Origin: Ignavibacteria bacterium
Lineage (GTDB): Bacteria > Bacteroidota > Ignavibacteria > Kapaibacteriales > UBA2268
Assembly: GCA_026417135.1 (NCBI GenBank)
Contig: JAOADV010000010.1
Location: 277-64,276 of the forward strand
DNA length: 64,000 nt
Direction of reading: 5' to 3'
Shown: in pieces, positions 1 to 64,000 of the stretch
Layout of the letters: each line of letters opens with the position of its first letter
Position numbering within the stretch: position 1 is the first letter of the stretch
Notes under the pieces: model-generated
The model's database searches: none
What the model was told of the DNA's origin: nothing
Seen by the model: only the letters and a program-made list of their open reading frames with translations
Program-made: the position numbers and the translations under genes

Positions 1-153
1 GCTCAGAATAAATCACCATCCAGTCTACAATTCAATTAATTTTTAAATATTAGGACAAAGCTAATTAGAGTTGGTTTTAAATTTTACCATAAACACAAAT
101 GGATACCATTGACCAATGATGGGTAATTCGTTAAAATTCCATCGAAATATTTC

Positions 154-411
154 TTAATTAAGAAATCGTCGATAATTTTGATATGATGTCCAAGTGAAAA
201 ACGGTAAATTTCGCATAAATAACATCATCAATATATTATAGCTCCTAAAATTTACCTGCATTCCGCTACATAACATACGCCATTCATAATCTTTTTCTCG
301 GAAATATACAAACCGATAGTTCGGGGGGTTATGTTCATTAAAATCAATTACTAAGTCGGGAGTATATGGCAATTCCCAGCCACATTCTACAAAGTCAAAG
401 ACAAAAAACAA
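154..411 (-). CDS. Small hypothetical ORF, doubtful
   Basis: An open frame of 85 codons that starts only with TTG, has no clear ribosome binding site and has an in-frame stop a short way upstream. The peptide is rich in Trp, Tyr, Phe and Asn (for example WELPYTPDLVIDF), which looks more protein-like than most shadow frames, but I recognise no family. It may be a remnant of a larger gene or simply non-coding. The sequence on either side (1-153 and 412-697) holds nothing else that I can support. Confidence 0.2.
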   Translation of the reverse strand: MFFVFDFVECGWELPYTPDLVIDFNEHNPPNYRFVYFREKDYEWRMLCSGMQVNFRSYNILMMLFMRNLPFFTWTSYQNYRRFLN

Positions 412-697
412 GTATTTTCGCCAATCTCCTCATATTACAAAACGGAGATTGAGAGAAGGAAGATATGATGTAATGCCACAATACCCAAAATAAACTACTC
501 TTAACTCTGGACCTAAAGAGAAGTTCTATGTCAAATGCTTTGCTGTAATTTCACTTCTAAAACATTTAAGCATTTATATAAATTTAACTTTATAGCTATT
601 GCGGCAAAATATTTAATACTTTGTACATTAAAGCGAAAGTATAGAACCAGCAAATTAAAGTTAAGTTGTTGGTGTATAATTGCCAATACCGATTATC

Positions 698-1309
698 TCA
701 AATATTGTCCTTAAATAAATAAAATCTTTTTGTAAGTAATTCTAAAATATGTGCCTTTTTTTCCGGGCTTGGTATAACAATAAATCCATTTTCATCCCCA
801 ACCGAAGTTGTCAAATAATTAGCATACAACAAAGCAGTTAAACAAGAAAGAAAAGCATCGAAAGTATGTCGGTTAGGTTTGCTGGGCAACCTAATCCCAA
901 AATATTCTTCAAACTTATTTAACTTTACTCGAAATTTCTTATCGTAAAAGCCTAAAATTTTTGCTGTTCCAGTTGGGAAAACTTCAATTACTTTTGCGGA
1001 ACAAATATTTTTGATTGAAGAAATCAAGTTAACAGCTCTTCGAGCCAATGTAAAAATAGAAGGCAAAGATAAGGGCATTGCACCATATTTTTTCATTAAT
1101 TTATCGCAAATTCTATCGCTTAATGAAATAGGTGCATCAATCGCTATTAAGCTTGGATTTAAACTCTCTATTATCGACAAAATCTGAATATCTTCGAAAA
1201 CTATTTGAAAAGATACACTAACTTCGTCAAGCAAACAAATACCACTCGGATTTTTTGGTAATCCAGCAAGGTCGATACCTAAAATCAAATGCGAAGGACA
1301 AATATTCAA
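698..1309 (-). CDS. DUF429 family protein (predicted RNase H-fold nuclease)
   Basis: A 203-residue protein resembling the DUF429/COG2410 family, whose members are predicted to have an RNase H-like fold and nuclease activity; the cellular role is unknown. The N-terminal GIDLAG (residues 11-16) and IAIDAP (55-60) supply the acidic residues expected on the first and second core strands. A VFPTGTAK segment near residue 110 and an RHTFDAFLSCLTALLYA helix near 147-163 match the later family motifs. The start is TTG at 1309, directly after the TAG of the TPR gene with no spacer, so it is probably translated by coupling. It is the last gene of an hbd-TPR-DUF429 unit. Family assignment is from remembered motifs; function is inference. 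Confidence 0.75.
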   Translation of the reverse strand: MNICPSHLILGIDLAGLPKNPSGICLLDEVSVSFQIVFEDIQILSIIESLNPSLIAIDAPISLSDRICDKLMKKYGAMPLSLPSIFTLARRAVNLISSIKNICSAKVIEVFPTGTAKILGFYDKKFRVKLNKFEEYFGIRLPSKPNRHTFDAFLSCLTALLYANYLTTSVGDENGFIVIPSPEKKAHILELLTKRFYLFKDNI

Positions 1310-2005
1310 CTAAAACACAACATCTTTAAATTCATCAAGCATATCGAGGGCTCGCCGAGCCTTACGGTCTTCGGGGTCAAGTTCTAATGCTTTCCTATAC
1401 GCAACCTTGGCTTCGTACTTTTTCCCAAGATATAAGTAAGCATCGCCAATTAAAGCATACGAAGCAGCAGAATCGGGGTTCTTTTCTATAATCTTTGTAA
1501 AATTTTCGACAGCTTCTTCGTAATTACCAAGCCGTAAATTAGTTATCCCAAGATGAAAATATGCAATGTAAAAATTTGGGTTCATTTCTATAACGCGTTT
1601 GTAGTGCTGTCGGGCTTCCCCGAGATGCCCGTAATGATAGTTCATAATTCCCAGCCAATAAATTGCTATTAAGAAATTTGGCTCTAAATCTAAAACCGAC
1701 TTCATCATATCAATTGCCTTGCGAATACGAACTTGGCGATAATAGGCGAGAGCAAGCTCAAAACGAGCAGTTGGAAAATGAGGAAGCAATTCGACTGCCT
1801 TTTCAAGGTATTTTACAGCCTCGTCCAAGTTCCCAACACGATAATAGACGTTACCGCAATGCTTGTATACGATACCTCTTGTTGGGTCTCGTTCGATTAC
1901 TTTTTTATAAAATTCTATTGCCTTGAAATATTCCCCATTTGTCTCTGCTTGATAAGCAGAAAGGATATCGGGGTCATCTGAATCGAATCTTTGATGTGCA
2001 CTCAT
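1310..2005 (-). CDS. Tetratricopeptide repeat protein
   Basis: A 231-residue protein made almost entirely of about six 34-residue TPR units, beginning near residue 20. The units show the usual pattern of small and aromatic residues, for example GNVYYRVGNLDEAVKYLEKA and YEEAVENFTKIIEKNPD, ending in a charged tail. There is no signal peptide, so a cytoplasmic scaffold or adaptor role is likely; TPR folds bind proteins and the partner cannot be read from sequence. The ATG at 2005 has a good AGGAGA ribosome binding site, which overlaps the stop of the upstream dehydrogenase gene, so the two are almost certainly on one message. The DUF429 gene follows without a gap. Confidence 0.9.
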   Translation of the reverse strand: MSAHQRFDSDDPDILSAYQAETNGEYFKAIEFYKKVIERDPTRGIVYKHCGNVYYRVGNLDEAVKYLEKAVELLPHFPTARFELALAYYRQVRIRKAIDMMKSVLDLEPNFLIAIYWLGIMNYHYGHLGEARQHYKRVIEMNPNFYIAYFHLGITNLRLGNYEEAVENFTKIIEKNPDSAASYALIGDAYLYLGKKYEAKVAYRKALELDPEDRKARRALDMLDEFKDVVF

Positions 2006-2013
2006 TGTTTCTC

Positions 2014-2892
2014 CTAAAAAACTTGTGGAACAGGTTTTTCCCCTGAATAATCGTAAAAACCTTTACCACTTTTACGACCCAAATGCCCAGCAGACACAAG
2101 CTTCTTCAACAACGGGGCTGGACGAAAACGCGGGTCTCCAAGGTCTTGATGTAAAACATTCATTATTGCAAGCGTAACATCTAAACCAATTAAATCTGCA
2201 AGAGCAAGCGGACCCATTGGATGGGAAAAACCAAGTTTCGCAACTTCGTCAATTCCATCGACCGTTCCAACCCGTTCCATCACAGCCCAAATTGCCTCAT
2301 TAATAAATGGCATTAAAATTCGATTTGCAATAAACCCAGGATAATCGTTCGCCAATACAGGTACTTTCTCAAGTTTCTGCGAAAGTTTAGTAACAATTTC
2401 ATAAGTTTCGTCGCTTGTGGAAAGACCACGAATTATTTCAACAAGACGCATCATAGGAACTGGGTTCATAAAATGCATTCCGATTACTTTATTGGGCCGC
2501 TTCGTTTTTGCTGCAATTTCAGTAATTGAAATAGTCGAGGTATTAGTAGCTAAAATAATTTCGCCAGGCATCATCTCATCCAAATCTTTGAAAATTTTAA
2601 ACTTCAAATCTTTGTTTTCCGAAACCGCTTCGACTACAAAATCACAATTTGCACCATCTTGAAAGTTTGTTGTTCCGTTGATACGACCAAGAATTTCCTT
2701 TGCTTGTTCTTCAGATAAAGTACCTTTTTTTACTTGGCGGCCAAGATTCTTTTCGATGGTTGACAAACCATTCTTTAAAGCATTTTCAAACGCGTCGCAA
2801 AGGATAACTTCAAAACCATATTGCGCGAAAGTGTGAGCAATGCCATTGCCCATTGTGCCAGCACCAAGAACGAATACTTTTTTTATCTCCAT
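2014..2892 (-). CDS. hbd: 3-hydroxybutyryl-CoA / 3-hydroxyacyl-CoA dehydrogenase
   Basis: A 292-residue NAD-dependent dehydrogenase that interconverts 3-hydroxyacyl-CoA and 3-oxoacyl-CoA in beta-oxidation or butyrate-type metabolism. The N-terminal Rossmann domain has the dinucleotide motif GAGTMG (residues 10-15). The catalytic His is in GMHFMNPVP (His140), paired with Glu152 in RLVEII, with TNTSTIS near 117. The C-terminal helical domain carries [11 protein letters not shown] close to the end. Length is that of stand-alone Hbd/PaaH enzymes rather than multifunctional FadB. The start has a strong AAGGAG site. It heads a three-gene minus-strand unit; no thiolase or crotonase is nearby, so the exact pathway is not fixed by context. 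Confidence 0.93.
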
Positions 2893-3500
2893 TGCAACTC
2901 CTTAATAAACAAGTGAAAAAAAACGAGTGTAAAAGTAAAAAAAATTCTTCAAAATTTTACTATTAATATTTATTTTATGTTAACAAAATTGAACTTGTTA
3001 CAATAAATTACCTCTACATCTAAAAAATTAAAATAAAAGTTCTCGAAGAATTGAAGATAATTTTTTGTTTGAACCGAGATTATTTTCGATTTCTTTGAAT
3101 AATACAATCTCAACCAACATTTATTCAAGATTTAAGTTTAGTAGATTAAACTCTACGAATGAACAGTTATCTTTTATTGCAAATGCAAAATTCTTGGAAA
3201 GCAAACTAAACGCCAGAAACAAAGAAGAGCTAATCCATACACTAAAATCCTTGAAAACTCAGTTCGCCGTAACAATATAAGAAACATTGACCGAAGCCGA
3301 AGGAACAATTGAAGAAAAATTAACCACGAAAGGAGAATTTTTCCTTGATTAAATCCAAATACACCCCTTTTTTGAATTAATTTGGGAACGGCCGAATTAC
3401 AAAATTTCTTCGTAAATTACCAAATTAATTTGGTAATCCCAGAAAATGATTTAGGAATGAATATTATCTTAAAAAATTTATTTTATCACTAAAAATCTAT
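2893..3500. other. Intergenic region, mostly without features
   Basis: About 600 bases of AT-rich sequence between the divergent dehydrogenase and methyltransferase genes. The only structure I can support is the possibly decayed reading frame at 3032-3352, listed separately. No tRNA, terminator hairpin or repeat was seen. Confidence 0.5.
3032..3352 (+). pseudogene. Possible remnant of a small gene with an in-frame stop
   Basis: A frame that reads as protein-like sequence on both sides of a TAA at 3278-3280. Upstream are about 80 codons (including ESKLNARNKEELIHTLKSL), with no ATG and only TTG at 3065. Downstream, in the same frame, come 24 further codons (ETLTEAEGTIEEKL and following) to a second TAA at 3350-3352. 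The Lys/Glu-rich composition near the junction resembles real coding sequence. No family is recognised. It could be an inactivated gene or chance. Confidence 0.25.
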
Positions 3501-4367
3501 ATGTTGAATCCCAAAATTTTAAAAGAAATAAATTTTCAGGAAATAAACGATGCGTTAATCGAGTTTTACTCCTGCAGACCACGAGAATATGGAATACTTG
3601 AAAGGCCTCAGAAGGTTTACGAAAACTACGCTCAATTTATTTCAAAAATTGTAAAAAACAAAAATTCCCGAATTCTTGACCTTGGTTCTGGTTCTTGGAG
3701 AATACCATTGGAAATTGGAAAGTTTGCTTTTTCCGAAGTAGTTGGCCTTGATTATTTTTCCGATGAAGAATTCGAGGTTTACCAGAAAGAAATTACTATT
3801 CCTAACGTTAGATTAGAAAGATATATTATTAATGGGATTATACCATTTGAAAACGAGACTTTTGATGCAGTAAGTTCACTATGTGTTTTAGAACACATTG
3901 TTTACGTAGAAGAATTTTTAAATGAAATAGATAGGGTATTAAAACCCGGTGGCTACGTGATTATTCATTGTCCAAACTGGTCCGGAATTAATCATTTCAT
4001 TACTGCTTGTTTTCATATTATCTTTAAAAGAGATAGACTTTGGCAATTATACAAATTGACTGATTGTTTGGCGGGTATTTTCCGTTCTATTCTTTGGTAT
4101 TTAAAAAACCTAATTTCGAATAAACCAAAGTTCATTTTAATTTATCCGCGAATGAGAAATGGTAAAATTCATTTTGAGCGAAGTGATGATGATGCTGTCC
4201 ACCTATGCCAACCACTTTCGATAAAAAAATATTTTAAGCAAAAAGGCTACAAAACGGTCATCTATAATAGAGGTTATGGAACAACACTATATACTTACAT
4301 ATTCAATTGGCTATTCCCTTCATTTGCTTCAACTAATGTGTTGGTTTTTCAGAAGCAGAAAAAATAA
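3501..4367 (+). CDS. Class I SAM-dependent methyltransferase
   Basis: A 288-residue protein with a Methyltransf_11-like core. Motif I is ILDLGSGSW (residues 58-66), followed by GLDYFSDE near 82-89 at the end of strand 2. PFENETFDAVSSLCVLEHI near 115-132 is the typical post-motif, and RVLKPGGYVII (145-155) is motif III. The 130 C-terminal residues are hydrophobic and aromatic, with segments that may touch the membrane, as in methyltransferases acting on lipid or polysaccharide substrates. The substrate is unknown. It stands alone between a gene remnant and a tRNA on the opposite strand. No strong ribosome binding site precedes the ATG. Confidence 0.85.
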   Translation: MLNPKILKEINFQEINDALIEFYSCRPREYGILERPQKVYENYAQFISKIVKNKNSRILDLGSGSWRIPLEIGKFAFSEVVGLDYFSDEEFEVYQKEITIPNVRLERYIINGIIPFENETFDAVSSLCVLEHIVYVEEFLNEIDRVLKPGGYVIIHCPNWSGINHFITACFHIIFKRDRLWQLYKLTDCLAGIFRSILWYLKNLISNKPKFILIYPRMRNGKIHFERSDDDAVHLCQPLSIKKYFKQKGYKTVIYNRGYGTTLYTYIFNWLFPSFASTNVLVFQKQKK

Positions 4368-4383
4368 TTAAGGTGTACTTCTG

Positions 4384-4457
4384 TGCTCCTTGGGGGACTC
4401 GAACCCCCGACCCGCTGATTAAGAGTCAGCTGCTCTGGCCAACTGAGCTAAAGGAGC
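4384..4457 (-). tRNA. tRNA-Lys (anticodon CUU)
   Basis: Read on the minus strand, this folds as a complete cloverleaf. The acceptor stem is GCTCCTT/AAGGAGC (4451-4457 with 4385-4391). The D arm contains AGCTCAGTTGGC, the anticodon arm CTGACTCTTAATCAG has loop CTCTTAA and so anticodon CTT, and the T arm has GGTTCGAGTCCC. The discriminator base is A at 4384. The next three bases read CAG, so the 3' CCA is not encoded and must be added after transcription. It lies downstream of and opposite to the methyltransferase gene. Confidence 0.97.
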
Positions 4458-4508
4458 GTTCAAAATTACAAAAAAAATTGCTAATACCGAAACCTTTAAA
4501 ATAAAGAA

Positions 4509-4528
4509 GGCTCGAAGTTTATCGAGCC
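4509..4528 (-). terminator. Rho-independent terminator of the TonB-dependent receptor gene
   Basis: On the minus strand GGCTCGA pairs with TCGAGCC around a six-base loop and is followed by TTCTTTATTTT. It lies about 40 bases beyond the stop of the receptor gene and ahead of the tRNA. Confidence 0.7.
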
Positions 4529-4567
4529 CTCTTTCTATTGACAAAAAAAGTATATTTTATTCAGATT

Positions 4568-7500
4568 CTAAAATGAATAGCGAATGCCAAGCTGAATTTG
4601 CCACCGCGAGGATAAATCGGAGGTAGAAAACATTGCATCTTTGCTAATATTATTTTTTGTATCTCGTGGAGGATTAAAAGTAACTATCATTTTGCCTAAG
4701 TCATTTTGGGTATATCCATTCTTGGGGTCGTTTATCAAATCTTGAGTAACAATTCCGTTATAGGTAAATGCTCGGTCGTATGTATTGAAGCTAACGAATT
4801 TAAGATGACCCCAATCTGGATTAAGTAAATTTAAAACATTGAGTATATCGAGATAAACTTGCAAGGTATGCCCATAGACAATTGGAAAATCTTGCGTGAT
4901 TCTTAAATCCAATTGGTTGTACCAAGGCATACGAAGGGAGTTTCGTTCGATTATCTTACCCCTTTGCTTTTCAAGTTCTGGGAACCAAGAGATAAAATCA
5001 TTCAATTCATTCCAATTGCCACCTCGAAGAACCATAACTGGGTCGTTTTGAGCTTTTGGCACATAAATTAAATCATTTGTAGCACGACGGTCGGGAGTTC
5101 GGTCGCCGTTAGCATCGTTAGAATAAGCAAGCGAAAATGGGGCACCAGAACGACCTTCGTAGAATATTCCGATACTTGTTGCAAAACCATTTAGATATTC
5201 AAACTTATACGAAATATTTGCTAAAATTCTGTGTGGTATTTCGAATAAAGAAGTTCCGAGTTCAGCGTTGTTCGGATTAATTGCCCTATTGTACTGCCAA
5301 TTTGAAATTGCTCGGCTGGAAGTCAAACTGTTGACATCCTTAGCTTGGCTATATGTATAAGCAAGGTTCAAGCCAAGATTTGGGAGAAACCCTTTGCCAT
5401 ATTGTTTTTGAATTTGGAATGTAATACTCGTTTGATATCCCTCGGTAGTATTTGTCATTAAAATCACATTAGTAAATCTCGGGCTTACATCTGTCCGACT
5501 AAAAACAGGGCGACCATCTGGAAGTGTTGAATCCCCACCACGAGAATTTTTAAGAATTTGGCGATTCAAATTTTTATAGTTCATATCATATAGAGTTTTT
5601 CCGTAAAGAAATTCGATTGTCCCAACAAAACCAAGAGGTAATTCGTGGTCGACACCTACATTAAATCGCAAAATCTGTGGCATCTTTAAGTTTTTGTCAG
5701 TTAAATTAATCTCAGTAGTTCTAATAGGGGTTAAAGAGTCTATTTTCGACCTTTGTTTATTTGGGTCTGGTTCAAATGTTATACTGGGGTTGCGAACGTC
5801 CAAGCGGCCAATATCGGTTCCAGTATTTGAAAATTGATTAGAAATCCAAACTCCCGGAGTTTTCCCAGAAAAAACTCCAACTCCGCCACGTAATTGTAAA
5901 GTTTTATCAGCAAAAACATCCCAATTGAACCCAAGTCGAGGTGAAATGGAAATTGGAAATGGAAGCTCGTCGGTACTGTAACCAGAAAAATACTTTGGAA
6001 CAGTATCGTTTTTTGCAGGATTTGTTGGAAACGCAAACATATCTAAGCGGACCCCAAGCGTTAATTTTAGATTTTGCATTGCTTTCCATTCGTCCTGAGC
6101 ATAAGCACCAATTTGGAAATAGCCCCATTTTGCCCTGGGCTTTGGGTTATTTGGATCTAAACTGTAGCTTAATTGATATTGCGAAGGTTTTCCAATTTCG
6201 AAATCATATATCGAGTTGAAGGAATAAGTTCCATAAAAATCTTGCAAAAATAAATTATTAAAAGCAACATATTGGTTACTTGTTCCAAATGTAAGTGTAT
6301 GGTCCCCAAGAAAGAGATTAAAATTATCGGTGATTTCGAAAATATCTTGGTCGAGTGCATTAGCTTGCGAAAATCTTTCAACCCCCAAGAAAACGTCTTC
6401 TTTTTTTGGACCAAAATCATAAATTGCTACAGCTGGAAAAGGCTTCGAAACAGGGTCTCTTTTATCTCGGACAGCAGTATACGATACTCTCAATTCATTT
6501 GCCATATTACTTCCTAAGATGCTATTCAATTGCAATAGCGTTTGGTTTTGCAAAGAATTGAAAAAGTACTCTTGTCCAGAGAAGGTAAAAGAAAACTCGG
6601 AACGTATAACAGCATTACCTTGACTTGCACGTACCAAATTATGCCGTAATGTAAGCCTATTGTATTGGTCAATATTGTAATCTAAGCGAGCAAAAATTTT
6701 AAAATCCTCTGTTTTTCGTGTATACAAATCATAAGAACCTGGGTCGTAGCCGTATTTTGTACGTGAAATTCTGCGAATTTTTTCAAGAGTGTCCCGAGGA
6801 ACATTGTACACAACTGGATAACCTTGGTCCCCAAACAATCCTACTCTTTGTGGGTCCCTTCTATTCTTTACTTCCGCATTTACAAAAAAGAAGAGACTAT
6901 TTTCGATGATTGGTCCAGAAACTCTACCTCCGACAAAGAAATCGCTGAAATCTGGGTAACTATGTCTTTTCCCAGCTGTATCGGGAACAGGACTTTTACC
7001 AACTAAAGATTGATTCCGTCCGTAAAAATACAAGCTTGCACGATATTTGTTGGTGCCACTTCGTGTAATTGCGTTAATCAATCCACCTGTAAACATACCT
7101 TGCCGAACATCAAATGGCGCAATTGAAACTTGAAACTCTTCGATAGCATCTAAAGAAATTGGCTCAGCATTTGCTTGCCCACCCGGTGTACCAGACGAAG
7201 GCAATCCAAAAGCATCGTTCAACACAGCACCGTCGACCTGAATATTGTTGTATTTACTATTTCGAGAAGAGACATTAGAACCTTCGCTCGTCGAAGAAAT
7301 TACAAGTGGCGACAATCGGGAATAATCGTGCAAGGAGCGTGCCACGGTAGGCAAACTGCTAATTTCGACCTCAGAAATCAATTGCGATGCACCAGTGCGA
7401 TTGCTGCTTATTATATCGTTTTTATCGCTAACAACTTGAATTTCTCGAGTTACAACATCTTGCGATTGCAGCACAACTCGAATATTAAACTCTTGACCCA

Positions 7501-7792
7501 CGGAAAGAAACACATCCTCTTTGGTTTCCGTCTTATAGCCAACCATCGAGAATTCAATTTTGTAAGGTCCACCGGGACGAAGACCCGGAATTGTAAAGTT
7601 TCCACTTGAAGTAACTATTCCACCAGTTACAGTACCAGAAGGTAAATGGATAGCACGAACGGTTGCCCCAGGCAATGGGTTACCTTCGGTATCTTTCACA
7701 CTGCCACTTATCATCGAAGTTGTAACACCTTGTGAAAAAAGAAAAGTTGGTAGAAGAAAAATAATTAAGAAAAGTTGAATTACCTTAGACAT
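4568..7792 (-). CDS. TonB-dependent outer membrane receptor, Oar-like
   Basis: A 1074-residue outer membrane protein. The start at 7792 (MSKVIQLF) is chosen over an earlier in-frame codon because a GGAGGGG site precedes it and it begins a clean signal peptide ending at FSQ (about residue 21). A carboxypeptidase regulatory-like domain follows (DTEGNPLPGATV), then a plug domain with NIQVDGAVLNDAFGLP and EEFQVSIAPFDVRQGMFTGG, then a long beta-barrel rich in aromatic residues that ends with Phe, as barrels recognised by BAM do. This is the Oar-like arrangement common in Bacteroidota and Chlorobiota. No SusD partner is adjacent, so it is not an obvious SusC. The substrate is unknown. A terminator follows at 4509-4528. 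Confidence 0.9.
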   Translation of the reverse strand: MSKVIQLFLIIFLLPTFLFSQGVTTSMISGSVKDTEGNPLPGATVRAIHLPSGTVTGGIVTSSGNFTIPGLRPGGPYKIEFSMVGYKTETKEDVFLSVGQEFNIRVVLQSQDVVTREIQVVSDKNDIISSNRTGASQLISEVEISSLPTVARSLHDYSRLSPLVISSTSEGSNVSSRNSKYNNIQVDGAVLNDAFGLPSSGTPGGQANAEPISLDAIEEFQVSIAPFDVRQGMFTGGLINAITRSGTNKYRASLYFYGRNQSLVGKSPVPDTAGKRHSYPDFSDFFVGGRVSGPIIENSLFFFVNAEVKNRRDPQRVGLFGDQGYPVVYNVPRDTLEKIRRISRTKYGYDPGSYDLYTRKTEDFKIFARLDYNIDQYNRLTLRHNLVRASQGNAVIRSEFSFTFSGQEYFFNSLQNQTLLQLNSILGSNMANELRVSYTAVRDKRDPVSKPFPAVAIYDFGPKKEDVFLGVERFSQANALDQDIFEITDNFNLFLGDHTLTFGTSNQYVAFNNLFLQDFYGTYSFNSIYDFEIGKPSQYQLSYSLDPNNPKPRAKWGYFQIGAYAQDEWKAMQNLKLTLGVRLDMFAFPTNPAKNDTVPKYFSGYSTDELPFPISISPRLGFNWDVFADKTLQLRGGVGVFSGKTPGVWISNQFSNTGTDIGRLDVRNPSITFEPDPNKQRSKIDSLTPIRTTEINLTDKNLKMPQILRFNVGVDHELPLGFVGTIEFLYGKTLYDMNYKNLNRQILKNSRGGDSTLPDGRPVFSRTDVSPRFTNVILMTNTTEGYQTSITFQIQKQYGKGFLPNLGLNLAYTYSQAKDVNSLTSSRAISNWQYNRAINPNNAELGTSLFEIPHRILANISYKFEYLNGFATSIGIFYEGRSGAPFSLAYSNDANGDRTPDRRATNDLIYVPKAQNDPVMVLRGGNWNELNDFISWFPELEKQRGKIIERNSLRMPWYNQLDLRITQDFPIVYGHTLQVYLDILNVLNLLNPDWGHLKFVSFNTYDRAFTYNGIVTQDLINDPKNGYTQNDLGKMIVTFNPPRDTKNNISKDAMFSTSDLSSRWQIQLGIRYSF

Positions 7793-8180
7793 AAAACCCC
7801 TCCGATTATTAGAAAAAATGCAAATTTGTAAAAAATAATTAAAGCACAATAAAATTTTCTTGAAGATAAAATTAACCTAACTTTAAAGTCCTTATGCAAA
7901 AGGATTTAATACTTTTTCAACCATATTCTAAAGGCTGAAATAAAAGGCTTTACGACTTACAACAAAACTTATTCGAAAGAAAAGACCCATAAAATTAAGG
8001 TAGAAGTTTAAATCTAATCGATACAGATAAAAGTCTAACCAAACGACAGAGAACGAAGAAATATAAATTTTGCTCTTTTGTTTTTATTTTGGTTTTTCAA
8101 GCTCTTAGTCTAAATATTTTATTTATCTTGCAAAAATTATTTGAACTAAGAAATGATTTAAATTTCCCTTTAAATAGAAT
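7793..8180. other. Intergenic region between divergent genes
   Basis: About 390 bases of AT-rich sequence separating the receptor gene (minus) from the anion transporter gene (plus). Promoters for both must lie here, but I could not place a convincing -33/-7 Bacteroidota promoter pair or an operator. Confidence 0.5.
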
Positions 8181-9584
8181 ATGAATGTAAAATCACCCAA
8201 AATGTTTGAAAGAAAACCGATGAAAACAACCTTAATAAAAATACTATTTTCTATTTTTCCGGGCATCATCATAGTTCTATTACCAACCCCGGATGGGTTA
8301 AACAATACTGGTCATCATCTTTTGGCATTTACAGTATCAATCATTTTGCTGTGGCTAACCGAGCCAATACCAATTGGTATAACCGCTTTACTTGTTGGTG
8401 CTGGATTAATCCTATTCAAAATTCAAACTCCAACTTCTGCTTGGCAACCTTATGCCAGCCCTTCGGTTATATTTGTGATGATGATAATAATGCTTGGTAT
8501 TATTATCAACGAAGTTGGTATTACAAATCGAATCATTAGTGGAATTTTAAAATTAGGGGGACGAAAAATCGTTCGTTTTTCCATCATCTTGGCACTTGGT
8601 TCTTCCATACTTTCTTCAATCTTGCACGACGCAGCAGTAACAATAATATTCATATATTCCCTATTCCCTTTGTTCTCGAAACTAAACATAACACCCCAAT
8701 CAAGTAATAACTTTTCGAAATTTTTAACTATTTTAATCCCATTAAGTGCAAGCGCTGGTGGTTTTGGGACTATAATCGGTGGGGGAAGAAACCCCGTCGC
8801 ACTCGACTTCCTAAAAAACTTTGACGGCACTGATATAGGATTTTTCGAATATATACTCTACCAATTTCCTCTTGTGATATTTGTTTCTTTAACAACTTGG
8901 TTAATTTGTTTTCTGACTCTCAAACCAAATATTTATGAATTACCCTTAAAACCCGAAAAATCAACTCCCAATCCATTGAGCAAGAAAGAAAAATCGCTTT
9001 TAATACTTATTTTTATCGCATTCGTTTTTTGGTTCATTGGCGACCTAACTAATATTCATATCACCATTGTTGCAACTTTATTAATAGCCACAATCTGCGG
9101 CTTAGGGCTTGTCGATTTAAAAGTTATTATAAAAAAGTTCCCTTGGGACGCTTGGTTAGTTTTTGGGGCGGGAGTCTCTCTTGGTATTGCATCGATAGAT
9201 TCAGGATTAGGCAAATGGATATCGAATCAATTTGTCGGCTTGCTTGTCGATTTACCAACACCGATAAAACTCATCGCTATTGGAATTTTTGCTTCATTTA
9301 TATCAAGTTTCACCTCGAATACAGCAGCAACAGCTATCGTGCTTCCCATAGTTTTACCTTTGGCAAGCGAAATTGGACTAAATCCGAAAATTATTGCTCT
9401 TTTGATACCAGCTAGCACATCTTTTGTTTGGTTTGTTGTAGGTTCGCCACCTTCATTATTTGCTTATAGCACAGGTTATTTTTCCCAAACGGATTTTTCA
9501 AAAGTTGCGATTTCTTGTGGAATAGGAAGTATACTTATATATTCTTTAATTGCAAGTATTTATTGGTCCTTAGTGTTAACATAA
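8181..9584 (+). CDS. SLC13/DASS-family sodium:anion symporter
   Basis: A 467-residue polytopic membrane protein with about twelve hydrophobic segments. The C-terminal half has SFTSNTAATAIVLPI, matching the SNTAATA sodium/substrate signature of divalent anion:sodium symporters. The first half has a pseudo-repeat (SILHDAAVTIIFIYSLF, with HD in place of SNT), and WLTEPIPIGITALL near residue 55 is typical of the family. It probably takes up dicarboxylates, citrate or sulfate with sodium; the substrate is not readable. Three in-frame ATGs (8181, 8202, 8220) lie close together and none has a strong ribosome binding site; the first is reported. It stands alone. Confidence 0.88.
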   Translation: MNVKSPKMFERKPMKTTLIKILFSIFPGIIIVLLPTPDGLNNTGHHLLAFTVSIILLWLTEPIPIGITALLVGAGLILFKIQTPTSAWQPYASPSVIFVMMIIMLGIIINEVGITNRIISGILKLGGRKIVRFSIILALGSSILSSILHDAAVTIIFIYSLFPLFSKLNITPQSSNNFSKFLTILIPLSASAGGFGTIIGGGRNPVALDFLKNFDGTDIGFFEYILYQFPLVIFVSLTTWLICFLTLKPNIYELPLKPEKSTPNPLSKKEKSLLILIFIAFVFWFIGDLTNIHITIVATLLIATICGLGLVDLKVIIKKFPWDAWLVFGAGVSLGIASIDSGLGKWISNQFVGLLVDLPTPIKLIAIGIFASFISSFTSNTAATAIVLPIVLPLASEIGLNPKIIALLIPASTSFVWFVVGSPPSLFAYSTGYFSQTDFSKVAISCGIGSILIYSLIASIYWSLVLT

Positions 9585-9686
9585 GTCAAAAATTATAGCA
9601 AGGAAAAAATAAAATTCAAATACAATAAAACTTATTTAATAACTTCTTAAAAAATTCTTTTTGTTTAACAATAATAAAAAATAACA

Positions 9687-10340
9687 ATGGAATCGAGAAT
9701 GCCTTTAATCGGGGACAGATTCCCCGAAATGCAAGTTCAAACTACTCACGGGGTAATGAATTTACCAAAAGACTTAGCAGGAAAGTGGTTTATACTTTTC
9801 AGCCACCCTGCCGACTTTACTCCTGTTTGTACAACCGAATTTGTTGCCTTTCAAAACCGCTACAAGGAGTTTAAAGACCTTAACTGTGAACTTATTGGGT
9901 TGAGCATCGACCAAGTTTTCTCTCACATTAAATGGGTCGAATGGATTAAAGACAAGTTAAATGTTGAAATTCAATTCCCCATCATTGCCGATACGGGCGC
10001 AGTCGCAGAAAAACTTGGTTTGATACACCCCTCGAAAGGGAAAAATACGGTTCGCGCAGTTTTCTTTGTTGACCCCAATTCCATTATCCGAGCCATTGTC
10101 TACTATCCTCAAGAATTAGGAAGAAATTTCGACGAGTTCTTACGAATGTTAAAAGGTCTTCAAATATCTGATGAACAAAAAGTTGCTATTCCAGCGAACT
10201 GGCCCAATAATGAAATCATTGGCAACAAAGTAATAATTCCACCACCAACTGACATAACTGCTGCTCGTTATAAAAAAGAAAAATACCAAAATTTCGATTG
10301 GTGGTTCCTTTACCGAGAATTAGAAGCAAAGGAAAGCTAA
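9687..10340 (+). CDS. Peroxiredoxin, Prx6 (1-Cys) type
   Basis: A 217-residue thiol peroxidase reducing hydrogen peroxide and organic hydroperoxides. The active site [13 protein letters not shown] holds the peroxidatic Cys48 with Thr45. The family's arginine is in [10 protein letters not shown]. The C-terminal Prx6 domain, with [19 protein letters not shown] and [13 protein letters not shown], is complete. The only other cysteine is Cys67; the C-terminal cysteines of archaeal-type relatives, which sit around DWWF, are missing, so a 1-Cys mechanism needing an external thiol is inferred. The gene is single and followed by a strong terminator 48 bases after the stop. Confidence 0.93.
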
Positions 10341-10387
10341 AACGAGACCTTTACAAAATTAGTATTAAAGCTAAACAGATTGTACTT

Positions 10388-10413
10388 GAACAAGGGGCAT
10401 TAGCCCCTTGTTC
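10388..10413 (+). terminator. Rho-independent terminator of the peroxiredoxin gene
   Basis: A perfect 11-base-pair stem, GAACAAGGGGC with GCCCCTTGTTC, around the tetraloop ATTA, followed by TTATTTTTATT on the plus strand. The bases upstream of the stem are not T-rich when read in the other direction, so it serves mainly the plus-strand gene. Confidence 0.9.
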
Positions 10414-10525
10414 TTATTTTTATTATAGACTTTACAATTTTGCTCACTTTTTTGTCTTTGTTGGCTCGACAATAACTTATTATGACTTTGAAATATTGTC
10501 TGATACTTTGAAATCGGAAAAACAA

Positions 10526-13228
10526 CTATTTTTCGATAAGATTCAAAACTCGCTCTAATATCTGGTCTTTTCCTAATGAATGTTTATCTGTTTTTTCACG
10601 GATGGGAATGTGAGGTTCAACCCCTTTTTTATATAAATCCAGTTTATCGTAGGACATAGCTTTAATAACACCAAAGTAAAATGTTATACCTTCGGGTAAT
10701 TTAAAAGAAATCGTTTCCATTGGATTGCCAGCAGTCTTTTCTCCAACTAATCTACCAATTTTAAATTTCCGAACAATTTCGGCAATAACTTCGCCAATTC
10801 CAATTGTTCTTTTATCAATTAGAAAATAAATTTGCTTAGGAAGGAAACGCCCACTTCCTTTAATTTCACTTTTCACGGTTTTCCACGACAAATTTTCTTT
10901 TTCTGGAAATGCAAACACGGGTAAATACCACGTAGGCGAAGTTATCGTTCCTTCAATAAAGCGGGAGATAAATTGTTCGCTAACAAGAACAATCCCTCTC
11001 ATATCGAAAATAAAATAATCGAAATGTTTCAAGGTGTCGAGTGTATTCTTCAACTCAATTTCGGTAATTCTTGTTAAATCAATATAAACTTTGTTGGTAC
11101 TTAACATTTCCACGTAATGTGGTCTTTCTTCGAATATTTCACTTAAATAAACTTCACGAGTTAATTTTGTATTGTAACCTTTACCATTCGGGTCTTTTAA
11201 AAACATTGAAATTGTATCGACAGGTAAGTTATTCCTTATAAAAGCAAGTGTTTTTAAGTATTTCCACTCTTCGGAAGAAAACGATAGAAACTGAGAAATC
11301 GAGTCGATAAATTCTTTTGTTGATTTATTGTTTATCCTTAATACTTCGCTCCCAACAGACAAAGAGCTACCACCATCTCTAATTTTCGAGATGTAAACTT
11401 TTCCATCAATATATTTCCAAAGAAAAGGAAATGTCTTTTCGTAAATTATTTCTTTATAAACTATTCTTGCTATGTTATCATCGACAACTTTTATCATTTT
11501 CTGTAAAGAAAGTACAAACTCTTGAATAGAATTAGTTCGGTAAACTTCCTTCAAAGTATTATTCAAAATCTTGTTCCAATCAACAAATGGTTTGTGAAAT
11601 AAATTGAAATGTTTTATAACATTCCAAAGAATAATAGCAATAGCACAACGCGAAAGTTTATCCTTCAAATCGTAATATAAACCAGACTCAACGATATTTT
11701 TGTAATTCATTCCAAGTAACTTTTGGTAGCTCAAACAAATTGGAATATAGTATTCAACATTATCTTTGAGTCTATAACGATAACTAAAATCTGGATTAGG
11801 TAAAAATACCCTATCTTCTTTGTTCGAATAAAGTCTTAAGGAATTTGTCCCAGAGTAACTTTTATTCTTTTCGACTGAAATATTATAACCACTTTTTTCT
11901 GAAAGTTCAAGTAAATTCCATCCTAAAAAAACCAAATCACCTCTTGTCTCTTCGAAATTGGGATTTTTTAAAATATTTAGCTTTTCTCCATTGCTTTCAA
12001 TCATCACATTGTCAAAGCAAACATCACCTTCGCCAATTAGTATTAGAGCAAGCTTTGCAACAAACGAGTTTTCTGGGACAAAGGCTTTCAAGCTTAATAA
12101 TTTCCAATTTTCGCTAATGGATTTAAATTCTTCTACCTTGTAAGAAATTTGTCTTCCACTATTGTCGTCGAATCGTATAGCAAGAGCAACTTTGCCAGAA
12201 TAATCATTCAACTCGCCTCTGCAATAAACTGAAAGTGTAATTTCTTTTTTAGCCAATTCATCAACTCTAACAACTTGCTGAACAATTCCGGGCGATTCCC
12301 GAAGAGGCGAAAAAATATTGACCCTTTCAGTTTTTATGTAAGGGTGTTTGTCAAGATTAGGAAATACAAAATGCAGATTGCAAATGTAACCAAGAGAATC
12401 GAATCTACCAAAGGTAAATTCATTCTTATCCTTAAAAACAAAGCCATAAAAAATAGAATCGATTACTTGATGGAAAGGCAAGTTGTCCAAAGTTAAGACA
12501 GCTTTTACTCCATTAAGGGCAAATGAATCCCAATCAAACTCTAAACTTGGAATGGGAGAAAAGTAACGAACAATACCATAAATATTTGCAAAATCTATCA
12601 GCCTATCAAGCTGGTAATTGTTTAAAGTATCGGCTAAGCTCTTGGTATCAATAATAGATTCAACATTCAAAACCTCGATACTTGCATTATCTATCCAAGC
12701 TCGCCCAGTCCCAAAAAGGAGCAATCCGAAGTTCACAACTCTTGCTTTGGGGCTAATTTCTGCAACTATTTCACGAATTTGCCACTTTCTTGTAACAACG
12801 GGGCTAAATTGATGATACTCTAAAAAGCCTTCTTCTTCGCTATCGGTTAATCTTTCGCGTATCCAAATGTGTGCAGAGCCTTGGGGGCTATGGATTTCGG
12901 CTCTAATATAAGCCCGGAAAAGAACCTTCTTTCCTCGGTATGGTGTTGCATCGACGCTTTGCATTACTGAACCATAGATTCCTTCTTGGTATCCACCATC
13001 CTTTGCCAACATAAAGCAAAATCTACCACTATATGGCTCGTCGTCTGTTAAGTGGGCATAGTAACCTAATCTTTCTGCATATGTTGGAACAAACCAACCT
13101 TTGGGGAGTAACCCTTTTTCTCCTATCTCGAAATCAAGATTATAAGGGAAAGGTAATGGCTGAGAAAAACTTCTTTCCATTAGCAACAATAGCACAATTA
13201 TTAAATTGGAAATGAGCCTCATTCTCAT
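10526..13228 (-). CDS. Secreted S41-peptidase-like protein lacking the catalytic Ser
   Basis: A 900-residue exported protein with signal peptide residues 1-23 (cleavage after FSQ). Two jelly-roll-like regions, roughly residues 25-185 and 290-455, each begin with NLDFE- or NPNFEE-type motifs and end in WIDNASIEV/CFDNVMIES, as in carbohydrate-binding-like modules. Between them IYGIVRYFSPIPSLEFDWDS matches the N-terminal helical domain of Bacteroidota S41 peptidases. The C-terminal S41 fold shows IFDMRG and LVGEKTAGNP, but the nucleophile motif reads RTIGIGE, with Gly810 where the family has Ser. It is therefore probably a non-catalytic binding protein. The ATG at 13228 overlaps the aldehyde dehydrogenase stop as ATGA, which decides the start. 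Confidence 0.8.
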   Translation of the reverse strand: MRMRLISNLIIVLLLLMERSFSQPLPFPYNLDFEIGEKGLLPKGWFVPTYAERLGYYAHLTDDEPYSGRFCFMLAKDGGYQEGIYGSVMQSVDATPYRGKKVLFRAYIRAEIHSPQGSAHIWIRERLTDSEEEGFLEYHQFSPVVTRKWQIREIVAEISPKARVVNFGLLLFGTGRAWIDNASIEVLNVESIIDTKSLADTLNNYQLDRLIDFANIYGIVRYFSPIPSLEFDWDSFALNGVKAVLTLDNLPFHQVIDSIFYGFVFKDKNEFTFGRFDSLGYICNLHFVFPNLDKHPYIKTERVNIFSPLRESPGIVQQVVRVDELAKKEITLSVYCRGELNDYSGKVALAIRFDDNSGRQISYKVEEFKSISENWKLLSLKAFVPENSFVAKLALILIGEGDVCFDNVMIESNGEKLNILKNPNFEETRGDLVFLGWNLLELSEKSGYNISVEKNKSYSGTNSLRLYSNKEDRVFLPNPDFSYRYRLKDNVEYYIPICLSYQKLLGMNYKNIVESGLYYDLKDKLSRCAIAIILWNVIKHFNLFHKPFVDWNKILNNTLKEVYRTNSIQEFVLSLQKMIKVVDDNIARIVYKEIIYEKTFPFLWKYIDGKVYISKIRDGGSSLSVGSEVLRINNKSTKEFIDSISQFLSFSSEEWKYLKTLAFIRNNLPVDTISMFLKDPNGKGYNTKLTREVYLSEIFEERPHYVEMLSTNKVYIDLTRITEIELKNTLDTLKHFDYFIFDMRGIVLVSEQFISRFIEGTITSPTWYLPVFAFPEKENLSWKTVKSEIKGSGRFLPKQIYFLIDKRTIGIGEVIAEIVRKFKIGRLVGEKTAGNPMETISFKLPEGITFYFGVIKAMSYDKLDLYKKGVEPHIPIREKTDKHSLGKDQILERVLNLIEK

Positions 13229-14595
13229 TTCACACAAACTGTTTTAATATTTACAAATTCCCTAATTCCAAAAATCGAAAGTTCACGCCCATATCCAGAT
13301 TCTTTAATTCCACCAAAAGGCAAACGTGGGTCCGATTTTACAAAATCGTTCACAAAACAGCAGCCAGCTTCCAATTTGTTCCGAGCGATAGCCTCACCTT
13401 TTTCAATGTCGGAAGTAAAAATCCCAGCTCCTAAACCAAATGGACTTGAATTAGCCAATTCAATAGCAACCATCTCATTATCAGCAGAAATTATCGAAGC
13501 AACCGGACCAAAAGTTTCTTCGGAAAAGACTGGGCTAATGTGATTTTTTGTCAAAACAACTGTGGCAGGATAGAAGTAACCAATACCATCTGGAATATTT
13601 CCTCCCAAAAGCAAATCATCGCCAAGTTGGATACTTCTTTCTACTTGTGATTGCAAATCGATACGAAGGTCGCTACGAGCAAGTGGTCCTAATTCAGTAT
13701 CCAATTCAAAAGGATTTCCCAATTTTTTAGATGCCATCCTTTTTACAAAAAGGCTTACAAAATCATCAAAAATAGGTTTTTCAACAATAAATCTCTTCGC
13801 AGCAATACAACTTTGTCCATTATTTATTAACCTTGCGGTAACACAAGTTTCTACTGTTACCTCCAAAGGAGCATCTTTCAAAATTATGTATGGGTCGCTA
13901 CCCCCAAGTTCGAGGACTGTTTTCTTCAAATTGAAGCCAGCCAAACCAGCAACATCTTTTCCAACTGGTGTACTACCAGTTAAGGTAACAGCCTTTACTC
14001 TTGCATCTTTAATAACTTTTTCAACTTTGCGCGACCCAATCACCAAATTTTGAAAAACACCTTCGGGAAATCCAGCATTAAGAAAAACTTTTTCAATTTC
14101 AATGGCACATCCCATAGTGTTTCGAGAATGTTTCAACAATCCTGTGTTGCCTGCCACAAGAGAAGGTGCGGCAAAGCGAAAAACTTGCCAAAAAGGGAAA
14201 TTCCAAGGCATTATTGCTAAAACCGTCCCGAGAGGAATAAACGCGACGTAGCTTTTTTGCATTTCTGTTGGAATTGAAATATCAGATAGGTGATTTTCCG
14301 CATTTTCTGCATAATAATTACAAACCCAAGCACATTTATCAACCTCTGCATACGATTGTTTCAAAGGCTTACCCATTTCAAGAGTAATAAGTTCTGCAAT
14401 CCGTTCTCGATTTGCAATTAGTTCATCGGATACCTTTTTCAATAATTCGCATCTTTGCTGAATCTTTAGGCTTGACCATTCTCGAAACACTTTCGAAGCA
14501 AGTTCAATTTTTGCATCAATTTCACTTTCACTAAGCTCGACATATTCTTGAATAATTTCTTCTGTTGTAGGATTAATTGTTGCAAACTTTTCCAT
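13225..14595 (-). CDS. NAD(P)-dependent aldehyde dehydrogenase, succinate-semialdehyde type
   Basis: A 456-residue aldehyde dehydrogenase superfamily enzyme. In numbering from the chosen start, PWNFPFW holds Asn132, VLELGG holds the general base Glu229, and NNGQSCIAAKR holds the nucleophile Cys263. GSDPYIILKDA and the compact length resemble the Sad/YneI and GabD branch, which oxidises succinate semialdehyde to succinate; related aldehydes are possible. The start at 14595 (MEKFATINPTTEE) is preferred over 14622 because GGAGAAGG lies just ahead of it and family members begin there. The stop overlaps the next gene by ATGA. The gene is divergent from a lipoprotein gene beginning 75 bases away. 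Confidence 0.9.
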   Translation of the reverse strand: MEKFATINPTTEEIIQEYVELSESEIDAKIELASKVFREWSSLKIQQRCELLKKVSDELIANRERIAELITLEMGKPLKQSYAEVDKCAWVCNYYAENAENHLSDISIPTEMQKSYVAFIPLGTVLAIMPWNFPFWQVFRFAAPSLVAGNTGLLKHSRNTMGCAIEIEKVFLNAGFPEGVFQNLVIGSRKVEKVIKDARVKAVTLTGSTPVGKDVAGLAGFNLKKTVLELGGSDPYIILKDAPLEVTVETCVTARLINNGQSCIAAKRFIVEKPIFDDFVSLFVKRMASKKLGNPFELDTELGPLARSDLRIDLQSQVERSIQLGDDLLLGGNIPDGIGYFYPATVVLTKNHISPVFSEETFGPVASIISADNEMVAIELANSSPFGLGAGIFTSDIEKGEAIARNKLEAGCCFVNDFVKSDPRLPFGGIKESGYGRELSIFGIREFVNIKTVCVK

Positions 14596-14670
14596 TCCTT
14601 CTCCATCATTATCAAATTTCAAATTTAGTATTTAATTTAGTTTTTTTCGCAATTACTTGTGCAGAAGTAG

Positions 14671-16320
14671 GTGTTCAAACGTTATTTTATACTTTTTTTG
14701 GTTGTTTTCTTTATTTCCTGCGCTAACCCAAAGCCACCAAGTGGCGGCGAACCGGACCGAACTCCACCAAAAGTGATAAAGTACAGTCCAGAAAATTATT
14801 CAGTTAATTTTAGGGAAAAGCAAATTTCAATCGAATTTTCAAAATGGGTCGAAAGGGCGAGTGTTATAAATAACATCTATCTTAACCTTCCTTTGAAATA
14901 CGAAATCGTATGGAGTGGAAAGAAAATGTACCTGCGGTTTGCTCAAAATCTTCCAGATTCTACTACCATAACATTCTTACTTGGGAATAACTACTCCGAC
15001 CTCGACGGTAACAAACCAAACGAACCATTTACGCTGGTTTTCTCAACAGGTCCATCCATTGATAGTTCGCGAATTTCTGGATTTGTATTAACCGAACACC
15101 CACAGAAAACATTCATTTATGCTTTTCCCTCTTCTACTAATTTTGATACCATCGTTAAGCTCGAAGATATTTTCCACTATCGCACGCAACCAAATGTTAA
15201 CGGTTACTTTAATTTCGAAGCTCTAAAAGAAGGAGATTATCACATTGTTGCATTCTTAGACAACAACAATAATAGAATTTACGACAAGAATATCGACGGC
15301 TTTGGAGTTTGTAGCAAAAAGTTTTCTGCAACTTACTCTGCCTCCGATACTTGTTTCATACTTTTAACCCATCCGTACGATTTCGTATCTCCACAAATTA
15401 TTGATATAAATAGCTTAAACAAGAGATTGCTAAAAATTACTTTTAGTGAACCTATTACATTTACATCCGAGCTCGATACCAACGATTTGATAATCATCGA
15501 TAGTTCGACAAGTGAAAAACTTAAACCAGAATACTTTTTTATTCCACCTGACAACAGACGTCAATTATTCATTTGGTTAACAAATGATTTGGGGGAATCG
15601 CTTTATACGCTTTCCCTCGAAAAAGGGATTGTTATAAGTGATACAAGTGGCAATCGTTTAGAATATGAAAAACCTATGAAATTCAAAGGGAGCAACCGCT
15701 CAATCGATTATTCACCAGACACTTTCGCTCCATCCAAATTATCATTAAATAATCCTCGCGAAAACATTAGTCTTAAGTTTAACAAACCCATCGATATAAA
15801 AAAGACGATGTTTAAAGCTTTTTGCCTAGACAATCAGCGTAACGATACAATTTGGAGTATCGTAAATTTTTTGGACGCATTCACCTTGAATATCTCTTGT
15901 AGAAATTTGCGTTGGGGCAACAATTATTCTCTTGAAATTTTCTCGGATACAATTTATGACAAGTATAATTATTCATTTCAAAACTGGAAGTATTCTTTGA
16001 AGTTCAGTGTCCAACAAGAACCACGCTATGGAAATTTAAAAGGGAAAATTATTAGTGCGATAGATACATCTTATGGTATGCCAACAATTTTTGCCTTCTC
16101 AAAATCGAATTTGTTCTATACAAGGATAACCAATAACTCCTGGGATTTCGAAAACATTCCAGAAGGGGAATACATTCTAATTGCTTTCTACGATAAAAAC
16201 AACAACGGCGTTTACGATTATGGGAACATTCTCCCGTTGATTTTTTCCGAAAGAATTATCAAAATTTCTGACAAAATAAAAGTTCGAAAAGGTTGGACAG
16301 TCGAAGAAGTAACACTATAA
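14671..16320 (+). CDS. Ig-like domain lipoprotein
   Basis: A 549-residue exported lipoprotein. The start is GTG. The signal peptide ends in the lipobox FISC (Cys at about 17), followed by a PPSGGEPDRTPP stretch typical of Bacteroidota surface lipoproteins. A Big_5-like Ig domain follows (about residues 30-130, including FSKWVERASVINNI and LVFSTGPSI). Later segments GYFNFEALKEGDYHIVAFLD and WDFENIPEGEYILIAFYD, each followed by a DxNNNxxYD acidic loop, look like paired transthyretin-like or calcium-binding modules. A structural role at the cell surface is inferred. It is the first gene of a four-gene plus-strand unit, with 10 bases to the CHAD gene. Confidence 0.82.
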   Translation: MFKRYFILFLVVFFISCANPKPPSGGEPDRTPPKVIKYSPENYSVNFREKQISIEFSKWVERASVINNIYLNLPLKYEIVWSGKKMYLRFAQNLPDSTTITFLLGNNYSDLDGNKPNEPFTLVFSTGPSIDSSRISGFVLTEHPQKTFIYAFPSSTNFDTIVKLEDIFHYRTQPNVNGYFNFEALKEGDYHIVAFLDNNNNRIYDKNIDGFGVCSKKFSATYSASDTCFILLTHPYDFVSPQIIDINSLNKRLLKITFSEPITFTSELDTNDLIIIDSSTSEKLKPEYFFIPPDNRRQLFIWLTNDLGESLYTLSLEKGIVISDTSGNRLEYEKPMKFKGSNRSIDYSPDTFAPSKLSLNNPRENISLKFNKPIDIKKTMFKAFCLDNQRNDTIWSIVNFLDAFTLNISCRNLRWGNNYSLEIFSDTIYDKYNYSFQNWKYSLKFSVQQEPRYGNLKGKIISAIDTSYGMPTIFAFSKSNLFYTRITNNSWDFENIPEGEYILIAFYDKNNNGVYDYGNILPLIFSERIIKISDKIKVRKGWTVEEVTL

Positions 16321-16330
16321 ATTCTTCAAT

Positions 16331-17182
16331 ATGGAAACAGAAGTCAATATAATCAAAGTTTTCGAAGAAAGATTCAAGACCTTGAAAGAATTATTCGGGA
16401 ATCTATTTCTGGAAGTCCAAAAAAGCTTTGACGACGATGCAATTCACGATTTAAGAGTGACAACTCGTCGTTTACTTGCTTTTATTGATTTTTTAAATGA
16501 ACTTTGTGGGCAATCAAATTATCCAGATTTACGACTCAGTTTAAGAAGATTTGCAAAAAGATTTAATAAAATGCGGGATATCCAAGTGCAAATTGGATAT
16601 TTTATTAACTTTGTCAAAAAATTTCCCAAGACTTTGGATTTCTTAGTCGAATTAAAAAAAAGAGAAAAGAAACAAATCAAAAATCTAAAAAAATATATTG
16701 AAACTTCTACACTCGATGAATTTTCTGGTTTATTTTTCTTTTATTGGAGCGAAATAAAAAATTCTAACTGCTTTAAGAATTTATCGAGCCTTTCTCTTGC
16801 TGAAACAGCCGAAAAAACATTTGACGAGCTTAACTTCGCAAAAGGAAATATTATACTTGGGAATTACGCAACTTACCACAAGACACGAATCGCTTTAAAA
16901 AAATTTCGATATACTATCGAAATTCTCGAAAAAATTTGGGGTATTGAAAAAACAAGGATAAAAGAACTCCAACAAATTCAAAACAATCTCGGAGAAATCC
17001 AAGATTATTCTGTTATGCTTACAGAAATCGACAAAATTTGTTCCAAAAGAAAATACGATATGTCGAATTTTTTTGACTTTGTGGAATTTATAAAACAAAA
17101 AAGAGAAGAAAAAGAAAAGGAATTTTGGAATTGTGGGGAAATTTTTGATTTTTGGGCAAATTTTTTGAAAAATGATTATTAA
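16331..17182 (+). CDS. CHAD domain protein
   Basis: A 283-residue all-helical protein with a CHAD domain, a fold that binds inorganic polyphosphate through conserved histidines and basic residues. Family motifs are AIHDLRVTTRRLLAF (about residues 37-51), FNKMRDIQVQIGYF (near 77-90), YHKTRIALKKFRYTIEIL (near 182-199) and IQNNLGEIQDYSVML. It has no CYTH (triphosphatase) domain fused to it. The gene lies between a surface lipoprotein and a methionine sulfoxide reductase and ends inside or just before the latter. The link to polyphosphate granules or stress is inference. Confidence 0.88.
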   Translation: METEVNIIKVFEERFKTLKELFGNLFLEVQKSFDDDAIHDLRVTTRRLLAFIDFLNELCGQSNYPDLRLSLRRFAKRFNKMRDIQVQIGYFINFVKKFPKTLDFLVELKKREKKQIKNLKKYIETSTLDEFSGLFFFYWSEIKNSNCFKNLSSLSLAETAEKTFDELNFAKGNIILGNYATYHKTRIALKKFRYTIEILEKIWGIEKTRIKELQQIQNNLGEIQDYSVMLTEIDKICSKRKYDMSNFFDFVEFIKQKREEKEKEFWNCGEIFDFWANFLKNDY

Positions 17183-17204
17183 TTTAATTTTTTCTTTATT
17201 TTTT

Positions 17205-17714
17205 ATGAAAATGAGCGGTAGTTTGTCCTTCGACCAGTTTACTCAATTTAAAGAAAAGCTTTTGCAAATCATATCAAACGAACGCAATTTTGTCGCTAAT
17301 GCTGGGAACTTTGCCTCTTTGGTTTACCATAATCTTTCTTCCATAAGTTGGGCAGGATTTTACTTTGTTTCGAATCAGCATCTTATTCTCGGTCCATTTA
17401 TGGGTAAAGTTCCTTGCGTCCGAATTAAAATTACCGAAGGTGTTTGTGGCGCTTCCGTCCGCACCAAAAAACCAATCATAGTTCCCGATGTACATAAATT
17501 TCCAGGCTATATTCCTTGCGACCCTACTGCAAATTCGGAGCTTGTCCTGCCAGTATTCTATCAAGGCAATGTTGTTGGAGTATTCGATTTAGATAGCCAA
17601 TTGTATAATCGTTTCACAGAAAATGATGCGAAAAATCTTTCTTCCCTTTTGAAATATGTAATCGACTATTCCAACGTCCGACCCTTTCTCGACTATTATG
17701 AGATTACAAGTTAG
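17205..17714 (+). CDS. msrC: Free methionine-(R)-sulfoxide reductase (GAF domain)
   Basis: A single GAF-domain enzyme that reduces free methionine-R-sulfoxide using thioredoxin. All three cysteines of the family are present in expected contexts: PCVRI (Cys71), EGVCGAS (Cys81) and GYIPCDPTANSE (Cys105), with DVHKFPGYIPCD matching the signature. The start is uncertain. An earlier ATG at 17172 overlaps the CHAD gene by 11 bases but adds a hydrophobic leader not expected for a cytoplasmic enzyme, whereas 17205 (or 17211) gives about the same distance to ISWAGFY as in E. coli MsrC. It overlaps the downstream lamin-tail gene by 17 bases. Confidence 0.9.
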   Translation: MKMSGSLSFDQFTQFKEKLLQIISNERNFVANAGNFASLVYHNLSSISWAGFYFVSNQHLILGPFMGKVPCVRIKITEGVCGASVRTKKPIIVPDVHKFPGYIPCDPTANSELVLPVFYQGNVVGVFDLDSQLYNRFTENDAKNLSSLLKYVIDYSNVRPFLDYYEITS

Positions 17715-19362
17715 TTTACTTTTTAGCCTTTTCCTTTTATCGTATTGTTTAAATAGTCAAATCGTAATAAACGAGATTTATCCCGCCCCCCTGACAAATG
17801 AGGTTGAATGGGTCGAAATTTATAACCCTACTGACTCAGATTATGAATTAACCAATTTTTTTATCCAAAATAGAACTAACACTTCGTTCTTTCCTTATTT
17901 CTTGAATATTCCATCAAAATCATTTGCTATCTTAACTTCGGATACTTCGAAACTTATTAATTCTCCTTGCTTGAAAATTCAACTAAAATTACCTACCTTG
18001 CACAATGATTGGGGTATTCTCGTTTTAAGGAAATCGGACTCTACCGTAATTGACAGTATTTACTATAACTTTAGCTGGGGCAAGAAAGGATATTCTTTAG
18101 AACGTATCGATTGGGATGCCCCAGCAGTTGATAAATCAAACTGGATAGCAAGTTCGGATACATCGGGCAACACGATTTGTAAAGAAAATAGTAAAGTTGC
18201 GCCTCAAACTTTGTTGAGTTCTTCTTTCAACATCGATAACGGTCAGCTTAAAGTCGTTTTGAAAAATAACGGAAAAAGACCTATCGAAAAAATCGAATTG
18301 ACTGCCAAAATAAGTTATTATTACAAAAATGCCCTTTTCTTTAAAAATATCGAAAGCAAATACATAAACACGATATTTTCAAAGGATTCAATTACTTTAA
18401 GCTACGGAATTTTGGATAATTTCAAAGAAATAGATTTCGAAATTTTAGATACTTTATTTTTTTCAATAAGTTATGAAGCTGAACTAATCAGAAAAAATGA
18501 ATTGCATACTTTCCACCTTAACATTCCTCACCCATTCAAAGGCCTTTTGATAAACGAGTTTTTATACGATTCTCACACTGGATGTGGAGAATTCATTGAA
18601 TTTGTTAATTTAACTAACTATTCTTTCGACCTTAAAGAGTGGAGGATTGAAAACAACACTGGAAAGCAAAGAGCTGTGCGATTTAATGGAGAAACAAAAA
18701 ATTATCTGATTCCTCCAAAGTCTTATTTTGTCGTTTTTTGGGACTCAACCTTTTATAATTGCTTCGAAAACCTTCGTGGCAGGGACCTTTTCTTCTTTAT
18801 ACCTTCCTCAATTAGTTTACGCAATAGTGGCGATGTAATTAAATTATTTAACAAAATTGGTTCACTCCAAGATTCGTTAACTTATAGCCCGCAATGGCAT
18901 AGAGGTCGAATTAAAAACACAAAACAAAGAAGCTTAGAGAAAGCGATAGAAAATAAAGAATCGTATATCGAAGAAAATTGGTTCACCTGTGTTGCCGATT
19001 CAGGTGCAACACCCGGTTCAATCAATAGCGTATCGATTGAGCAAAGCGAAAGAATATATATCCAAGCCGAGCCAACAACCTTTTCTCCAAGAAGCAACTT
19101 TAAATCCTCGTCAAAGATACAATACCGTTTACCATTTCGGCAAGCAAATATAACTGTTAAAATTTACGATATAAATGGAACTTTGATTCGTGATTTGGTT
19201 AATAATGGAATATCTGCATCGGTCGGAGAAATTGAGTGGAACGGCAAAGATAACAGCGGAGTCGAAGTTCAAGCTGGCGGTTACATAATTTTAATAGAAG
19301 CTGTTGACCTAATCACTGGAAATACCGTAGTTGGTAAGCAAATTATTGGGGTCGGTTGGTAA
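17698..19362 (+). CDS. Secreted lamin-tail domain protein with FlgD-like C-terminus
   Basis: A 554-residue exported protein. The signal peptide is residues 1-20 (cleavage after NSQ). Two lamin-tail domains follow: the first begins IVINEIYPAP with WVEIYNPT, the second begins GLLINEFLYDSHTGCGEFIEFVNLT near residue 280. The C-terminal 80 residues form a FlgD-type Ig domain (NITVKIYDINGTLIRDLV, then GEIEWNGKDNSGVEVQAGGY), used in this phylum as a terminal sorting or adhesion module. Surface attachment or secretion through a type IX-like route is inferred. Its ATG lies inside the end of the msrC-like gene. It faces tatB across a 12-base gap. Confidence 0.87.
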   Translation: MRLQVSLLFSLFLLSYCLNSQIVINEIYPAPLTNEVEWVEIYNPTDSDYELTNFFIQNRTNTSFFPYFLNIPSKSFAILTSDTSKLINSPCLKIQLKLPTLHNDWGILVLRKSDSTVIDSIYYNFSWGKKGYSLERIDWDAPAVDKSNWIASSDTSGNTICKENSKVAPQTLLSSSFNIDNGQLKVVLKNNGKRPIEKIELTAKISYYYKNALFFKNIESKYINTIFSKDSITLSYGILDNFKEIDFEILDTLFFSISYEAELIRKNELHTFHLNIPHPFKGLLINEFLYDSHTGCGEFIEFVNLTNYSFDLKEWRIENNTGKQRAVRFNGETKNYLIPPKSYFVVFWDSTFYNCFENLRGRDLFFFIPSSISLRNSGDVIKLFNKIGSLQDSLTYSPQWHRGRIKNTKQRSLEKAIENKESYIEENWFTCVADSGATPGSINSVSIEQSERIYIQAEPTTFSPRSNFKSSSKIQYRLPFRQANITVKIYDINGTLIRDLVNNGISASVGEIEWNGKDNSGVEVQAGGYIILIEAVDLITGNTVVGKQIIGVGW

Positions 19363-19374
19363 AAACAATGATTG

Positions 19375-19779
19375 TTAGGTATCTAAATTTCTATCCTTTA
19401 AACTGTTATCTTGGGAATTGAATTCAATTTTGTCATCTTCCTTATTGCTTAAATGTAATCCTTTCGTATTGCTTGTTTCATCTATAGGACTATCCTCAGA
19501 TGATGTCGATTTATTTTCAGCAAATCGGGTTGTAGATTTCTTCAAAGTTTCGTTATACAAATCCAAATCATCCAATGTGACAATTTTTTCTTGCGGAATA
19601 GCTTCCTCCGTTTGTCTGACTATGTTGTTAATCTCATTTTGCAATTGAATCTGGGCTTTCCGGACTTTTTGCACGCCTTTCGAAATAAGCCTCGAAATTT
19701 CGGGAATTCTTTCGGGACCAAAAAGAATAAGAATCGCAAGAAGAATCAGTAAAAGCTCGCCACCGCCAATGTCGAACAT
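19375..19779 (-). CDS. tatB: Sec-independent translocase TatA/TatB-family protein, TatB-like
   Basis: A 134-residue protein with a single N-terminal transmembrane helix (GGGELLLILLAILILFGPERI) followed by an amphipathic helix and an acidic, polar tail. FGPERIPEI after the helix, and a length greater than TatA, favour TatB, though TatA/TatB distinction in this phylum is not certain. It follows tatA by two bases. It would act with TatA and TatC in exporting folded proteins across the inner membrane; tatC is not in the window. Confidence 0.82.
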   Translation of the reverse strand: MFDIGGGELLLILLAILILFGPERIPEISRLISKGVQKVRKAQIQLQNEINNIVRQTEEAIPQEKIVTLDDLDLYNETLKKSTTRFAENKSTSSEDSPIDETSNTKGLHLSNKEDDKIEFNSQDNSLKDRNLDT

Positions 19780-19781
19780 AG

Positions 19782-19964
19782 TTACTCTTTCTTGCTTGAA
19801 TCTTCTTGTTTATTTAGCTCATTTTCTTCCAAGGTTGAAGCCTTTTTAAACTCTTTAATTCCCAAACCTAAACCACGCATAAGTTCAGGGATTTTCCTAC
19901 CTCCGAAAATTAAAAGTATGATAACCCCAATTAAAATTAATTCTGGGACTCCTAACCCAAACAT
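19782..19964 (-). CDS. tatA: Sec-independent protein translocase TatA
   Basis: A 60-residue pore-forming Tat subunit. [23 protein letters not shown] is a classic TatA transmembrane helix plus hinge with FGGRKIP, followed by an amphipathic helix ([12 protein letters not shown]) and a charged tail. The ATG is preceded by AAAGGAGG, the strongest ribosome binding site in the region, located inside the end of purQ, which overlaps by 13 bases. It is the fifth gene of psd-pssA-purS-purQ-tatA-tatB. Confidence 0.92.
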
Positions 19965-20674
19965 AAAACCTCCTTTGTAATTGTCAAAAGGTAATTTTCA
20001 ATTGACTGAAAAATAACTTGTCCATCGGTTCCCCCAAGAACTGGGTCGCAATACCTTTCGGGATGCGGCATCATTCCTAAAACATTTCGTTGCTTATTTA
20101 CAATTCCAGCAATATTTTCGATAGAACCATTCGGATTAGCCTCTTCTGTAACATTGCCATTCTTATCGCAATACTGAAATACAATTTGCTCGTTGTTCTT
20201 TAATTCTTTTATTGTGTCTTCATCGGCAAAGTAATTGCCTTCGAAATGTGCAATAGGAATTCGTAGAACTCTTCCTCTTTCGATTAATGAAGTAAATGGT
20301 GTGTTGGAACTTACAGTTTTCAAAAAAACATCTCTGCAAACAAATTTCAAAGAATAATTTTTCATTAAGGCACCGGGCAAAAGTTTCGCCTCCGTCAGAA
20401 TTTGGAACCCGTTACAAATTCCAATAACAAGCCTCCCTTTTTTTGCAAACTCGATAATTTCCCTCATTATAGGTGAAAATCTCGCAATAGCACCCGAACG
20501 AAGATAATCGCCATAGGAAAAACCACCCGGAAGAACAATGCAATCAATATCAGTAGGAATGCTTGCATCTTTATGCCATAGGAAATTAACATCGTATCCT
20601 AAGTTATGCTTCAGGGCATAATATGCATCGTGGTCGCAATTCGAACCCGGAAAAACAACCACCCCAAATTTCAT
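19952..20674 (-). CDS. purQ: Phosphoribosylformylglycinamidine synthase subunit PurQ
   Basis: The 240-residue glutaminase subunit of FGAM synthase in purine synthesis. It supplies ammonia to PurL, with PurS joining the complex. The class I amidotransferase nucleophile is Cys87 in GICNGFQ, and the His/Glu pair is in MMPHPERY near the C-terminus. [15 protein letters not shown] at the N-terminus and [16 protein letters not shown] are PurQ-specific. It overlaps purS by four bases (ATGA). PurL is not in the window. Confidence 0.97.
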
Positions 20675-20946
20675 CGTCTATCCCCAGTTTCCATTTCGAC
20701 AACTTCTAAATTGTAGGTTTCAATGTTTGGATTAAAAAGCAAGGTATCTGTAGCGTTATCGGCGATTTTTCTTGCTTCCTCGATAGTGTTTGCATCTACG
20801 GTGAATGTAATATACTTTCCAACTCTTATGTTATTAATTTGACTGAACCCGATAGTTTTCAAAGAATTTTCGACTGTTCTACCTTGAACATCAAGGATAC
20901 TCGGTTTCAAAGTTACAACAACTTTTGCCAGAAACTTTCCCATCAT
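20671..20946 (-). CDS. purS: Phosphoribosylformylglycinamidine synthase subunit PurS
   Basis: A 91-residue small subunit that bridges PurQ and Pur[22 protein letters not shown] is the usual PurS opening, and a two-strand, two-helix layout follows. An earlier in-frame codon would give 10 extra residues, but the ATG at 20946 overlaps the stop of pssA as ATGA, has GAGGAG upstream and places the family's first strand at the N-terminus, so it is chosen. The stop overlaps the purQ start by four bases. Confidence 0.93.
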
Positions 20947-21677
20947 CCTACATCTCCTCGTTTCAATATTTTCCAAATTTTCAAATAATAATGACGAACA
21001 AAACTAAACAATAGATAAAAAGCAAAAAAAGGAAACAAAACTAACCCTTGGCTCACGATAGAAACAACAATTACAGCAAGGAAAATAGTCGTCGTTATCG
21101 GATGTTCTTTTATATATTTTTTCGTCGGGCGAGGTGCATTTTGAAACTTGGCATTAGATATCATTGCAATTGACGAAGAAATAGTAACCAAAACAATTAA
21201 GACAGATTTAGTAGATTCGGGAATTATGTTACTAAGATGATAGAAAATTAAATACGAAAGAATAAAAAAAGCACTAGCTGGAATTGCCATCCCAGTGAAA
21301 TATTTTTTGTCTTCGAATATTGAAGAAGTAACGTTATAGCGTGCGAGTCGAAGAACACCACACATTAAAGGCAAAGCAGACAGTAGAATACCAAAATCGG
21401 CAAATTGATAGAAATAAATTTTATAGAGCATAAATGAAGGAGCAACTCCAAAAGAAACTATATCGGAAAGTGAGTCGAGTTCTAAGCCAAATTCGCTTGC
21501 GGACTTAGTTAATCGAGCTGTTATGCCATCGAGGAAGTCGAAAATTGCAGCAAGCAAAACAAAGCCACCAGCAAACAAATACATCTCCTTTTCAATATAA
21601 ACTATTGCGATAAATCCAGAGAAAAGATTTGCAAGGGTCAGAAAATTAGGAACAATGGAACGAGTAATCCTTATCAT
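20943..21677 (-). CDS. pssA: CDP-diacylglycerol-serine O-phosphatidyltransferase
   Basis: A 244-residue integral membrane enzyme that makes phosphatidylserine from CDP-diacylglycerol and serine. The CDP-alcohol phosphotransferase signature is complete: DFLDGITARL, then EFGLELDSLSD, giving the DGxxAR...G...D...D pattern. There are about six to eight hydrophobic segments. The start is the ATG at 21677, next to a TTG, ten bases after the psd stop. Together with psd just upstream it forms the two-step route to phosphatidylethanolamine. Confidence 0.94.
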   Translation of the reverse strand: MIRITRSIVPNFLTLANLFSGFIAIVYIEKEMYLFAGGFVLLAAIFDFLDGITARLTKSASEFGLELDSLSDIVSFGVAPSFMLYKIYFYQFADFGILLSALPLMCGVLRLARYNVTSSIFEDKKYFTGMAIPASAFFILSYLIFYHLSNIIPESTKSVLIVLVTISSSIAMISNAKFQNAPRPTKKYIKEHPITTTIFLAVIVVSIVSQGLVLFPFFAFYLLFSFVRHYYLKIWKILKRGDVG

Positions 21678-21686
21678 CAAATGTTA

Positions 21687-22376
21687 TCAAATGTTAGAAA
21701 TTGTAAACTCTTTTTTCAATCGTGCAATTAAAGTAAGCCCACCGAGGACTTTCATACCAGGTTTAACAAAAATACTTGTATCACTCGGTAGAAAAACATC
21801 CATTCGAGAGCCAAACTTCATCATACCAATTTTGTCCCCAGCTCTTACTTCGTCGTTTACTTTAATAGTACAAACAATACGACGTGCAAGTATTCCAGCA
21901 ATTTGCTTAAATGCAATTCTTCCACAAGGATTTTCGACACCGATGAAGGTATGTTCATTTTTTTCGGAAGCCTTTTGTTCGAATGCTTTATAAAATTTCC
22001 CCGGATTATACTCAAAATGCAACACTTTCCCCGAAACTGGGCAACGATTAACGTGAACATCAAATGGACTCAGAAAAATGCTAATTCGAGTAGCTTTGGA
22101 ACAAATAAACTTATCTTCATCGACTTCTTTAATCTCTATAACTTTTCCATCGGCTGGCGATAAAACAAGCGAGGGGTCTTGGATTGCAACAATTGGCACA
22201 CTTCTATTCGGGTCGCGGAAAAAAATAAAGAAGAAAAATATCAAAGCCGAGCCAAGCAAGAAAAGTACAATCGACAGCACAGGGTAACTTAGGCTAAGAA
22301 ACGCGAAGACAATTAACAAAATACCAAAGAAGATACCAAATAAGAAGTCATTTATTCCATAACTTGCAATTTTCAT
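21687..22376 (-). CDS. psd: Phosphatidylserine decarboxylase
   Basis: A 229-residue pyruvoyl-dependent decarboxylase of the short, PssA-linked type, converting phosphatidylserine to phosphatidylethanolamine. Two N-terminal hydrophobic segments (residues 10-50) anchor it. FLSPFDVHVNRCPVSG and the self-cleavage region MMKFGSRMDVFLP are present; the Ser in FGS is expected to become the pyruvoyl group. It is the first gene of the six-gene minus-strand unit and is divergent from dnaN. Confidence 0.93.
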   Translation of the reverse strand: MKIASYGINDFLFGIFFGILLIVFAFLSLSYPVLSIVLFLLGSALIFFFFIFFRDPNRSVPIVAIQDPSLVLSPADGKVIEIKEVDEDKFICSKATRISIFLSPFDVHVNRCPVSGKVLHFEYNPGKFYKAFEQKASEKNEHTFIGVENPCGRIAFKQIAGILARRIVCTIKVNDEVRAGDKIGMMKFGSRMDVFLPSDTSIFVKPGMKVLGGLTLIARLKKEFTISNI

Positions 22377-22471
22377 TTTTATGGTTAAATTTTAGCCTCA
22401 ATTTCATAATTTAATGAACTTAAAAAATTTAAATTAAAAAAAATTGTTTGATTTTATTATATAGGTGCTAT

Positions 22472-23659
22472 ATGCAATTTTCAATTGACCTCAAAGCCTT
22501 GAACCAAGCCTTACAAAAAGTAATACCGGCATTGCCCCGAAAATCGCCAATACCAGCATTAGAACATTTCTATTTCCATCTCGATGGGGATACTTTAAAA
22601 ATTATTGCCTCCGACCAAAATGTTACAATTATGAGCCAAGTAACTGTAAACCCAATCGAGGAAGGAAAAGTGCTTGTTCCCGGCAAGAAAATCACCGACA
22701 TCACAAAGGCACTCGAAGAAGGAGGCGAAATATCTTTTACTTCGGACGAGGAAACCTACACAATTTCAATCAAAACAACTTTTGGTCATTACTCAATGAA
22801 GGGGTTGGACCCAGAAGAATATTTAGAGCTTCGCGAACTTTTCCAATCGGAAAAGCCCGATATCAGTAAACTGGTTCAACCCTTGGACGAGGAAGCCAAA
22901 ATAAATGCGGCGGCAATTTCGATGAAAGATTTATCGTGGGCGGCTGAAAGAACTTATTTCTCGGTTTCGACCGACGACTTTAAGCCAGCATTAACTGGCG
23001 TTTTCTTTCAATTTCAAAAAGATAAAGTGAATTTAGTTTCCACCGACGGCTACCGATTAACCAGAGCCACCATTTTTAGCGATACCCAAAATATTTTCCC
23101 CTCCGACTTAGGGGTTATTATCCCCGCCCGAACTGTCGAACTTTTACGGAAAGTTGACGACGACGTCTTAATATCTTTTATAAGCGACGAAAAGAAAATT
23201 ACACATACCAGATTCGACATTGGCAACACAGTTATAATCACTCGTGTTATTTCAGAAAACTTCCCAAAATATGAAAACGTTATACCTGCAAGTAATCCTC
23301 ATCAAATCATAGTAAATAAAAAAGAGATTATCCCAGCACTTCGTCGTGTAGCTTTATTTGCAAGTACTTTTCAAAAACTTGTCCGATGTGAAATTTCCAG
23401 CAATATGATTACATTGACTACAGAAGATAGAGAAAGCGGGACACAAGCAAGCGAAACCATACCTTGTGAATACAACGGAACTAATTTCGTAGTTGGCTTT
23501 AACTACGAACTTTTGATAGAGGCAATTAACAATATTGTTACACTCGACGATTCCGAACAAGTTTACATTTATCTTTCCGAAGCTTCAAAACCAGCTATCC
23601 TAAAACCTTCGCAAAACGAAGAACGCTTACTGATGCTGCTTATGCCAATGCGACTATAG
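22472..23659 (+). CDS. dnaN: DNA polymerase III sliding clamp (beta subunit)
   Basis: A 395-residue ring-forming clamp tethering the replicative polymerase to DNA. The start at 22472 (MQFSIDLKALNQAL) is the usual DnaN opening, so the TTG eight codons upstream is rejected. Three similar clamp domains follow, with PALTGVFFQ marking the second and RLLMLLMPMRL ending the third as in typical clamps. It is divergent from psd and 15 bases upstream of recF. No dnaA is adjacent, so the usual dnaA-dnaN-recF origin cluster is not intact here. Confidence 0.97.
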   Translation: MQFSIDLKALNQALQKVIPALPRKSPIPALEHFYFHLDGDTLKIIASDQNVTIMSQVTVNPIEEGKVLVPGKKITDITKALEEGGEISFTSDEETYTISIKTTFGHYSMKGLDPEEYLELRELFQSEKPDISKLVQPLDEEAKINAAAISMKDLSWAAERTYFSVSTDDFKPALTGVFFQFQKDKVNLVSTDGYRLTRATIFSDTQNIFPSDLGVIIPARTVELLRKVDDDVLISFISDEKKITHTRFDIGNTVIITRVISENFPKYENVIPASNPHQIIVNKKEIIPALRRVALFASTFQKLVRCEISSNMITLTTEDRESGTQASETIPCEYNGTNFVVGFNYELLIEAINNIVTLDDSEQVYIYLSEASKPAILKPSQNEERLLMLLMPMRL

Positions 23660-23674
23660 CGAAAAATTGTATTT

Positions 23675-24826
23675 ATGTTTATTTCAAGGCTAACTTTCAA
23701 AAACATTAGGAACCATAAGCAAAGTACTATTTTCCCTTCAAAACTTATCAATATTTTTTGTGGACCCAATGGTTCGGGTAAGACAAGTATCCTCGAAGCT
23801 ATTTCTATAGGTTCGTTTACAAAAAGTTTTGTTACAAATTACGATTCGGACTTGGTTCGATTCGGAGAAACATCCTATTTTGTTGAATTAGAGACAATCG
23901 ACGAAACCGACATTCCTTTTTGCGTTAAAATATTCTTTCGAGTTGGTAAAAAGAAGGAAATTCGAACTTCATCTGACCAAATCCTTACACCCAAAGAACT
24001 GATAGGAAGAACCCCAGTTGTAATCCTTTCCCCAGATATGCGAAACATAATCGTTGGCGAGCCGAGTTTTCGCCGTAACTTGATGGACAAAATTATCTCA
24101 CAAATTAGCCACATATATATACATAATCTTATCAAACACAAAAACATATTAAAGCAAAGGAATAAATTGCTCAACGATATGTTACTCAACATTATAAAGG
24201 ACTATACTTTGCTCGACCTATGGACAGACCAGTTTATAAACACTTCTTCGATAATAATTTCGCGACGAAAGAAATTTTTCGACGAATTTAGACCATTTTT
24301 CGTCGAAAGTTACTCAAGAATTGGAAACAACGAAGAGCAAACCGATTTGATTTATGAACCTTTTGGTTTCGATGTCCCGACAAATTTCGAAGACGAAAAA
24401 GAAATCAAAAATAAACTAACTAAACAATACCTTGAATATAAAGACTTAGAGATTAAAAGAGGTGTAACATTATTTGGTCCACAAAAAGATGATTTTAAAG
24501 TAATCTTTAAAAACAAGTTAGCAAGCGAAGTTGCATCTCAAGGGCAAATAAAATCGTTGCTTGTTGCCTTAAAATATGCTGAAATAAAATATCTCCACGA
24601 AAATAAGAATGCAACACCAATTGTACTTTTCGACGATATTTTTTCTGAATTAGACCTAACACGTATCGAAAGAGTTTTGGAACTCCTTTCGAATTTGGGG
24701 GCTCAAACTTTCATCACATTAACCGACGAAAAACTTGCCAAAAAACTTATCGAAGGGAGTAAAGAACATTCCTTCTTTTTTGTCGAAAACGGAGAAATAA
24801 AAGAGGAAATTTCAAATAAAATTTAA
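23675..24826 (+). CDS. recF: DNA replication and repair protein RecF
   Basis: A 383-residue SMC-like ATPase that helps load RecA at gaps. The Walker A is GPNGSGKTS (residues 30-38). NYDSDLVRFGE and SPDMRNIIVGEPSFRRNLMD are RecF-specific. The signature SQGQIKSLLVALKYAE and the Walker B VLFDDIFSELD lie near the C-terminus. It follows dnaN directly, and its stop overlaps the threonine dehydrogenase start as TAATG. Confidence 0.96.
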   Translation: MFISRLTFKNIRNHKQSTIFPSKLINIFCGPNGSGKTSILEAISIGSFTKSFVTNYDSDLVRFGETSYFVELETIDETDIPFCVKIFFRVGKKKEIRTSSDQILTPKELIGRTPVVILSPDMRNIIVGEPSFRRNLMDKIISQISHIYIHNLIKHKNILKQRNKLLNDMLLNIIKDYTLLDLWTDQFINTSSIIISRRKKFFDEFRPFFVESYSRIGNNEEQTDLIYEPFGFDVPTNFEDEKEIKNKLTKQYLEYKDLEIKRGVTLFGPQKDDFKVIFKNKLASEVASQGQIKSLLVALKYAEIKYLHENKNATPIVLFDDIFSELDLTRIERVLELLSNLGAQTFITLTDEKLAKKLIEGSKEHSFFFVENGEIKEEISNKI

Positions 24827-25806
24827 TGGGAAAAATGGGAAAAGAAACAAAAAAATTGCTTGTTACTGGTGCTTGTGGCCAGATTGGAACAGAGCTAACG
24901 AATGCCCTACGCTCAATTTACGGACGCGAAAATGTTATTGCTTCGGACTTAGTCCTACCACAATCCAACTCACCACTTTTAGAGGGTCCTTTTGAAATCT
25001 TAGATGTAACCGATTTCAAAACTTTCGATTCCATCGTTGAAAAGTTTAACATCGATACGATAATTCATTTAGCAGCGCTATTATCAGTCGTTGGAGAAGG
25101 TGAACCGCAAAAGTGCTGGAATGTTAACGTAAATGGTACACTTAATGCATTTAACATCGGTGTAAAACGAGAACTTTCAAAAGTCTTTGTTCCAAGTTCA
25201 ATCGCAGTTTGGGGCGAAGGTGTCCCTAAAATTGCTCCTCAAGACGCACCATTGAAACCACGCACAATGTATGGGATTACCAAAGTTACAATTGAATTAC
25301 TTGCAGAATACTACTTCTCGAAATTCGGTCTCGATTGTCGAGGTGTTCGCTATCCCGGGATAATTTCTTCGGAAACATTGCCCGGGGGTGGAACAACCGA
25401 CTACGCTGTTGAGATTTTTTATAAAGCCATCGAAGATGGAAAATACACTTGTTTTGTTCGCGAAGATACTCGGCTACCTATGATGTATATGCCAGACTGC
25501 ATCAAATCCGTTATCGACTTATTAAATGCCCCATTGGAAAAACTTACCCGCCGTTGCGACTACAACATCGGCTCGATGAGCTTCGATGTAAAAACATTAG
25601 CCGAGGAAATCCGAAAGCACATACCCCACTTTACAATTGAATACAAACCAGATGGTCGACAAAAGATTGCAGATTCTTGGCCCGACGATGTCGACGATTC
25701 AATTGCGCGTCGGGATTGGGGTTGGACGCCCAACTACGATTTGTCGAAAACCGTCGAAGATATGATAAACAAATTGAAAATAAAACTCAACAGGGCTGTT
25801 AGTTAA
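24826..25806 (+). CDS. SDR-type L-threonine 3-dehydrogenase-like protein
   Basis: A 326-residue extended short-chain dehydrogenase. The NAD-binding motif TGACGQIGTEL is near residues 15-25 and the catalytic YGITK (Tyr and Lys) near 148-152. GVRYPGIISSETLPGGGTTDYAVEIF is the segment that marks UDP-epimerase-like threonine dehydrogenases rather than sugar epimerases, as is REDTRLPMMYMPDCI. It would oxidise threonine to 2-amino-3-ketobutyrate, leading to glycine; no glycine acetyltransferase is next to it. It is translationally coupled to recF, with no obvious functional link. Confidence 0.88.
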   Translation: MGKMGKETKKLLVTGACGQIGTELTNALRSIYGRENVIASDLVLPQSNSPLLEGPFEILDVTDFKTFDSIVEKFNIDTIIHLAALLSVVGEGEPQKCWNVNVNGTLNAFNIGVKRELSKVFVPSSIAVWGEGVPKIAPQDAPLKPRTMYGITKVTIELLAEYYFSKFGLDCRGVRYPGIISSETLPGGGTTDYAVEIFYKAIEDGKYTCFVREDTRLPMMYMPDCIKSVIDLLNAPLEKLTRRCDYNIGSMSFDVKTLAEEIRKHIPHFTIEYKPDGRQKIADSWPDDVDDSIARRDWGWTPNYDLSKTVEDMINKLKIKLNRAVS

Positions 25807-26154
25807 CTTATTCAAAATTAAACTTGACTGGAAAGTTACCGAAAGCTGAATATTTCGGATATTATTGTCTATTTGATTAATTTGCTCTATCTTCAATTTT
25901 TAGTGCGAGAGTTAAAAACAACTTTTTTCAACATTGCTCGATAGATAACAGAATAGAGAAATCTTTTATTACGATGAATTAACAAAAGCATATCTAAGAT
26001 TTGATTTTGACTTGGTTCTTCACTTACAATCGAGAATGCGCCTTTCAAACTTTGTAAAGAATCTTTAGGTCATTAATCACTCGAAAGCAACTTAATAACA
26101 CTAATAACTCTTTTAAACCATTTTAATTAATTTTGCCGTTTTTAGGAGCGATAA
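25807..26154. other. Intergenic region, nothing recognised
   Basis: About 350 AT-rich bases between two plus-strand genes. I see no hairpin with a T-tail and no reading frame of note. The only clear element is the AGGAG ribosome binding site just before 26155. Confidence 0.5.
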
Positions 26155-26811
26155 ATGGAATACTATGTTACGACAGACAACTTGGAATCCAAAACAAAAT
26201 TATGGCTCGAAAAAATAGCCCCATTTAACCAACATCGTATGACTTTACAAAAGGACAAGTCGGCTCTTTTAGTAATCGATATGCAAAAATTTTTCTTAGA
26301 GCCAGAATCTCCAACATTTACTTGCGGTGGGTTGGCAATAATTCCTAATGTCAAACGCCTTGTAAATGCATTTCGCAATGCTAATAGACCAGTAATTTAT
26401 ACGCGCCACGTGCATCACCCCGACCACATCGACGCTGGTATTATGGAATGGTGGTGGGAAGGTATGTGCCTCGAAGGTAGCCCAGAAAGCGAAATCCATA
26501 GTGAAATTGCTCCTTTACCAAATGAAAAAGTAATTTTCAAACATCGTTACTCCGCATTTTATAATACAGATTTGGAAACCATTCTTAGATGTATGAAAAT
26601 AGAAGATTTAGTTATATCTGGAATAATGACAAATATGTGTTGCGAATCGACAGCTCGAGATGCATATTATCGCGATTACAAAGTTTTCTTTTTAGCCGAT
26701 GGGACTGGAACAATTAACGAAGAAATGCATTTAGCAAGTTTACTCAACCTTGGCTTTGGATTTGCATACATAACTACAACCGATTATGTTATCAACCAGC
26801 TTTTCTTGTAA
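26155..26811 (+). CDS. Isochorismatase-family cysteine hydrolase
   Basis: A 218-residue alpha/beta hydrolase of the isochorismatase/nicotinamidase superfamily. The catalytic triad is readable: Asp42 in VIDMQ, Lys129 in IFKHRYSAF and Cys162 in TNMCCEST, with the family's cis-peptide region just before the Cys. Superfamily members cut amide or vinyl ether bonds in nicotinamide, isochorismate, ureidoacrylate, N-carbamoyl compounds and others; the substrate cannot be chosen from sequence. The ATG has a good AGGAG site. The gene stands alone. Confidence 0.9.
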   Translation: MEYYVTTDNLESKTKLWLEKIAPFNQHRMTLQKDKSALLVIDMQKFFLEPESPTFTCGGLAIIPNVKRLVNAFRNANRPVIYTRHVHHPDHIDAGIMEWWWEGMCLEGSPESEIHSEIAPLPNEKVIFKHRYSAFYNTDLETILRCMKIEDLVISGIMTNMCCESTARDAYYRDYKVFFLADGTGTINEEMHLASLLNLGFGFAYITTTDYVINQLFL

Positions 26812-27355
26812 AATCTTAAATAGTACTTTGGATTATTAGAGATTCTGAAACAAAAATTATTAATTTTCACTGCTATTGTGTTGAAATTTCTTAAACAATA
26901 TTTAACCATTGTAACTTACTCCTTTACATTGCAACTGTTCGGAGCCTATGTTGCAAAATCGTCGCACAAGCAGAAGCTTGTCTAAGCAAAAGCAAATTCA
27001 AAACTGGAAGTTTTCGATACTTCAACAATGAAGTAAAAAATCTCCGCTTTTGAAATGCCAAACCTCAAAGACAAGTTGATATCACAAAATTATGGTTTCT
27101 CTTTGAATTTGGTGATTTTATTCATCATCTAACTACTGAGGATAAGTTTAATCTAAAAACATTAAAAACTGGTAGCCTACTTATTTGCTGAATGAGAGGT
27201 ACATTATTGATCAATTTTGAAATCTTGCTACTTCCCAATAAATGCATTCTCAAAATCAAAATAAAGAGCTCTAACTGAGAAATTCTTAAAATACTCATTC
27301 AATTTTATTGAAAATTCTCTTAGCTTAGTTATTTTGTCATAAATAATACAAAAAA
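26812..27355. other. Long intergenic region, nothing recognised
   Basis: About 540 bases between two convergent genes, ending at the terminator at 27356. Only very short open frames occur. One of the five GATC sites of the window lies here (27209-27212). No RNA gene or repeat was recognised. Confidence 0.5.
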
Positions 27356-27375
27356 GGGCTGCAAAAGAGCAGCCC
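27356..27375 (-). terminator. Rho-independent terminator of the FN3-repeat protein gene
   Basis: On the minus strand GGGCTGC pairs with GCAGCCC around a six-base loop and is followed by TTTTTTGTATT. It lies about 20 bases past the stop of the repeat protein gene. Confidence 0.88.
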
Positions 27376-27397
27376 CAAAAGATTATAAGTTCCAAAT

Positions 27398-30007
27398 TTA
27401 ATATATGTTAATCAAAGTATGAAGGTATTTTCCACCGAGATAGAAGCGAACAATGTATGCCCCATTTGGCAAATTACTGCAAGAAACCTCGAAAATGTTT
27501 GCAGAATTTACAAAGTCCTTTCTTACCCATCTGTTCCCAAGCAGGTCAAAAATTTCTATGTTAGCGGAATTGCAATTTTCCTTAGGAATATGGATTAATA
27601 GTGTCTTCGTTATTTCGTTAAATGAAAATAGATAAGGAGTTTGAATTTCTTCAACATCAGAAACCATAGTCTTGAACCACCAAGTATCGCTCCAAGGAGT
27701 TGACCCAGCAGAATTATATGCTCGGACGTGCCAATAATACTTTTTGTTATACTCAAGGTCCGTTATATACCTATAATGATTTATTAATACCGAATCATCG
27801 ACCACAAGATTAGTTTTCTTAAAATCGGGGTCTTCCTTCGAAACTTGCAAATGATAATAGTAAGAATACTGAATGGAAGTCCAATACAATGTTACAACTG
27901 TGCCCAAGCCAGTCGTTTCATTATAAGGTTGAATAAGCAAAACTGGACCTTGCGGTACGGGGGGAACAGTTCTAAATCGCCAAATGGCGGACCAAAGGCT
28001 TGTAGTTGAATCATTATAAGCTTGGACACGCCAAAAATAATCTGTATATGTCGATAAATTTGAAATTACATAGGATGTATCTGTAATATTTTTGATTTGA
28101 TGCACAATGGTATGAAAATTTAAATCGTTTGATAATTGCAACTCGTAATAGGTGGCTCTCGGTATTTTACTCCAAACGAATCTCAAAGTTGTTGGTTGCT
28201 CCGAAGCATTGTTGGTTGGGTAATACAAAACTGGTATCTCTAATGGATTTGGACCAGTTGTGAAATTAAAAACATTAGACCAACGGCTAGTATCATCATC
28301 GTTCAAAGCTCTTACTCTCCAGAAGTATTTGGTAACAGGTTCTAAACCAGAAATTACAACGGAATTAGTTAGAATTCCATTAAGTCCGAATTCGATATTT
28401 CTAAATTGTGGGTCGGGAGAAACTTGAATTTGATAGTTCGTAGCACCTTCTGGCTTTTCCCACTCAAACTGAACTCTCAAAGGCAATTTAGTAGAATTAT
28501 TAGGGGGGAAAGTGTTAACTGGTGCTTGCAACTTTGTTTTAAACCAAGAAGTAGCCGACCAAGAAGAAATACAAAAAGCGTCGGAAGCCCTAACGCGCCA
28601 AAAATATTTCTTATTAAATCTTGGCATTTTTAAAGCAATCGAATCAGTCGAAAGTCCTTTGTAATCGAAGATAATTCGACGAAAATCACGAAAATCGGAG
28701 GTGTCTGAAACTTGAAATTCAAAAGTGGCTCTTGGTTGGTCAATTTTCCATTTGAATACGACAGAAACAGAAGTTTCGCTTGTATTCGGAGGAGAAACAA
28801 TTTTCGGTGGGGCAAATGTAGTTTGAAATCTAAAAGTATCCGACCAAAGTCCAGAATTAGTCTTATCCTCCGCTCGAACTCGCCAAGTGTAATATTGCAA
28901 ACTCTTGTCGAAATAATAACTGAAACTTCTTCTATTTAATAAAGTATCGACGACAAGGCTATCCAACCGAAATTCCCGACCTAATGAAACCTGCAAACGA
29001 TATGACGAGGCACCGCTCACACCGCCCCAAGCAAAATTTACCTGGTTTGGAAAACAAGAAGTATCGTTCGCAGGCGACAAATCCTGTGGTTTATCATAAG
29101 CAGTCCTAAACCTTCGAACTTCGGAAAAATCCGTTTCACAGTCGCTATAAACAGCTTTTACGCGCCAATACAAAACAGTATTAAAATCATTAATTTGTTT
29201 AGTGAAACTTTTACTGTTGGTAATTTCATCGTGTAAGATTAAAGAAAAAGTTGAATCGGTTGTAATTTGAAGGTTATAAGTGTTTGCGTTGTCGGGAACT
29301 TCCCACACAAACGTAACCGGTCCCCAAATCGATGTTGCATTACGCGAGGGTTGAAGCAAAGTTGGTGGTATCCGATTAGTACGAAAAGAATCAACTTTGG
29401 AATAATGTGTTGTACAATTATAATTCGTCGTACCAAGCACGCGCCAATAATATTTAGTGTTGTAATTAGGTAGAGTTAAAGTTGCTTGATTTGTAAAAAC
29501 TATTGTATCCTTGACCAAATTAAAAAATAAAGGGTTAGTCGCAACTTGTAATCTATAGGTTAGCTGATTATTGATAGTCGACCAGCGGAAATTCAATCTC
29601 AAAGGTTGACAAGTGGCATTAGTTGAAGGACTAACGGTATTTGGTGGATTAGGCATCGTAGTAAAAGTCCATACTTCTGAGGTATCGAAAACTAAAGGGT
29701 TCAGACTAATAATTGCCGTTACTCTCCAATAATATCGAACTTCTCCTCCACTTGGAAGTGTAATGACTACATTTGTCGAGGTAAAACCGCCAGTATCAAC
29801 AACCGGGTTCGATAAATTTTGAAATCGGGAAACTTTTAATTGATAAGATTGCACATTCTGCGAATAAGGTTGCCAACTAAAAATTACTGAAGCTGGGTCT
29901 TGGCAATCATAATTGTTGGCAGGGGAAAGCAAAGTTACAACAGCAAAAGCATCAAAATAAGTTAATACCAACAAAAGTAAAATCGATTTAATCATTCTCC
30001 TAATCAT
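27398..30007 (-). CDS. Surface protein with eight FN3-like repeats and type IX sorting tail
   Basis: An 869-residue exported protein. A signal peptide precedes eight repeats of about 95 residues. Each repeat has the plan: LxxPxNN, then FxWxxxxxAxxYxLQVS, then a loop, then YYWRVRAxNxxxxSxWSxxWxFxT, a fibronectin type III-like or Ig-like fold often seen in surface proteins of this phylum. The last 80 residues (SANIEIFDLLGNRW, then NLPNGAYIVRFYLGGKYL) are a type A C-terminal sorting domain, pointing to type IX secretion. The start at 30007 is the first ATG; a TTG lies four codons upstream and another ATG four codons downstream. It is transcribed alone, with a terminator. Confidence 0.88.
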   Translation of the reverse strand: MIRRMIKSILLLLVLTYFDAFAVVTLLSPANNYDCQDPASVIFSWQPYSQNVQSYQLKVSRFQNLSNPVVDTGGFTSTNVVITLPSGGEVRYYWRVTAIISLNPLVFDTSEVWTFTTMPNPPNTVSPSTNATCQPLRLNFRWSTINNQLTYRLQVATNPLFFNLVKDTIVFTNQATLTLPNYNTKYYWRVLGTTNYNCTTHYSKVDSFRTNRIPPTLLQPSRNATSIWGPVTFVWEVPDNANTYNLQITTDSTFSLILHDEITNSKSFTKQINDFNTVLYWRVKAVYSDCETDFSEVRRFRTAYDKPQDLSPANDTSCFPNQVNFAWGGVSGASSYRLQVSLGREFRLDSLVVDTLLNRRSFSYYFDKSLQYYTWRVRAEDKTNSGLWSDTFRFQTTFAPPKIVSPPNTSETSVSVVFKWKIDQPRATFEFQVSDTSDFRDFRRIIFDYKGLSTDSIALKMPRFNKKYFWRVRASDAFCISSWSATSWFKTKLQAPVNTFPPNNSTKLPLRVQFEWEKPEGATNYQIQVSPDPQFRNIEFGLNGILTNSVVISGLEPVTKYFWRVRALNDDDTSRWSNVFNFTTGPNPLEIPVLYYPTNNASEQPTTLRFVWSKIPRATYYELQLSNDLNFHTIVHQIKNITDTSYVISNLSTYTDYFWRVQAYNDSTTSLWSAIWRFRTVPPVPQGPVLLIQPYNETTGLGTVVTLYWTSIQYSYYYHLQVSKEDPDFKKTNLVVDDSVLINHYRYITDLEYNKKYYWHVRAYNSAGSTPWSDTWWFKTMVSDVEEIQTPYLFSFNEITKTLLIHIPKENCNSANIEIFDLLGNRWVRKDFVNSANIFEVSCSNLPNGAYIVRFYLGGKYLHTLINIY

Positions 30008-30170
30008 ATTATAAATCAAATCGTTAAAAAAACAAAATTAAGAAAAAAGTTACAATCTCTTTCAGTTAATCAAAAATTAGAACAAACAAAAGCTTGAGTT
30101 TCAGCAAAAAAAAACGAAAGATTGAAATAAATTAGAGAAACATCCACCAAAACAAGGATTGAAAGAAAAA

Positions 30171-30190
30171 AGCCCTTCTTTCGAAGGGCT
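30171..30190 (-). terminator. Rho-independent terminator of the metallophosphoesterase gene
   Basis: An eight-base-pair stem, AGCCCTTC with GAAGGGCT, and a GAAA loop on the minus strand, followed by TTTTTTCTTTC. It lies about 80 bases beyond the phosphoesterase stop and upstream of the FN3-repeat gene. Confidence 0.88.
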
Positions 30191-30271
30191 TATGTTTTAA
30201 AAATATCTACTAAACAAAAATTTATAAAAAGTTCGCTTTTTAATTTCCGAAATGTATCTCCTATTTAGAAA

Positions 30272-31648
30272 TCAATCCAAGGTGAAATGATTTATTTTCA
30301 ATATGTATTCTCTTGCAATATTACCATTGTTTAAATCGATAATAACATCGTTGTCTGCTGGTGGCAAATCTGTCAAGAATGCTTCGACAATCCCGACAAG
30401 TGTTTTTACGACTAAATCCTGGCTTTGTTTTAATAATTTAAGTTTTTCTGAAATCCCCTGTGGAATTTGCTCGTCGCCACTAAAATGGGCAAGTATAGCT
30501 GGAATTAGTATTGGCCCGACTTCTTTCCCATAGGTAATCGCTTTATCTTGAGGTAAGTTAAATTGATTCATTAGCATATAAGGTATCAAAAGTTTTAAAC
30601 CAGATTCTAAATTTGCTTTAGAATAGCTTGTTAAAGTGGCGTGGGTGCCAAGGTTACAATTGATTTTCTCAATTTTATAACTTTTTATGTTCATTTTACC
30701 ATCACTACTTAACTCGACGACTCTATACGGACATGGAAAAGTAACTGTCGAGCCCGTCGAAATATCGTAAAGGGTATTTCCTTTTGTAGTTGTATACTTT
30801 GTAATATCGTGGGAATGGAAATGTCCAGTGAAAACAACTTTTAAACCAGCATCAGCTAATTGTTGCGAAACTTGGAACCAATCCGCTATAACGTAATCGG
30901 AAAAGAAAGTGGCTTGATTTGAAAAGTGTTCCATAAATGCGTGATGAGCAAAAGCTAAGACTATTTTGCCTTTAGATTTTGCTTCGGCTAACTTTTTCTT
31001 CATCCAAATTAAGTCTGAATTTTTTAACCTTCCAGCTGTTACGCTCGATTCTACATTATTATCGTGGATTGTAACATCGATGCCAAAAATCCAAAGCCCA
31101 TTGATTGGTTCTGCAAGATAAGTCAAGGAATTCGGGGCAAATTCCAAGGCGTTCCCGTACCCACAATCTCTATAAATTTGTTTGAATTCTTCTGGTGTGA
31201 CTGTTGGTATTTTGATAGTCTGTGCACCAGAATACCTATAAGATTGGGGATTATTTATATCGTGGTTTCCTGGTACAACTAATACCTTTATACCAGCACG
31301 TTTTAACCTTCCAAAATAATTGGCTAGCTTCTCGTGATTAATTTTCTCTCCATCTTTCGTCAAATCCCCCGGAACCAATACTAAATCTGGTTTTTCTTCT
31401 TCAATCTTGCTTATCATTGCTTGCAAAATAGCATCGCTTTCGGCAATTAACTTACGGTCGCTGGCAAGATATTTTTCAAATGCTTCTCCAGTTGTTCCAA
31501 GCGACGGGTCATATAGGTGCGGGTCGGAGAAAACTATAATTTTCACATTTTCGCTGAGTGGTTGAAGCGCATTTTCTTCTTTGCAAGAATAGAAAATAAA
31601 GCTAACAAAGAAAAACAATACTAAAAGAGAACGGTGTAAAAAAGACAT
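30272..31648 (-). CDS. Lipoprotein calcineurin-like metallophosphoesterase
   Basis: A 458-residue exported lipoprotein (signal peptide with lipobox FYSC, Cys near residue 22). The metallophosphoesterase motifs appear in order: SDPHLYD, VPGDLTKDGE, VPGNHD, AHHAF and GHFHSHD, supplying all usual metal ligands of the dinuclear site. An all-helical C-terminal extension of about 130 residues follows. It probably hydrolyses phosphomonoesters or diesters in the periplasm or at the surface; the substrate is unknown. The gene is alone between terminators and divergent from gap. Confidence 0.9.
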   Translation of the reverse strand: MSFLHRSLLVLFFFVSFIFYSCKEENALQPLSENVKIIVFSDPHLYDPSLGTTGEAFEKYLASDRKLIAESDAILQAMISKIEEEKPDLVLVPGDLTKDGEKINHEKLANYFGRLKRAGIKVLVVPGNHDINNPQSYRYSGAQTIKIPTVTPEEFKQIYRDCGYGNALEFAPNSLTYLAEPINGLWIFGIDVTIHDNNVESSVTAGRLKNSDLIWMKKKLAEAKSKGKIVLAFAHHAFMEHFSNQATFFSDYVIADWFQVSQQLADAGLKVVFTGHFHSHDITKYTTTKGNTLYDISTGSTVTFPCPYRVVELSSDGKMNIKSYKIEKINCNLGTHATLTSYSKANLESGLKLLIPYMLMNQFNLPQDKAITYGKEVGPILIPAILAHFSGDEQIPQGISEKLKLLKQSQDLVVKTLVGIVEAFLTDLPPADNDVIIDLNNGNIAREYILKINHFTLD

Positions 31649-31832
31649 TGTATAAACAGATTATTTAACAATATGCAAAACTAACCTGAGAATGTTTTAA
31701 ATTTATGAATAAAAAATTTTTTTTAGGTTAATTAAAATTCATTAATTTTAAACATAAAATACTTATCTTTCTTTAAACTAATCTTTTGTATATTGCGTCT
31801 GTGAATTTTTTTTAAAATTTTATGGTTGTGTT

Positions 31833-32834
31833 ATGGCGGTTAAAATAGCAATCAATGGCTTTGGCCGCATTGGCCGGCTCTTTTTGCGTCATCTTTTGAA
31901 TTACAAAGACCAATTTGAAATCGTCGGAATCAACGACATTACAGATGCAGCAACATTAGCTCATTTATTCAAGTATGATTCCGTTCATCGTAAATTTCAA
32001 GGTTCTGTGTCCTACTCTGAAAATAAGCTTATTGTCGATGGTCTCGCAATTCCAATCTCATCAGAAAAGCAAATTGAGAATCTGCCGTGGCGAGGAAATA
32101 TCGACATTGTGCTTGAATCAACTGGCGTTTTCACTCGTAAAGAGCAACTACAAAAGCATTTGGATAATGGCGCACGAAAGGTTGTTCTTTCTGCTCCCGC
32201 AAAAGACGAAGTGGACGCCACAATTGTAATGGGCGTCAACCATACATCTTTGAATGGTAATGAAAAAATCATATCCAATGCATCTTGCACTACCAATTGT
32301 TTAGCACCAATGGTAAAAGTCTTGCACGATAACTTTGGAATTGAAAGCGGCTTTATGGTTACAATCCACGCTTATACAAACGACCAAAGAATTCTTGATT
32401 TACCACATAGTGATTTGCGTCGTGCTCGTGCAGCTGCTGTTAATATGATACCCACTACAACTGGTGCAGCAAAAGCAGTTGGCTTAGTTATCCCTGAACT
32501 AAAAGGAAAATTGAACGGGAATGCAGTTCGTGTTCCAGTTTCAGATGGCTCGTTGACAGACTTCACTGCTGTACTTTCTCGAGCTGTAACAAAACAAGAA
32601 GTGAACGAGGCTATGAAAGCTGCATCGGAAACCTATCTTAAAGGGATTTTGGAATATTCCGAAGAACCTCTTGTATCTTCCGACATTGTTGGGAATCCAC
32701 ATTCCGTTGTTTTCGATTCATTACTTACCCAAACCAATGGCAATTTAGTAAAAGTAGTTGGATGGTACGATAATGAATATGCTTACGCTGTTCGATGTGT
32801 TGACTTAATTTTAGAATTATTGAAGTTTTTGTAA
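31833..32834 (+). CDS. gap: Glyceraldehyde-3-phosphate dehydrogenase, type I
   Basis: A 333-residue glycolytic enzyme converting glyceraldehyde 3-phosphate to 1,3-bisphosphoglycerate. The N-terminal NAD site INGFGRIGR (residues 7-15), the active site SNASCTTNCLAP (Cys152) and the HAYTNDQ catalytic His region are all intact. WYDNEYAYAVR is near the C-terminus. IND after strand 2 fits NAD preference. It is followed after 18 bases by pgk, the next step of glycolysis, so the two form an operon. Confidence 0.98.
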   Translation: MAVKIAINGFGRIGRLFLRHLLNYKDQFEIVGINDITDAATLAHLFKYDSVHRKFQGSVSYSENKLIVDGLAIPISSEKQIENLPWRGNIDIVLESTGVFTRKEQLQKHLDNGARKVVLSAPAKDEVDATIVMGVNHTSLNGNEKIISNASCTTNCLAPMVKVLHDNFGIESGFMVTIHAYTNDQRILDLPHSDLRRARAAAVNMIPTTTGAAKAVGLVIPELKGKLNGNAVRVPVSDGSLTDFTAVLSRAVTKQEVNEAMKAASETYLKGILEYSEEPLVSSDIVGNPHSVVFDSLLTQTNGNLVKVVGWYDNEYAYAVRCVDLILELLKFL

Positions 32835-32852
32835 AACAAATAATAAACGGAA

Positions 32853-34043
32853 ATGATAAAATCTATTTATGATTACAACTTTGGAGGGAAAAAGGTTCTA
32901 ATTCGTGTAGATTTCAATGTCCCATTAACCAGTGATGGTAAAGTTGCCGACGATACACGAATAGTTGAATCCTTAACAACAATCGACAAAGTTATCGACG
33001 ACGGAGGTATACCAATTCTTATTTCGCATCTTAGCCGTCCTCGTGGAGTCAAAGAACCAAAATATTCGTTACGTCCTGTTGCGAATTATCTTGCCGAACA
33101 TTTTGGCTACGACGTTTTGTTTTCTGATGATTGCATTGGAGAAGAAACTGAAAAAATTGTCGAATCCGCTTTACCAGGTCAAATTGTAGTACTCGAAAAC
33201 CTACGTTTTTATAAAGAAGAAGAGGAAAATTCAACTGAATTCGCATTAAAACTCAAAAGACTTGGCGATGTATATATCAACGAAGCTTTTTCTGCGAGCC
33301 ATAGAGCACATGCATCGACCGATGCCCTTCCAAAACTTTTCGAAGAGAAATTTGCAGGCTACGCACTCCTTAACGAAATTCATTATCTTGGTTCATTAAT
33401 TAAAAACCCCCAAACTCCCTGTATATCAATAATTGGTGGAGCAAAAATCAAAGGTAAAATTGATGTGATTCAAAACTTATTAGAACGATGTGGTAATATT
33501 TTGGTTGGCGGTGGCTTAGCGTATACCTTTCTCAAAGCAAAAGGACTTAATGTTGGTAAATCAATTGTGGATGAGGACAAAATCGATGTTGCACTCAATT
33601 TGCTCGAAACTGCAAAAGCAAATGGCTACGAAATCACACTACCCTTGGATGTCGTTATTGCCGATTCTATCGACGAAACAGCCTCGACAAAAGTTATCAA
33701 AGTAGAAGAATTTCCCAACGATTGGATGGGGGTCGATATAGGACCAAAAACAATTAATCTTTTCAAAGAAAAAATTTCGAAGTCCAAAACAATTATATGG
33801 AACGGTCCACTTGGTATCTTCGAAATCGAAAAGTTCTCCAATGGAACAAAAGAAATTGCATTTGCATTAGCAGAAGCCACATCCAAAGGTGCAACAACGA
33901 TAATTGGCGGGGGCGACTCAGCTTCGGCAATTACACAGCTTAATTTAAAATCCAAAGTTACATTTGTTTCGACTGGAGGTGGCGCATCACTCGATTTTCT
34001 CGGCGGAAAGACTCTACCCGGCATTTCTGCTCTTGAGTCTTGA
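32853..34043 (+). CDS. pgk: Phosphoglycerate kinase
   Basis: A 396-residue kinase that transfers phosphate from 1,3-bisphosphoglycerate to ADP. RVDFNVPL near residue 18 is the family signature, ISHLSRPRG follows, and the C-terminal ATP-binding domain has WNGPLGIFEIEKF and the glycine-rich GGGDSASA and STGGGASLDFLGG. It is a single-domain-fusion-free PGK (no triosephosphate isomerase attached). It is coupled to gap. No terminator was identified after it. Confidence 0.98.
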   Translation: MIKSIYDYNFGGKKVLIRVDFNVPLTSDGKVADDTRIVESLTTIDKVIDDGGIPILISHLSRPRGVKEPKYSLRPVANYLAEHFGYDVLFSDDCIGEETEKIVESALPGQIVVLENLRFYKEEEENSTEFALKLKRLGDVYINEAFSASHRAHASTDALPKLFEEKFAGYALLNEIHYLGSLIKNPQTPCISIIGGAKIKGKIDVIQNLLERCGNILVGGGLAYTFLKAKGLNVGKSIVDEDKIDVALNLLETAKANGYEITLPLDVVIADSIDETASTKVIKVEEFPNDWMGVDIGPKTINLFKEKISKSKTIIWNGPLGIFEIEKFSNGTKEIAFALAEATSKGATTIIGGGDSASAITQLNLKSKVTFVSTGGGASLDFLGGKTLPGISALES

Positions 34044-34238
34044 TTATAATACAACACTTAATCTCGGTAACCTACTGAATTCAAAAGACCAAAGTGAAAA
34101 ATTAAGAATTAGCCAACATCAATAAGCAGAATTCTTTTGCAAAAATATCGAAAAACTTTCTCAATCGACTTTTGATTAAGTTCATAAAAATTTTATAGAA
34201 GTTCTTCCCTTAAAAAATGGTTAGAAACCTTAAATTTC

Positions 34239-34679
34239 TTAATTAATAATATCATTATTAGATTGACCCAAAAAGCCTTGGGAGGAACCAAACAAAAGAC
34301 TGCTGATGAATTTTTTCACCTGCAAATCGTCGATATTTCGCAAACCCAACATCATTGCTCTATCGATAAAAAGCTCTAAAATTTCCAATGAAATAATACC
34401 TAATGAATACAAGTTGTTCAGCTCTTGCCAACCTTCGCGAGTAAAAAGTTCCTTTTCTGATATATGTAAATAACGAAAAGATTTATTTTCGGCAGTTAAA
34501 TTCTGGAAAAGGGTGGATTTACCTTCTTCCAATTTTTCAAAAATCCAACTTAATGCAACAGAAATTTCGGATTTAGTGTATCCTTTATTTAAAAGAAGTT
34601 TAATATCAAACTCGTCGATTTGTTTCTTTTTCGAAAGCTCATTGGCAAAGTAAATTATTATTTCTAAAAGTCTTTCCAT
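34239..34679 (-). CDS. smg: Smg/DUF494 family protein
   Basis: A 146-residue helical protein matching the Smg (DUF494) family. The pattern MERLLEIIIYFANEL at the N-terminus, EISVALSWIFEKLEEG in the middle, and GIISLEILELFIDRAMMLGLRNIDDLQVKKFISSLL at the C-terminus follows the family layout. Function in this phylum is not established; in E. coli smg lies near dprA. The ATG shares one base with the ybeY stop (TGATG), so translation is coupled. Confidence 0.78.
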   Translation of the reverse strand: MERLLEIIIYFANELSKKKQIDEFDIKLLLNKGYTKSEISVALSWIFEKLEEGKSTLFQNLTAENKSFRYLHISEKELFTREGWQELNNLYSLGIISLEILELFIDRAMMLGLRNIDDLQVKKFISSLLFGSSQGFLGQSNNDIIN

Positions 34680-35101
34680 CAAACTTTTTCCCTCAAAAAT
34701 AAATTTTCGAATTTAGTCATTTCAACTTTACTTTTTCTATCCTTGTCGCTAAAACCCAACAAATGCAAAGCCCCGTGGATAGCTAGCCGAAGAATTTCAT
34801 TTGTAAATGTAACCCTGTATTTTTGGGCTTGCCTTTGTGCTTGTTGAACGCAGATATAAATTTCGCCGAACTTGGAATCCTCCGTACTTAGGTCGAAACT
34901 TATCACATCTGTAAGATAATTGTGAGAAAGATAACTTCTATTCAATTCGAGAATGGTATCTTCGTCCACATAAACTATATTCAAGACAAAATTCGTTTGC
35001 TTAAAGTAAAGCAACACATTCTTGAGCGTTTCAACAACAACTTTACGAGGAGCTCTAATCTTACTCTCGTTAAAAATGTTTATTTTAACTGTTGTTTCCA
35101 T
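34679..35101 (-). CDS. ybeY: rRNA maturation endoribonuclease YbeY
   Basis: A 140-residue metal-dependent RNase acting in 16S rRNA 3' processing and ribosome quality control. LSHNYLTDVISFDL and GEIYICVQQAQRQA are family motifs. The zinc motif reads HGALHLLGFSD: His109 and His113 are present, but the third ligand position (119) is Asp instead of His. I recall related Bacteroidota proteins with GYKDK-like sequence at this place, so this is probably a lineage trait and not loss of function. The ATG at 35101 is chosen; the frame extends upstream only to a TTG. Confidence 0.9.
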   Translation of the reverse strand: METTVKINIFNESKIRAPRKVVVETLKNVLLYFKQTNFVLNIVYVDEDTILELNRSYLSHNYLTDVISFDLSTEDSKFGEIYICVQQAQRQAQKYRVTFTNEILRLAIHGALHLLGFSDKDRKSKVEMTKFENLFLREKV

Positions 35102-35272
35102 ACTTAGAAAATACAACGAAATCAAAGATTATACCAAAAATAGATTAATCATTACCAAAAATTGAGAAAACAAAACAATGTAAAATATACTATAAATATT
35201 TTAAAAAAACTGGCTAAAATATCAATATACGGGACTTAATATTTAAATAATTTTGCGAAGAATAGACAAAAA

Positions 35273-35297
35273 TGGGGATGGTAAAAAACCATCCCCA
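35273..35297 (-). terminator. Rho-independent terminator after two secreted-protein genes
   Basis: On the minus strand TGGGGATGGT pairs with ACCATCCCCA (10 base pairs) around a TTTTT loop, followed by TTTTTGTC. It lies about 30 bases beyond the stop of the small secreted protein gene. Confidence 0.9.
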
Positions 35298-35326
35298 AAT
35301 AACAAATACATTCTAAAATTGGAATA

Positions 35327-35794
35327 TCAATCCATAGACTCTATCATCTCGGCGATAATAATATTTATTCCATTGACTACTTTTGTTTTACCAACAATTC
35401 CGACAAATTTGTTTGCAGCGAACTTTGCAAGCTTTTTACCAGCAAAGGAACCGTCTTCATTGAAGACAAAATAAATTTTTGCCTTTTTTCCTTCGCCAAC
35501 AAGGAAAACTATTGGTTTTCCAGCATCTGCTTCACTCATTGCCTCGTCCTTCGAAACTTCACCTTTCCCATCCAAAATTAGTTTCGATAGGCTAACAACT
35601 CTACCTTTAAGAGGCTTGCCAGACTTAACTTTCGAAGGAGCTTCTTGTTTTACATCAGCTTTTGTTTCCGGTTGTTCAACTTTTGTTTCTTTTGCTTTAG
35701 GGACAATCTTCTTTCCCCCAGCATCTTGGGCATAAAGATTTAAATATCCAAAAACAAGAAATACAATAGACAGAACAAAGATTAATCTTTTCAT
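35327..35794 (-). CDS. Small secreted protein of unknown function
   Basis: A 155-residue exported protein. Signal peptide residues 1-22 (cleavage after YAQ), then a charged low-complexity linker rich in Lys, Glu, Pro and Val (about 25-60), then a compact C-terminal domain. That domain runs from LKGRVVSLSKLIL to GIVGKTKVVNGINIIIAEMI, with strand-like alternation suggestive of an OB-type fold. I do not recognise a named family. It has a GAGG ribosome binding site and follows a lipoprotein gene by ten bases; both share the terminator at 35273-35297. Confidence 0.75.
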   Translation of the reverse strand: MKRLIFVLSIVFLVFGYLNLYAQDAGGKKIVPKAKETKVEQPETKADVKQEAPSKVKSGKPLKGRVVSLSKLILDGKGEVSKDEAMSEADAGKPIVFLVGEGKKAKIYFVFNEDGSFAGKKLAKFAANKFVGIVGKTKVVNGINIIIAEMIESMD

Positions 35795-35804
35795 AAATAC
35801 CTCA

Positions 35805-36728
35805 TTAATTTATTGGTTTTGCAAAAGGTACACCGGGTTTCCTTTGGTAAGAAATCTCGCATTCAATATAACGATTATCTGGATTCCCGTGAAGTAATCC
35901 ACCTCCGGAAGCAGGTTTAATCAACACTTTAGCATAATTCCACTCTGTTTGACCAGCAGGGCGAGTCCGAACTATAATTACAACTCCATTTCGAAAATCT
36001 GGGTCCTTTAAATCAATTGCAATATCTTTCGAAAACTTTTTTGCATTCAACGCTTGACTATCGAAAACATTATTTAATGTATTGGTTAAAAATACATCTT
36101 CGCTGATTTCAGTTGTATAAGTAGGCGCAGTTGGAAAATTATACAAATTGTTTTCGTGAATGTAATTGGCTGTGTAAATTGTTTGCTCGTTCAATTTCGT
36201 GTAGAGACCCAGATTCCAAAATTGACCACTTGCAACTTTTAAAGTTCGTGGTTTTTTGTTTGTTTGGTCGTAAAGTTGAAGTCCACTACCAAACTGCGAA
36301 GCGGTTTCGTAAACACGAATTGGCTCGTCGTTTATGTTTTTAATGAATCTAAAAGCTGGGGACCACTGCAAAGATACGCTTCCACTGCTTACCTCATCGT
36401 CGCTGTTGCGAGCTTTGAGAGTGAAAGTATAGATTACTCCATCGGATAAGCCAGTTACATCGAATGTGTTTGTTCCTTTGGAGATATACTTTGGGGCAAA
36501 AGCTCCGGGTTCAATGTAAAGAACATAGTCCTTGAAATAGGTTTTGCTTTCATCTGATGAAAGCTTCCATCGCAACCTTACGGTCGAAGAATCAATAGAA
36601 GTTGCTCGAAGGCTATCTGGGGGAGCAACAAGTGGTGTCTCGTCGACAGGTGTAGTTTCTTCGCAAGATGTAATCAAAGCGAACAAAGCTACTAAAAAAA
36701 TGAGGAAAAAATAAGGTTTTGTTTGCAT
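35805..36728 (-). CDS. Lipoprotein with fibronectin type III domain
   Basis: A 307-residue exported lipoprotein with lipobox ITSC (Cys near residue 22). An FN3 domain follows (about residues 35-125: PPDSLRATSIDSSTVRLRWKLS, then VIYTFTLKARNSDDE). The remaining 180 residues are beta-rich and not recognised, with repeated references to aromatic and Gly residues near GSGLQLYDQ and NLGLYTKLN. A GGAG site precedes the ATG. It is the first gene of a two-gene unit with the small secreted protein. Confidence 0.8.
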   Translation of the reverse strand: MQTKPYFFLIFLVALFALITSCEETTPVDETPLVAPPDSLRATSIDSSTVRLRWKLSSDESKTYFKDYVLYIEPGAFAPKYISKGTNTFDVTGLSDGVIYTFTLKARNSDDEVSSGSVSLQWSPAFRFIKNINDEPIRVYETASQFGSGLQLYDQTNKKPRTLKVASGQFWNLGLYTKLNEQTIYTANYIHENNLYNFPTAPTYTTEISEDVFLTNTLNNVFDSQALNAKKFSKDIAIDLKDPDFRNGVVIIVRTRPAGQTEWNYAKVLIKPASGGGLLHGNPDNRYIECEISYQRKPGVPFAKPIN

Positions 36729-36778
36729 TTACTACTCCATTTTTGAAAAAAAATAAACGACATAAAAAAATAAATATT

Positions 36779-38038
36779 TTAAATTTGGTATGCAAGACCC
36801 AATTGGTAGGCAAGCTGTTTGGTTAAGAACTTTCTTTCGAAATTACTTAGAAATTCCTCGCTTGGCGACGGCAATGCGTCAATTTGCCAAAGGTGGTAAA
36901 ATGTATTTAATGCTTTTTGAATTCCAACAACATCCCGAGGGTCGACTGCGATAGCAGCATTCGACTGAATAGCAAGTGTTTTCATATGACCATCGGGGGC
37001 ACAAATCAATATGGGTTTACGAGCTCCGAAATATTCGTACAATTTGCCGGGCGAGCGCACATTATCTTCGAATGTTAACCAAAGTAAATTCGACATCTTT
37101 AACAACCTTATCACTTCGCTATGTGGCTGGTAGCCGAATAACTTCACATTTCCTTCCAAATCATATTTTTTTATGTAACGAATGTGAGATTTTCTCATTA
37201 TTCCAATAAACCAAGCCTCTTTTTCAATTCCATCTTTTTTGCTTCGGACAAAATTGGAAAAAGCTTTCAGAAAATATTTTGGATTTCTATTATCTTGAAA
37301 AAGCCCGGAGTGTGCAACAACAAATTTTTTTGGAATCGGCTTAACATTATGAAAATGCTGAAAATCAATTTCGTCAAAACCGTGTGGTATTATTGTAATC
37401 TCATCGTTGCGTAAAAATGGATACTTGGACAAAAGAACCTCCTTACAACCTCGATAAGTAACAATAATACGGCTGGCTTTTTTCAAAATCTTTTCCTCCA
37501 GCTTTCGCGCATAATTTTTATGCAAAAAAGTAGGATAAAAATGATAGGGATTATCGACCCAAATGTCCCGATAATCTACAACGAAAGGAATTTTAAATTT
37601 TTCAGATAAATCATAAGCTATTAGAAAATCAGTAAAGGGCGGAGCAGTGGCAAATATCACATCGATTTTATTTTCTTTCAATATTTTCTCTCCTAATTCG
37701 ATTGCTTTCCGTTTCCAGAAAATTTTACTATCGGGTTGAAGAAAAAAACTTAGAAAAAAACGCCCAAAGTTCTGAAAGATATAATTCGACGGGAAAGAAC
37801 GCACTTTCAATTTAGATTCGTTAATTTTCCCAGTTCGGTAAATCCTTACGCCATCCGAAGGAATCTCTTTCATAAGCTCCTTATCGAAAGCATAATATTT
37901 ATTTGTCGCCGAAGTCAAAACAAATGGCGACCAATTGTATTCTGGCAAATATTTTACAAATTTCATAATCCTTTGAACCCCGCTCAAACCCATTGGGGGA
38001 AAGTAATATGAGATAATCAGAACATTATTTGTGTCCAT
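36779..38038 (-). CDS. Glycosyltransferase family 4 protein
   Basis: A 419-residue GT-B fold glycosyltransferase. The N-terminal domain begins ISYYFPPMGLSGVQRIMKFVKYL, the usual acceptor-side motif. The C-terminal half has FVVAHSGLFQDNRNPKYFLKAF, VKLFGYQPHSEVIRLLKMSNLLWL and the donor-binding region SPGKLYEYFGARKPIL with the conserved Glu. It probably acts in surface polysaccharide or lipopolysaccharide synthesis; sugar and acceptor unknown. The ATG at 38038 is taken over a TTG four codons upstream. It is the last gene of guaB-peptidase-glycosyltransferase. Confidence 0.9.
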   Translation of the reverse strand: MDTNNVLIISYYFPPMGLSGVQRIMKFVKYLPEYNWSPFVLTSATNKYYAFDKELMKEIPSDGVRIYRTGKINESKLKVRSFPSNYIFQNFGRFFLSFFLQPDSKIFWKRKAIELGEKILKENKIDVIFATAPPFTDFLIAYDLSEKFKIPFVVDYRDIWVDNPYHFYPTFLHKNYARKLEEKILKKASRIIVTYRGCKEVLLSKYPFLRNDEITIIPHGFDEIDFQHFHNVKPIPKKFVVAHSGLFQDNRNPKYFLKAFSNFVRSKKDGIEKEAWFIGIMRKSHIRYIKKYDLEGNVKLFGYQPHSEVIRLLKMSNLLWLTFEDNVRSPGKLYEYFGARKPILICAPDGHMKTLAIQSNAAIAVDPRDVVGIQKALNTFYHLWQIDALPSPSEEFLSNFERKFLTKQLAYQLGLAYQI

Positions 38039-38068
38039 CAACTCAATCAACCAAAGTTATTATTGAAA

Positions 38069-39217
38069 TTAAACAACTGGGAACTCGGTTGGAGCATTCG
38101 TAAGTTTTTTAGCTCCGTCTTTTGTAACATATACATCGTCTTCAAGTCGAAGACCGTATTTGTTAGGCAAATAAATGCCCGGTTCGATAGCAACGACGCA
38201 TCCTTCTACTATAAATTGGTCATCTTTTCTAAATGTAATTAAAGGTAATTCGTGCGGGACAATACCAATACCGTGACCCAATGAATGCTGAAAATTTTCG
38301 CCATATCCCTTTTTCTTAATTAGCGACCTTGCAGCTTCGTCGACAAATTTACCATTAACGAGTGGTTTAATCTTTTCGATAGCCCTTTCTTTTGCTTCCA
38401 GTAGAATTTGATAAATATTGTATTGTTCTTTCGTAAACTTCCCTACTGCAAAAACTCTCGATATATCACTTACAAAACCATTGACGATGCAACCAAAATC
38501 CAAAGTAACTACATCCCCGTTTTTAATAGGCTTTGTCGAAGGATTGCCGTGCGGCAAAGAGCTTCTTTTACCACTTACAACAATGGTTGGGAAAGGCTCG
38601 CCTTCGGAACCTAACTTTCTTGCTTGATAAACAACTTCTGCGGCAAGTTCTTTTTCGGTCATCCCAACTTTGAAAAGTTTTAAAACCTCGGCGAAAACTT
38701 TTTCACTCATCTCGCAAGCTTTTCGAATATGGCTCAATTCCTCCGAGGACTTAGAAATTGTATATGGTTCGACCACAGCTTCGGCAGGTTTAAATTTCAC
38801 GGGCCTTATTATATTTCGTATATTGATAACTTCTTGATAGCTCACCCTATCGGCTTCAAAGCCTATTGTAGAAATACCACTAAACAACTTCTTTTGTATA
38901 CAATAATTCCAAATGTCACGTGTTATGTGTATTTCCAAGTTAGGTAAATTATAAAGCTCCGTTTGTACTTGTTCTTCATACCTATCATCGGTAAAAAACC
39001 AAATCTTATCGTGAAAAATAAAAAGCGACGCAGAAGACCCCGAAAAGTTGGTCAGATAGCGAATATTTGGCAAATAATTAACAAAAAGACCATCGGCTTT
39101 CATTTCTTGAATACGAAAACGAACTTGAACCAAACGTTGCTCAATTTTCTCGGGGTAGCTTCTCGCAACTTGTTCAGATACAGTCGAGCTAGAAGCCAAA
39201 GAAAAGTTTCTTCCCAT
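38069..39217 (-). CDS. M24B metallopeptidase (Xaa-Pro aminopeptidase/dipeptidase type)
   Basis: A 382-residue peptidase with a creatinase-like N-terminal domain (LPNIRYLTNFSGSSASLFI) and a pita-bread catalytic domain. The five metal ligands are visible: Asp in VTLDFGCI, Asp in FVSDISRVF, His in HSLGHGIG, Glu in AIEPGIYLP and Glu in RLEDDVYVT. It removes or cleaves residues next to proline in peptides; aminopeptidase and dipeptidase activity cannot be told apart here. It sits 21 bases after guaB and 30 bases before a glycosyltransferase. Confidence 0.93.
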   Translation of the reverse strand: MGRNFSLASSSTVSEQVARSYPEKIEQRLVQVRFRIQEMKADGLFVNYLPNIRYLTNFSGSSASLFIFHDKIWFFTDDRYEEQVQTELYNLPNLEIHITRDIWNYCIQKKLFSGISTIGFEADRVSYQEVINIRNIIRPVKFKPAEAVVEPYTISKSSEELSHIRKACEMSEKVFAEVLKLFKVGMTEKELAAEVVYQARKLGSEGEPFPTIVVSGKRSSLPHGNPSTKPIKNGDVVTLDFGCIVNGFVSDISRVFAVGKFTKEQYNIYQILLEAKERAIEKIKPLVNGKFVDEAARSLIKKKGYGENFQHSLGHGIGIVPHELPLITFRKDDQFIVEGCVVAIEPGIYLPNKYGLRLEDDVYVTKDGAKKLTNAPTEFPVV

Positions 39218-39238
39218 AATACACCTATTCTCAAAAGG

Positions 39239-40711
39239 TTATTTAACAAAATAATTTGGGGATTCCTTTGTTATACTTACATTGTGAGGATGAGATTCGC
39301 GCAATCCAGCTTCGGTTATCCTTATAAACTTGCCATATTTCTTTAATTCCTCTAAATTTCTACAACCACAATATCCGAGCGCAGCACGCAAACCGCCAAT
39401 GATTTGATAAATTGTTTCCGACACATTGCCTTTATATGGGACTCTACCTTCAATTCCTTCGGGTACAAGTTTAGTAATCTCATCTTCGACATCTTGAAAA
39501 TATCTATCTGCCGAACCTTTTTTCATTGCTTCGAGAGAACCCATTCCACGATAAACTTTATATGAGCGACCTTCGTAAAGTATCTTCTCGCCCGGGCTCT
39601 CCTCGTGCCCAGCAAGAAGGTTACCTATCATAACAGAATCAGCTCCCGCTGCAATTGCTTTTGCAACATCTCCAGTTTGTTTAATTCCACCATCGGCAAT
39701 GACTGGTATCCCAGCTGGTATGGTAACTTTTGTAACATTGAATATTGCCGTCAACTGAGGTATCCCAACTCCAGCAATAACTCTCGTTGTACAAATCGAG
39801 CCTGGTCCAATACCAACTTTAATGCCATCGACATTTGCTTTGATTAAATCCAAAGCAGCCTCGGTAGTTGCAATGTTACCAGCAATCAATTGAATTTCGG
39901 GGAATTTAGACTTTATTCGTTTAATCATTTCCAAAACGCCTTTCGAATGTGCGTGTGCAGTATCGATAAACACTGCATCCACGCCAACTTTTTTTAATTC
40001 CTCGACCCGTTCCAAAGTTTCGGCCCCAACCCCGACAGCAGCAGCAACACGCAATCTCCCTAATTCATCCTTGCAAGCATTAGGATACATCTTCTTCTTT
40101 TGAATATCTTTGAAGGTAATTAAACCCCGAAGTTTAAAATCTGAATCGACTACCGGAAGCTTTTCAATCTTTTTCTCTTGTAGAATTTCCTCAGCCTTTT
40201 CGAGAGTAGTCCCAACTGGAACGGTAATTAAATTTTCCTTGGTCATTACATCTTCAATTTTGCTGTCGAGTGTGGGATTAAATCTTAGGTCGCGATTGGT
40301 AACTATTCCAATTAACTTAAAATTTTCATCGACTATTGGTATGCCAGAGATATGAAATTTTGCCATCAACTCCAACGCATCCAAAATTGTATTTTCTGGT
40401 CCAAGAGTTATTGGATTCAAAATCATCCCACTTTCGGAACGCTTCACTCTATCGACTTGGCTTGCCTGTGTATCGATAGTTAAATTTTTATGAATTACCC
40501 CCATCCCACCTTCACGCGCCATAGCAATTGCCATAGCCGATTCGGTAACTGTATCCATCGCAGCGCTGAGTATAGGAATATTTAATGAAATTGAATTTGT
40601 CAGCCTTGTTGCCAAATTCGTTTCTCGAGGCAATACTTCCGAATATCTGGGTATTAGAAGAACATCATCGTAAGTTAAGCCTTCACATTCTATCTTATTC
40701 TCTATACACAT
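39239..40711 (-). CDS. guaB: Inosine-5'-monophosphate dehydrogenase
   Basis: A 490-residue enzyme making XMP from IMP, the first committed step of GMP synthesis. [18 protein letters not shown] opens the TIM barrel, two CBS domains are inserted at about residues 95-210, and the catalytic loop [18 protein letters not shown] contains the active Cys. The flap with [10 protein letters not shown] and the C-terminal end [11 protein letters not shown] are normal. A purine-rich site precedes the ATG. It is the first gene of a three-gene unit. Confidence 0.98.
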
Positions 40712-41069
40712 TCTCGCTCTTTTGTTAAAAAATTTTTACAAAAATAAAAAAATTGCCACAGATAATTGCTAACAACATTATCGGCTGAACAATATTAATC
40801 TCGATAAGAATTGCTATTTAGATTTTTTGATTGAGAGTTTTGATTTTTGAAATACATCAATTAAAATCGTAGGTTAGGTTAATAATCTGTTGAAATATAC
40901 TTTATTTGGTAAGCAAATCAACCGTGATTTTGAATACAAATTTCTCTTAAACTTTCTTAAATTCATTGCTTTGTTAGCTCCGAAACAACGGATTTTGTTT
41001 TCAAAATAATTATTTTTAGATAAATTCTTATATCGTGTTTTCTTCAATTAAATGCTTTCAATTCATAAT
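40712..41069. other. Intergenic region upstream of guaB
   Basis: About 360 AT-rich bases between two minus-strand genes. It should carry the guaB promoter, but I could not pick one out. No purine riboswitch-like structure, terminator or repeat was recognised. Confidence 0.5.
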
Positions 41070-42089
41070 TCATTTTTTTAACTTATCGATTAGTTCATTG
41101 ATTGCATAAATAATTTGCTCGGGTTGAATTTCTTCCATACATCGAAAATGTTTTTTAGGACACTTTGGTTTACCAAAATGGGTGCAAGGTCGACACTCGA
41201 TGTTGTTGAGCTCAACAATTGAATATGGAACACGAAAAGGCACAAAACCAAAATGTGGGACTGTCGAACCGAAAATCTCGACAACTGGAACTTGCCTTGC
41301 CGATGCAATATGAACAGCAGCGCTATCGTTCGAAATTAATATTTGGCAAGAGTCCAACAACTCAGAGCTTTCTAAAATCGACAACTTACCAATAAAATTC
41401 TGAACATTTTTTCCATTCTTATACAAAATTGAATTCAACCAAGAATCGGACTTTCCACCAATTAAAACGATTTCTGCATCAAAATTAGAATTGATCAACT
41501 CAATTAATTGATTGACTTTATTAATTGGAAGGCGTTTCGTAAAATGTTTAGCCCCGGGTGCAAGAGCTATCCTTTCAATTTTGGTTAAGTTTAAATCCTT
41601 CCTATAAGGCATATATTCATCGACATCTTTGCTTGTCCAAATTTCCAAACCAAGCCCATCGTCAAAATCTTGTAAGTCTGGGAAAGTATCTCTATACAAT
41701 ATTGGTATTGGAAGAATTTCCTTTATTTTCGTTTTAAAGTAAACAAGCTTGAACTTGTAAATCCTTCTTTTGTTGAAAAAAAAATACCGACTACCTTTGC
41801 CTGCTCCAAAAAGCTTGCTCCTTAAATTATTCTGCAAATCGATGATAACATCATAGTGATAGGGATAATTGATCGAAAAGGTTTGTAGCAAGTGCCAAAA
41901 AAATGATTTGGACTTGTCGTATATTAAAACTTTATCGATTCTTTTGTTCAAAGCAAGAACTTCTTGATATTCAGAACCAACTAAGAAATCAATTCGAGAG
42001 TCTGGAAATTTTTTCCTCAATAATCTTACAAGATAAGTCGATAGTATAACATCACCCAGCGACGAAATGCGGATAACTAAAAATTTCAT
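41070..42089 (-). CDS. Glycosyltransferase family 9 (heptosyltransferase-like)
   Basis: A 339-residue GT9 enzyme of the lipopolysaccharide heptosyltransferase type. The start at 42089 (MKFLVIRISSLGDVILSTYLVRLL) is the classic family opening, and the 33 codons upstream in the frame are rejected. The C-terminal donor domain has LAPGAKHFTKRLP, ISNDSAAVHIASARQVPVVEIFG and a cysteine-containing tail (CRPCTHFGKPKC). It probably adds a heptose or other sugar to the LPS core. It is divergent from the STAS gene, with 61 bases between. Confidence 0.92.
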   Translation of the reverse strand: MKFLVIRISSLGDVILSTYLVRLLRKKFPDSRIDFLVGSEYQEVLALNKRIDKVLIYDKSKSFFWHLLQTFSINYPYHYDVIIDLQNNLRSKLFGAGKGSRYFFFNKRRIYKFKLVYFKTKIKEILPIPILYRDTFPDLQDFDDGLGLEIWTSKDVDEYMPYRKDLNLTKIERIALAPGAKHFTKRLPINKVNQLIELINSNFDAEIVLIGGKSDSWLNSILYKNGKNVQNFIGKLSILESSELLDSCQILISNDSAAVHIASARQVPVVEIFGSTVPHFGFVPFRVPYSIVELNNIECRPCTHFGKPKCPKKHFRCMEEIQPEQIIYAINELIDKLKK

Positions 42090-42150
42090 CGAAATCACAC
42101 TTAAAGATAAAATTACTAAATTAGTATTTGTAAAAATATTGGAAAATCTT

Positions 42151-42495
42151 ATGAATTTGGTAATCGAGAACAGAGATGGAATAACCATTGTAGAAATTAA
42201 AGAACGAAGATTGCTTTCGGAGGTAACATCAAAATTAAAAGCTAAATTGTTGATAGAGGCTCAACCAGATATTAATGCGCTCCTAATCGATATTAGCCAA
42301 GTTGAAACCATCGACAGCTCTGGATTTGGAGCTTTTCTTCTTGCTCAAAGGCAACTAAGGGAACACAACATCCCAGTTTTTATTGTTGGGGCTTCTCCTT
42401 CGATTTATAATATGTTCGAAATTTTGAGCTTGGTCGACACATTTTCTTTTGCAGAAACAATCGACGACGCAATCAAAGCGATAAAAACTACTTAA
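42151..42495 (+). CDS. STAS-domain protein (anti-sigma factor antagonist-like)
   Basis: A 115-residue single STAS domain. [27 protein letters not shown] contains the conserved DSSG, with the serine that anti-sigma kinases phosphorylate in SpoIIAA-type proteins. The start at 42151 ([10 protein letters not shown]) is chosen because family members begin there. No partner kinase or sigma factor gene is adjacent, so the regulated target is unknown. Its stop overlaps the end of the convergent nuoC gene by eight bases. Confidence 0.87.
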
Positions 42496-43024
42496 TTTCA
42501 CCATCCCTTTCAGGATAGGGTGGCAAAGGTAACGACCCGGGAATTCCCATCAAAGGAAAATCTTTTCGAAGAGGGAAGTAAGGTTCGCCAGTTTCTGGGT
42601 CGAAATAATCTTCGGGCATATAAAATCTCCTCAAATCTGGATGTCCTTCGAAAATAATACCATACATATCGTAGGTTTCCCTTTCATACCAATTCGCACT
42701 TTCCCAAACTTCAACGACTGATGGACAGACGGGCCTTTCATTATCTGGTAAAGAAACTTTTACACGAAGACGAACTTTGTTCCTATTTGACCATAAGAAA
42801 TAAACTACTTCGAATCTGTTTTGCTTTTTATCTAACCAATCGATAGCAGTAATATCCACCAACATATCGAAACTGGTTTCGGGATTATCTCGCAATTCGT
42901 ACATAATATCCAAAAGGTTTTCGATTGGGACAACCAAAGTAAATTGATTGCGAAATTCAATTAGTTCATAATTTGGAACTATAGCTTTAATAATACTTTC
43001 GACTGCCCTAATTAAAACTTTCAT
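42488..43024 (-). CDS. nuoC: NADH-quinone oxidoreductase subunit C
   Basis: A 178-residue peripheral-arm subunit of respiratory complex I, equivalent to the 30 kDa subunit. The signature [22 protein letters not shown] and [12 protein letters not shown] are intact. DITAIDW and [10 protein letters not shown] match the upstream domain. No other nuo genes are in the window; it is the last gene of a mixed unit after a DUF5683 protein, 21 bases away. It presumably works with nuo subunits encoded elsewhere. An AAAGG site lies upstream. The 3' end overlaps the convergent STAS gene. Confidence 0.94.
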
Positions 43025-43045
43025 AAGTTAAACTACCTTTTAAAT

Positions 43046-43570
43046 TTATTTAAAACAATAAATTGAAAAGTCGAACCTAATTCCGATGCAAGTCGGAACA
43101 ATCCTCATTACAATGTCATCGGTTACATTGAAGTTGAAAAGGTGAGAATTGACATAAGAATCGAGCATAGACAAAGCATACACTCCACAAAGGAAAAATA
43201 GACTGATGTCGCGGTTATCTAATGAATTTTCTCGTTTAATCTTCAAAATATGTAAATTTGGGTCGCTTGGATTTAATTTTTTTAACTCTTCCATTCTTCG
43301 GGAATAATCAAGAAAATCTTTATGATGCTTGTAAACGTAATAGTACATAATTACAGCACCACCTAAAAAAATAGGGGCTTTCCAGTACTGTTCAACGTAA
43401 ACTTGTCCCCATCCAGGCAAAACTAATGAACGCAAAACAGCTCCTAATGGCGACTTTTTCTTCATTAAACCTAAAGAATCCAAAATTTCGGTCTCTGTTG
43501 CCGACGAAATTTGTGTGTTTTGCAAAAAAAACAACAAACAGAAGACAAGTGTAGCAACTCTTAGAATCAT
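43046..43570 (-). CDS. DUF5683 family membrane protein
   Basis: A 174-residue protein with an N-terminal signal peptide or anchor and two or three hydrophobic segments. KSPLGAVLRSLVLPGWGQVYVEQYWKAPIFLGGA is the DUF5683 motif (PGxGQ...YWKxP), and the C-terminal LSMLDSYVNSHLFNFNV is the family's end motif. Function is unknown. Its ATG shares one base with the ridA stop (TAATG). Confidence 0.85.
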   Translation of the reverse strand: MILRVATLVFCLLFFLQNTQISSATETEILDSLGLMKKKSPLGAVLRSLVLPGWGQVYVEQYWKAPIFLGGAVIMYYYVYKHHKDFLDYSRRMEELKKLNPSDPNLHILKIKRENSLDNRDISLFFLCGVYALSMLDSYVNSHLFNFNVTDDIVMRIVPTCIGIRFDFSIYCFK

Positions 43571-43947
43571 TATAAAACTGCAATTGCCTCGATTTCTATA
43601 AGCGCATCTTTTGGCAAACGAACAACTTGATAAGTGGCGCGTGCGGGACGACTTTCCCCGAAGAACTCATTATAAACTTCGTTCATTGCAGGAAAATGAC
43701 TTATGTCGGTCAATAGAACAGTTGTTTTTACAACATTTTCGAGAGTAGCACCAACACTTTCCAGAATAGATTTAATATTCAAAATAACTTGGCGAGTTTG
43801 CGTGCGAATATCATCCCCAACTATAGCCCCGTCGACAGAAAGAGGTATTTGACCCGAAATAAACATAAATTTACCTTCTGCAAGAACTGCTTGGGAATAA
43901 GGTCCGATGGGTTGTGGGGCATTTGGTGTCGATATAAATTCCTTCAT
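43570..43947 (-). CDS. ridA: RidA family reactive intermediate deaminase
   Basis: A 125-residue YjgF/RidA protein, which hydrolyses reactive enamine/imine products of PLP enzymes such as threonine dehydratase. PIGPYSQAV at the N-terminus, the active arginine in [10 protein letters not shown] and the C-terminal [10 protein letters not shown] are all present. A GAGGA site precedes the ATG. It follows the ROK gene by seven bases. Proximity to the PLP-dependent GcvPA is suggestive but not proof of a link. Confidence 0.96.
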
Positions 43948-43954
43948 ACATTCC

Positions 43955-44950
43955 TCAATTTATTTTTTCATAATCCCGAGCCAAAAGGGCAGCTCCGATA
44001 AAACCAGAATCTTTCGTAAAAGTTGCGCGGATTACTTTTACATTTTCGGCAATGTGAGGCAAGGCTCTCTCCTTAATCGTCTTGATTGCAGATTCTAAAA
44101 GTAAGTTCGGGGCAAGAGAAACTCCTCCCCCAACAACAGCTTTACTAATATCGAAAAGATTCATAACCGTTGTTAATCCTAACCCAAGAATATGTCCAAC
44201 ATATGAAAGGATTTCTACTGCAGTTTCATCCCCCTTTTCAACAGCGTCTGAAATAAAGTAAGGGTCGGTCTTTTCGTAGGTATGCAATAAAGATTCTGGT
44301 CTATCTTTAATAAATTTTTTTGCAAACACAGTGATTTGTTCTTTGCCAAGATATTCTTCGAGTACACCAGTTCTGTAAGTTTTCTTCGAATTCAATGGTT
44401 CGAAAGGATTATAAATAATATGCCCAAACTCGCCAGCAGCATTATTTTCCCCACGATATAACCGCCTATTTATCACAACAGCACCACCTACCCCTGTCCC
44501 AAGAGTAACATAGATGAAACTATCGAATTCTTTGCCCGAACCAATTTGCATTTCTGCATAAGCTGCAGCATTAGCATCATTATCGACAGCAATAGGCAGA
44601 GAGAATACATTATTCAAAAACTTACCTAAAGGAACATCAACCCATTCGGGAAGGTTTGGAGCTAGTTTTACATTTCCGTCCAAAGAAACAATTCCTGGAA
44701 CACCAACGCCAATTGCCTTTATTCTCGGATACTTGTCTTGAAGATTTAAAATTAATCTTTTTAAAGTAGTAAGCATATAATCCAAACCTTTCGAGGCGTT
44801 TGTCGATTGTGAATGCTGGTAGATAACAGCTCCCGAACTATTTACAATCCCATACTTTAAATTGGAAGCACCAATGTCAATTCCCAAATACACCTCGTCG
44901 TCGAAGAAAACATCCTGAGATTCTGCTTCCTTTTTTCTTTTGATAGGCAT
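43955..44950 (-). CDS. ROK-family sugar kinase without the zinc-finger cysteines
   Basis: A 331-residue ROK protein. The ATP phosphate loop [14 protein letters not shown] (residues 23-36), the catalytic Asp125 in [21 protein letters not shown] and EFGHIIYN (His177) fit a glucokinase or related sugar kinase. The usual CxCGxxGCxE zinc motif that follows the His is replaced by a cysteine-free stretch ending in LEEYLG (about residues 183-202). No helix-turn-helix domain is fused, so it is an enzyme type and not a repressor. The substrate is not certain. Confidence 0.88.
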
Positions 44951-44963
44951 AAGATATTTCCCT

Positions 44964-45227
44964 TTACTTTACAAGACCAAAATTTTCTCTTGCCAACTTT
45001 TCTATATACAAAGTATCGTTTTCTAAAACTCGAATAAGCCTATACAATGAATCTTGTTTCTCTATTTCTACAAATATTTTCAGAAGAAGTTCCTTTTTTT
45101 CTCTCTCTAATTTCCACCTTTTTAAATAGCCGAAATCGGAGAAAAATAAATTATAAATAAGAAAAAGAAAAAATGTAATCAAAAGCAAATAACGATAACT
45201 TCTTTTAATTATTTGAAAATTAATCAT
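44964..45227 (-). CDS. FtsB/DivIC-family septum formation initiator
   Basis: An 87-residue bitopic protein: a short cytoplasmic N-terminus, one transmembrane helix (about residues 12-29), a coiled coil and the end motif YIEKLARENFGLV, which is the DivIC/FtsB hallmark (E-x-x-AR-x-x-x-G). It would join FtsL and FtsQ in the divisome. It overlaps the gcvPA stop by eight bases and precedes the ROK gene by 13. Confidence 0.86.
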   Translation of the reverse strand: MINFQIIKRSYRYLLLITFFLFLIYNLFFSDFGYLKRWKLEREKKELLLKIFVEIEKQDSLYRLIRVLENDTLYIEKLARENFGLVK

Positions 45228-46572
45228 TTAACCTATTTGAAAAATAAGCTAAAAGTTCGACTAAACTATCGATTTGCTCCTGAGTTCTTTTTTCTGTCAA
45301 TGCTACTAATAAACCCGGATGAAGTTCGGGATACTTAGATGTATCGACACCGGGCAGTATACCTCTGCGTTTTCCTTCTTCAAATATTACTGCTGGGGGA
45401 ACTGGCGTTTTTATCAAAAACTCGCGAAAGAAAGGCTTGTCGTTGAAAAGAGAATAGCCCTCGATTTCCTTAACTTTTTGGGCAAGATAATGAGCCTTTT
45501 TAAAGCAAATATCAGCCAATTCTCGAATTCCTTGTTTCCCGAGTATAGTCAAATAAACAGTTGCAGCAAGCATCATAAGTCCTTGATTGGTGCAAATATT
45601 CGATGTTGCTCTTTCGCGCTTGATTTGTTGTTCGCGAGTTTGAAGTGTCAGAACAAAAGAACGATTGCCTTCCGCATCGAGCGTCATCCCAGAAAGTCTA
45701 CCCGGAATTTTTCGGATAAATTCTTGTTTCGTTGCAAAAAGGCCGAGATAAGGACCTCCAAAACTTAAGGGAATACCAAGCGATTGTCCTTCGCCTACAA
45801 CGATATCGGCATCATATTCTCCCGGAGATTTTAAAATTCCCAAAGATATAGGGTCGACAACCACAATAAGCAACGCACCGTGCTTATGTGTAATGGATTC
45901 AATAGATTCAACATCTTCTAAGTTTCCGTAAGCATTCGGATGTTGCACAACAACAGCAGTAGTTTTATCTGAAACTAAATCTTCAAGTTTATTCAAGTCG
46001 CAAGTACCGTCGGAGCTTTCGGCAGACAGAAAAGTCAAATTTCTACCAGCAACAATTGTTTTACAGACATTCAAGTAGTTCGGATTAACTGACCCAGCGA
46101 AAATAACGTTGCTTTTTCGGTTGTGTGCTTGTGCCATCAAAATAGCTTCGGCAAGTGCCGAAGCACCATCGAGCATAGAAGCATTCGAAACATCCATCCC
46201 AGTTAAATCGCAAATCATCGACTGAAACTCATAGATTGCTTGTAATGTCCCTTGGGAAACCTCAGCTTGATAGGGAGTGTAGGCTGTTTTAAATTCGGAA
46301 CGGTCGATAACCATATTCACAAGGGCTGGCACATAATGGTCGTATGCACCAAAACCCATAAAAGTAACATAATCGCTGGAACTTAAGTTCTTTTTGGAGT
46401 ATTCGTATAGCAATTTTACTGCTTCATATTCGGATATTGCTGGAAATAATTCAAACTTATCTTTAAGACGTAAACTTTCTGGTATCGAATCGAGTAAATC
46501 TTCGAATTTCTCGACCCCAATTTCCCTTAACATCGATTCTTGTTCTTCTCTTGTGTTTGGTATGTAACTCAT
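45220..46572 (-). CDS. gcvPA: Glycine dehydrogenase (decarboxylating) subunit 1
   Basis: A 450-residue subunit of the split P-protein of the glycine cleavage system, which decarboxylates glycine with PLP. SYIPNTREEQESMLREIG opens the family, with GFGAYDHYVPALV, TPYQAEVSQGTLQAIYEFQ and LDGASALAEA following. The PLP lysine is on the partner subunit GcvPB, which is not in the window. The ATG at 46572 is chosen; 21 upstream codons in the frame are hydrophobic and unlike the family. It is the first gene of the run down to nuoC. Confidence 0.95.
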   Translation of the reverse strand: MSYIPNTREEQESMLREIGVEKFEDLLDSIPESLRLKDKFELFPAISEYEAVKLLYEYSKKNLSSSDYVTFMGFGAYDHYVPALVNMVIDRSEFKTAYTPYQAEVSQGTLQAIYEFQSMICDLTGMDVSNASMLDGASALAEAILMAQAHNRKSNVIFAGSVNPNYLNVCKTIVAGRNLTFLSAESSDGTCDLNKLEDLVSDKTTAVVVQHPNAYGNLEDVESIESITHKHGALLIVVVDPISLGILKSPGEYDADIVVGEGQSLGIPLSFGGPYLGLFATKQEFIRKIPGRLSGMTLDAEGNRSFVLTLQTREQQIKRERATSNICTNQGLMMLAATVYLTILGKQGIRELADICFKKAHYLAQKVKEIEGYSLFNDKPFFREFLIKTPVPPAVIFEEGKRRGILPGVDTSKYPELHPGLLVALTEKRTQEQIDSLVELLAYFSNRLND

Positions 46573-46850
46573 AGTAGTAAAATAAAATTTAACAAAGAAA
46601 AAAATGCAAATTATTACTTTTAACTTGCTTAACAAAAGGGAAAAACATATCCGTATCGCTTGGAGTAAAAAAGCAATGAAATTTACAATGCAAAAAATAT
46701 TAAAAGACTTTACAGGTTTACTTCATCGTTGAAAGCAACAATTCTAATTGGAAGTGCTCCTGTTGAATTGTTGAACAATAACCTTAGAAACAAACCAAAT
46801 AGATGTGGAAGATATTACTGAATGAAACTTTTAAAGATTTATTTTATGAA

Positions 46851-49430
46851 CTAATTCTTGTTCAAGTCTGGAATATCATTTTCCAAAGGATTATCGAAAG
46901 AATTCTCGCCGACGAAAATATCGTCGATATTGAATTCCGAAACATTTTCATCGAATACTACTTCTGGTTCGTGAATTTCGAAACGTAGTTTATCTTTTGT
47001 CTCAGAAATATCTGCAACAATTTCCGAGTTTGGCTTGAGATTGCCAACCAACAAAACTTCGGCAAGTTCATCTTCGACATACTGCATCAAAGCCCTCTTC
47101 AAAGGTCTTGCTCCAAACTTTTCGTCGAAGCCTTTCTCGACTAAAAAGTCTTTTGCAGACTGAGTGAGGGAAAGTTTGAGCGATTTATCCTTTAAGCGTT
47201 TTCGAAGCTCTTCGAGTTGTATATCTATAATTTGATATATATGTTCACGGGTGAGTTTACGGAAAATGATAAAGTCGTCGACTCGATTAATAAATTCTGG
47301 ATTAAACAATCTCTTAACGGCGTCATCGATAGAGGATTTAATCGATTTATATTCGTCTTCGTCTGTTTGCTCGACAAACCCAAGCTTTGTTCCTATCTTT
47401 AAATCTCTTGTACCAACATTAGAAGTCATAATAATTATAGTATTTTTGAAATCAACCCGTCGTCCAAGCCCGTCGGTTAAAATTCCATCGTCGAAGACTT
47501 GTAGAAGAATATTGAAAACTTCGGGATGAGCTTTTTCAATTTCATCGAGTAAGATAATGCTATAAGGACGACGGCGGACTTTTTCCGTAAGTTGGCCACC
47601 TTCTTCGTAACCAACATAACCCGGAGGTGCACCGACTAAACGAGAAACCGAGAACTTTTCCATATACTCGCTCATATCGATTCGGATTAAAGCATCCTCG
47701 GTGTTGAAAAGTACACGTGCAAGTGCTTTGGCAAGCTCAGTCTTGCCAACTCCAGTTGGTCCAAGGAACATAAACGAGCCGATTGGTCGGCGTGGGTCTT
47801 TTAAGCCAGCACGAGCTCGACGAATCGCTTTCGAAAGGTGTTCAATTGCTTCGTCTTGCCCAACAACCATTTTCTTCAATTCAGTTGGAAGTTTAAGTAA
47901 CTTTTCGGTCTCAGATTCAGCAATCTTATTGACTGGAATTCCGGTCATCATAGCAACGACATCGGCAACATCATCTTCGGTTACAATGTGATAGGTTTCG
48001 CTCGATTTGATTTCCCATTCCAACTTTGCCTTTTCTAATTCAGCTTGGTATTTCTTTTCTAAATCACGCAAACGAGCAGCCTCTTCAAAATTCTGACTTT
48101 TAACAACAAAATTCTTTTGGCGGCGTACTTCTTCGATTTTTTCTTCTATTTCAATAATGCTCTTTGGTGCACTAATGTTTTTTAAATGAACCCTTGCTCC
48201 TGTTTCGTCCATCACGTCGATAGCTTTATCGGGAAAGTATCTATCTGTGATATAACGGTCGGATAAGCGAACACAAGAGTCAATTGCTTCTTTTGTATAT
48301 TTAACATTATGATGCTCTTCGTATTTATCTTTAATTTTTTCTAAAATTTCTAACGTTTCTTCGTAAGAAGGAGGGTCAATCAAAACTTTTTGGAATCGGC
48401 GTTCCAATGCCCCATCCTTTTCTATGTATTGGCGATATTCGTCGAGGGTTGTTGCACCAATACATTGAATATCGCCACGCGAAAGAGCTGGTTTAAAAAT
48501 ATTTGATGCATCGAGCGAACCAGAGGCACCACCAGCCCCAACAATAGTATGAAGCTCGTCAATAAATAGAATAACATCTTTTGCTCGTTCCAATTCGTTC
48601 ATCACAGCCTTCATTCTCTCTTCGAACTGTCCTCGATATTTTGTACCTGCAACAAGTGCAGCTAAATCTAAGCTTACAATCCTTTTGTCGAGCAATGTTC
48701 GTGGTACTTTTCGTTGTACAATTCGTAAAGCTAAACCTTCGACAATGGCGGTCTTGCCCACTCCGGGTTCGCCGATTAAAACGGGATTATTTTTCTTCCT
48801 TCTGGCAAGAATTTGCGAAACTCGTTCAATCTCTTTATTACGCCCTATTACAGGGTCGAGTTTATCTTCTTGTGCCAATTTGGTCAAATCCCGACCAAAG
48901 TTATCTAAAACTGGGGTTTTTACTTTTTCTTTCATAGTTCCCCTCGGAATTGAAGAAGGTTCCTTTTGATAATTTTGAGATGACGACCAGCTGCGCCCAC
49001 TAATAATATTTTCTAATTCATTTTTTACTATTTCGTAATTAACATTAAATTCTTCCAAAATATCTCTTGTCCGATTAGACTGGTCGCGTAAAATAGAAAG
49101 TAAAAGATGTTCAGTGCCAACAATTTCAGATTTGAAATTTTTTGCTTCGTAATGAGTTAAACGAAGAACAGTCTCTGCTTGCTTAGTAAATCCAAGGCCA
49201 CCTAAACGCATCGACCCCGAACTTTGACGAATATTTTCTTCGAGCCTTTCTTGCAGTTTAGGAATGTCCACACCAAGATTCTTCAAAATCTTATAAGCAA
49301 TACCTTCGCCTTCTTTTATTATGCCAAGCAAAATATGGTCAGTTCCTATATAATCGCTACCAAGACGAATTGCTTCTTCTCGGCTGTATCGTAAAACATC
49401 TCGAACTCTATTGGAATAGTTTCCTTCCAT
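46851..49430 (-). CDS. clpC: ATP-dependent Clp protease ATP-binding subunit ClpC
   Basis: An 859-residue Hsp100 unfoldase that feeds substrates to ClpP. Two Clp_N repeats occupy residues 1-145. NBD1 has GEPGVGKTA and the Walker B region ILFIDELHTIVGAGGASG. A UVR motif lies in the middle domain (QNFEEAARLRDLEKKYQ), which together with the short middle domain marks ClpC and not ClpB. NBD2 has GPTGVGKTELAKALA and GAPPGYVGYEEGGQLTE. An acidic tail follows. An AAGGA site precedes the ATG. ClpP and McsB are not nearby. Confidence 0.97.
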   Translation of the reverse strand: MEGNYSNRVRDVLRYSREEAIRLGSDYIGTDHILLGIIKEGEGIAYKILKNLGVDIPKLQERLEENIRQSSGSMRLGGLGFTKQAETVLRLTHYEAKNFKSEIVGTEHLLLSILRDQSNRTRDILEEFNVNYEIVKNELENIISGRSWSSSQNYQKEPSSIPRGTMKEKVKTPVLDNFGRDLTKLAQEDKLDPVIGRNKEIERVSQILARRKKNNPVLIGEPGVGKTAIVEGLALRIVQRKVPRTLLDKRIVSLDLAALVAGTKYRGQFEERMKAVMNELERAKDVILFIDELHTIVGAGGASGSLDASNIFKPALSRGDIQCIGATTLDEYRQYIEKDGALERRFQKVLIDPPSYEETLEILEKIKDKYEEHHNVKYTKEAIDSCVRLSDRYITDRYFPDKAIDVMDETGARVHLKNISAPKSIIEIEEKIEEVRRQKNFVVKSQNFEEAARLRDLEKKYQAELEKAKLEWEIKSSETYHIVTEDDVADVVAMMTGIPVNKIAESETEKLLKLPTELKKMVVGQDEAIEHLSKAIRRARAGLKDPRRPIGSFMFLGPTGVGKTELAKALARVLFNTEDALIRIDMSEYMEKFSVSRLVGAPPGYVGYEEGGQLTEKVRRRPYSIILLDEIEKAHPEVFNILLQVFDDGILTDGLGRRVDFKNTIIIMTSNVGTRDLKIGTKLGFVEQTDEDEYKSIKSSIDDAVKRLFNPEFINRVDDFIIFRKLTREHIYQIIDIQLEELRKRLKDKSLKLSLTQSAKDFLVEKGFDEKFGARPLKRALMQYVEDELAEVLLVGNLKPNSEIVADISETKDKLRFEIHEPEVVFDENVSEFNIDDIFVGENSFDNPLENDIPDLNKN

Positions 49431-49483
49431 TATCCTTAAAAATTAAATCTCAGTTATCAAAGACGAAACATCTTTCTATTTAT

Positions 49484-50287
49484 TTACTCGTCCGAAAATT
49501 TAAAGTAGTACTGGCGAATTGACTTTGCTATGGATAGTATTCCTTCCAAAACCAAATTTTTTCGATAGTACTTTCTGGGGTAATTCCATTGCGTAAAATA
49601 AGATTTTAAATACTCGAACCCGCCACCAGTAAAAACAACATTGACATCGACACTTGAAAATGCCTCTTTCAATATCTTCATTATTAGAAATTCAATTCCA
49701 CCCCAAATCTCATTTAATATACCACTTGCAATAGCTTTATCTGTCGAAAATTCAAGAACTTTATTAACTTCCTTGAACAAAGGCTTTACCTCTTTCAGAA
49801 GATATGTTTTCTGTGTCAAGGCAGACACTTGTGTTTCGACCCCAGGGAATATTACTCCTCCAATAAAATTGCGATTTTCGTCCAAACAATTAAATGTAAT
49901 TGCTGTTCCGCAATCAATAGTAATTATTGGAGCTTCAAACTCTTCGAGTGCACCAATCAATCCAAGCAGTCTGTCCGTTCCTATCCAAGTGTAGTTTTGA
50001 AAATTTATTTTTTTCTGTTGTAAAAGCAAGTCTTTTACATTTGTAATATACAGATCCGAAAGATTTTTTAGATGCGACAAACATTCAGAGGAATTGTTCA
50101 AATTCACAGTCGCATACAAAACGCGAACTGGTCTTTTAACTTTGTGATAAAAAAAATTGAAAATCTTCTTTTCCCAACCCGGTGAATATTTATAAAACTT
50201 TAAATATCTGTTATATAAAATTTTCACTCTTGAGTTTCCGAATTCCATTGCCACAACATCGGAAAGAAATTTTTCTTTAGATTTCAT
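49484..50287 (-). CDS. coaX: Type III pantothenate kinase
   Basis: A 267-residue acetate kinase-fold enzyme performing the first step of coenzyme A synthesis. The motifs are MEFGNSRVK (15-22; the usual first Asp is Glu15), GTDRLLGLIGA (103-113, with the catalytic Asp105), DCGTAIT (125-131) and GGVIFPG (143-149). FTGGG lies near the end. The start overlaps the birA gene by 11 bases; birA-coaX pairing is common in bacteria. The Asp to Glu change at the ATP loop is conservative. Confidence 0.93.
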   Translation of the reverse strand: MKSKEKFLSDVVAMEFGNSRVKILYNRYLKFYKYSPGWEKKIFNFFYHKVKRPVRVLYATVNLNNSSECLSHLKNLSDLYITNVKDLLLQQKKINFQNYTWIGTDRLLGLIGALEEFEAPIITIDCGTAITFNCLDENRNFIGGVIFPGVETQVSALTQKTYLLKEVKPLFKEVNKVLEFSTDKAIASGILNEIWGGIEFLIMKILKEAFSSVDVNVVFTGGGFEYLKSYFTQWNYPRKYYRKNLVLEGILSIAKSIRQYYFKFSDE

Positions 50288-51014
50288 ACCTTAAACTTTC
50301 AGAATCGGAAACATATATAATTTCGTTCGTATCGATTGTTTCGCCAACAAGCCTACCAACATCGTCGAAGCCTTTTACTTTTAAAAACAAGTTTCTATCG
50401 GCAAGGTAAACCACTTTGCCAATAATGTTCAGTTTGGCTTTCCATTCGCTTAGAACCAAATTAGGACTTTCACTTAATAAGTTCATTATCTCATTTGTCA
50501 AATTTTCTATGACCGACTCGACTTCAATATTTTTGTTTAGCAACTTTAAGGACGTTGCAATTTTTTCCAAATCTTTATCGAAATATGTTTGATTTACATT
50601 TATGCCAATTCCAATCACACTCGATTTACATAGTTCTCCCCAAAATTGATGTTCGACTAATATCCCCGATATTTTCCGATTTTCACTCTTCGTCGTCTTG
50701 GCAATTACATCGTTAGGATACTTTAAGCAGAACTCAATGTCGGGAGCCTCTTTTTTTAAAACATTCAAACTTGCCAATGAACCCAATGCTTGCAAATAAG
50801 CAACTTCATTAAATGACTTTTCCTTATCGTATCTGATACCGAATGAATAATATACATTAGCACCAAAGTCTCCAATCCAAACATTGTTCTTACGACCCCT
50901 ACCTTGCGTTTGAAAATCGGCGGTTACAACAACGAGCTGTTCAGTTTTTAAAAGTTCTTTTGCAAATTCATTTGTCGATGTTAAAACACTAAAATGATAT
51001 CTTGTTGGCTTCAT
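50277..51014 (-). CDS. birA: Biotin-[acetyl-CoA carboxylase] ligase
   Basis: A 245-residue ligase that activates biotin to biotinyl-AMP and attaches it to carboxylases. TSTNEFAKELL, QTQGRGRKNNVW (GRGR at 38-41), KYPNDVI (98-103) and GILVEHQFWG contain the biotin and ATP sites. It lacks the N-terminal helix-turn-helix of E. coli BirA, so it is a monofunctional ligase without repressor activity. A small C-terminal SH3-like domain is present. It overlaps the upstream lipoprotein gene by four bases. Confidence 0.95.
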   Translation of the reverse strand: MKPTRYHFSVLTSTNEFAKELLKTEQLVVVTADFQTQGRGRKNNVWIGDFGANVYYSFGIRYDKEKSFNEVAYLQALGSLASLNVLKKEAPDIEFCLKYPNDVIAKTTKSENRKISGILVEHQFWGELCKSSVIGIGINVNQTYFDKDLEKIATSLKLLNKNIEVESVIENLTNEIMNLLSESPNLVLSEWKAKLNIIGKVVYLADRNLFLKVKGFDDVGRLVGETIDTNEIIYVSDSESLRYEI

Positions 51015-51643
51015 CGGGATTTGTATTGGATTATTGCCGACTGGATGTCGAAAATCATCTTATCAACAATTGATGATAAACCCTTGGAAAGCTCTTTGGA
51101 CATTTCATTAACTTCGATATTTTTCTTTTCAATCGAATACGAATAAATCTTCGAAAGAATAATGTTTCTTTCCGAGGCTAAAGGTTTATAGGGGGTTAGA
51201 GTAACTTGAATTGATATTTGCACAACAAAAACCTTATCTTTTCTTTTAGAATAAATGTAAAACTCCAATACTTCGCCTTCGAGAACATACTCTGGCAAAA
51301 GGCTTGAATTTGTGGAAAGTATGCTGAATGAAAAAGCACGCGAAAGATTGAGTCGTGCTCGAATAAAATCGTTTATTGCTTCCTGATAATCAGTAGAAAA
51401 TTTGTGGTAGTAGAATTTTTCAACACTGCCGTCGTCGTGGATAAAAAACAAATTCGTACCGAGTAAATTAGAAGGGACAAGAAAATCCCGCATTAAAATT
51501 ATAGCATCGATTGTTGCTATATTTTTAAAAGAAAATGCCTCTTGGGTAAGAGAGTAAAAACGCGTAGGAATATAAGGAGTTCGAATGGAAAAACAAGAAG
51601 TTCCAAGAAACGCAAGTATCAGAAATAGATGTAATTTTCTCAT
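51011..51643 (-). CDS. ABC-type transport auxiliary lipoprotein (PqiC/YmbA-like)
   Basis: A 210-residue lipoprotein. The start at 51643 (MRKLHLFLILAFLGTSC) gives a clean signal peptide with lipobox GTSC; eight upstream codons are rejected. The mature part resembles the PqiC/ABC_trans_aux domain: a Y-L opening (RFYSLTQEAF), then FFIHDDGSVEKFYYHKFSTDYQEAINDFIRARL, then a strand-rich VLEGEVLEFYIYS and a C-terminal amphipathic helix. Such proteins join Mce/MlaD-type lipid transport systems at the outer membrane. No permease or Mce gene is adjacent, so the system is elsewhere. Confidence 0.72.
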   Translation of the reverse strand: MRKLHLFLILAFLGTSCFSIRTPYIPTRFYSLTQEAFSFKNIATIDAIILMRDFLVPSNLLGTNLFFIHDDGSVEKFYYHKFSTDYQEAINDFIRARLNLSRAFSFSILSTNSSLLPEYVLEGEVLEFYIYSKRKDKVFVVQISIQVTLTPYKPLASERNIILSKIYSYSIEKKNIEVNEMSKELSKGLSSIVDKMIFDIQSAIIQYKSR

Positions 51644-51730
51644 CCTACAAAAAAGTATGCAATACAAATTTAGTTAAATGTTTCAAAAATTCATTAATTT
51701 TGATTTATGTCAACTAAGTGCTAAAAACAA

Positions 51731-52474
51731 TTGGTTTACTTTATTTCGGATGTACACCTTGGCTTTTTCGACTGTAAGACAGAATATCAACGCGAAACCT
51801 TACTTGTTGATTTCTTAAATGCTATTGAAAATGATTGCAAAATCCTAATTTTAGTTGGCGATTTATTTGATTTTTGGTTCGATTATAGGTATGTTATTCC
51901 CAAACATTTCTACCGGACCTTAGCAAAAATTTACGATTTAGTTTGCAAAAACATAGAGATTGTTTATTTGATGGGTAATCACGATTTCGGACACTACCGC
52001 TTTTTCGATGAAGAATATGGAATAAAAGTGCTCGAAAACGATTTAGAATTAGATATTTACGGAAAAAAATTCTACATAACCCACGGGGATGGGAAGATAA
52101 AGAACGACTTCGGCTATGGAATTTTGAAGAAAATACTAAGAAACCGGATTTCTCAAAAACTTTTTCGACTTATTCACCCAGACCTTGGTATTTGGCTTGC
52201 AGCAAAATCATCAAAAAGAAGCAGAAATTTCTCGCAAAAGAACACAAATTTGGATAACAGTTCGCTATTCGAATTCGCAAAACAAAAAATCGAACAAGGT
52301 TTCGACATTGTGGTTGCCGGACATTCCCACAGACTTGAATTTCAAAAGTATAAAGATGGGATATATATTAACCTTGGGGACTGGCTTAATGAACCACACT
52401 TCGCTAAATTTAACGGCGAAAGTATCGCTCTTTATTCTGTTCGAGAATTAATTAGAAATAATCGAGGGGGATAA
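51731..52474 (+). CDS. lpxH: UDP-2,3-diacylglucosamine diphosphatase LpxH-like
   Basis: A 247-residue metallophosphoesterase for lipid A synthesis, cleaving UDP-2,3-diacylglucosamine to lipid X and UMP. SDVHLGFF, VGDLFDFWFDYRY, MGNHDFG, ITHGDGK and VVAGHSHR supply the metal site, and DLFDFWFDY is diagnostic of LpxH-like proteins of this phylum. The start is TTG at 51731: the frame is closed by TAA three codons upstream and no ATG is available. The following nitroreductase gene begins four bases after the stop. Confidence 0.9.
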   Translation: MVYFISDVHLGFFDCKTEYQRETLLVDFLNAIENDCKILILVGDLFDFWFDYRYVIPKHFYRTLAKIYDLVCKNIEIVYLMGNHDFGHYRFFDEEYGIKVLENDLELDIYGKKFYITHGDGKIKNDFGYGILKKILRNRISQKLFRLIHPDLGIWLAAKSSKRSRNFSQKNTNLDNSSLFEFAKQKIEQGFDIVVAGHSHRLEFQKYKDGIYINLGDWLNEPHFAKFNGESIALYSVRELIRNNRGG

Positions 52475-52478
52475 AAAT

Positions 52479-52994
52479 ATGGAAGCTCTACAAGCAATTT
52501 TGCAAAGGAAAAGCGTTAGAAATTTCACTGGAGAAACGCCAACCCAAGAAGAAATTGAAATACTACTAAAAGCTGGGATGTCTGCACCTTCGGCCGTAAA
52601 TATGCAACCTTGGGAATTTATAGTCATTACAAAAAAGGAAACCCTCGAAACTATTGCCGATAATCTGCCAAACGCCGAAATGATGAATAAGGCTGGTGCG
52701 TGTATTGTTGTATGTGCAATTCCAGAACTTGCACATAGACAGCTGAAAGAATATGCTATCATCGATTCTTCCTGTGCAAGTGAAAATATTTTAATCGCCG
52801 CCGAAGCACTTGGGCTTGGAGCTTGTTGGACCGCAGTCTACCCCAGAATAGACCGCATTTCCTTTATGAGAAGGCTTCTTAATATCCCTCAAAAGGTCAT
52901 ACCACTCAACGCAATTGCAATTGGAAAACCTACTGGGCTCGATAAACCTAAGGACAAATTCAACCCCAAAAAAATTCATTACGAGAAATGGTAA
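52479..52994 (+). CDS. Nitroreductase family protein
   Basis: A 171-residue FMN-dependent oxidoreductase. RKSVRNFTGE at the N-terminus, SAPSAVNMQPWEFIVIT for FMN binding, and GLGACWTAVYPR with AIAIGKP near the end are the family pattern. Members reduce nitro compounds, quinones or flavins; the natural substrate is unknown. The ATG is preceded by GAGGGGG inside the lpxH end. Confidence 0.93.
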   Translation: MEALQAILQRKSVRNFTGETPTQEEIEILLKAGMSAPSAVNMQPWEFIVITKKETLETIADNLPNAEMMNKAGACIVVCAIPELAHRQLKEYAIIDSSCASENILIAAEALGLGACWTAVYPRIDRISFMRRLLNIPQKVIPLNAIAIGKPTGLDKPKDKFNPKKIHYEKW

Positions 52995-53051
52995 ATTGTT
53001 TGGGTATTATAATTGTTATATCTTCGGTATATTGCCTCATTTCATTCAAAA

Positions 53052-54125
53052 ATGAAAGAACTAAGACTTGAAAAAATATCGAAAGAGTTTCCAAACGACT
53101 CTTTTAAATTAAAAGACATTTCTTTCGAAACTACCTCAGAAGATTTTCTCATCCTACTTGGTCCATCTGGTTGCGGGAAAAGCACAATCCTAAGAATTAT
53201 TGCTGGTTTGGAAATTCCTTCTTCTGGTTCCATATATTTCAATGGTAAACTTTGGAATAACGTCCACCCAAGCGAAAGAAACGTTGGAATGGTTTTTCAA
53301 AACTACGCACTATATCCACATATGAGTGTAAGGGAAAATCTTGCATTCCCTCTACTTGTCAAAAAGGAAAAAAGAGAAAATATCGCTGAACAAGTGGAGA
53401 AGATTGCCAAAGTTTTGCGCATAGAAAAGCTTTTAAACAAAAAACCAAAGGAGCTTTCTGGCGGCGAACGCCAAAGAGTTGCTCTTGGAAGAGCAATTAT
53501 CCGAAAACCTAATATATTTCTCTTCGACGAACCGCTTTCTAATTTAGACGCTAAACTCCGCGTCGTTATGCGCACAGAAATTGTCGAGATTGTGCGACGG
53601 TTTAATGTTCCATCAATTTATGTAACTCACGACCAAGTCGAAGCATTGACTATGGGAACAAAAATTATCGTTCTAAAAAATGGGGAAATTCAACAAATCG
53701 GTACCCCAGATGAAATTTATAAAAAGCCCGCAAATATTTTCGTTGCTTCTTTTGTTGGGACGGTTCAAATGAACTTATTTCAAGGCTTTGTTAGAAACAA
53801 CACATTTGTCGAAAAAAACAATCTATTCAAATTGGAACTAAACGAAAATTTCCCAATTAGAGAAGAAACCGAGTTAACTCTTGGCGTTCGCCCAGAAGAA
53901 CTGATAATCTCTACCGAAGCAGAAGGAATAATCCACACCCACATACATTCTATTGAGTTCCTTGGACACGAAACCATAATCTATTTCGGTAGCGAAGGGA
54001 ATTTGTTTTCGGCATTACTCAAAGATAAACTCGATAAATTATACACAAATAGGGAAATACATCTTTCGTTTAGGCAAGAATCCATTCATTTTTTCGACCG
54101 AAACGGAGATAGAATCGAATTTTAA
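53052..54125 (+). CDS. ABC transporter ATP-binding protein, MalK/UgpC type
   Basis: A 357-residue ATPase subunit. Walker A GPSGCGKST, Q-loop VFQNYALYPHMSVREN, signature LSGGERQRVALGRAI, Walker B IFLFDEPLSNLDAKLR and the switch His in YVTHDQVEALT are intact. The C-terminal OB-type (TOBE) regulatory domain of carbohydrate importers follows (LGVRPEELI). The start at 53052 (MKELRLEKIS) matches relatives. No permease or binding protein gene is nearby, so the ATPase may serve one or more importers encoded elsewhere. Confidence 0.93.
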   Translation: MKELRLEKISKEFPNDSFKLKDISFETTSEDFLILLGPSGCGKSTILRIIAGLEIPSSGSIYFNGKLWNNVHPSERNVGMVFQNYALYPHMSVRENLAFPLLVKKEKRENIAEQVEKIAKVLRIEKLLNKKPKELSGGERQRVALGRAIIRKPNIFLFDEPLSNLDAKLRVVMRTEIVEIVRRFNVPSIYVTHDQVEALTMGTKIIVLKNGEIQQIGTPDEIYKKPANIFVASFVGTVQMNLFQGFVRNNTFVEKNNLFKLELNENFPIREETELTLGVRPEELIISTEAEGIIHTHIHSIEFLGHETIIYFGSEGNLFSALLKDKLDKLYTNREIHLSFRQESIHFFDRNGDRIEF

Positions 54126-54166
54126 ATCGAGTTAAAAACTATCTTGAACCGAGGAGGATTAAAAAA

Positions 54167-56155
54167 TTAGGCGTTGACCTTTGTAATATCTTCAACTTCT
54201 ACTTCAAGAACTTCTTCGAGTTTAGCTATGTTGAGGATTAATGTATTAATTTGTGAATACGAGTTGACCTTTGCTTTAAAGTAACCCAAAACTTGGGAAG
54301 GAATAAAAGCACTCGACATTCGAAAATCTGAATAATCTATACAAAGGTTGGACCCTATCGACATTATTTCGCTTCCGACACCCCTTTTATTTAAAGCTTT
54401 AAGCTTAATGGCTACTTCCCAAAAATTTTTTTCCGATGAACTTTCGTCTTTTTTCGACTTAACGAATTTCCGAATTTCATTGTATGCGTGAAGAGTATAG
54501 GCAAAGTTCAAAAATTCCCCAAGCAACAAATTCTCGTTCGCACCAAAAATCAATTCAACTTTATCCCCGCTTTGCAATTTATAATCGTGAGATTCAATCT
54601 TACTAACATTTCCATTTGTGAACTTTTTCAAACCTATAAACTTAATTGCATCTTTGCCTTTCACCTTAAAAGCAAGGTCGATTGGGGTCGAACCTTTTGG
54701 AAGAAAATATGTATTTCCATCGTTGACCAACCTTACATTGACAACTTCGACTGGATAAATCTTAGAAGAAAATTTAAGTAAAAAATCAACTTTATTTGCA
54801 AGTTTACTATCTTGTAATATGTCCGCAACAATTTCTAAGAAAGCCTTATAATCGTTTTTGTCGAAATCTTTAAATCGATTGATAAAATCGACCATTCTTT
54901 CGAATTCTTTCTTTTTTGGTTCTTCGACAACTGATGAAACAACCACTTCGAAAATAGAATCGTCTTGATTTTTAAATGTATATCTTAATAATTGCAAATC
55001 ACTTTGATTTTCCCAAATATTTACGGTTCCGAAGCTAATCAGTTGTTGCACTTGAATTTTGATAAAACTATTTTCGAGTGTGGTTTTCAATCTTTGCAAA
55101 AGGGTTTCATCGGACAAATGACTTTTGCGAGGAACATTAACAACAAAGTAATAGTGGCAATAACTCGAGTCGATAATTTTAAGTTCAAGAGAGCTTGCTT
55201 GGTATAAATCGTATAATGTATTATGCTCGGCAGTTAAAATCAAATTTTCGGAAATTTCAGCTAATAAATCGTTCAATCTCGACTCCAAATCGTTTCTTAC
55301 TGCCATAGCCAAGAATTTCTTCTTTTCAGCATCGTGCAATTCAAGAAGGTACTGATATTTCTTTTCCGCATCAGATTCATTATCGGAAATGATGTGAAAA
55401 AGACAATAATCAAGCAACTGTCTTGCTTGTTCGTGAAAGCCTAAACCTCGAAGCAAAGGCACATAAATATTTATAGTTTGAAGAGCAATTTCGCGCCGCC
55501 TCTTTGGATTGGATATTCCATACAATGTCAAAATATTATGGAACCTATCAGCAATTTTGACGATAAAAATTTTAGGATTTCTTAAGCCATTTGCAAAAAT
55601 TTTCTGAATGGTAGCAACCTCTTGTTCATCGTAGTTTAAATCTCTATCAATTTGTATATTGAATGAAAGGTCTAATTCATCGGATGAAGTAATTTTCGTA
55701 ACTCCATCGACAATATCGGCAACTTCGCTCCCAAAAATTTCTCGGATATCGTCGAAAGCTATAAACTCGGGTTTATCTTCTGGGGCGTCGTGTAAAAGTG
55801 CCGAAATAATAGTGTTTGCATCAAAGACTCCAAACATTTCGAGAATGATATTAGCGGTCTCGAAAAAATGAGTATAAAACATAGTCCCATCACGCCGTCG
55901 GTCATTTTTAAAAAGTTCGTAAACTAAATCGACAGCTTTTGCAATTTTTCCTTTTGTTTCTGGTTCTAACTCATTTCGAAGCCTCTTTTCACAAGCAGTT
56001 AGAAAAAGAGCCTTGTCCTTTTTGAAATTCCCACTGTATTTTGGAGAATAATTTAGCGATATCAATTTTTGAACGATTTTCAACGAAGGCTCAGCTTGCC
56101 TACTTTTCCGTTTTGGTTTCTGTTCCGAAAGTTTGGTTTTTCCCCTGCCATTCAT
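54167..56155 (-). CDS. RelA/SpoT-like protein with HD hydrolase and TGS domains but no synthetase
   Basis: A 662-residue RSH-family protein. The HD domain (about residues 60-225) keeps the (p)ppGpp hydrolase residues: His96 in FYTHF, His122-Asp123 and Glu126-Asp127 in LLHDAPED, VDGVTKI, and Asp203 in IADRFHN. A TGS domain near 480-545 (PKGSTPIDLAFKVKGKD) and a short C-terminal ACT-like region follow. The stretch between them, where a synthetase would be, lacks the RFKDYI, YQSLHT and EVQIR motifs. I infer hydrolysis of ppGpp without synthesis, or a purely regulatory role. It is transcribed alone or with the upstream TamB gene 70 bases away. Confidence 0.85.
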   Translation of the reverse strand: MNGRGKTKLSEQKPKRKSRQAEPSLKIVQKLISLNYSPKYSGNFKKDKALFLTACEKRLRNELEPETKGKIAKAVDLVYELFKNDRRRDGTMFYTHFFETANIILEMFGVFDANTIISALLHDAPEDKPEFIAFDDIREIFGSEVADIVDGVTKITSSDELDLSFNIQIDRDLNYDEQEVATIQKIFANGLRNPKIFIVKIADRFHNILTLYGISNPKRRREIALQTINIYVPLLRGLGFHEQARQLLDYCLFHIISDNESDAEKKYQYLLELHDAEKKKFLAMAVRNDLESRLNDLLAEISENLILTAEHNTLYDLYQASSLELKIIDSSYCHYYFVVNVPRKSHLSDETLLQRLKTTLENSFIKIQVQQLISFGTVNIWENQSDLQLLRYTFKNQDDSIFEVVVSSVVEEPKKKEFERMVDFINRFKDFDKNDYKAFLEIVADILQDSKLANKVDFLLKFSSKIYPVEVVNVRLVNDGNTYFLPKGSTPIDLAFKVKGKDAIKFIGLKKFTNGNVSKIESHDYKLQSGDKVELIFGANENLLLGEFLNFAYTLHAYNEIRKFVKSKKDESSSEKNFWEVAIKLKALNKRGVGSEIMSIGSNLCIDYSDFRMSSAFIPSQVLGYFKAKVNSYSQINTLILNIAKLEEVLEVEVEDITKVNA

Positions 56156-56225
56156 AAAAAAGCAACCTCACCTTTTACTAATTAAATAAACAAAAAAGTT
56201 TAATAAAAATTGCAAAAAGGGAAAA

Positions 56226-59200
56226 CTACCAATAAGAACCATACTTTAATTTTATCTCCCAATCTTTTTGATTTTTTTGAATAGTTTGTGTCAAATGGGA
56301 ACTTCTACTTAATTGAACAATCATATTTGGGAAAAATTGTGGAAGAACAGCATTAAGCGGAAGTTCAATGCTCAATTCATTATTATTCAAGAGGTCCGCC
56401 ATTGTTCCACCAAAATACCAGTTAAGTCCGAGAAAGGTCCCACTCATCCTAAAAGTTGCCTTATCCCAAGATGTAACGGTCGAGCTCGGCAATTGAATAC
56501 TTGCACTTGAAATTAAACCGGTTTCGGATAAAGCATCAGTGATTAACTTTGAAAGTAAAGCCGAGCTCCCAGAAGACGAAACTTCGGTCAAGTTGAAATT
56601 TCTTCCACCGCCTCTTTCGAACTCATTTTTGGTTTGGCCAAAAGCCAAAAGAAAGATTGCATCTTGTGTAATTTTTGTCGAGTCATCAGAAATTGTTTGT
56701 CCGTCCAGCGAATATTCAAAACGTAAATTAGGTTTCTCCTTTGTTCCAGTTATATAAATAGTAACAATAAAGTTTCTGACTGCATCATTGTAAAAACTTT
56801 GACCTTCGTATATTGCCTTCAAATTAAGTTCTGGATTATCGATTGAGCCAGTGGGGAATTTAATTTCTCCGTCAGTTCTAAACAACTTGATAAACTTTAG
56901 TGTCGAGCCTTCTCGGACTTGCAAATTGCTGCCAGTCAATAGGTAAATATTGTTCTTGGGGTCCGAAAAATAGCGGATGGAGGCATTAGGGTCGTTAAAT
57001 CCTATTAATGCAAAAATTTGCCCTAAGCTTGTAACATCCAATGTCAATTCAATTTGTTGCTGTATCCTTAGGCTAACATCAATTACGAAATTGTTAGTAG
57101 TTCGTTCGGGTTCTCGATTGCCATTTTTGGATGATACAGTTTCATTTGTATCCTTAACCTTTTTTTCCGGACTCGAAATTTCGTATCGCACGAACGACTC
57201 TTGTACTGAATGCTCGGACGACATACTTGGCATAAACAACTTTCCTCGCGTTACAGTTACCGTCCCTTCAATTCCAGATTCACTATTTCTGTTGAAATAA
57301 CGCAAGGAGTTTGGAAAAGTCGAAACAACCAAATCGCCATATAAATTTGGCATAGACCGAGCAGACGCAAGGCTGAGAACCTTAAAATTATTTGTTGAAA
57401 AAACTATATCAATTTCATCTAATTTGTTACTTATAAAATATATTTTACCCTTGATATTAGCATTACCATTTTTTAAATCTTCGGGGTAGTTTTCGAGAAA
57501 AATATTTGTCAATTCAATTTCATTCTCTTTAAAAGAAAGAAAACCTTTTGCCTTATATCTTAGATTATTTCCAAGCAATAAAAACGAAGAATTAATTATT
57601 TCGGAGTTACCGCGGATTTTTAAATCATCGGGCAAATTCCCATATATCTCGAGGTTTGCATTTAAAGAACCTGATAATTCATCAACTTGCTTAGAAACGA
57701 ATGGACCTAACAATGAAAGGTCAAAGTTTTCTAAAATCAAATATCCTTTGACTGTTTCGTTCTCATCAAGATTGAACTCAAAATCTTTGAAATTAACAAC
57801 TAAGGGCAATTTCGTTGCTTCAAAGGATAATAAAGAGTTTTGTCTGTTTCTTAACTCCATTTTAAACTTTAAATTGCTTTCCGAATATTCAGCATTAAAC
57901 TTTAAGATACCCAAATCTCGTTTTTCGTAAATAAGATTATTGGATTTAAGGTCCAAGCTAACAATTGGTTCAGAAAGAGTGTTTTTAATTTTAATCCGAA
58001 AACTTTCAACTTTTCCATCGAAAAAATGGATTTTCGAAATCGAGTGGTCTTTGGGGAAAAGTTTATGAAAATCAGTTAGAGGTATAGAATTTACTTGAAA
58101 TTCAAGGTCCAAATTTTCATCAAAATAAAATTTACCAGAAACATTAATCTTTTCGGCATTTTCGCGTACTAAGTTAAACTCTTCAAAACTTATATACTCT
58201 GGATAAATTCTTAAAACTATGGCTTCTTCCTCTTCCCATTTGAATATATCTAAATAATCGAACGAAAGGGTGTTAAAATAAACCTTAATGTTATCGGGGA
58301 AAAACTCTGCGGTAGCATTGCTCCTTAAACCAAAAGTCGAGTTAATTTCGGTATTCAAATTACATTTCAACTCCTTTTGGGTAAAAGCTAAATCAATTTG
58401 CAGAAAATCGAGAAAAGTTTTATCAAGAAAAAGTTTATTTTCCGATGTTGCCCTGAGAAATAAGTATTGTAGTTCAGCAAGAGAATCAACAATTCGTACA
58501 TAATATTTGGCGCTTAAATTTACGTTATTTGCCCTGTAGCTTTTGTGATTTAGCATCACAGACAAATAATTTGTATTTAGAGTATCCAGAGAAAAAAACA
58601 CTTCGTCATTGCTACTTTTAAATTGCAGATTTGCAGTTCCAGAGAAAACGATATCCCTTTGAATTAATATCGATAGCATAGCTACATCACGAACACTCAA
58701 CTTCAAAGTAAAATTTGCGGGCGAAAACAAATTGACTCTTGGTTGTTTACTTTCTTTATTTTGATGGTTTGAACTGTCGAAATTCGAAACGGTTTTTAAA
58801 GATGTAAATTTATCAACCAAAACCGACTCGAGAATTTCAAATTGATAAGAAAAGCTTTTCAGCAAAGAAGTTAGTTCGTACTCCCCTTCGACGAAAATAT
58901 TCATCATATCGGAAACCACTTGTATTGTTTTTTTACCATTCGTATTATGATTAACAAACAAATTAAAATCGAAGGGGAACAAAGCTCTGTCTGCCATTTC
59001 GAATTCCGAAATATGGCTTTTTAATTTTAGATGTAAATTATCTGGGTCGAACCCAATCCCCTCTATACTAAAACTTCCAGTCAGATTTGTGATATAGCTC
59101 TTTTGCAAATCCTTAAACCGAGTTAAGTTCAAACCATTAAGCTCTAAGGTTCCAAAATATTTTGGCAAATCAGAATTTTTGAAATCTAATTTGCCAGTTA

Positions 59201-60713
59201 CTTTAATCTCTGCAGTTTCATTTTCAGAAAAAGTAGTATCGTTTGAATAAATAATTGCTAACAAATCTTTTACATCGATTACTCCATCGTCAAAGCTTGC
59301 ATCGAGTTTCAAGGAAAAATTATCCAGACCTTGAAAATTTGTTCGACCAGTTTGAACATCAAGATTTAAATAGCCATCAATAGTTGAAATTTCATCTAAA
59401 GTCAAGGCCCCAGATGCAATTCCGGACAAATCCGACGAAGGCAAATTAAGCCCGAATTTCTCCACGTCGAGATTATTGAACTTGGCGTTAAAATGCAATT
59501 TCGAAAAACGCTCTAACTTCGAGGTAAAATCCAAAATCCCAAGCGAAGTTTTAACTTTGCCTTTAACAGAAATATCTTGGCCTAAAACTTCAAAATTTAG
59601 CCCATTCGAGTAAATAAAATCATATTGGAAAGGAAAATTAGAAAGTGCGGGGAAAATACTTTTAATATCGCCTTCGTAAATCTTTACATCGCTTAAGAAA
59701 AAGTCAATCTCATTGGATTTTGCACTGATTTTGGTATATCCATTTACTTGAAAAGAGGACTTCCCAAAACCAATTTCAAACGACTTAAAATCGAATCTTT
59801 CCGAAATTAACAACTCGCCAGAGAAGGAAATCAAAGCAGAAGGATTCAAGGGTATTTTTGTAAACCTGATAGCATCTTCAATGGAAATTACAGAATTGCC
59901 AAAATTGATGAGAAGTTGAAAATCCTCGAGATTTAGCAATGCTTTTTCTGCTTTGATATGGGAATAAGGTGTTTCGAGCCTAAAATTTTTCAAAGTGGCG
60001 GTATCACCGATAATGTGTATATCGCCAGCTAAATTCTCCAATCGAAATTTTGAGTTACTTTCGAAAAATTGCAAGCAAGAAAAATTGAAAGAATACTCTT
60101 CGCTTTTTAATAAAATTTTCGCAAAGGATTTTATCCCAACTTCTTCAAGGTAAAGATTTGTCGGGGAAAATTGCCCGTTACCAGTATTTTTGTTAAAATC
60201 TCGAAAAACAAAAATTCCTTGGTTCAACCAAAAGTCGTTAACAAATATAGAAATATCTGGCGGTTCACTTTTCGATTTGTCCTTAGAAACGAAAATTTTC
60301 TCGAAATTCCAAAGAGAATCGCCATATAACTTTATTATTTTAACTTTTGGTGTTTCAAGATATAACTTTTTTACAAAAATCTTCCTTTCGAAAATTGGCT
60401 GAAAATCCCAATCGACAATTAACAAATTAGCAGAAATGAGAGTGTCGTTCGATGTTGTCAATAAAATATTTTTAAAGACAAATCCTTCAAAAATATTAAA
60501 ACTAACATAATCGAAGGTTAGATTGGCATTAATGTTCTCGTTGACAAATTCTCGAATAGTATTAATAACAAACCTTTTCGAAAAGTCGAAAGTCAAGGTA
60601 AACGTCAGGAAAAGTGAAAAAAATAAAAAGAAAGCGACAATAGCAACAGAAACCTTATAAAAAAGGTTCAAAATTGAAAACTTCTTCGTTTGTTTCAGTT
60701 TTGTTTCTTCCAT
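56226..60713 (-). CDS. tamB: TamB/AsmA-like translocation and assembly module protein
   Basis: A 1495-residue envelope protein. One N-terminal transmembrane helix (about residues 20-42), then a very long series of beta-strand repeats, the groove-like shape of AsmA/TamB proteins, and a C-terminal DUF490 domain. Near the C-terminus are VREGSTLKFIKLFRTDGEI, FIVTIYITGTKEKPNLRFEYS and DAIFLLAFGQTK, which match the TamB terminal block. It would span the periplasm and help in outer membrane protein insertion or lipid transport. TamA is not in the window. The start overlaps engB by 19 bases. Confidence 0.88.
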   Translation of the reverse strand: MEETKLKQTKKFSILNLFYKVSVAIVAFFLFFSLFLTFTLTFDFSKRFVINTIREFVNENINANLTFDYVSFNIFEGFVFKNILLTTSNDTLISANLLIVDWDFQPIFERKIFVKKLYLETPKVKIIKLYGDSLWNFEKIFVSKDKSKSEPPDISIFVNDFWLNQGIFVFRDFNKNTGNGQFSPTNLYLEEVGIKSFAKILLKSEEYSFNFSCLQFFESNSKFRLENLAGDIHIIGDTATLKNFRLETPYSHIKAEKALLNLEDFQLLINFGNSVISIEDAIRFTKIPLNPSALISFSGELLISERFDFKSFEIGFGKSSFQVNGYTKISAKSNEIDFFLSDVKIYEGDIKSIFPALSNFPFQYDFIYSNGLNFEVLGQDISVKGKVKTSLGILDFTSKLERFSKLHFNAKFNNLDVEKFGLNLPSSDLSGIASGALTLDEISTIDGYLNLDVQTGRTNFQGLDNFSLKLDASFDDGVIDVKDLLAIIYSNDTTFSENETAEIKVTGKLDFKNSDLPKYFGTLELNGLNLTRFKDLQKSYITNLTGSFSIEGIGFDPDNLHLKLKSHISEFEMADRALFPFDFNLFVNHNTNGKKTIQVVSDMMNIFVEGEYELTSLLKSFSYQFEILESVLVDKFTSLKTVSNFDSSNHQNKESKQPRVNLFSPANFTLKLSVRDVAMLSILIQRDIVFSGTANLQFKSSNDEVFFSLDTLNTNYLSVMLNHKSYRANNVNLSAKYYVRIVDSLAELQYLFLRATSENKLFLDKTFLDFLQIDLAFTQKELKCNLNTEINSTFGLRSNATAEFFPDNIKVYFNTLSFDYLDIFKWEEEEAIVLRIYPEYISFEEFNLVRENAEKINVSGKFYFDENLDLEFQVNSIPLTDFHKLFPKDHSISKIHFFDGKVESFRIKIKNTLSEPIVSLDLKSNNLIYEKRDLGILKFNAEYSESNLKFKMELRNRQNSLLSFEATKLPLVVNFKDFEFNLDENETVKGYLILENFDLSLLGPFVSKQVDELSGSLNANLEIYGNLPDDLKIRGNSEIINSSFLLLGNNLRYKAKGFLSFKENEIELTNIFLENYPEDLKNGNANIKGKIYFISNKLDEIDIVFSTNNFKVLSLASARSMPNLYGDLVVSTFPNSLRYFNRNSESGIEGTVTVTRGKLFMPSMSSEHSVQESFVRYEISSPEKKVKDTNETVSSKNGNREPERTTNNFVIDVSLRIQQQIELTLDVTSLGQIFALIGFNDPNASIRYFSDPKNNIYLLTGSNLQVREGSTLKFIKLFRTDGEIKFPTGSIDNPELNLKAIYEGQSFYNDAVRNFIVTIYITGTKEKPNLRFEYSLDGQTISDDSTKITQDAIFLLAFGQTKNEFERGGGRNFNLTEVSSSGSSALLSKLITDALSETGLISSASIQLPSSTVTSWDKATFRMSGTFLGLNWYFGGTMADLLNNNELSIELPLNAVLPQFFPNMIVQLSRSSHLTQTIQKNQKDWEIKLKYGSYW

Positions 60714-61300
60714 AATTCGACTTGTCTTTTAATGATAGCCAGCAACTCGGTTCGCCCTTCCTTTGTAATCGAAGAAAAAGGAATAATATCAACAAGAAAA
60801 TTACAATTTTTTAGCAAAAACTCAAACTCACTTTTCCGTTTTTCAAAAGTCTCTTTCGATATTTTATCACTTTTTGTTAAAGTTAAAACATAATTTCTAC
60901 GATATTCTTCGAAAATTTCAATTTGAGCGAGGTCGAGTGCTTGAGGTTCCAAACGAGAATCGACCAAAAGAACAACTAAAATCAAATTTTTTCGTGTGGT
61001 TAGGTAACTTAAATTTAAACTTTGCCAATGTTCTCTATCTTTTTTCGAACGAAGTGCAAAACCGAAACCGGGCATATCGGCAAAAATATATTTGCTGTCG
61101 ATTAAGTAAAAGTTGATTTGCCGAGTTTTCCCAGGCTTTGAACTCGTGTAGGCTAAATTTTTTCTCAAAACCAAAGTGTTAATCAATGATGACTTCCCTA
61201 CATTCGAGCGTCCGATAAAAGCAATTTCCGGATAATTTAGCTCTGGAAACTTACTTTGGTCATCAACACCATAAAGAAACTCTGCATCCAAAAGTTTCAT
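60695..61300 (-). CDS. engB: Ribosome biogenesis GTPase EngB (YihA/YsxC)
   Basis: A 201-residue GTPase needed for large ribosomal subunit assembly. G1 GRSNVGKSSLIN, G2/G3 region KPGKTRQINFYLI and DMPGFGFA, and G4 TKSDKIS are present, the last with Thr in place of the usual Asn. G5 is PFSSITKEG. The ATG overlaps the stop of the beta-propeller gene as ATGA, and the end overlaps tamB. Confidence 0.95.
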   Translation of the reverse strand: MKLLDAEFLYGVDDQSKFPELNYPEIAFIGRSNVGKSSLINTLVLRKNLAYTSSKPGKTRQINFYLIDSKYIFADMPGFGFALRSKKDREHWQSLNLSYLTTRKNLILVVLLVDSRLEPQALDLAQIEIFEEYRRNYVLTLTKSDKISKETFEKRKSEFEFLLKNCNFLVDIIPFSSITKEGRTELLAIIKRQVELWKKQN

Positions 61301-63618
61301 CGAACCACATAGATAGGAAATGTTTGAAAATCGTTCGTTGGGAAATATATTCGCAGAAAATAAACACCATTTTCCAAGTTTTGAAGTTCAAATTGGTGAA
61401 AATTGTATATTCCTTCGCGAAATTGCCTCTCGAAGAAATTATTGATTTCTTTACCCAAAGTATTGTAAATTTTTATTATCGGAGTCGATACCAACTCGCC
61501 CATAATTATTAGGTTCACAAGATTAGTAGTCGGATTTGGATAAGGTAAACTAACAAACGAATAACTTTTGCGATAAAAGGATATTGTTTTACCAGAAACC
61601 GAAATCTCGCAGCTACTTTCAGCATTGTAAGTATTTGGAATTGCGACAGCCTTCAAGACTATATATTGGTTCCAACATCTATCGAAAATTATTACCGTAT
61701 CTGTTTCAATTCCAAGCTTATTCGGATAATAACATATTGTTATTTTCTTTGTTTCGTTACCTTTCCATACCAATGGAAGTTGAGATGGGGGGACCGAGAA
61801 AGCAGAATTACCAACAATGAAGAGTGAATTTATAGTAACCTCGTTCGAAGTTTTGTTCTTCAAATATAAATCGAGACACTTCAAAATGCCCACTGCAACA
61901 CTATCGAAAAATAAAATATTGTTTCTTTCTGAATCAGAAAGAATTATCTCGAAAACATTCGAGTCGCTACGAACATCGACCAAAATAGTATCTGTGAAAG
62001 TATTGCATCCGTTTTGAGTTACAACTTTAGCAAAGTAAGAACCAGAATCATAAACAACAAATCTTGAACCTTTCGCAAGAGGACCAAAATTTGGAGATTT
62101 AAACCATTCAGCCAACTTAAGTCTTGGGTCCAAAGTAAAAACAACAGAATCCCCTTTGCAAATATTCAACTTACCGCTGTGCTGAATCCTTGGTCTTGGC
62201 TCGAAAATAACATCCAAAACCGCACTATCAACACAGCCAAATTCATTACTTGAAATAACTACGTATTTTCCCGGTTTGGTAATTAAAATCGTGTCTTTTT
62301 CCCCAGTGTTCCAGCGACTAAACTTACCAGTGCTTTTATACCAAATTTTTAAAGTATCCCCTTCGCAAAGATAAACTGGAGAAGGGGTCGACAAGTTTAT
62401 TTTAGGTTTAGGATAAAAGTAAACATTTACTCTTGCAGGAACAATACTATCGCATTCTGAATCCCAAGAAACAAGCTCATAAGTCCCACTTTTAGTTACC
62501 TTAATTTCTTTTACCACAGCATTGGTCGACCATTGATAAAAAGCGTTTGCGTTTACTGCGCGTAAAGTAATTGTATCACCTTCGCAAGCAATTGTGTCGG
62601 GATAGTAAGCAATTTTCGAAATAACTTTCTTGAACCCAGTGAATTTATATATTCCATTTCCAACAACCCAACCCAAGGTATCATTGATAAACCAAAAATC
62701 GTCGAGCGAGACACCGGGGTCGATACCGCAATTTTTTAAGGACCAAGTCCTTCCTCCATCGGATGTAAAGTAAACTGCGCGGTCCCATCCACAAACCCAA
62801 CCGCGAAGAGAATCGTGAAGAAATGCCCCGAACATAGATATATTCGTCGGAAAGTCATTCCAGCTTTTACCAAGGTCGCGTGAACTTCGCACACCACCAG
62901 AATTCCCACCACCGCCACAACCCACGGAATATGGAACAACAATTGTATTACCAGATATCCATAGGTCCTCTTGCCAATCGTTATTTCCAGATTTACTAAA
63001 CACTTGCCAATTCCTACCACCATTTGTAGTTTTCCAAATCCAACCACTACTTGTAGCATATCCCAACCCATCACGAGAATACAAGATTACATCTGTCAAC
63101 CCAGAATTTGGAAAAAAATCGATTTGGGTAACGTATGCCCAACTATTGCCACCATTTGTCGTTACAAAAAATCTTTGTGGGGTTATACATCCACCACCAA
63201 CAACTATACCATAATTAGGGTCAACAAACCAATTTCCCCACAAATCCTCAGCTTGTCGTGGAGTTATGTCGAACCAAGTAGCTCCACCATCAGTAGTTTT
63301 ATAAATCTTTCCAAAACCATCGGAACCAATACCAGAAGTATATCCAATTCTTTCGTTAGCAAAATTTATATGTTCAAGTTGATAAGCTCCACGAATCATC
63401 GTCCCTTGCCAGGTTCTCCCATAATCCGTTGTTCTTAAAACTCTGCCATCGTATCCACAAACCCAGCCATAATTGGGTTTGTCTGGTAAGAAATACATTT
63501 CCAACCAGTAAGACCTATCGTATGGTGGAGGAATATTTTTGACCTTTTCCCACTGACTAAATACGTTTGTGGCAAAAAGAAAAATAATCAGAGAAATATG
63601 AATAATATTTACTTTCAT
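61297..63618 (-). CDS. Secreted YCF48-like beta-propeller protein with type IX sorting domain
   Basis: A 773-residue exported protein with signal peptide residues 1-21 (ending FSQ). Residues 25-330 form BNR/YCF48-like propeller repeats with GYDGRVLRTTDYGRTW, IYKTTDGGATW, FVTTNGGNSW, IWKTTNGGRNW and YFTSDGGRTW. Three PKD/Ig-like modules follow, each with a CEGDT or CKGDS opening. The end, PYPNPTTNLVNL to GVYFLRIYF, is a type A sorting domain. It is probably a surface or secreted protein exported by a type IX system. A GGGA site precedes the ATG. Its 3' end is coupled to engB. Confidence 0.9.
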   Translation of the reverse strand: MKVNIIHISLIIFLFATNVFSQWEKVKNIPPPYDRSYWLEMYFLPDKPNYGWVCGYDGRVLRTTDYGRTWQGTMIRGAYQLEHINFANERIGYTSGIGSDGFGKIYKTTDGGATWFDITPRQAEDLWGNWFVDPNYGIVVGGGCITPQRFFVTTNGGNSWAYVTQIDFFPNSGLTDVILYSRDGLGYATSSGWIWKTTNGGRNWQVFSKSGNNDWQEDLWISGNTIVVPYSVGCGGGGNSGGVRSSRDLGKSWNDFPTNISMFGAFLHDSLRGWVCGWDRAVYFTSDGGRTWSLKNCGIDPGVSLDDFWFINDTLGWVVGNGIYKFTGFKKVISKIAYYPDTIACEGDTITLRAVNANAFYQWSTNAVVKEIKVTKSGTYELVSWDSECDSIVPARVNVYFYPKPKINLSTPSPVYLCEGDTLKIWYKSTGKFSRWNTGEKDTILITKPGKYVVISSNEFGCVDSAVLDVIFEPRPRIQHSGKLNICKGDSVVFTLDPRLKLAEWFKSPNFGPLAKGSRFVVYDSGSYFAKVVTQNGCNTFTDTILVDVRSDSNVFEIILSDSERNNILFFDSVAVGILKCLDLYLKNKTSNEVTINSLFIVGNSAFSVPPSQLPLVWKGNETKKITICYYPNKLGIETDTVIIFDRCWNQYIVLKAVAIPNTYNAESSCEISVSGKTISFYRKSYSFVSLPYPNPTTNLVNLIIMGELVSTPIIKIYNTLGKEINNFFERQFREGIYNFHQFELQNLENGVYFLRIYFPTNDFQTFPIYVVR

Positions 63619-63694
63619 CGAGTCCCTATATTCGAAAAGATAATCGAATATTGCAAGAAAATATTTGAAATTTAATCAAAACTAAATTTTGATT

Positions 63695-64000
63695 TTAAAT
63701 AATCTCGTCCGACGAAGATTGTTTTAAAATCTCTTCAAGATTGTAAACAATAGTAAAGAAATTTAACTTTCTAAACTTTTTGCATATCATTTCCGCGAAC
63801 TCCTTTGAATAGAACGCTCCAATTGCATACACAATTCCACCGAAGGTCGAAACTCTTTGGCTATCGGGCAAAATCTCCTTAATTCTATTTTCTTGACTGG
63901 GATTTTGTGGTATAATGATAACCTGATAAATATCTTTTCTATCTTCTTTCTGCAAGTATGAATCAATCATTCCAAGCAATTCGTTGGAAATAAGTTGTTC
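63695..64000 (-). CDS. Truncated gene at the window edge; possible SPOR-like C-terminal domain
   Basis: The frame is open from its stop at 63695 to the end of the window, so the N-terminus lies outside and the TTG at 63979 is not the true start. The 102 visible residues include YQVIIIPQNPSQENRIKEIL and IVYAIGAFYSKEFAEMICKK, a repeated strand-helix pattern compatible with a SPOR (peptidoglycan-binding) domain or a similar small fold. The identification is tentative. The gene would be transcribed toward the propeller gene, about 75 bases away. Confidence 0.6.
   Translation of the reverse strand, partial: EQLISNELLGMIDSYLQKEDRKDIYQVIIIPQNPSQENRIKEILPDSQRVSTFGGIVYAIGAFYSKEFAEMICKKFRKLNFFTIVYNLEEILKQSSSDEII

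Follow-up and report, generated by a model that had tools for sequence, protein, structure and literature searches.

Two long RSH proteins that divide the synthesis and the hydrolysis of (p)ppGpp between them are known from Moraxellaceae, in which SpoT[Hs], a hydrolase-only long RSH that keeps its TGS domain, is paired with RelA[hS] (accessible text of PMC3153485 and PMC9974481). For Acinetobacter baumannii SpoT, the hydrolase-only state has been shown, together with a regulatory pseudo-synthetase, in the available part of PMC9974481. In the SpoT proteins of Haemophilus ducreyi and Actinobacillus pleuropneumoniae, an internal deletion removes the helical and CC domains and the ACT domain is kept, and the RSH atlas lists further long RSHs without helical/CC domains (both from the accessible sections of PMC3153485), so that these domains are a usual, rather than an absolute, feature of long RSHs. 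In Bacteroides and Porphyromonas, which carry Rel and RshB, the hydrolase of Rel is described as degraded in the accessible text of PMC6994654, and the HD domain of RshB as divergent in that of PMC3153485. Our literature search, with most subscription journals outside its reach, found no description of the RSH type reported here (class C below) and no paper on Kapabacteria and ppGpp.

Here we analyse a 662-aa class-C long RSH encoded at 54167..56155 on the minus strand of the window, that is, the whole stretch of 64,000 nucleotides under study. On its residues, this protein is very probably a dedicated (p)ppGpp hydrolase that derives from a bifunctional Rel, with a dead synthetase and with a partner that synthesises; we therefore refer to it as a predicted monofunctional hydrolase. 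The gene has an ATG start and an uninterrupted frame, and a pseudogene reading of 54167-56155 was rejected, as the frame is intact and the HD domain is conserved in five species.

The HD hydrolase domain (aa 74-236; 55448..55936, minus strand) is matched by Pfam HD_4 with an E value of 8.6e-22. An earlier note, made from the letters of the DNA, had read an intact hydrolase site here, and all six of the residues it named (H96, H122, D123, E126, D127 and D203) are in place at the positions it gave, with R87 and N207 present too. In RelSeq numbering, we take the hydrolase residues to be R44, H53, H77, D78, E81, D82 and D144. All seven are kept in 5/5 genus orthologues among the matches listed, the 662-aa protein having at least four such orthologues among those matches. 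A phmmer search of the PDB returned Rel, SpoT, RelA and small hydrolases, in which the HD part was matched and, for some, also the TGS part; the NCBIfam model spoT_relA scored 142 bits against a cut-off of 499, with its best stretch at aa 77-319.

The remainder of the protein follows the plan of a long RSH in part: the HD domain is present, the synthetase is present as a fold, and TGS and ACT lie C-terminally, whereas the helical and conserved-cysteine (zinc-finger) domains of long RSHs are absent. With 662 aa and several further domains, the protein does not match the single-HD, ~200-aa format of small alarmone hydrolases. Behind the HD domain come the pseudo-synthetase (aa 257-416, limits approximate; 54908..55387, minus strand), which is discussed below, and a helical linker that joins it to TGS (aa 417-470; 54746..54907, minus strand), with predicted helices at 416-427 (of low confidence), 433-448 and 455-466. 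This linker occupies the place of the SpoT 'Core', a name we apply by analogy with the accessible text of PMC9974481. The TGS domain (aa 471-537; 54545..54745, minus strand) is degenerate. Its presence, as claimed in the earlier note, is borne out by a Pfam match at 475-536 (E 9.4e-5), but the match is borderline, barely above the cut-off (22.8 versus 22.2 bits), and the histidine of the IHxxxG motif is gone.

A short helical linker without CC cysteines (aa 538-576; 54428..54544, minus strand), recognized from the TGS-to-ACT length and the gapped CC columns, stands where long RSHs carry their helical and zinc-finger/CC domains; the segment between TGS and ACT measures 44 aa, against a median of 198 in seven outgroup Rels. 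The C terminus forms an ACT/RRM fold (aa 577-660; 54176..54427, minus strand), which was absent from the earlier description. By sequence it gives only a weak ACT_4 match in Pfam, below the cut-off (E 0.017); by fold it matches the ACT domain of Chlorobium Rel (3ibw; Foldseek E 8.1e-3, TM 0.82) and that of M. tuberculosis Rel (6lxg; VIA-align Z 12.8).

The earlier note had also seen no recognizable synthetase in about 260 residues between HD and TGS. The gap between the two Pfam matches is closer to 240 residues and the region has a fold of its own, as described below; the absence of a recognizable synthetase is upheld. RelA_SpoT (PF04607) was unlisted for the protein at a maximum E of 10, a setting at which the HMMER filters drop most weak matches, and none of four synthetase patterns was found in the middle region, the sole pattern match lying outside it at residue 4. 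Only one of 19 diagnostic synthetase residues is kept, E403, the equivalent of E323, with the alignment uncertain at the most eroded motifs. The synthetase residues R241, S247, D264, R269, E323 and Q325 are given here in what we take to be RelSeq numbering.

A structure model built from the 662-aa protein and four same-genus orthologues, the alignment being free of other RSHs, reached a mean pLDDT of 76.7; adding 17 further RSH proteins to the alignment gave a second model, of pLDDT 80.7, in which helices and strands follow one another in a similar order. In Foldseek, the five-sequence model is matched best by four chains of 7qpr (lowest E 1.2e-21), a full-length SpoT that we infer from its paper to be the A. 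baumannii protein, followed by RelA and Rel. The domains match, but the overall domain arrangement disagrees with that of full-length SpoT, as the full-length alignment has a TM score of 0.41 and an rmsd of 21. In VIA-align, the coverage of which is essentially aa 43-416 and 577-658, the top row is 6yxa (Z 26.1 over 429 residues), and model residues 37-416 fall on the catalytic half of S. aureus Rel (7oiw_A) with Z 25.8, 312 of 327 residues and an rmsd of 5.9. As most hydrolase-only entries align over only 141-175 residues, about 140 residues past the hydrolase fit the synthetase fold. An unrelated insert between HD and TGS, a candidate we considered, is ruled out by the fold matches of the five-sequence model.

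Profile comparison leads to the same region by steps. The middles of the genus match those of other class-C proteins with an E value of 7.5e-5 and a probability of 62%, against 0.034 at best in five column-shuffled controls. Compared directly with intact synthetase profiles they reach only 0.07-0.14, and a wrong-domain control scored better (0.019). The class-C middles of genera g14 and g17, in turn, match outgroup synthetases at 1.8e-9 (wrong-domain control 0.0027), and those of the remaining genera at 1.1e-43. The homology of the genus middle to the synthetase is thus shown stepwise, through other class-C proteins. On the model and these profiles, the middle region is a pseudo-synthetase, with the predicted synthetase fold retained and the active site gone; the profile and structure check proposed in the earlier note has therefore returned a synthetase fold and no complete active site.

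The same note had proposed a search of the genome for a second RSH, and one is there. The genome (2.24 Mb, 63 contigs, 98% complete) contains a single PF04607 gene and two genes for HD_4 proteins by profile search, which found no other PF04607 synthetase or HD_4 hydrolase. The sole PF04607 gene, on contig C33, encodes a partner RSH of 771 aa with all 19/19 synthetase residues and a broken hydrolase motif, in which HDxxED reads HDxxGK and the N148 position is a glutamate. E. coli RelA, in which the hydrolase is inactive, is also without HDxxED (accessible text of PMC8012599). With two HD_4 genes and the site of the partner broken, the 662-aa RSH is the only HD_4 protein of the genome with intact hydrolase residues and, since intact and broken sites are reciprocal, the partner probably writes and the 662-aa RSH probably erases. 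Two Ppx-GppA proteins were also found in the same genome.

We surveyed the arrangement across the family, that is, Kapabacteria-type Bacteroidota; NCBI taxonomy places Kapaibacterium in Bacteroidota, Eximiradiia, Kapaibacteriaceae. The sample comprises 124 RSH proteins from 54 family genomes and, as an outgroup, seven Rels of the same order but outside the family, 131 in total, of which 112 formed the first residue set and 19 were added later. Open reading frames shorter than 280 aa (first set) or 250 aa (later set) were left out, as were a truncated copy of the partner RSH (L032, from the residue counts), four PF04607 matches outside classes A-C (G076:C52, G061:C85, G032:C43 and G016:C588) and, likewise, the ~200-aa HD_4 matches. 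Within G016:C588, the weak PF04607 match at 1657-1983 (E 9.3e-7) lies in a 1975-aa open frame. The residue counts cover the family and outgroup proteins, a narrower set than the wider scan of 197 genomes of the class.

Proteins with RKSKDR at six positions were assigned to class A or B and those without it to class C. Because the sorting uses this synthetase motif, the counts of synthetase residues in A and B are partly definitional; the hydrolase counts, and the count of proteins with both sites, are independent of the rule. Class A has 51 proteins in 27 genera, class B 21 in 12 genera, and class C 52 in 51 genomes and 26 genera. A and C occur together in 49 of the 54 genomes; of the other five, G031 has only C, G032 only A, G062 B with C and G068 A with B, and G060 has none. 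G025 has two class-C copies, L019 and L081. The combination of intact hydrolase, lost synthetase and retained TGS, which the earlier note had called unusual, thus characterizes a class present in 51 of 54 family genomes rather than one odd gene, and it has a precedent in the TGS-bearing SpoT[Hs] of Moraxellaceae.

When classes are ignored, none of the 124 family proteins has both sites intact (HDxxED with R241, D264, E323 and Q325). HDxxED is intact in 0/49 readable class-A proteins, 0/20 of class B, 48/50 of class C and 7/7 outgroup Rels. The full set of seven hydrolase residues is present in 48 of the 52 class-C proteins; of the other four, two are fragments at contig edges and two lack E81, with R44 missing as well in one of these. 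On the synthetase side, R241, S247, R269 and Q325 are lost in 52/52 class-C proteins and D264 in 41/52, and the E323 position is a glutamate in 46/52. The decay is graded, from one of the 19 residues kept, in the 662-aa protein, to 10, with many class-C proteins of other genera still holding 7-10; in g1, g14 and g17, class C gives no PF04607 match in 12/12 genomes. Within the genus of the 662-aa protein, mean identity (five proteins each) is 63% in the HD domain and 71% in the synthetase for class A, against 59% and 28% for class C, so that the constraint is reversed between the two classes.

The pattern is less clear-cut in some relatives. HDxxED has changed conservatively in part of class A, to HNxxDE in 14/49 and HDxxDE in 3/49 readable proteins, and the loss of hydrolase is therefore less certain there than in the HDxxGK partner. 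HNxxDE recurs in several genera (for example, L131, L078 and L042) and might keep some function. In genus g3 (L123 of G006 and L102 of G030), class C reads HDxxID and lacks E81, while class A is HNxxDE in both genomes, so that a simple writer/eraser picture may fail; neither G006 nor G030, each with only two HD_4 matches, shows a canonical intact HD hydrolase. Ten family genomes encode a further HD_4 protein of ~200 aa, in most cases with a score under the cut-off. Class B (for example, L034, L043 and L047) is a second synthetase-type RSH with a median length of 683 aa, in which the hydrolase residues are erased and H312 is replaced by glutamine in 21/21.

The sensing parts have changed alongside. 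The zinc-finger/CC columns are gapped in 52/52 class-C proteins; CC loss is not confined to this class, as the CC residues are complete in only 30/51 of class A. The histidine of TGS IHxxxG is replaced in 52/52 class-C proteins and present in 51/51 of class A, 21/21 of class B and 7/7 outgroup Rels. RelA binds the ribosome through its zinc finger and RRM, and uncharged tRNA through TGS (accessible text of PMC8012599). Having lost the zinc finger along with the histidine of TGS, class C is probably off ribosome control and would not read starved ribosomes.

The sorting into classes is supported by a quick tree of 84 rows, in which A, B, C and O each group separately on one side of a branch (SH-aLRT 100), and class B stands apart from A and C at the end of a long branch. 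A second, careful tree has 43 rows, omitting 41 of the 84 (all of class B, the long-branched g1, g14, g17, g3 and g9, and a Colwellbacteria row), and agrees for A, C and O. Class C there falls outside a group of class A and outgroup Rels, with support of 95/83, but a constraint that unites A with C is not rejected (p-AU 0.214), and the tree is compatible with C splitting from A inside the family or earlier. In both trees, the rows of which contain neither proteobacterial SpoT nor Bacteroides RshB, class C falls with Bacteroidota Rels.

Among the neighbours of the gene in the window, Pfam recognizes a metallophosphoesterase, a nitroreductase and an ABC-transporter ATPase. The 1495-aa protein encoded directly upstream (56226-60713, minus strand) has no Pfam match at E 0.001, and a 773-aa protein (61297-63618, minus strand) carries a Por secretion tail, the type IX secretion sorting signal, with weak BNR/YCF48-type matches. 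An operon partner was considered and rejected, as the window neighbours were not found again next to the gene in the three other genus loci with usable flanks (L124-L126); L125 has one distant match to another window open reading frame (22% identity), and the flanks in other genera show only matches of the ABC-ATPase and secreted-protein types.

The suggestion of a dedicated alarmone hydrolase, raised in the earlier note, is the best reading of the predicted sites and their reciprocal partner. The HD domain, judging by its conserved residues, would bind a metal ion and remove the 3'-pyrophosphate of (p)ppGpp, and the dead synthetase fold would pack against the hydrolase and probably tune it, as in A. 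baumannii SpoT. Synthesis and breakdown would then sit on two proteins, with the ACT fold and the pseudo-synthetase as likely places for another input.

Three other explanations have to be weighed. The first, which we consider unlikely, is that the substrate of the 662-aa RSH is a relative of (p)ppGpp, for instance (p)ppApp or pGpp, instead of or besides (p)ppGpp itself: substrate choice is not fixed by sequence, and the HD fold is common to the (p)ppApp hydrolase 7smg (Z 15.6), small alarmone hydrolases and MESH1, but the best matches of the protein are Rel and SpoT, and the one PF04607 synthetase of the genome would otherwise be without an HD eraser. Chances are slimmer still that the protein serves chiefly in regulation, as a pseudo-enzyme that would bind the partner synthetase and control it. 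In favour of this, the middle and C-terminal regions diverge freely here, and long RSHs in general are regulators with several domains; a non-catalytic role, however, would not require the HD domain to be the best conserved part, or the seven hydrolase residues to persist as they do in the genus and across class C. That a divergent synthetase remains active, leaving the 662-aa RSH bifunctional, has the least in its favour, since this reading is rejected on the residues counted above, lost throughout class C and down to one of 19 in the 662-aa protein with no synthetase pattern in its middle, although the fold and E403 remain.

A broader proposal, to which we attach about even weight, is that the family abolished the bifunctional long RSH and that its eraser shed the ribosome- and tRNA-reading parts, with another input setting breakdown and only synthesis hearing the ribosome. 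Breakdown would then respond to a partner protein, or to a small molecule acting at the ACT fold or the pseudo-synthetase. The gene of the 662-aa RSH is predicted to be indispensable for as long as the partner synthetase is functional. The 26 genera form a series of degrees of decay in the dead half, which lets one ask which parts of a long RSH a hydrolase needs without selection for synthesis or ribosome sensing. The family would also provide an apparent separate natural case of the full split between (p)ppGpp synthesis and breakdown, earlier known from Moraxellaceae.

Set against the described systems, the 662-aa RSH, hydrolase-only by its residues, shares with A. baumannii SpoT[Hs], as the available text presents it, a dead pseudo-synthetase, the retained TGS and RRM/ACT domains and a synthetase-only paralogue. 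It differs from Moraxellaceae SpoT[Hs] in belonging to another phylum, in having a ~45-aa linker for the helical/zinc-finger region with the CC cysteines and TGS histidine lost, and in a pseudo-synthetase that, in its genus, gives no PF04607 match; the two are probably of separate origin. SpoT of H. ducreyi and A. pleuropneumoniae is described, in the accessible text, as SpoT[HS], that is, with a synthetase, unlike class C. Like Bacteroides and Porphyromonas with their Rel and RshB, the family is a Bacteroidota group that carries two long RSHs, of which one has a degraded hydrolase, but the other copy in those genera is described as bifunctional in the sources available. SAH, MESH1 and RelH share the HD fold, with PDB chains of ~180-200 aa, whereas the 662-aa RSH retains pseudo-synthetase, TGS and ACT. 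Class C combines a dead synthetase with a helical/CC deletion, family-wide and in another phylum, and so looks like a separate and more eroded counterpart of SpoT[Hs].
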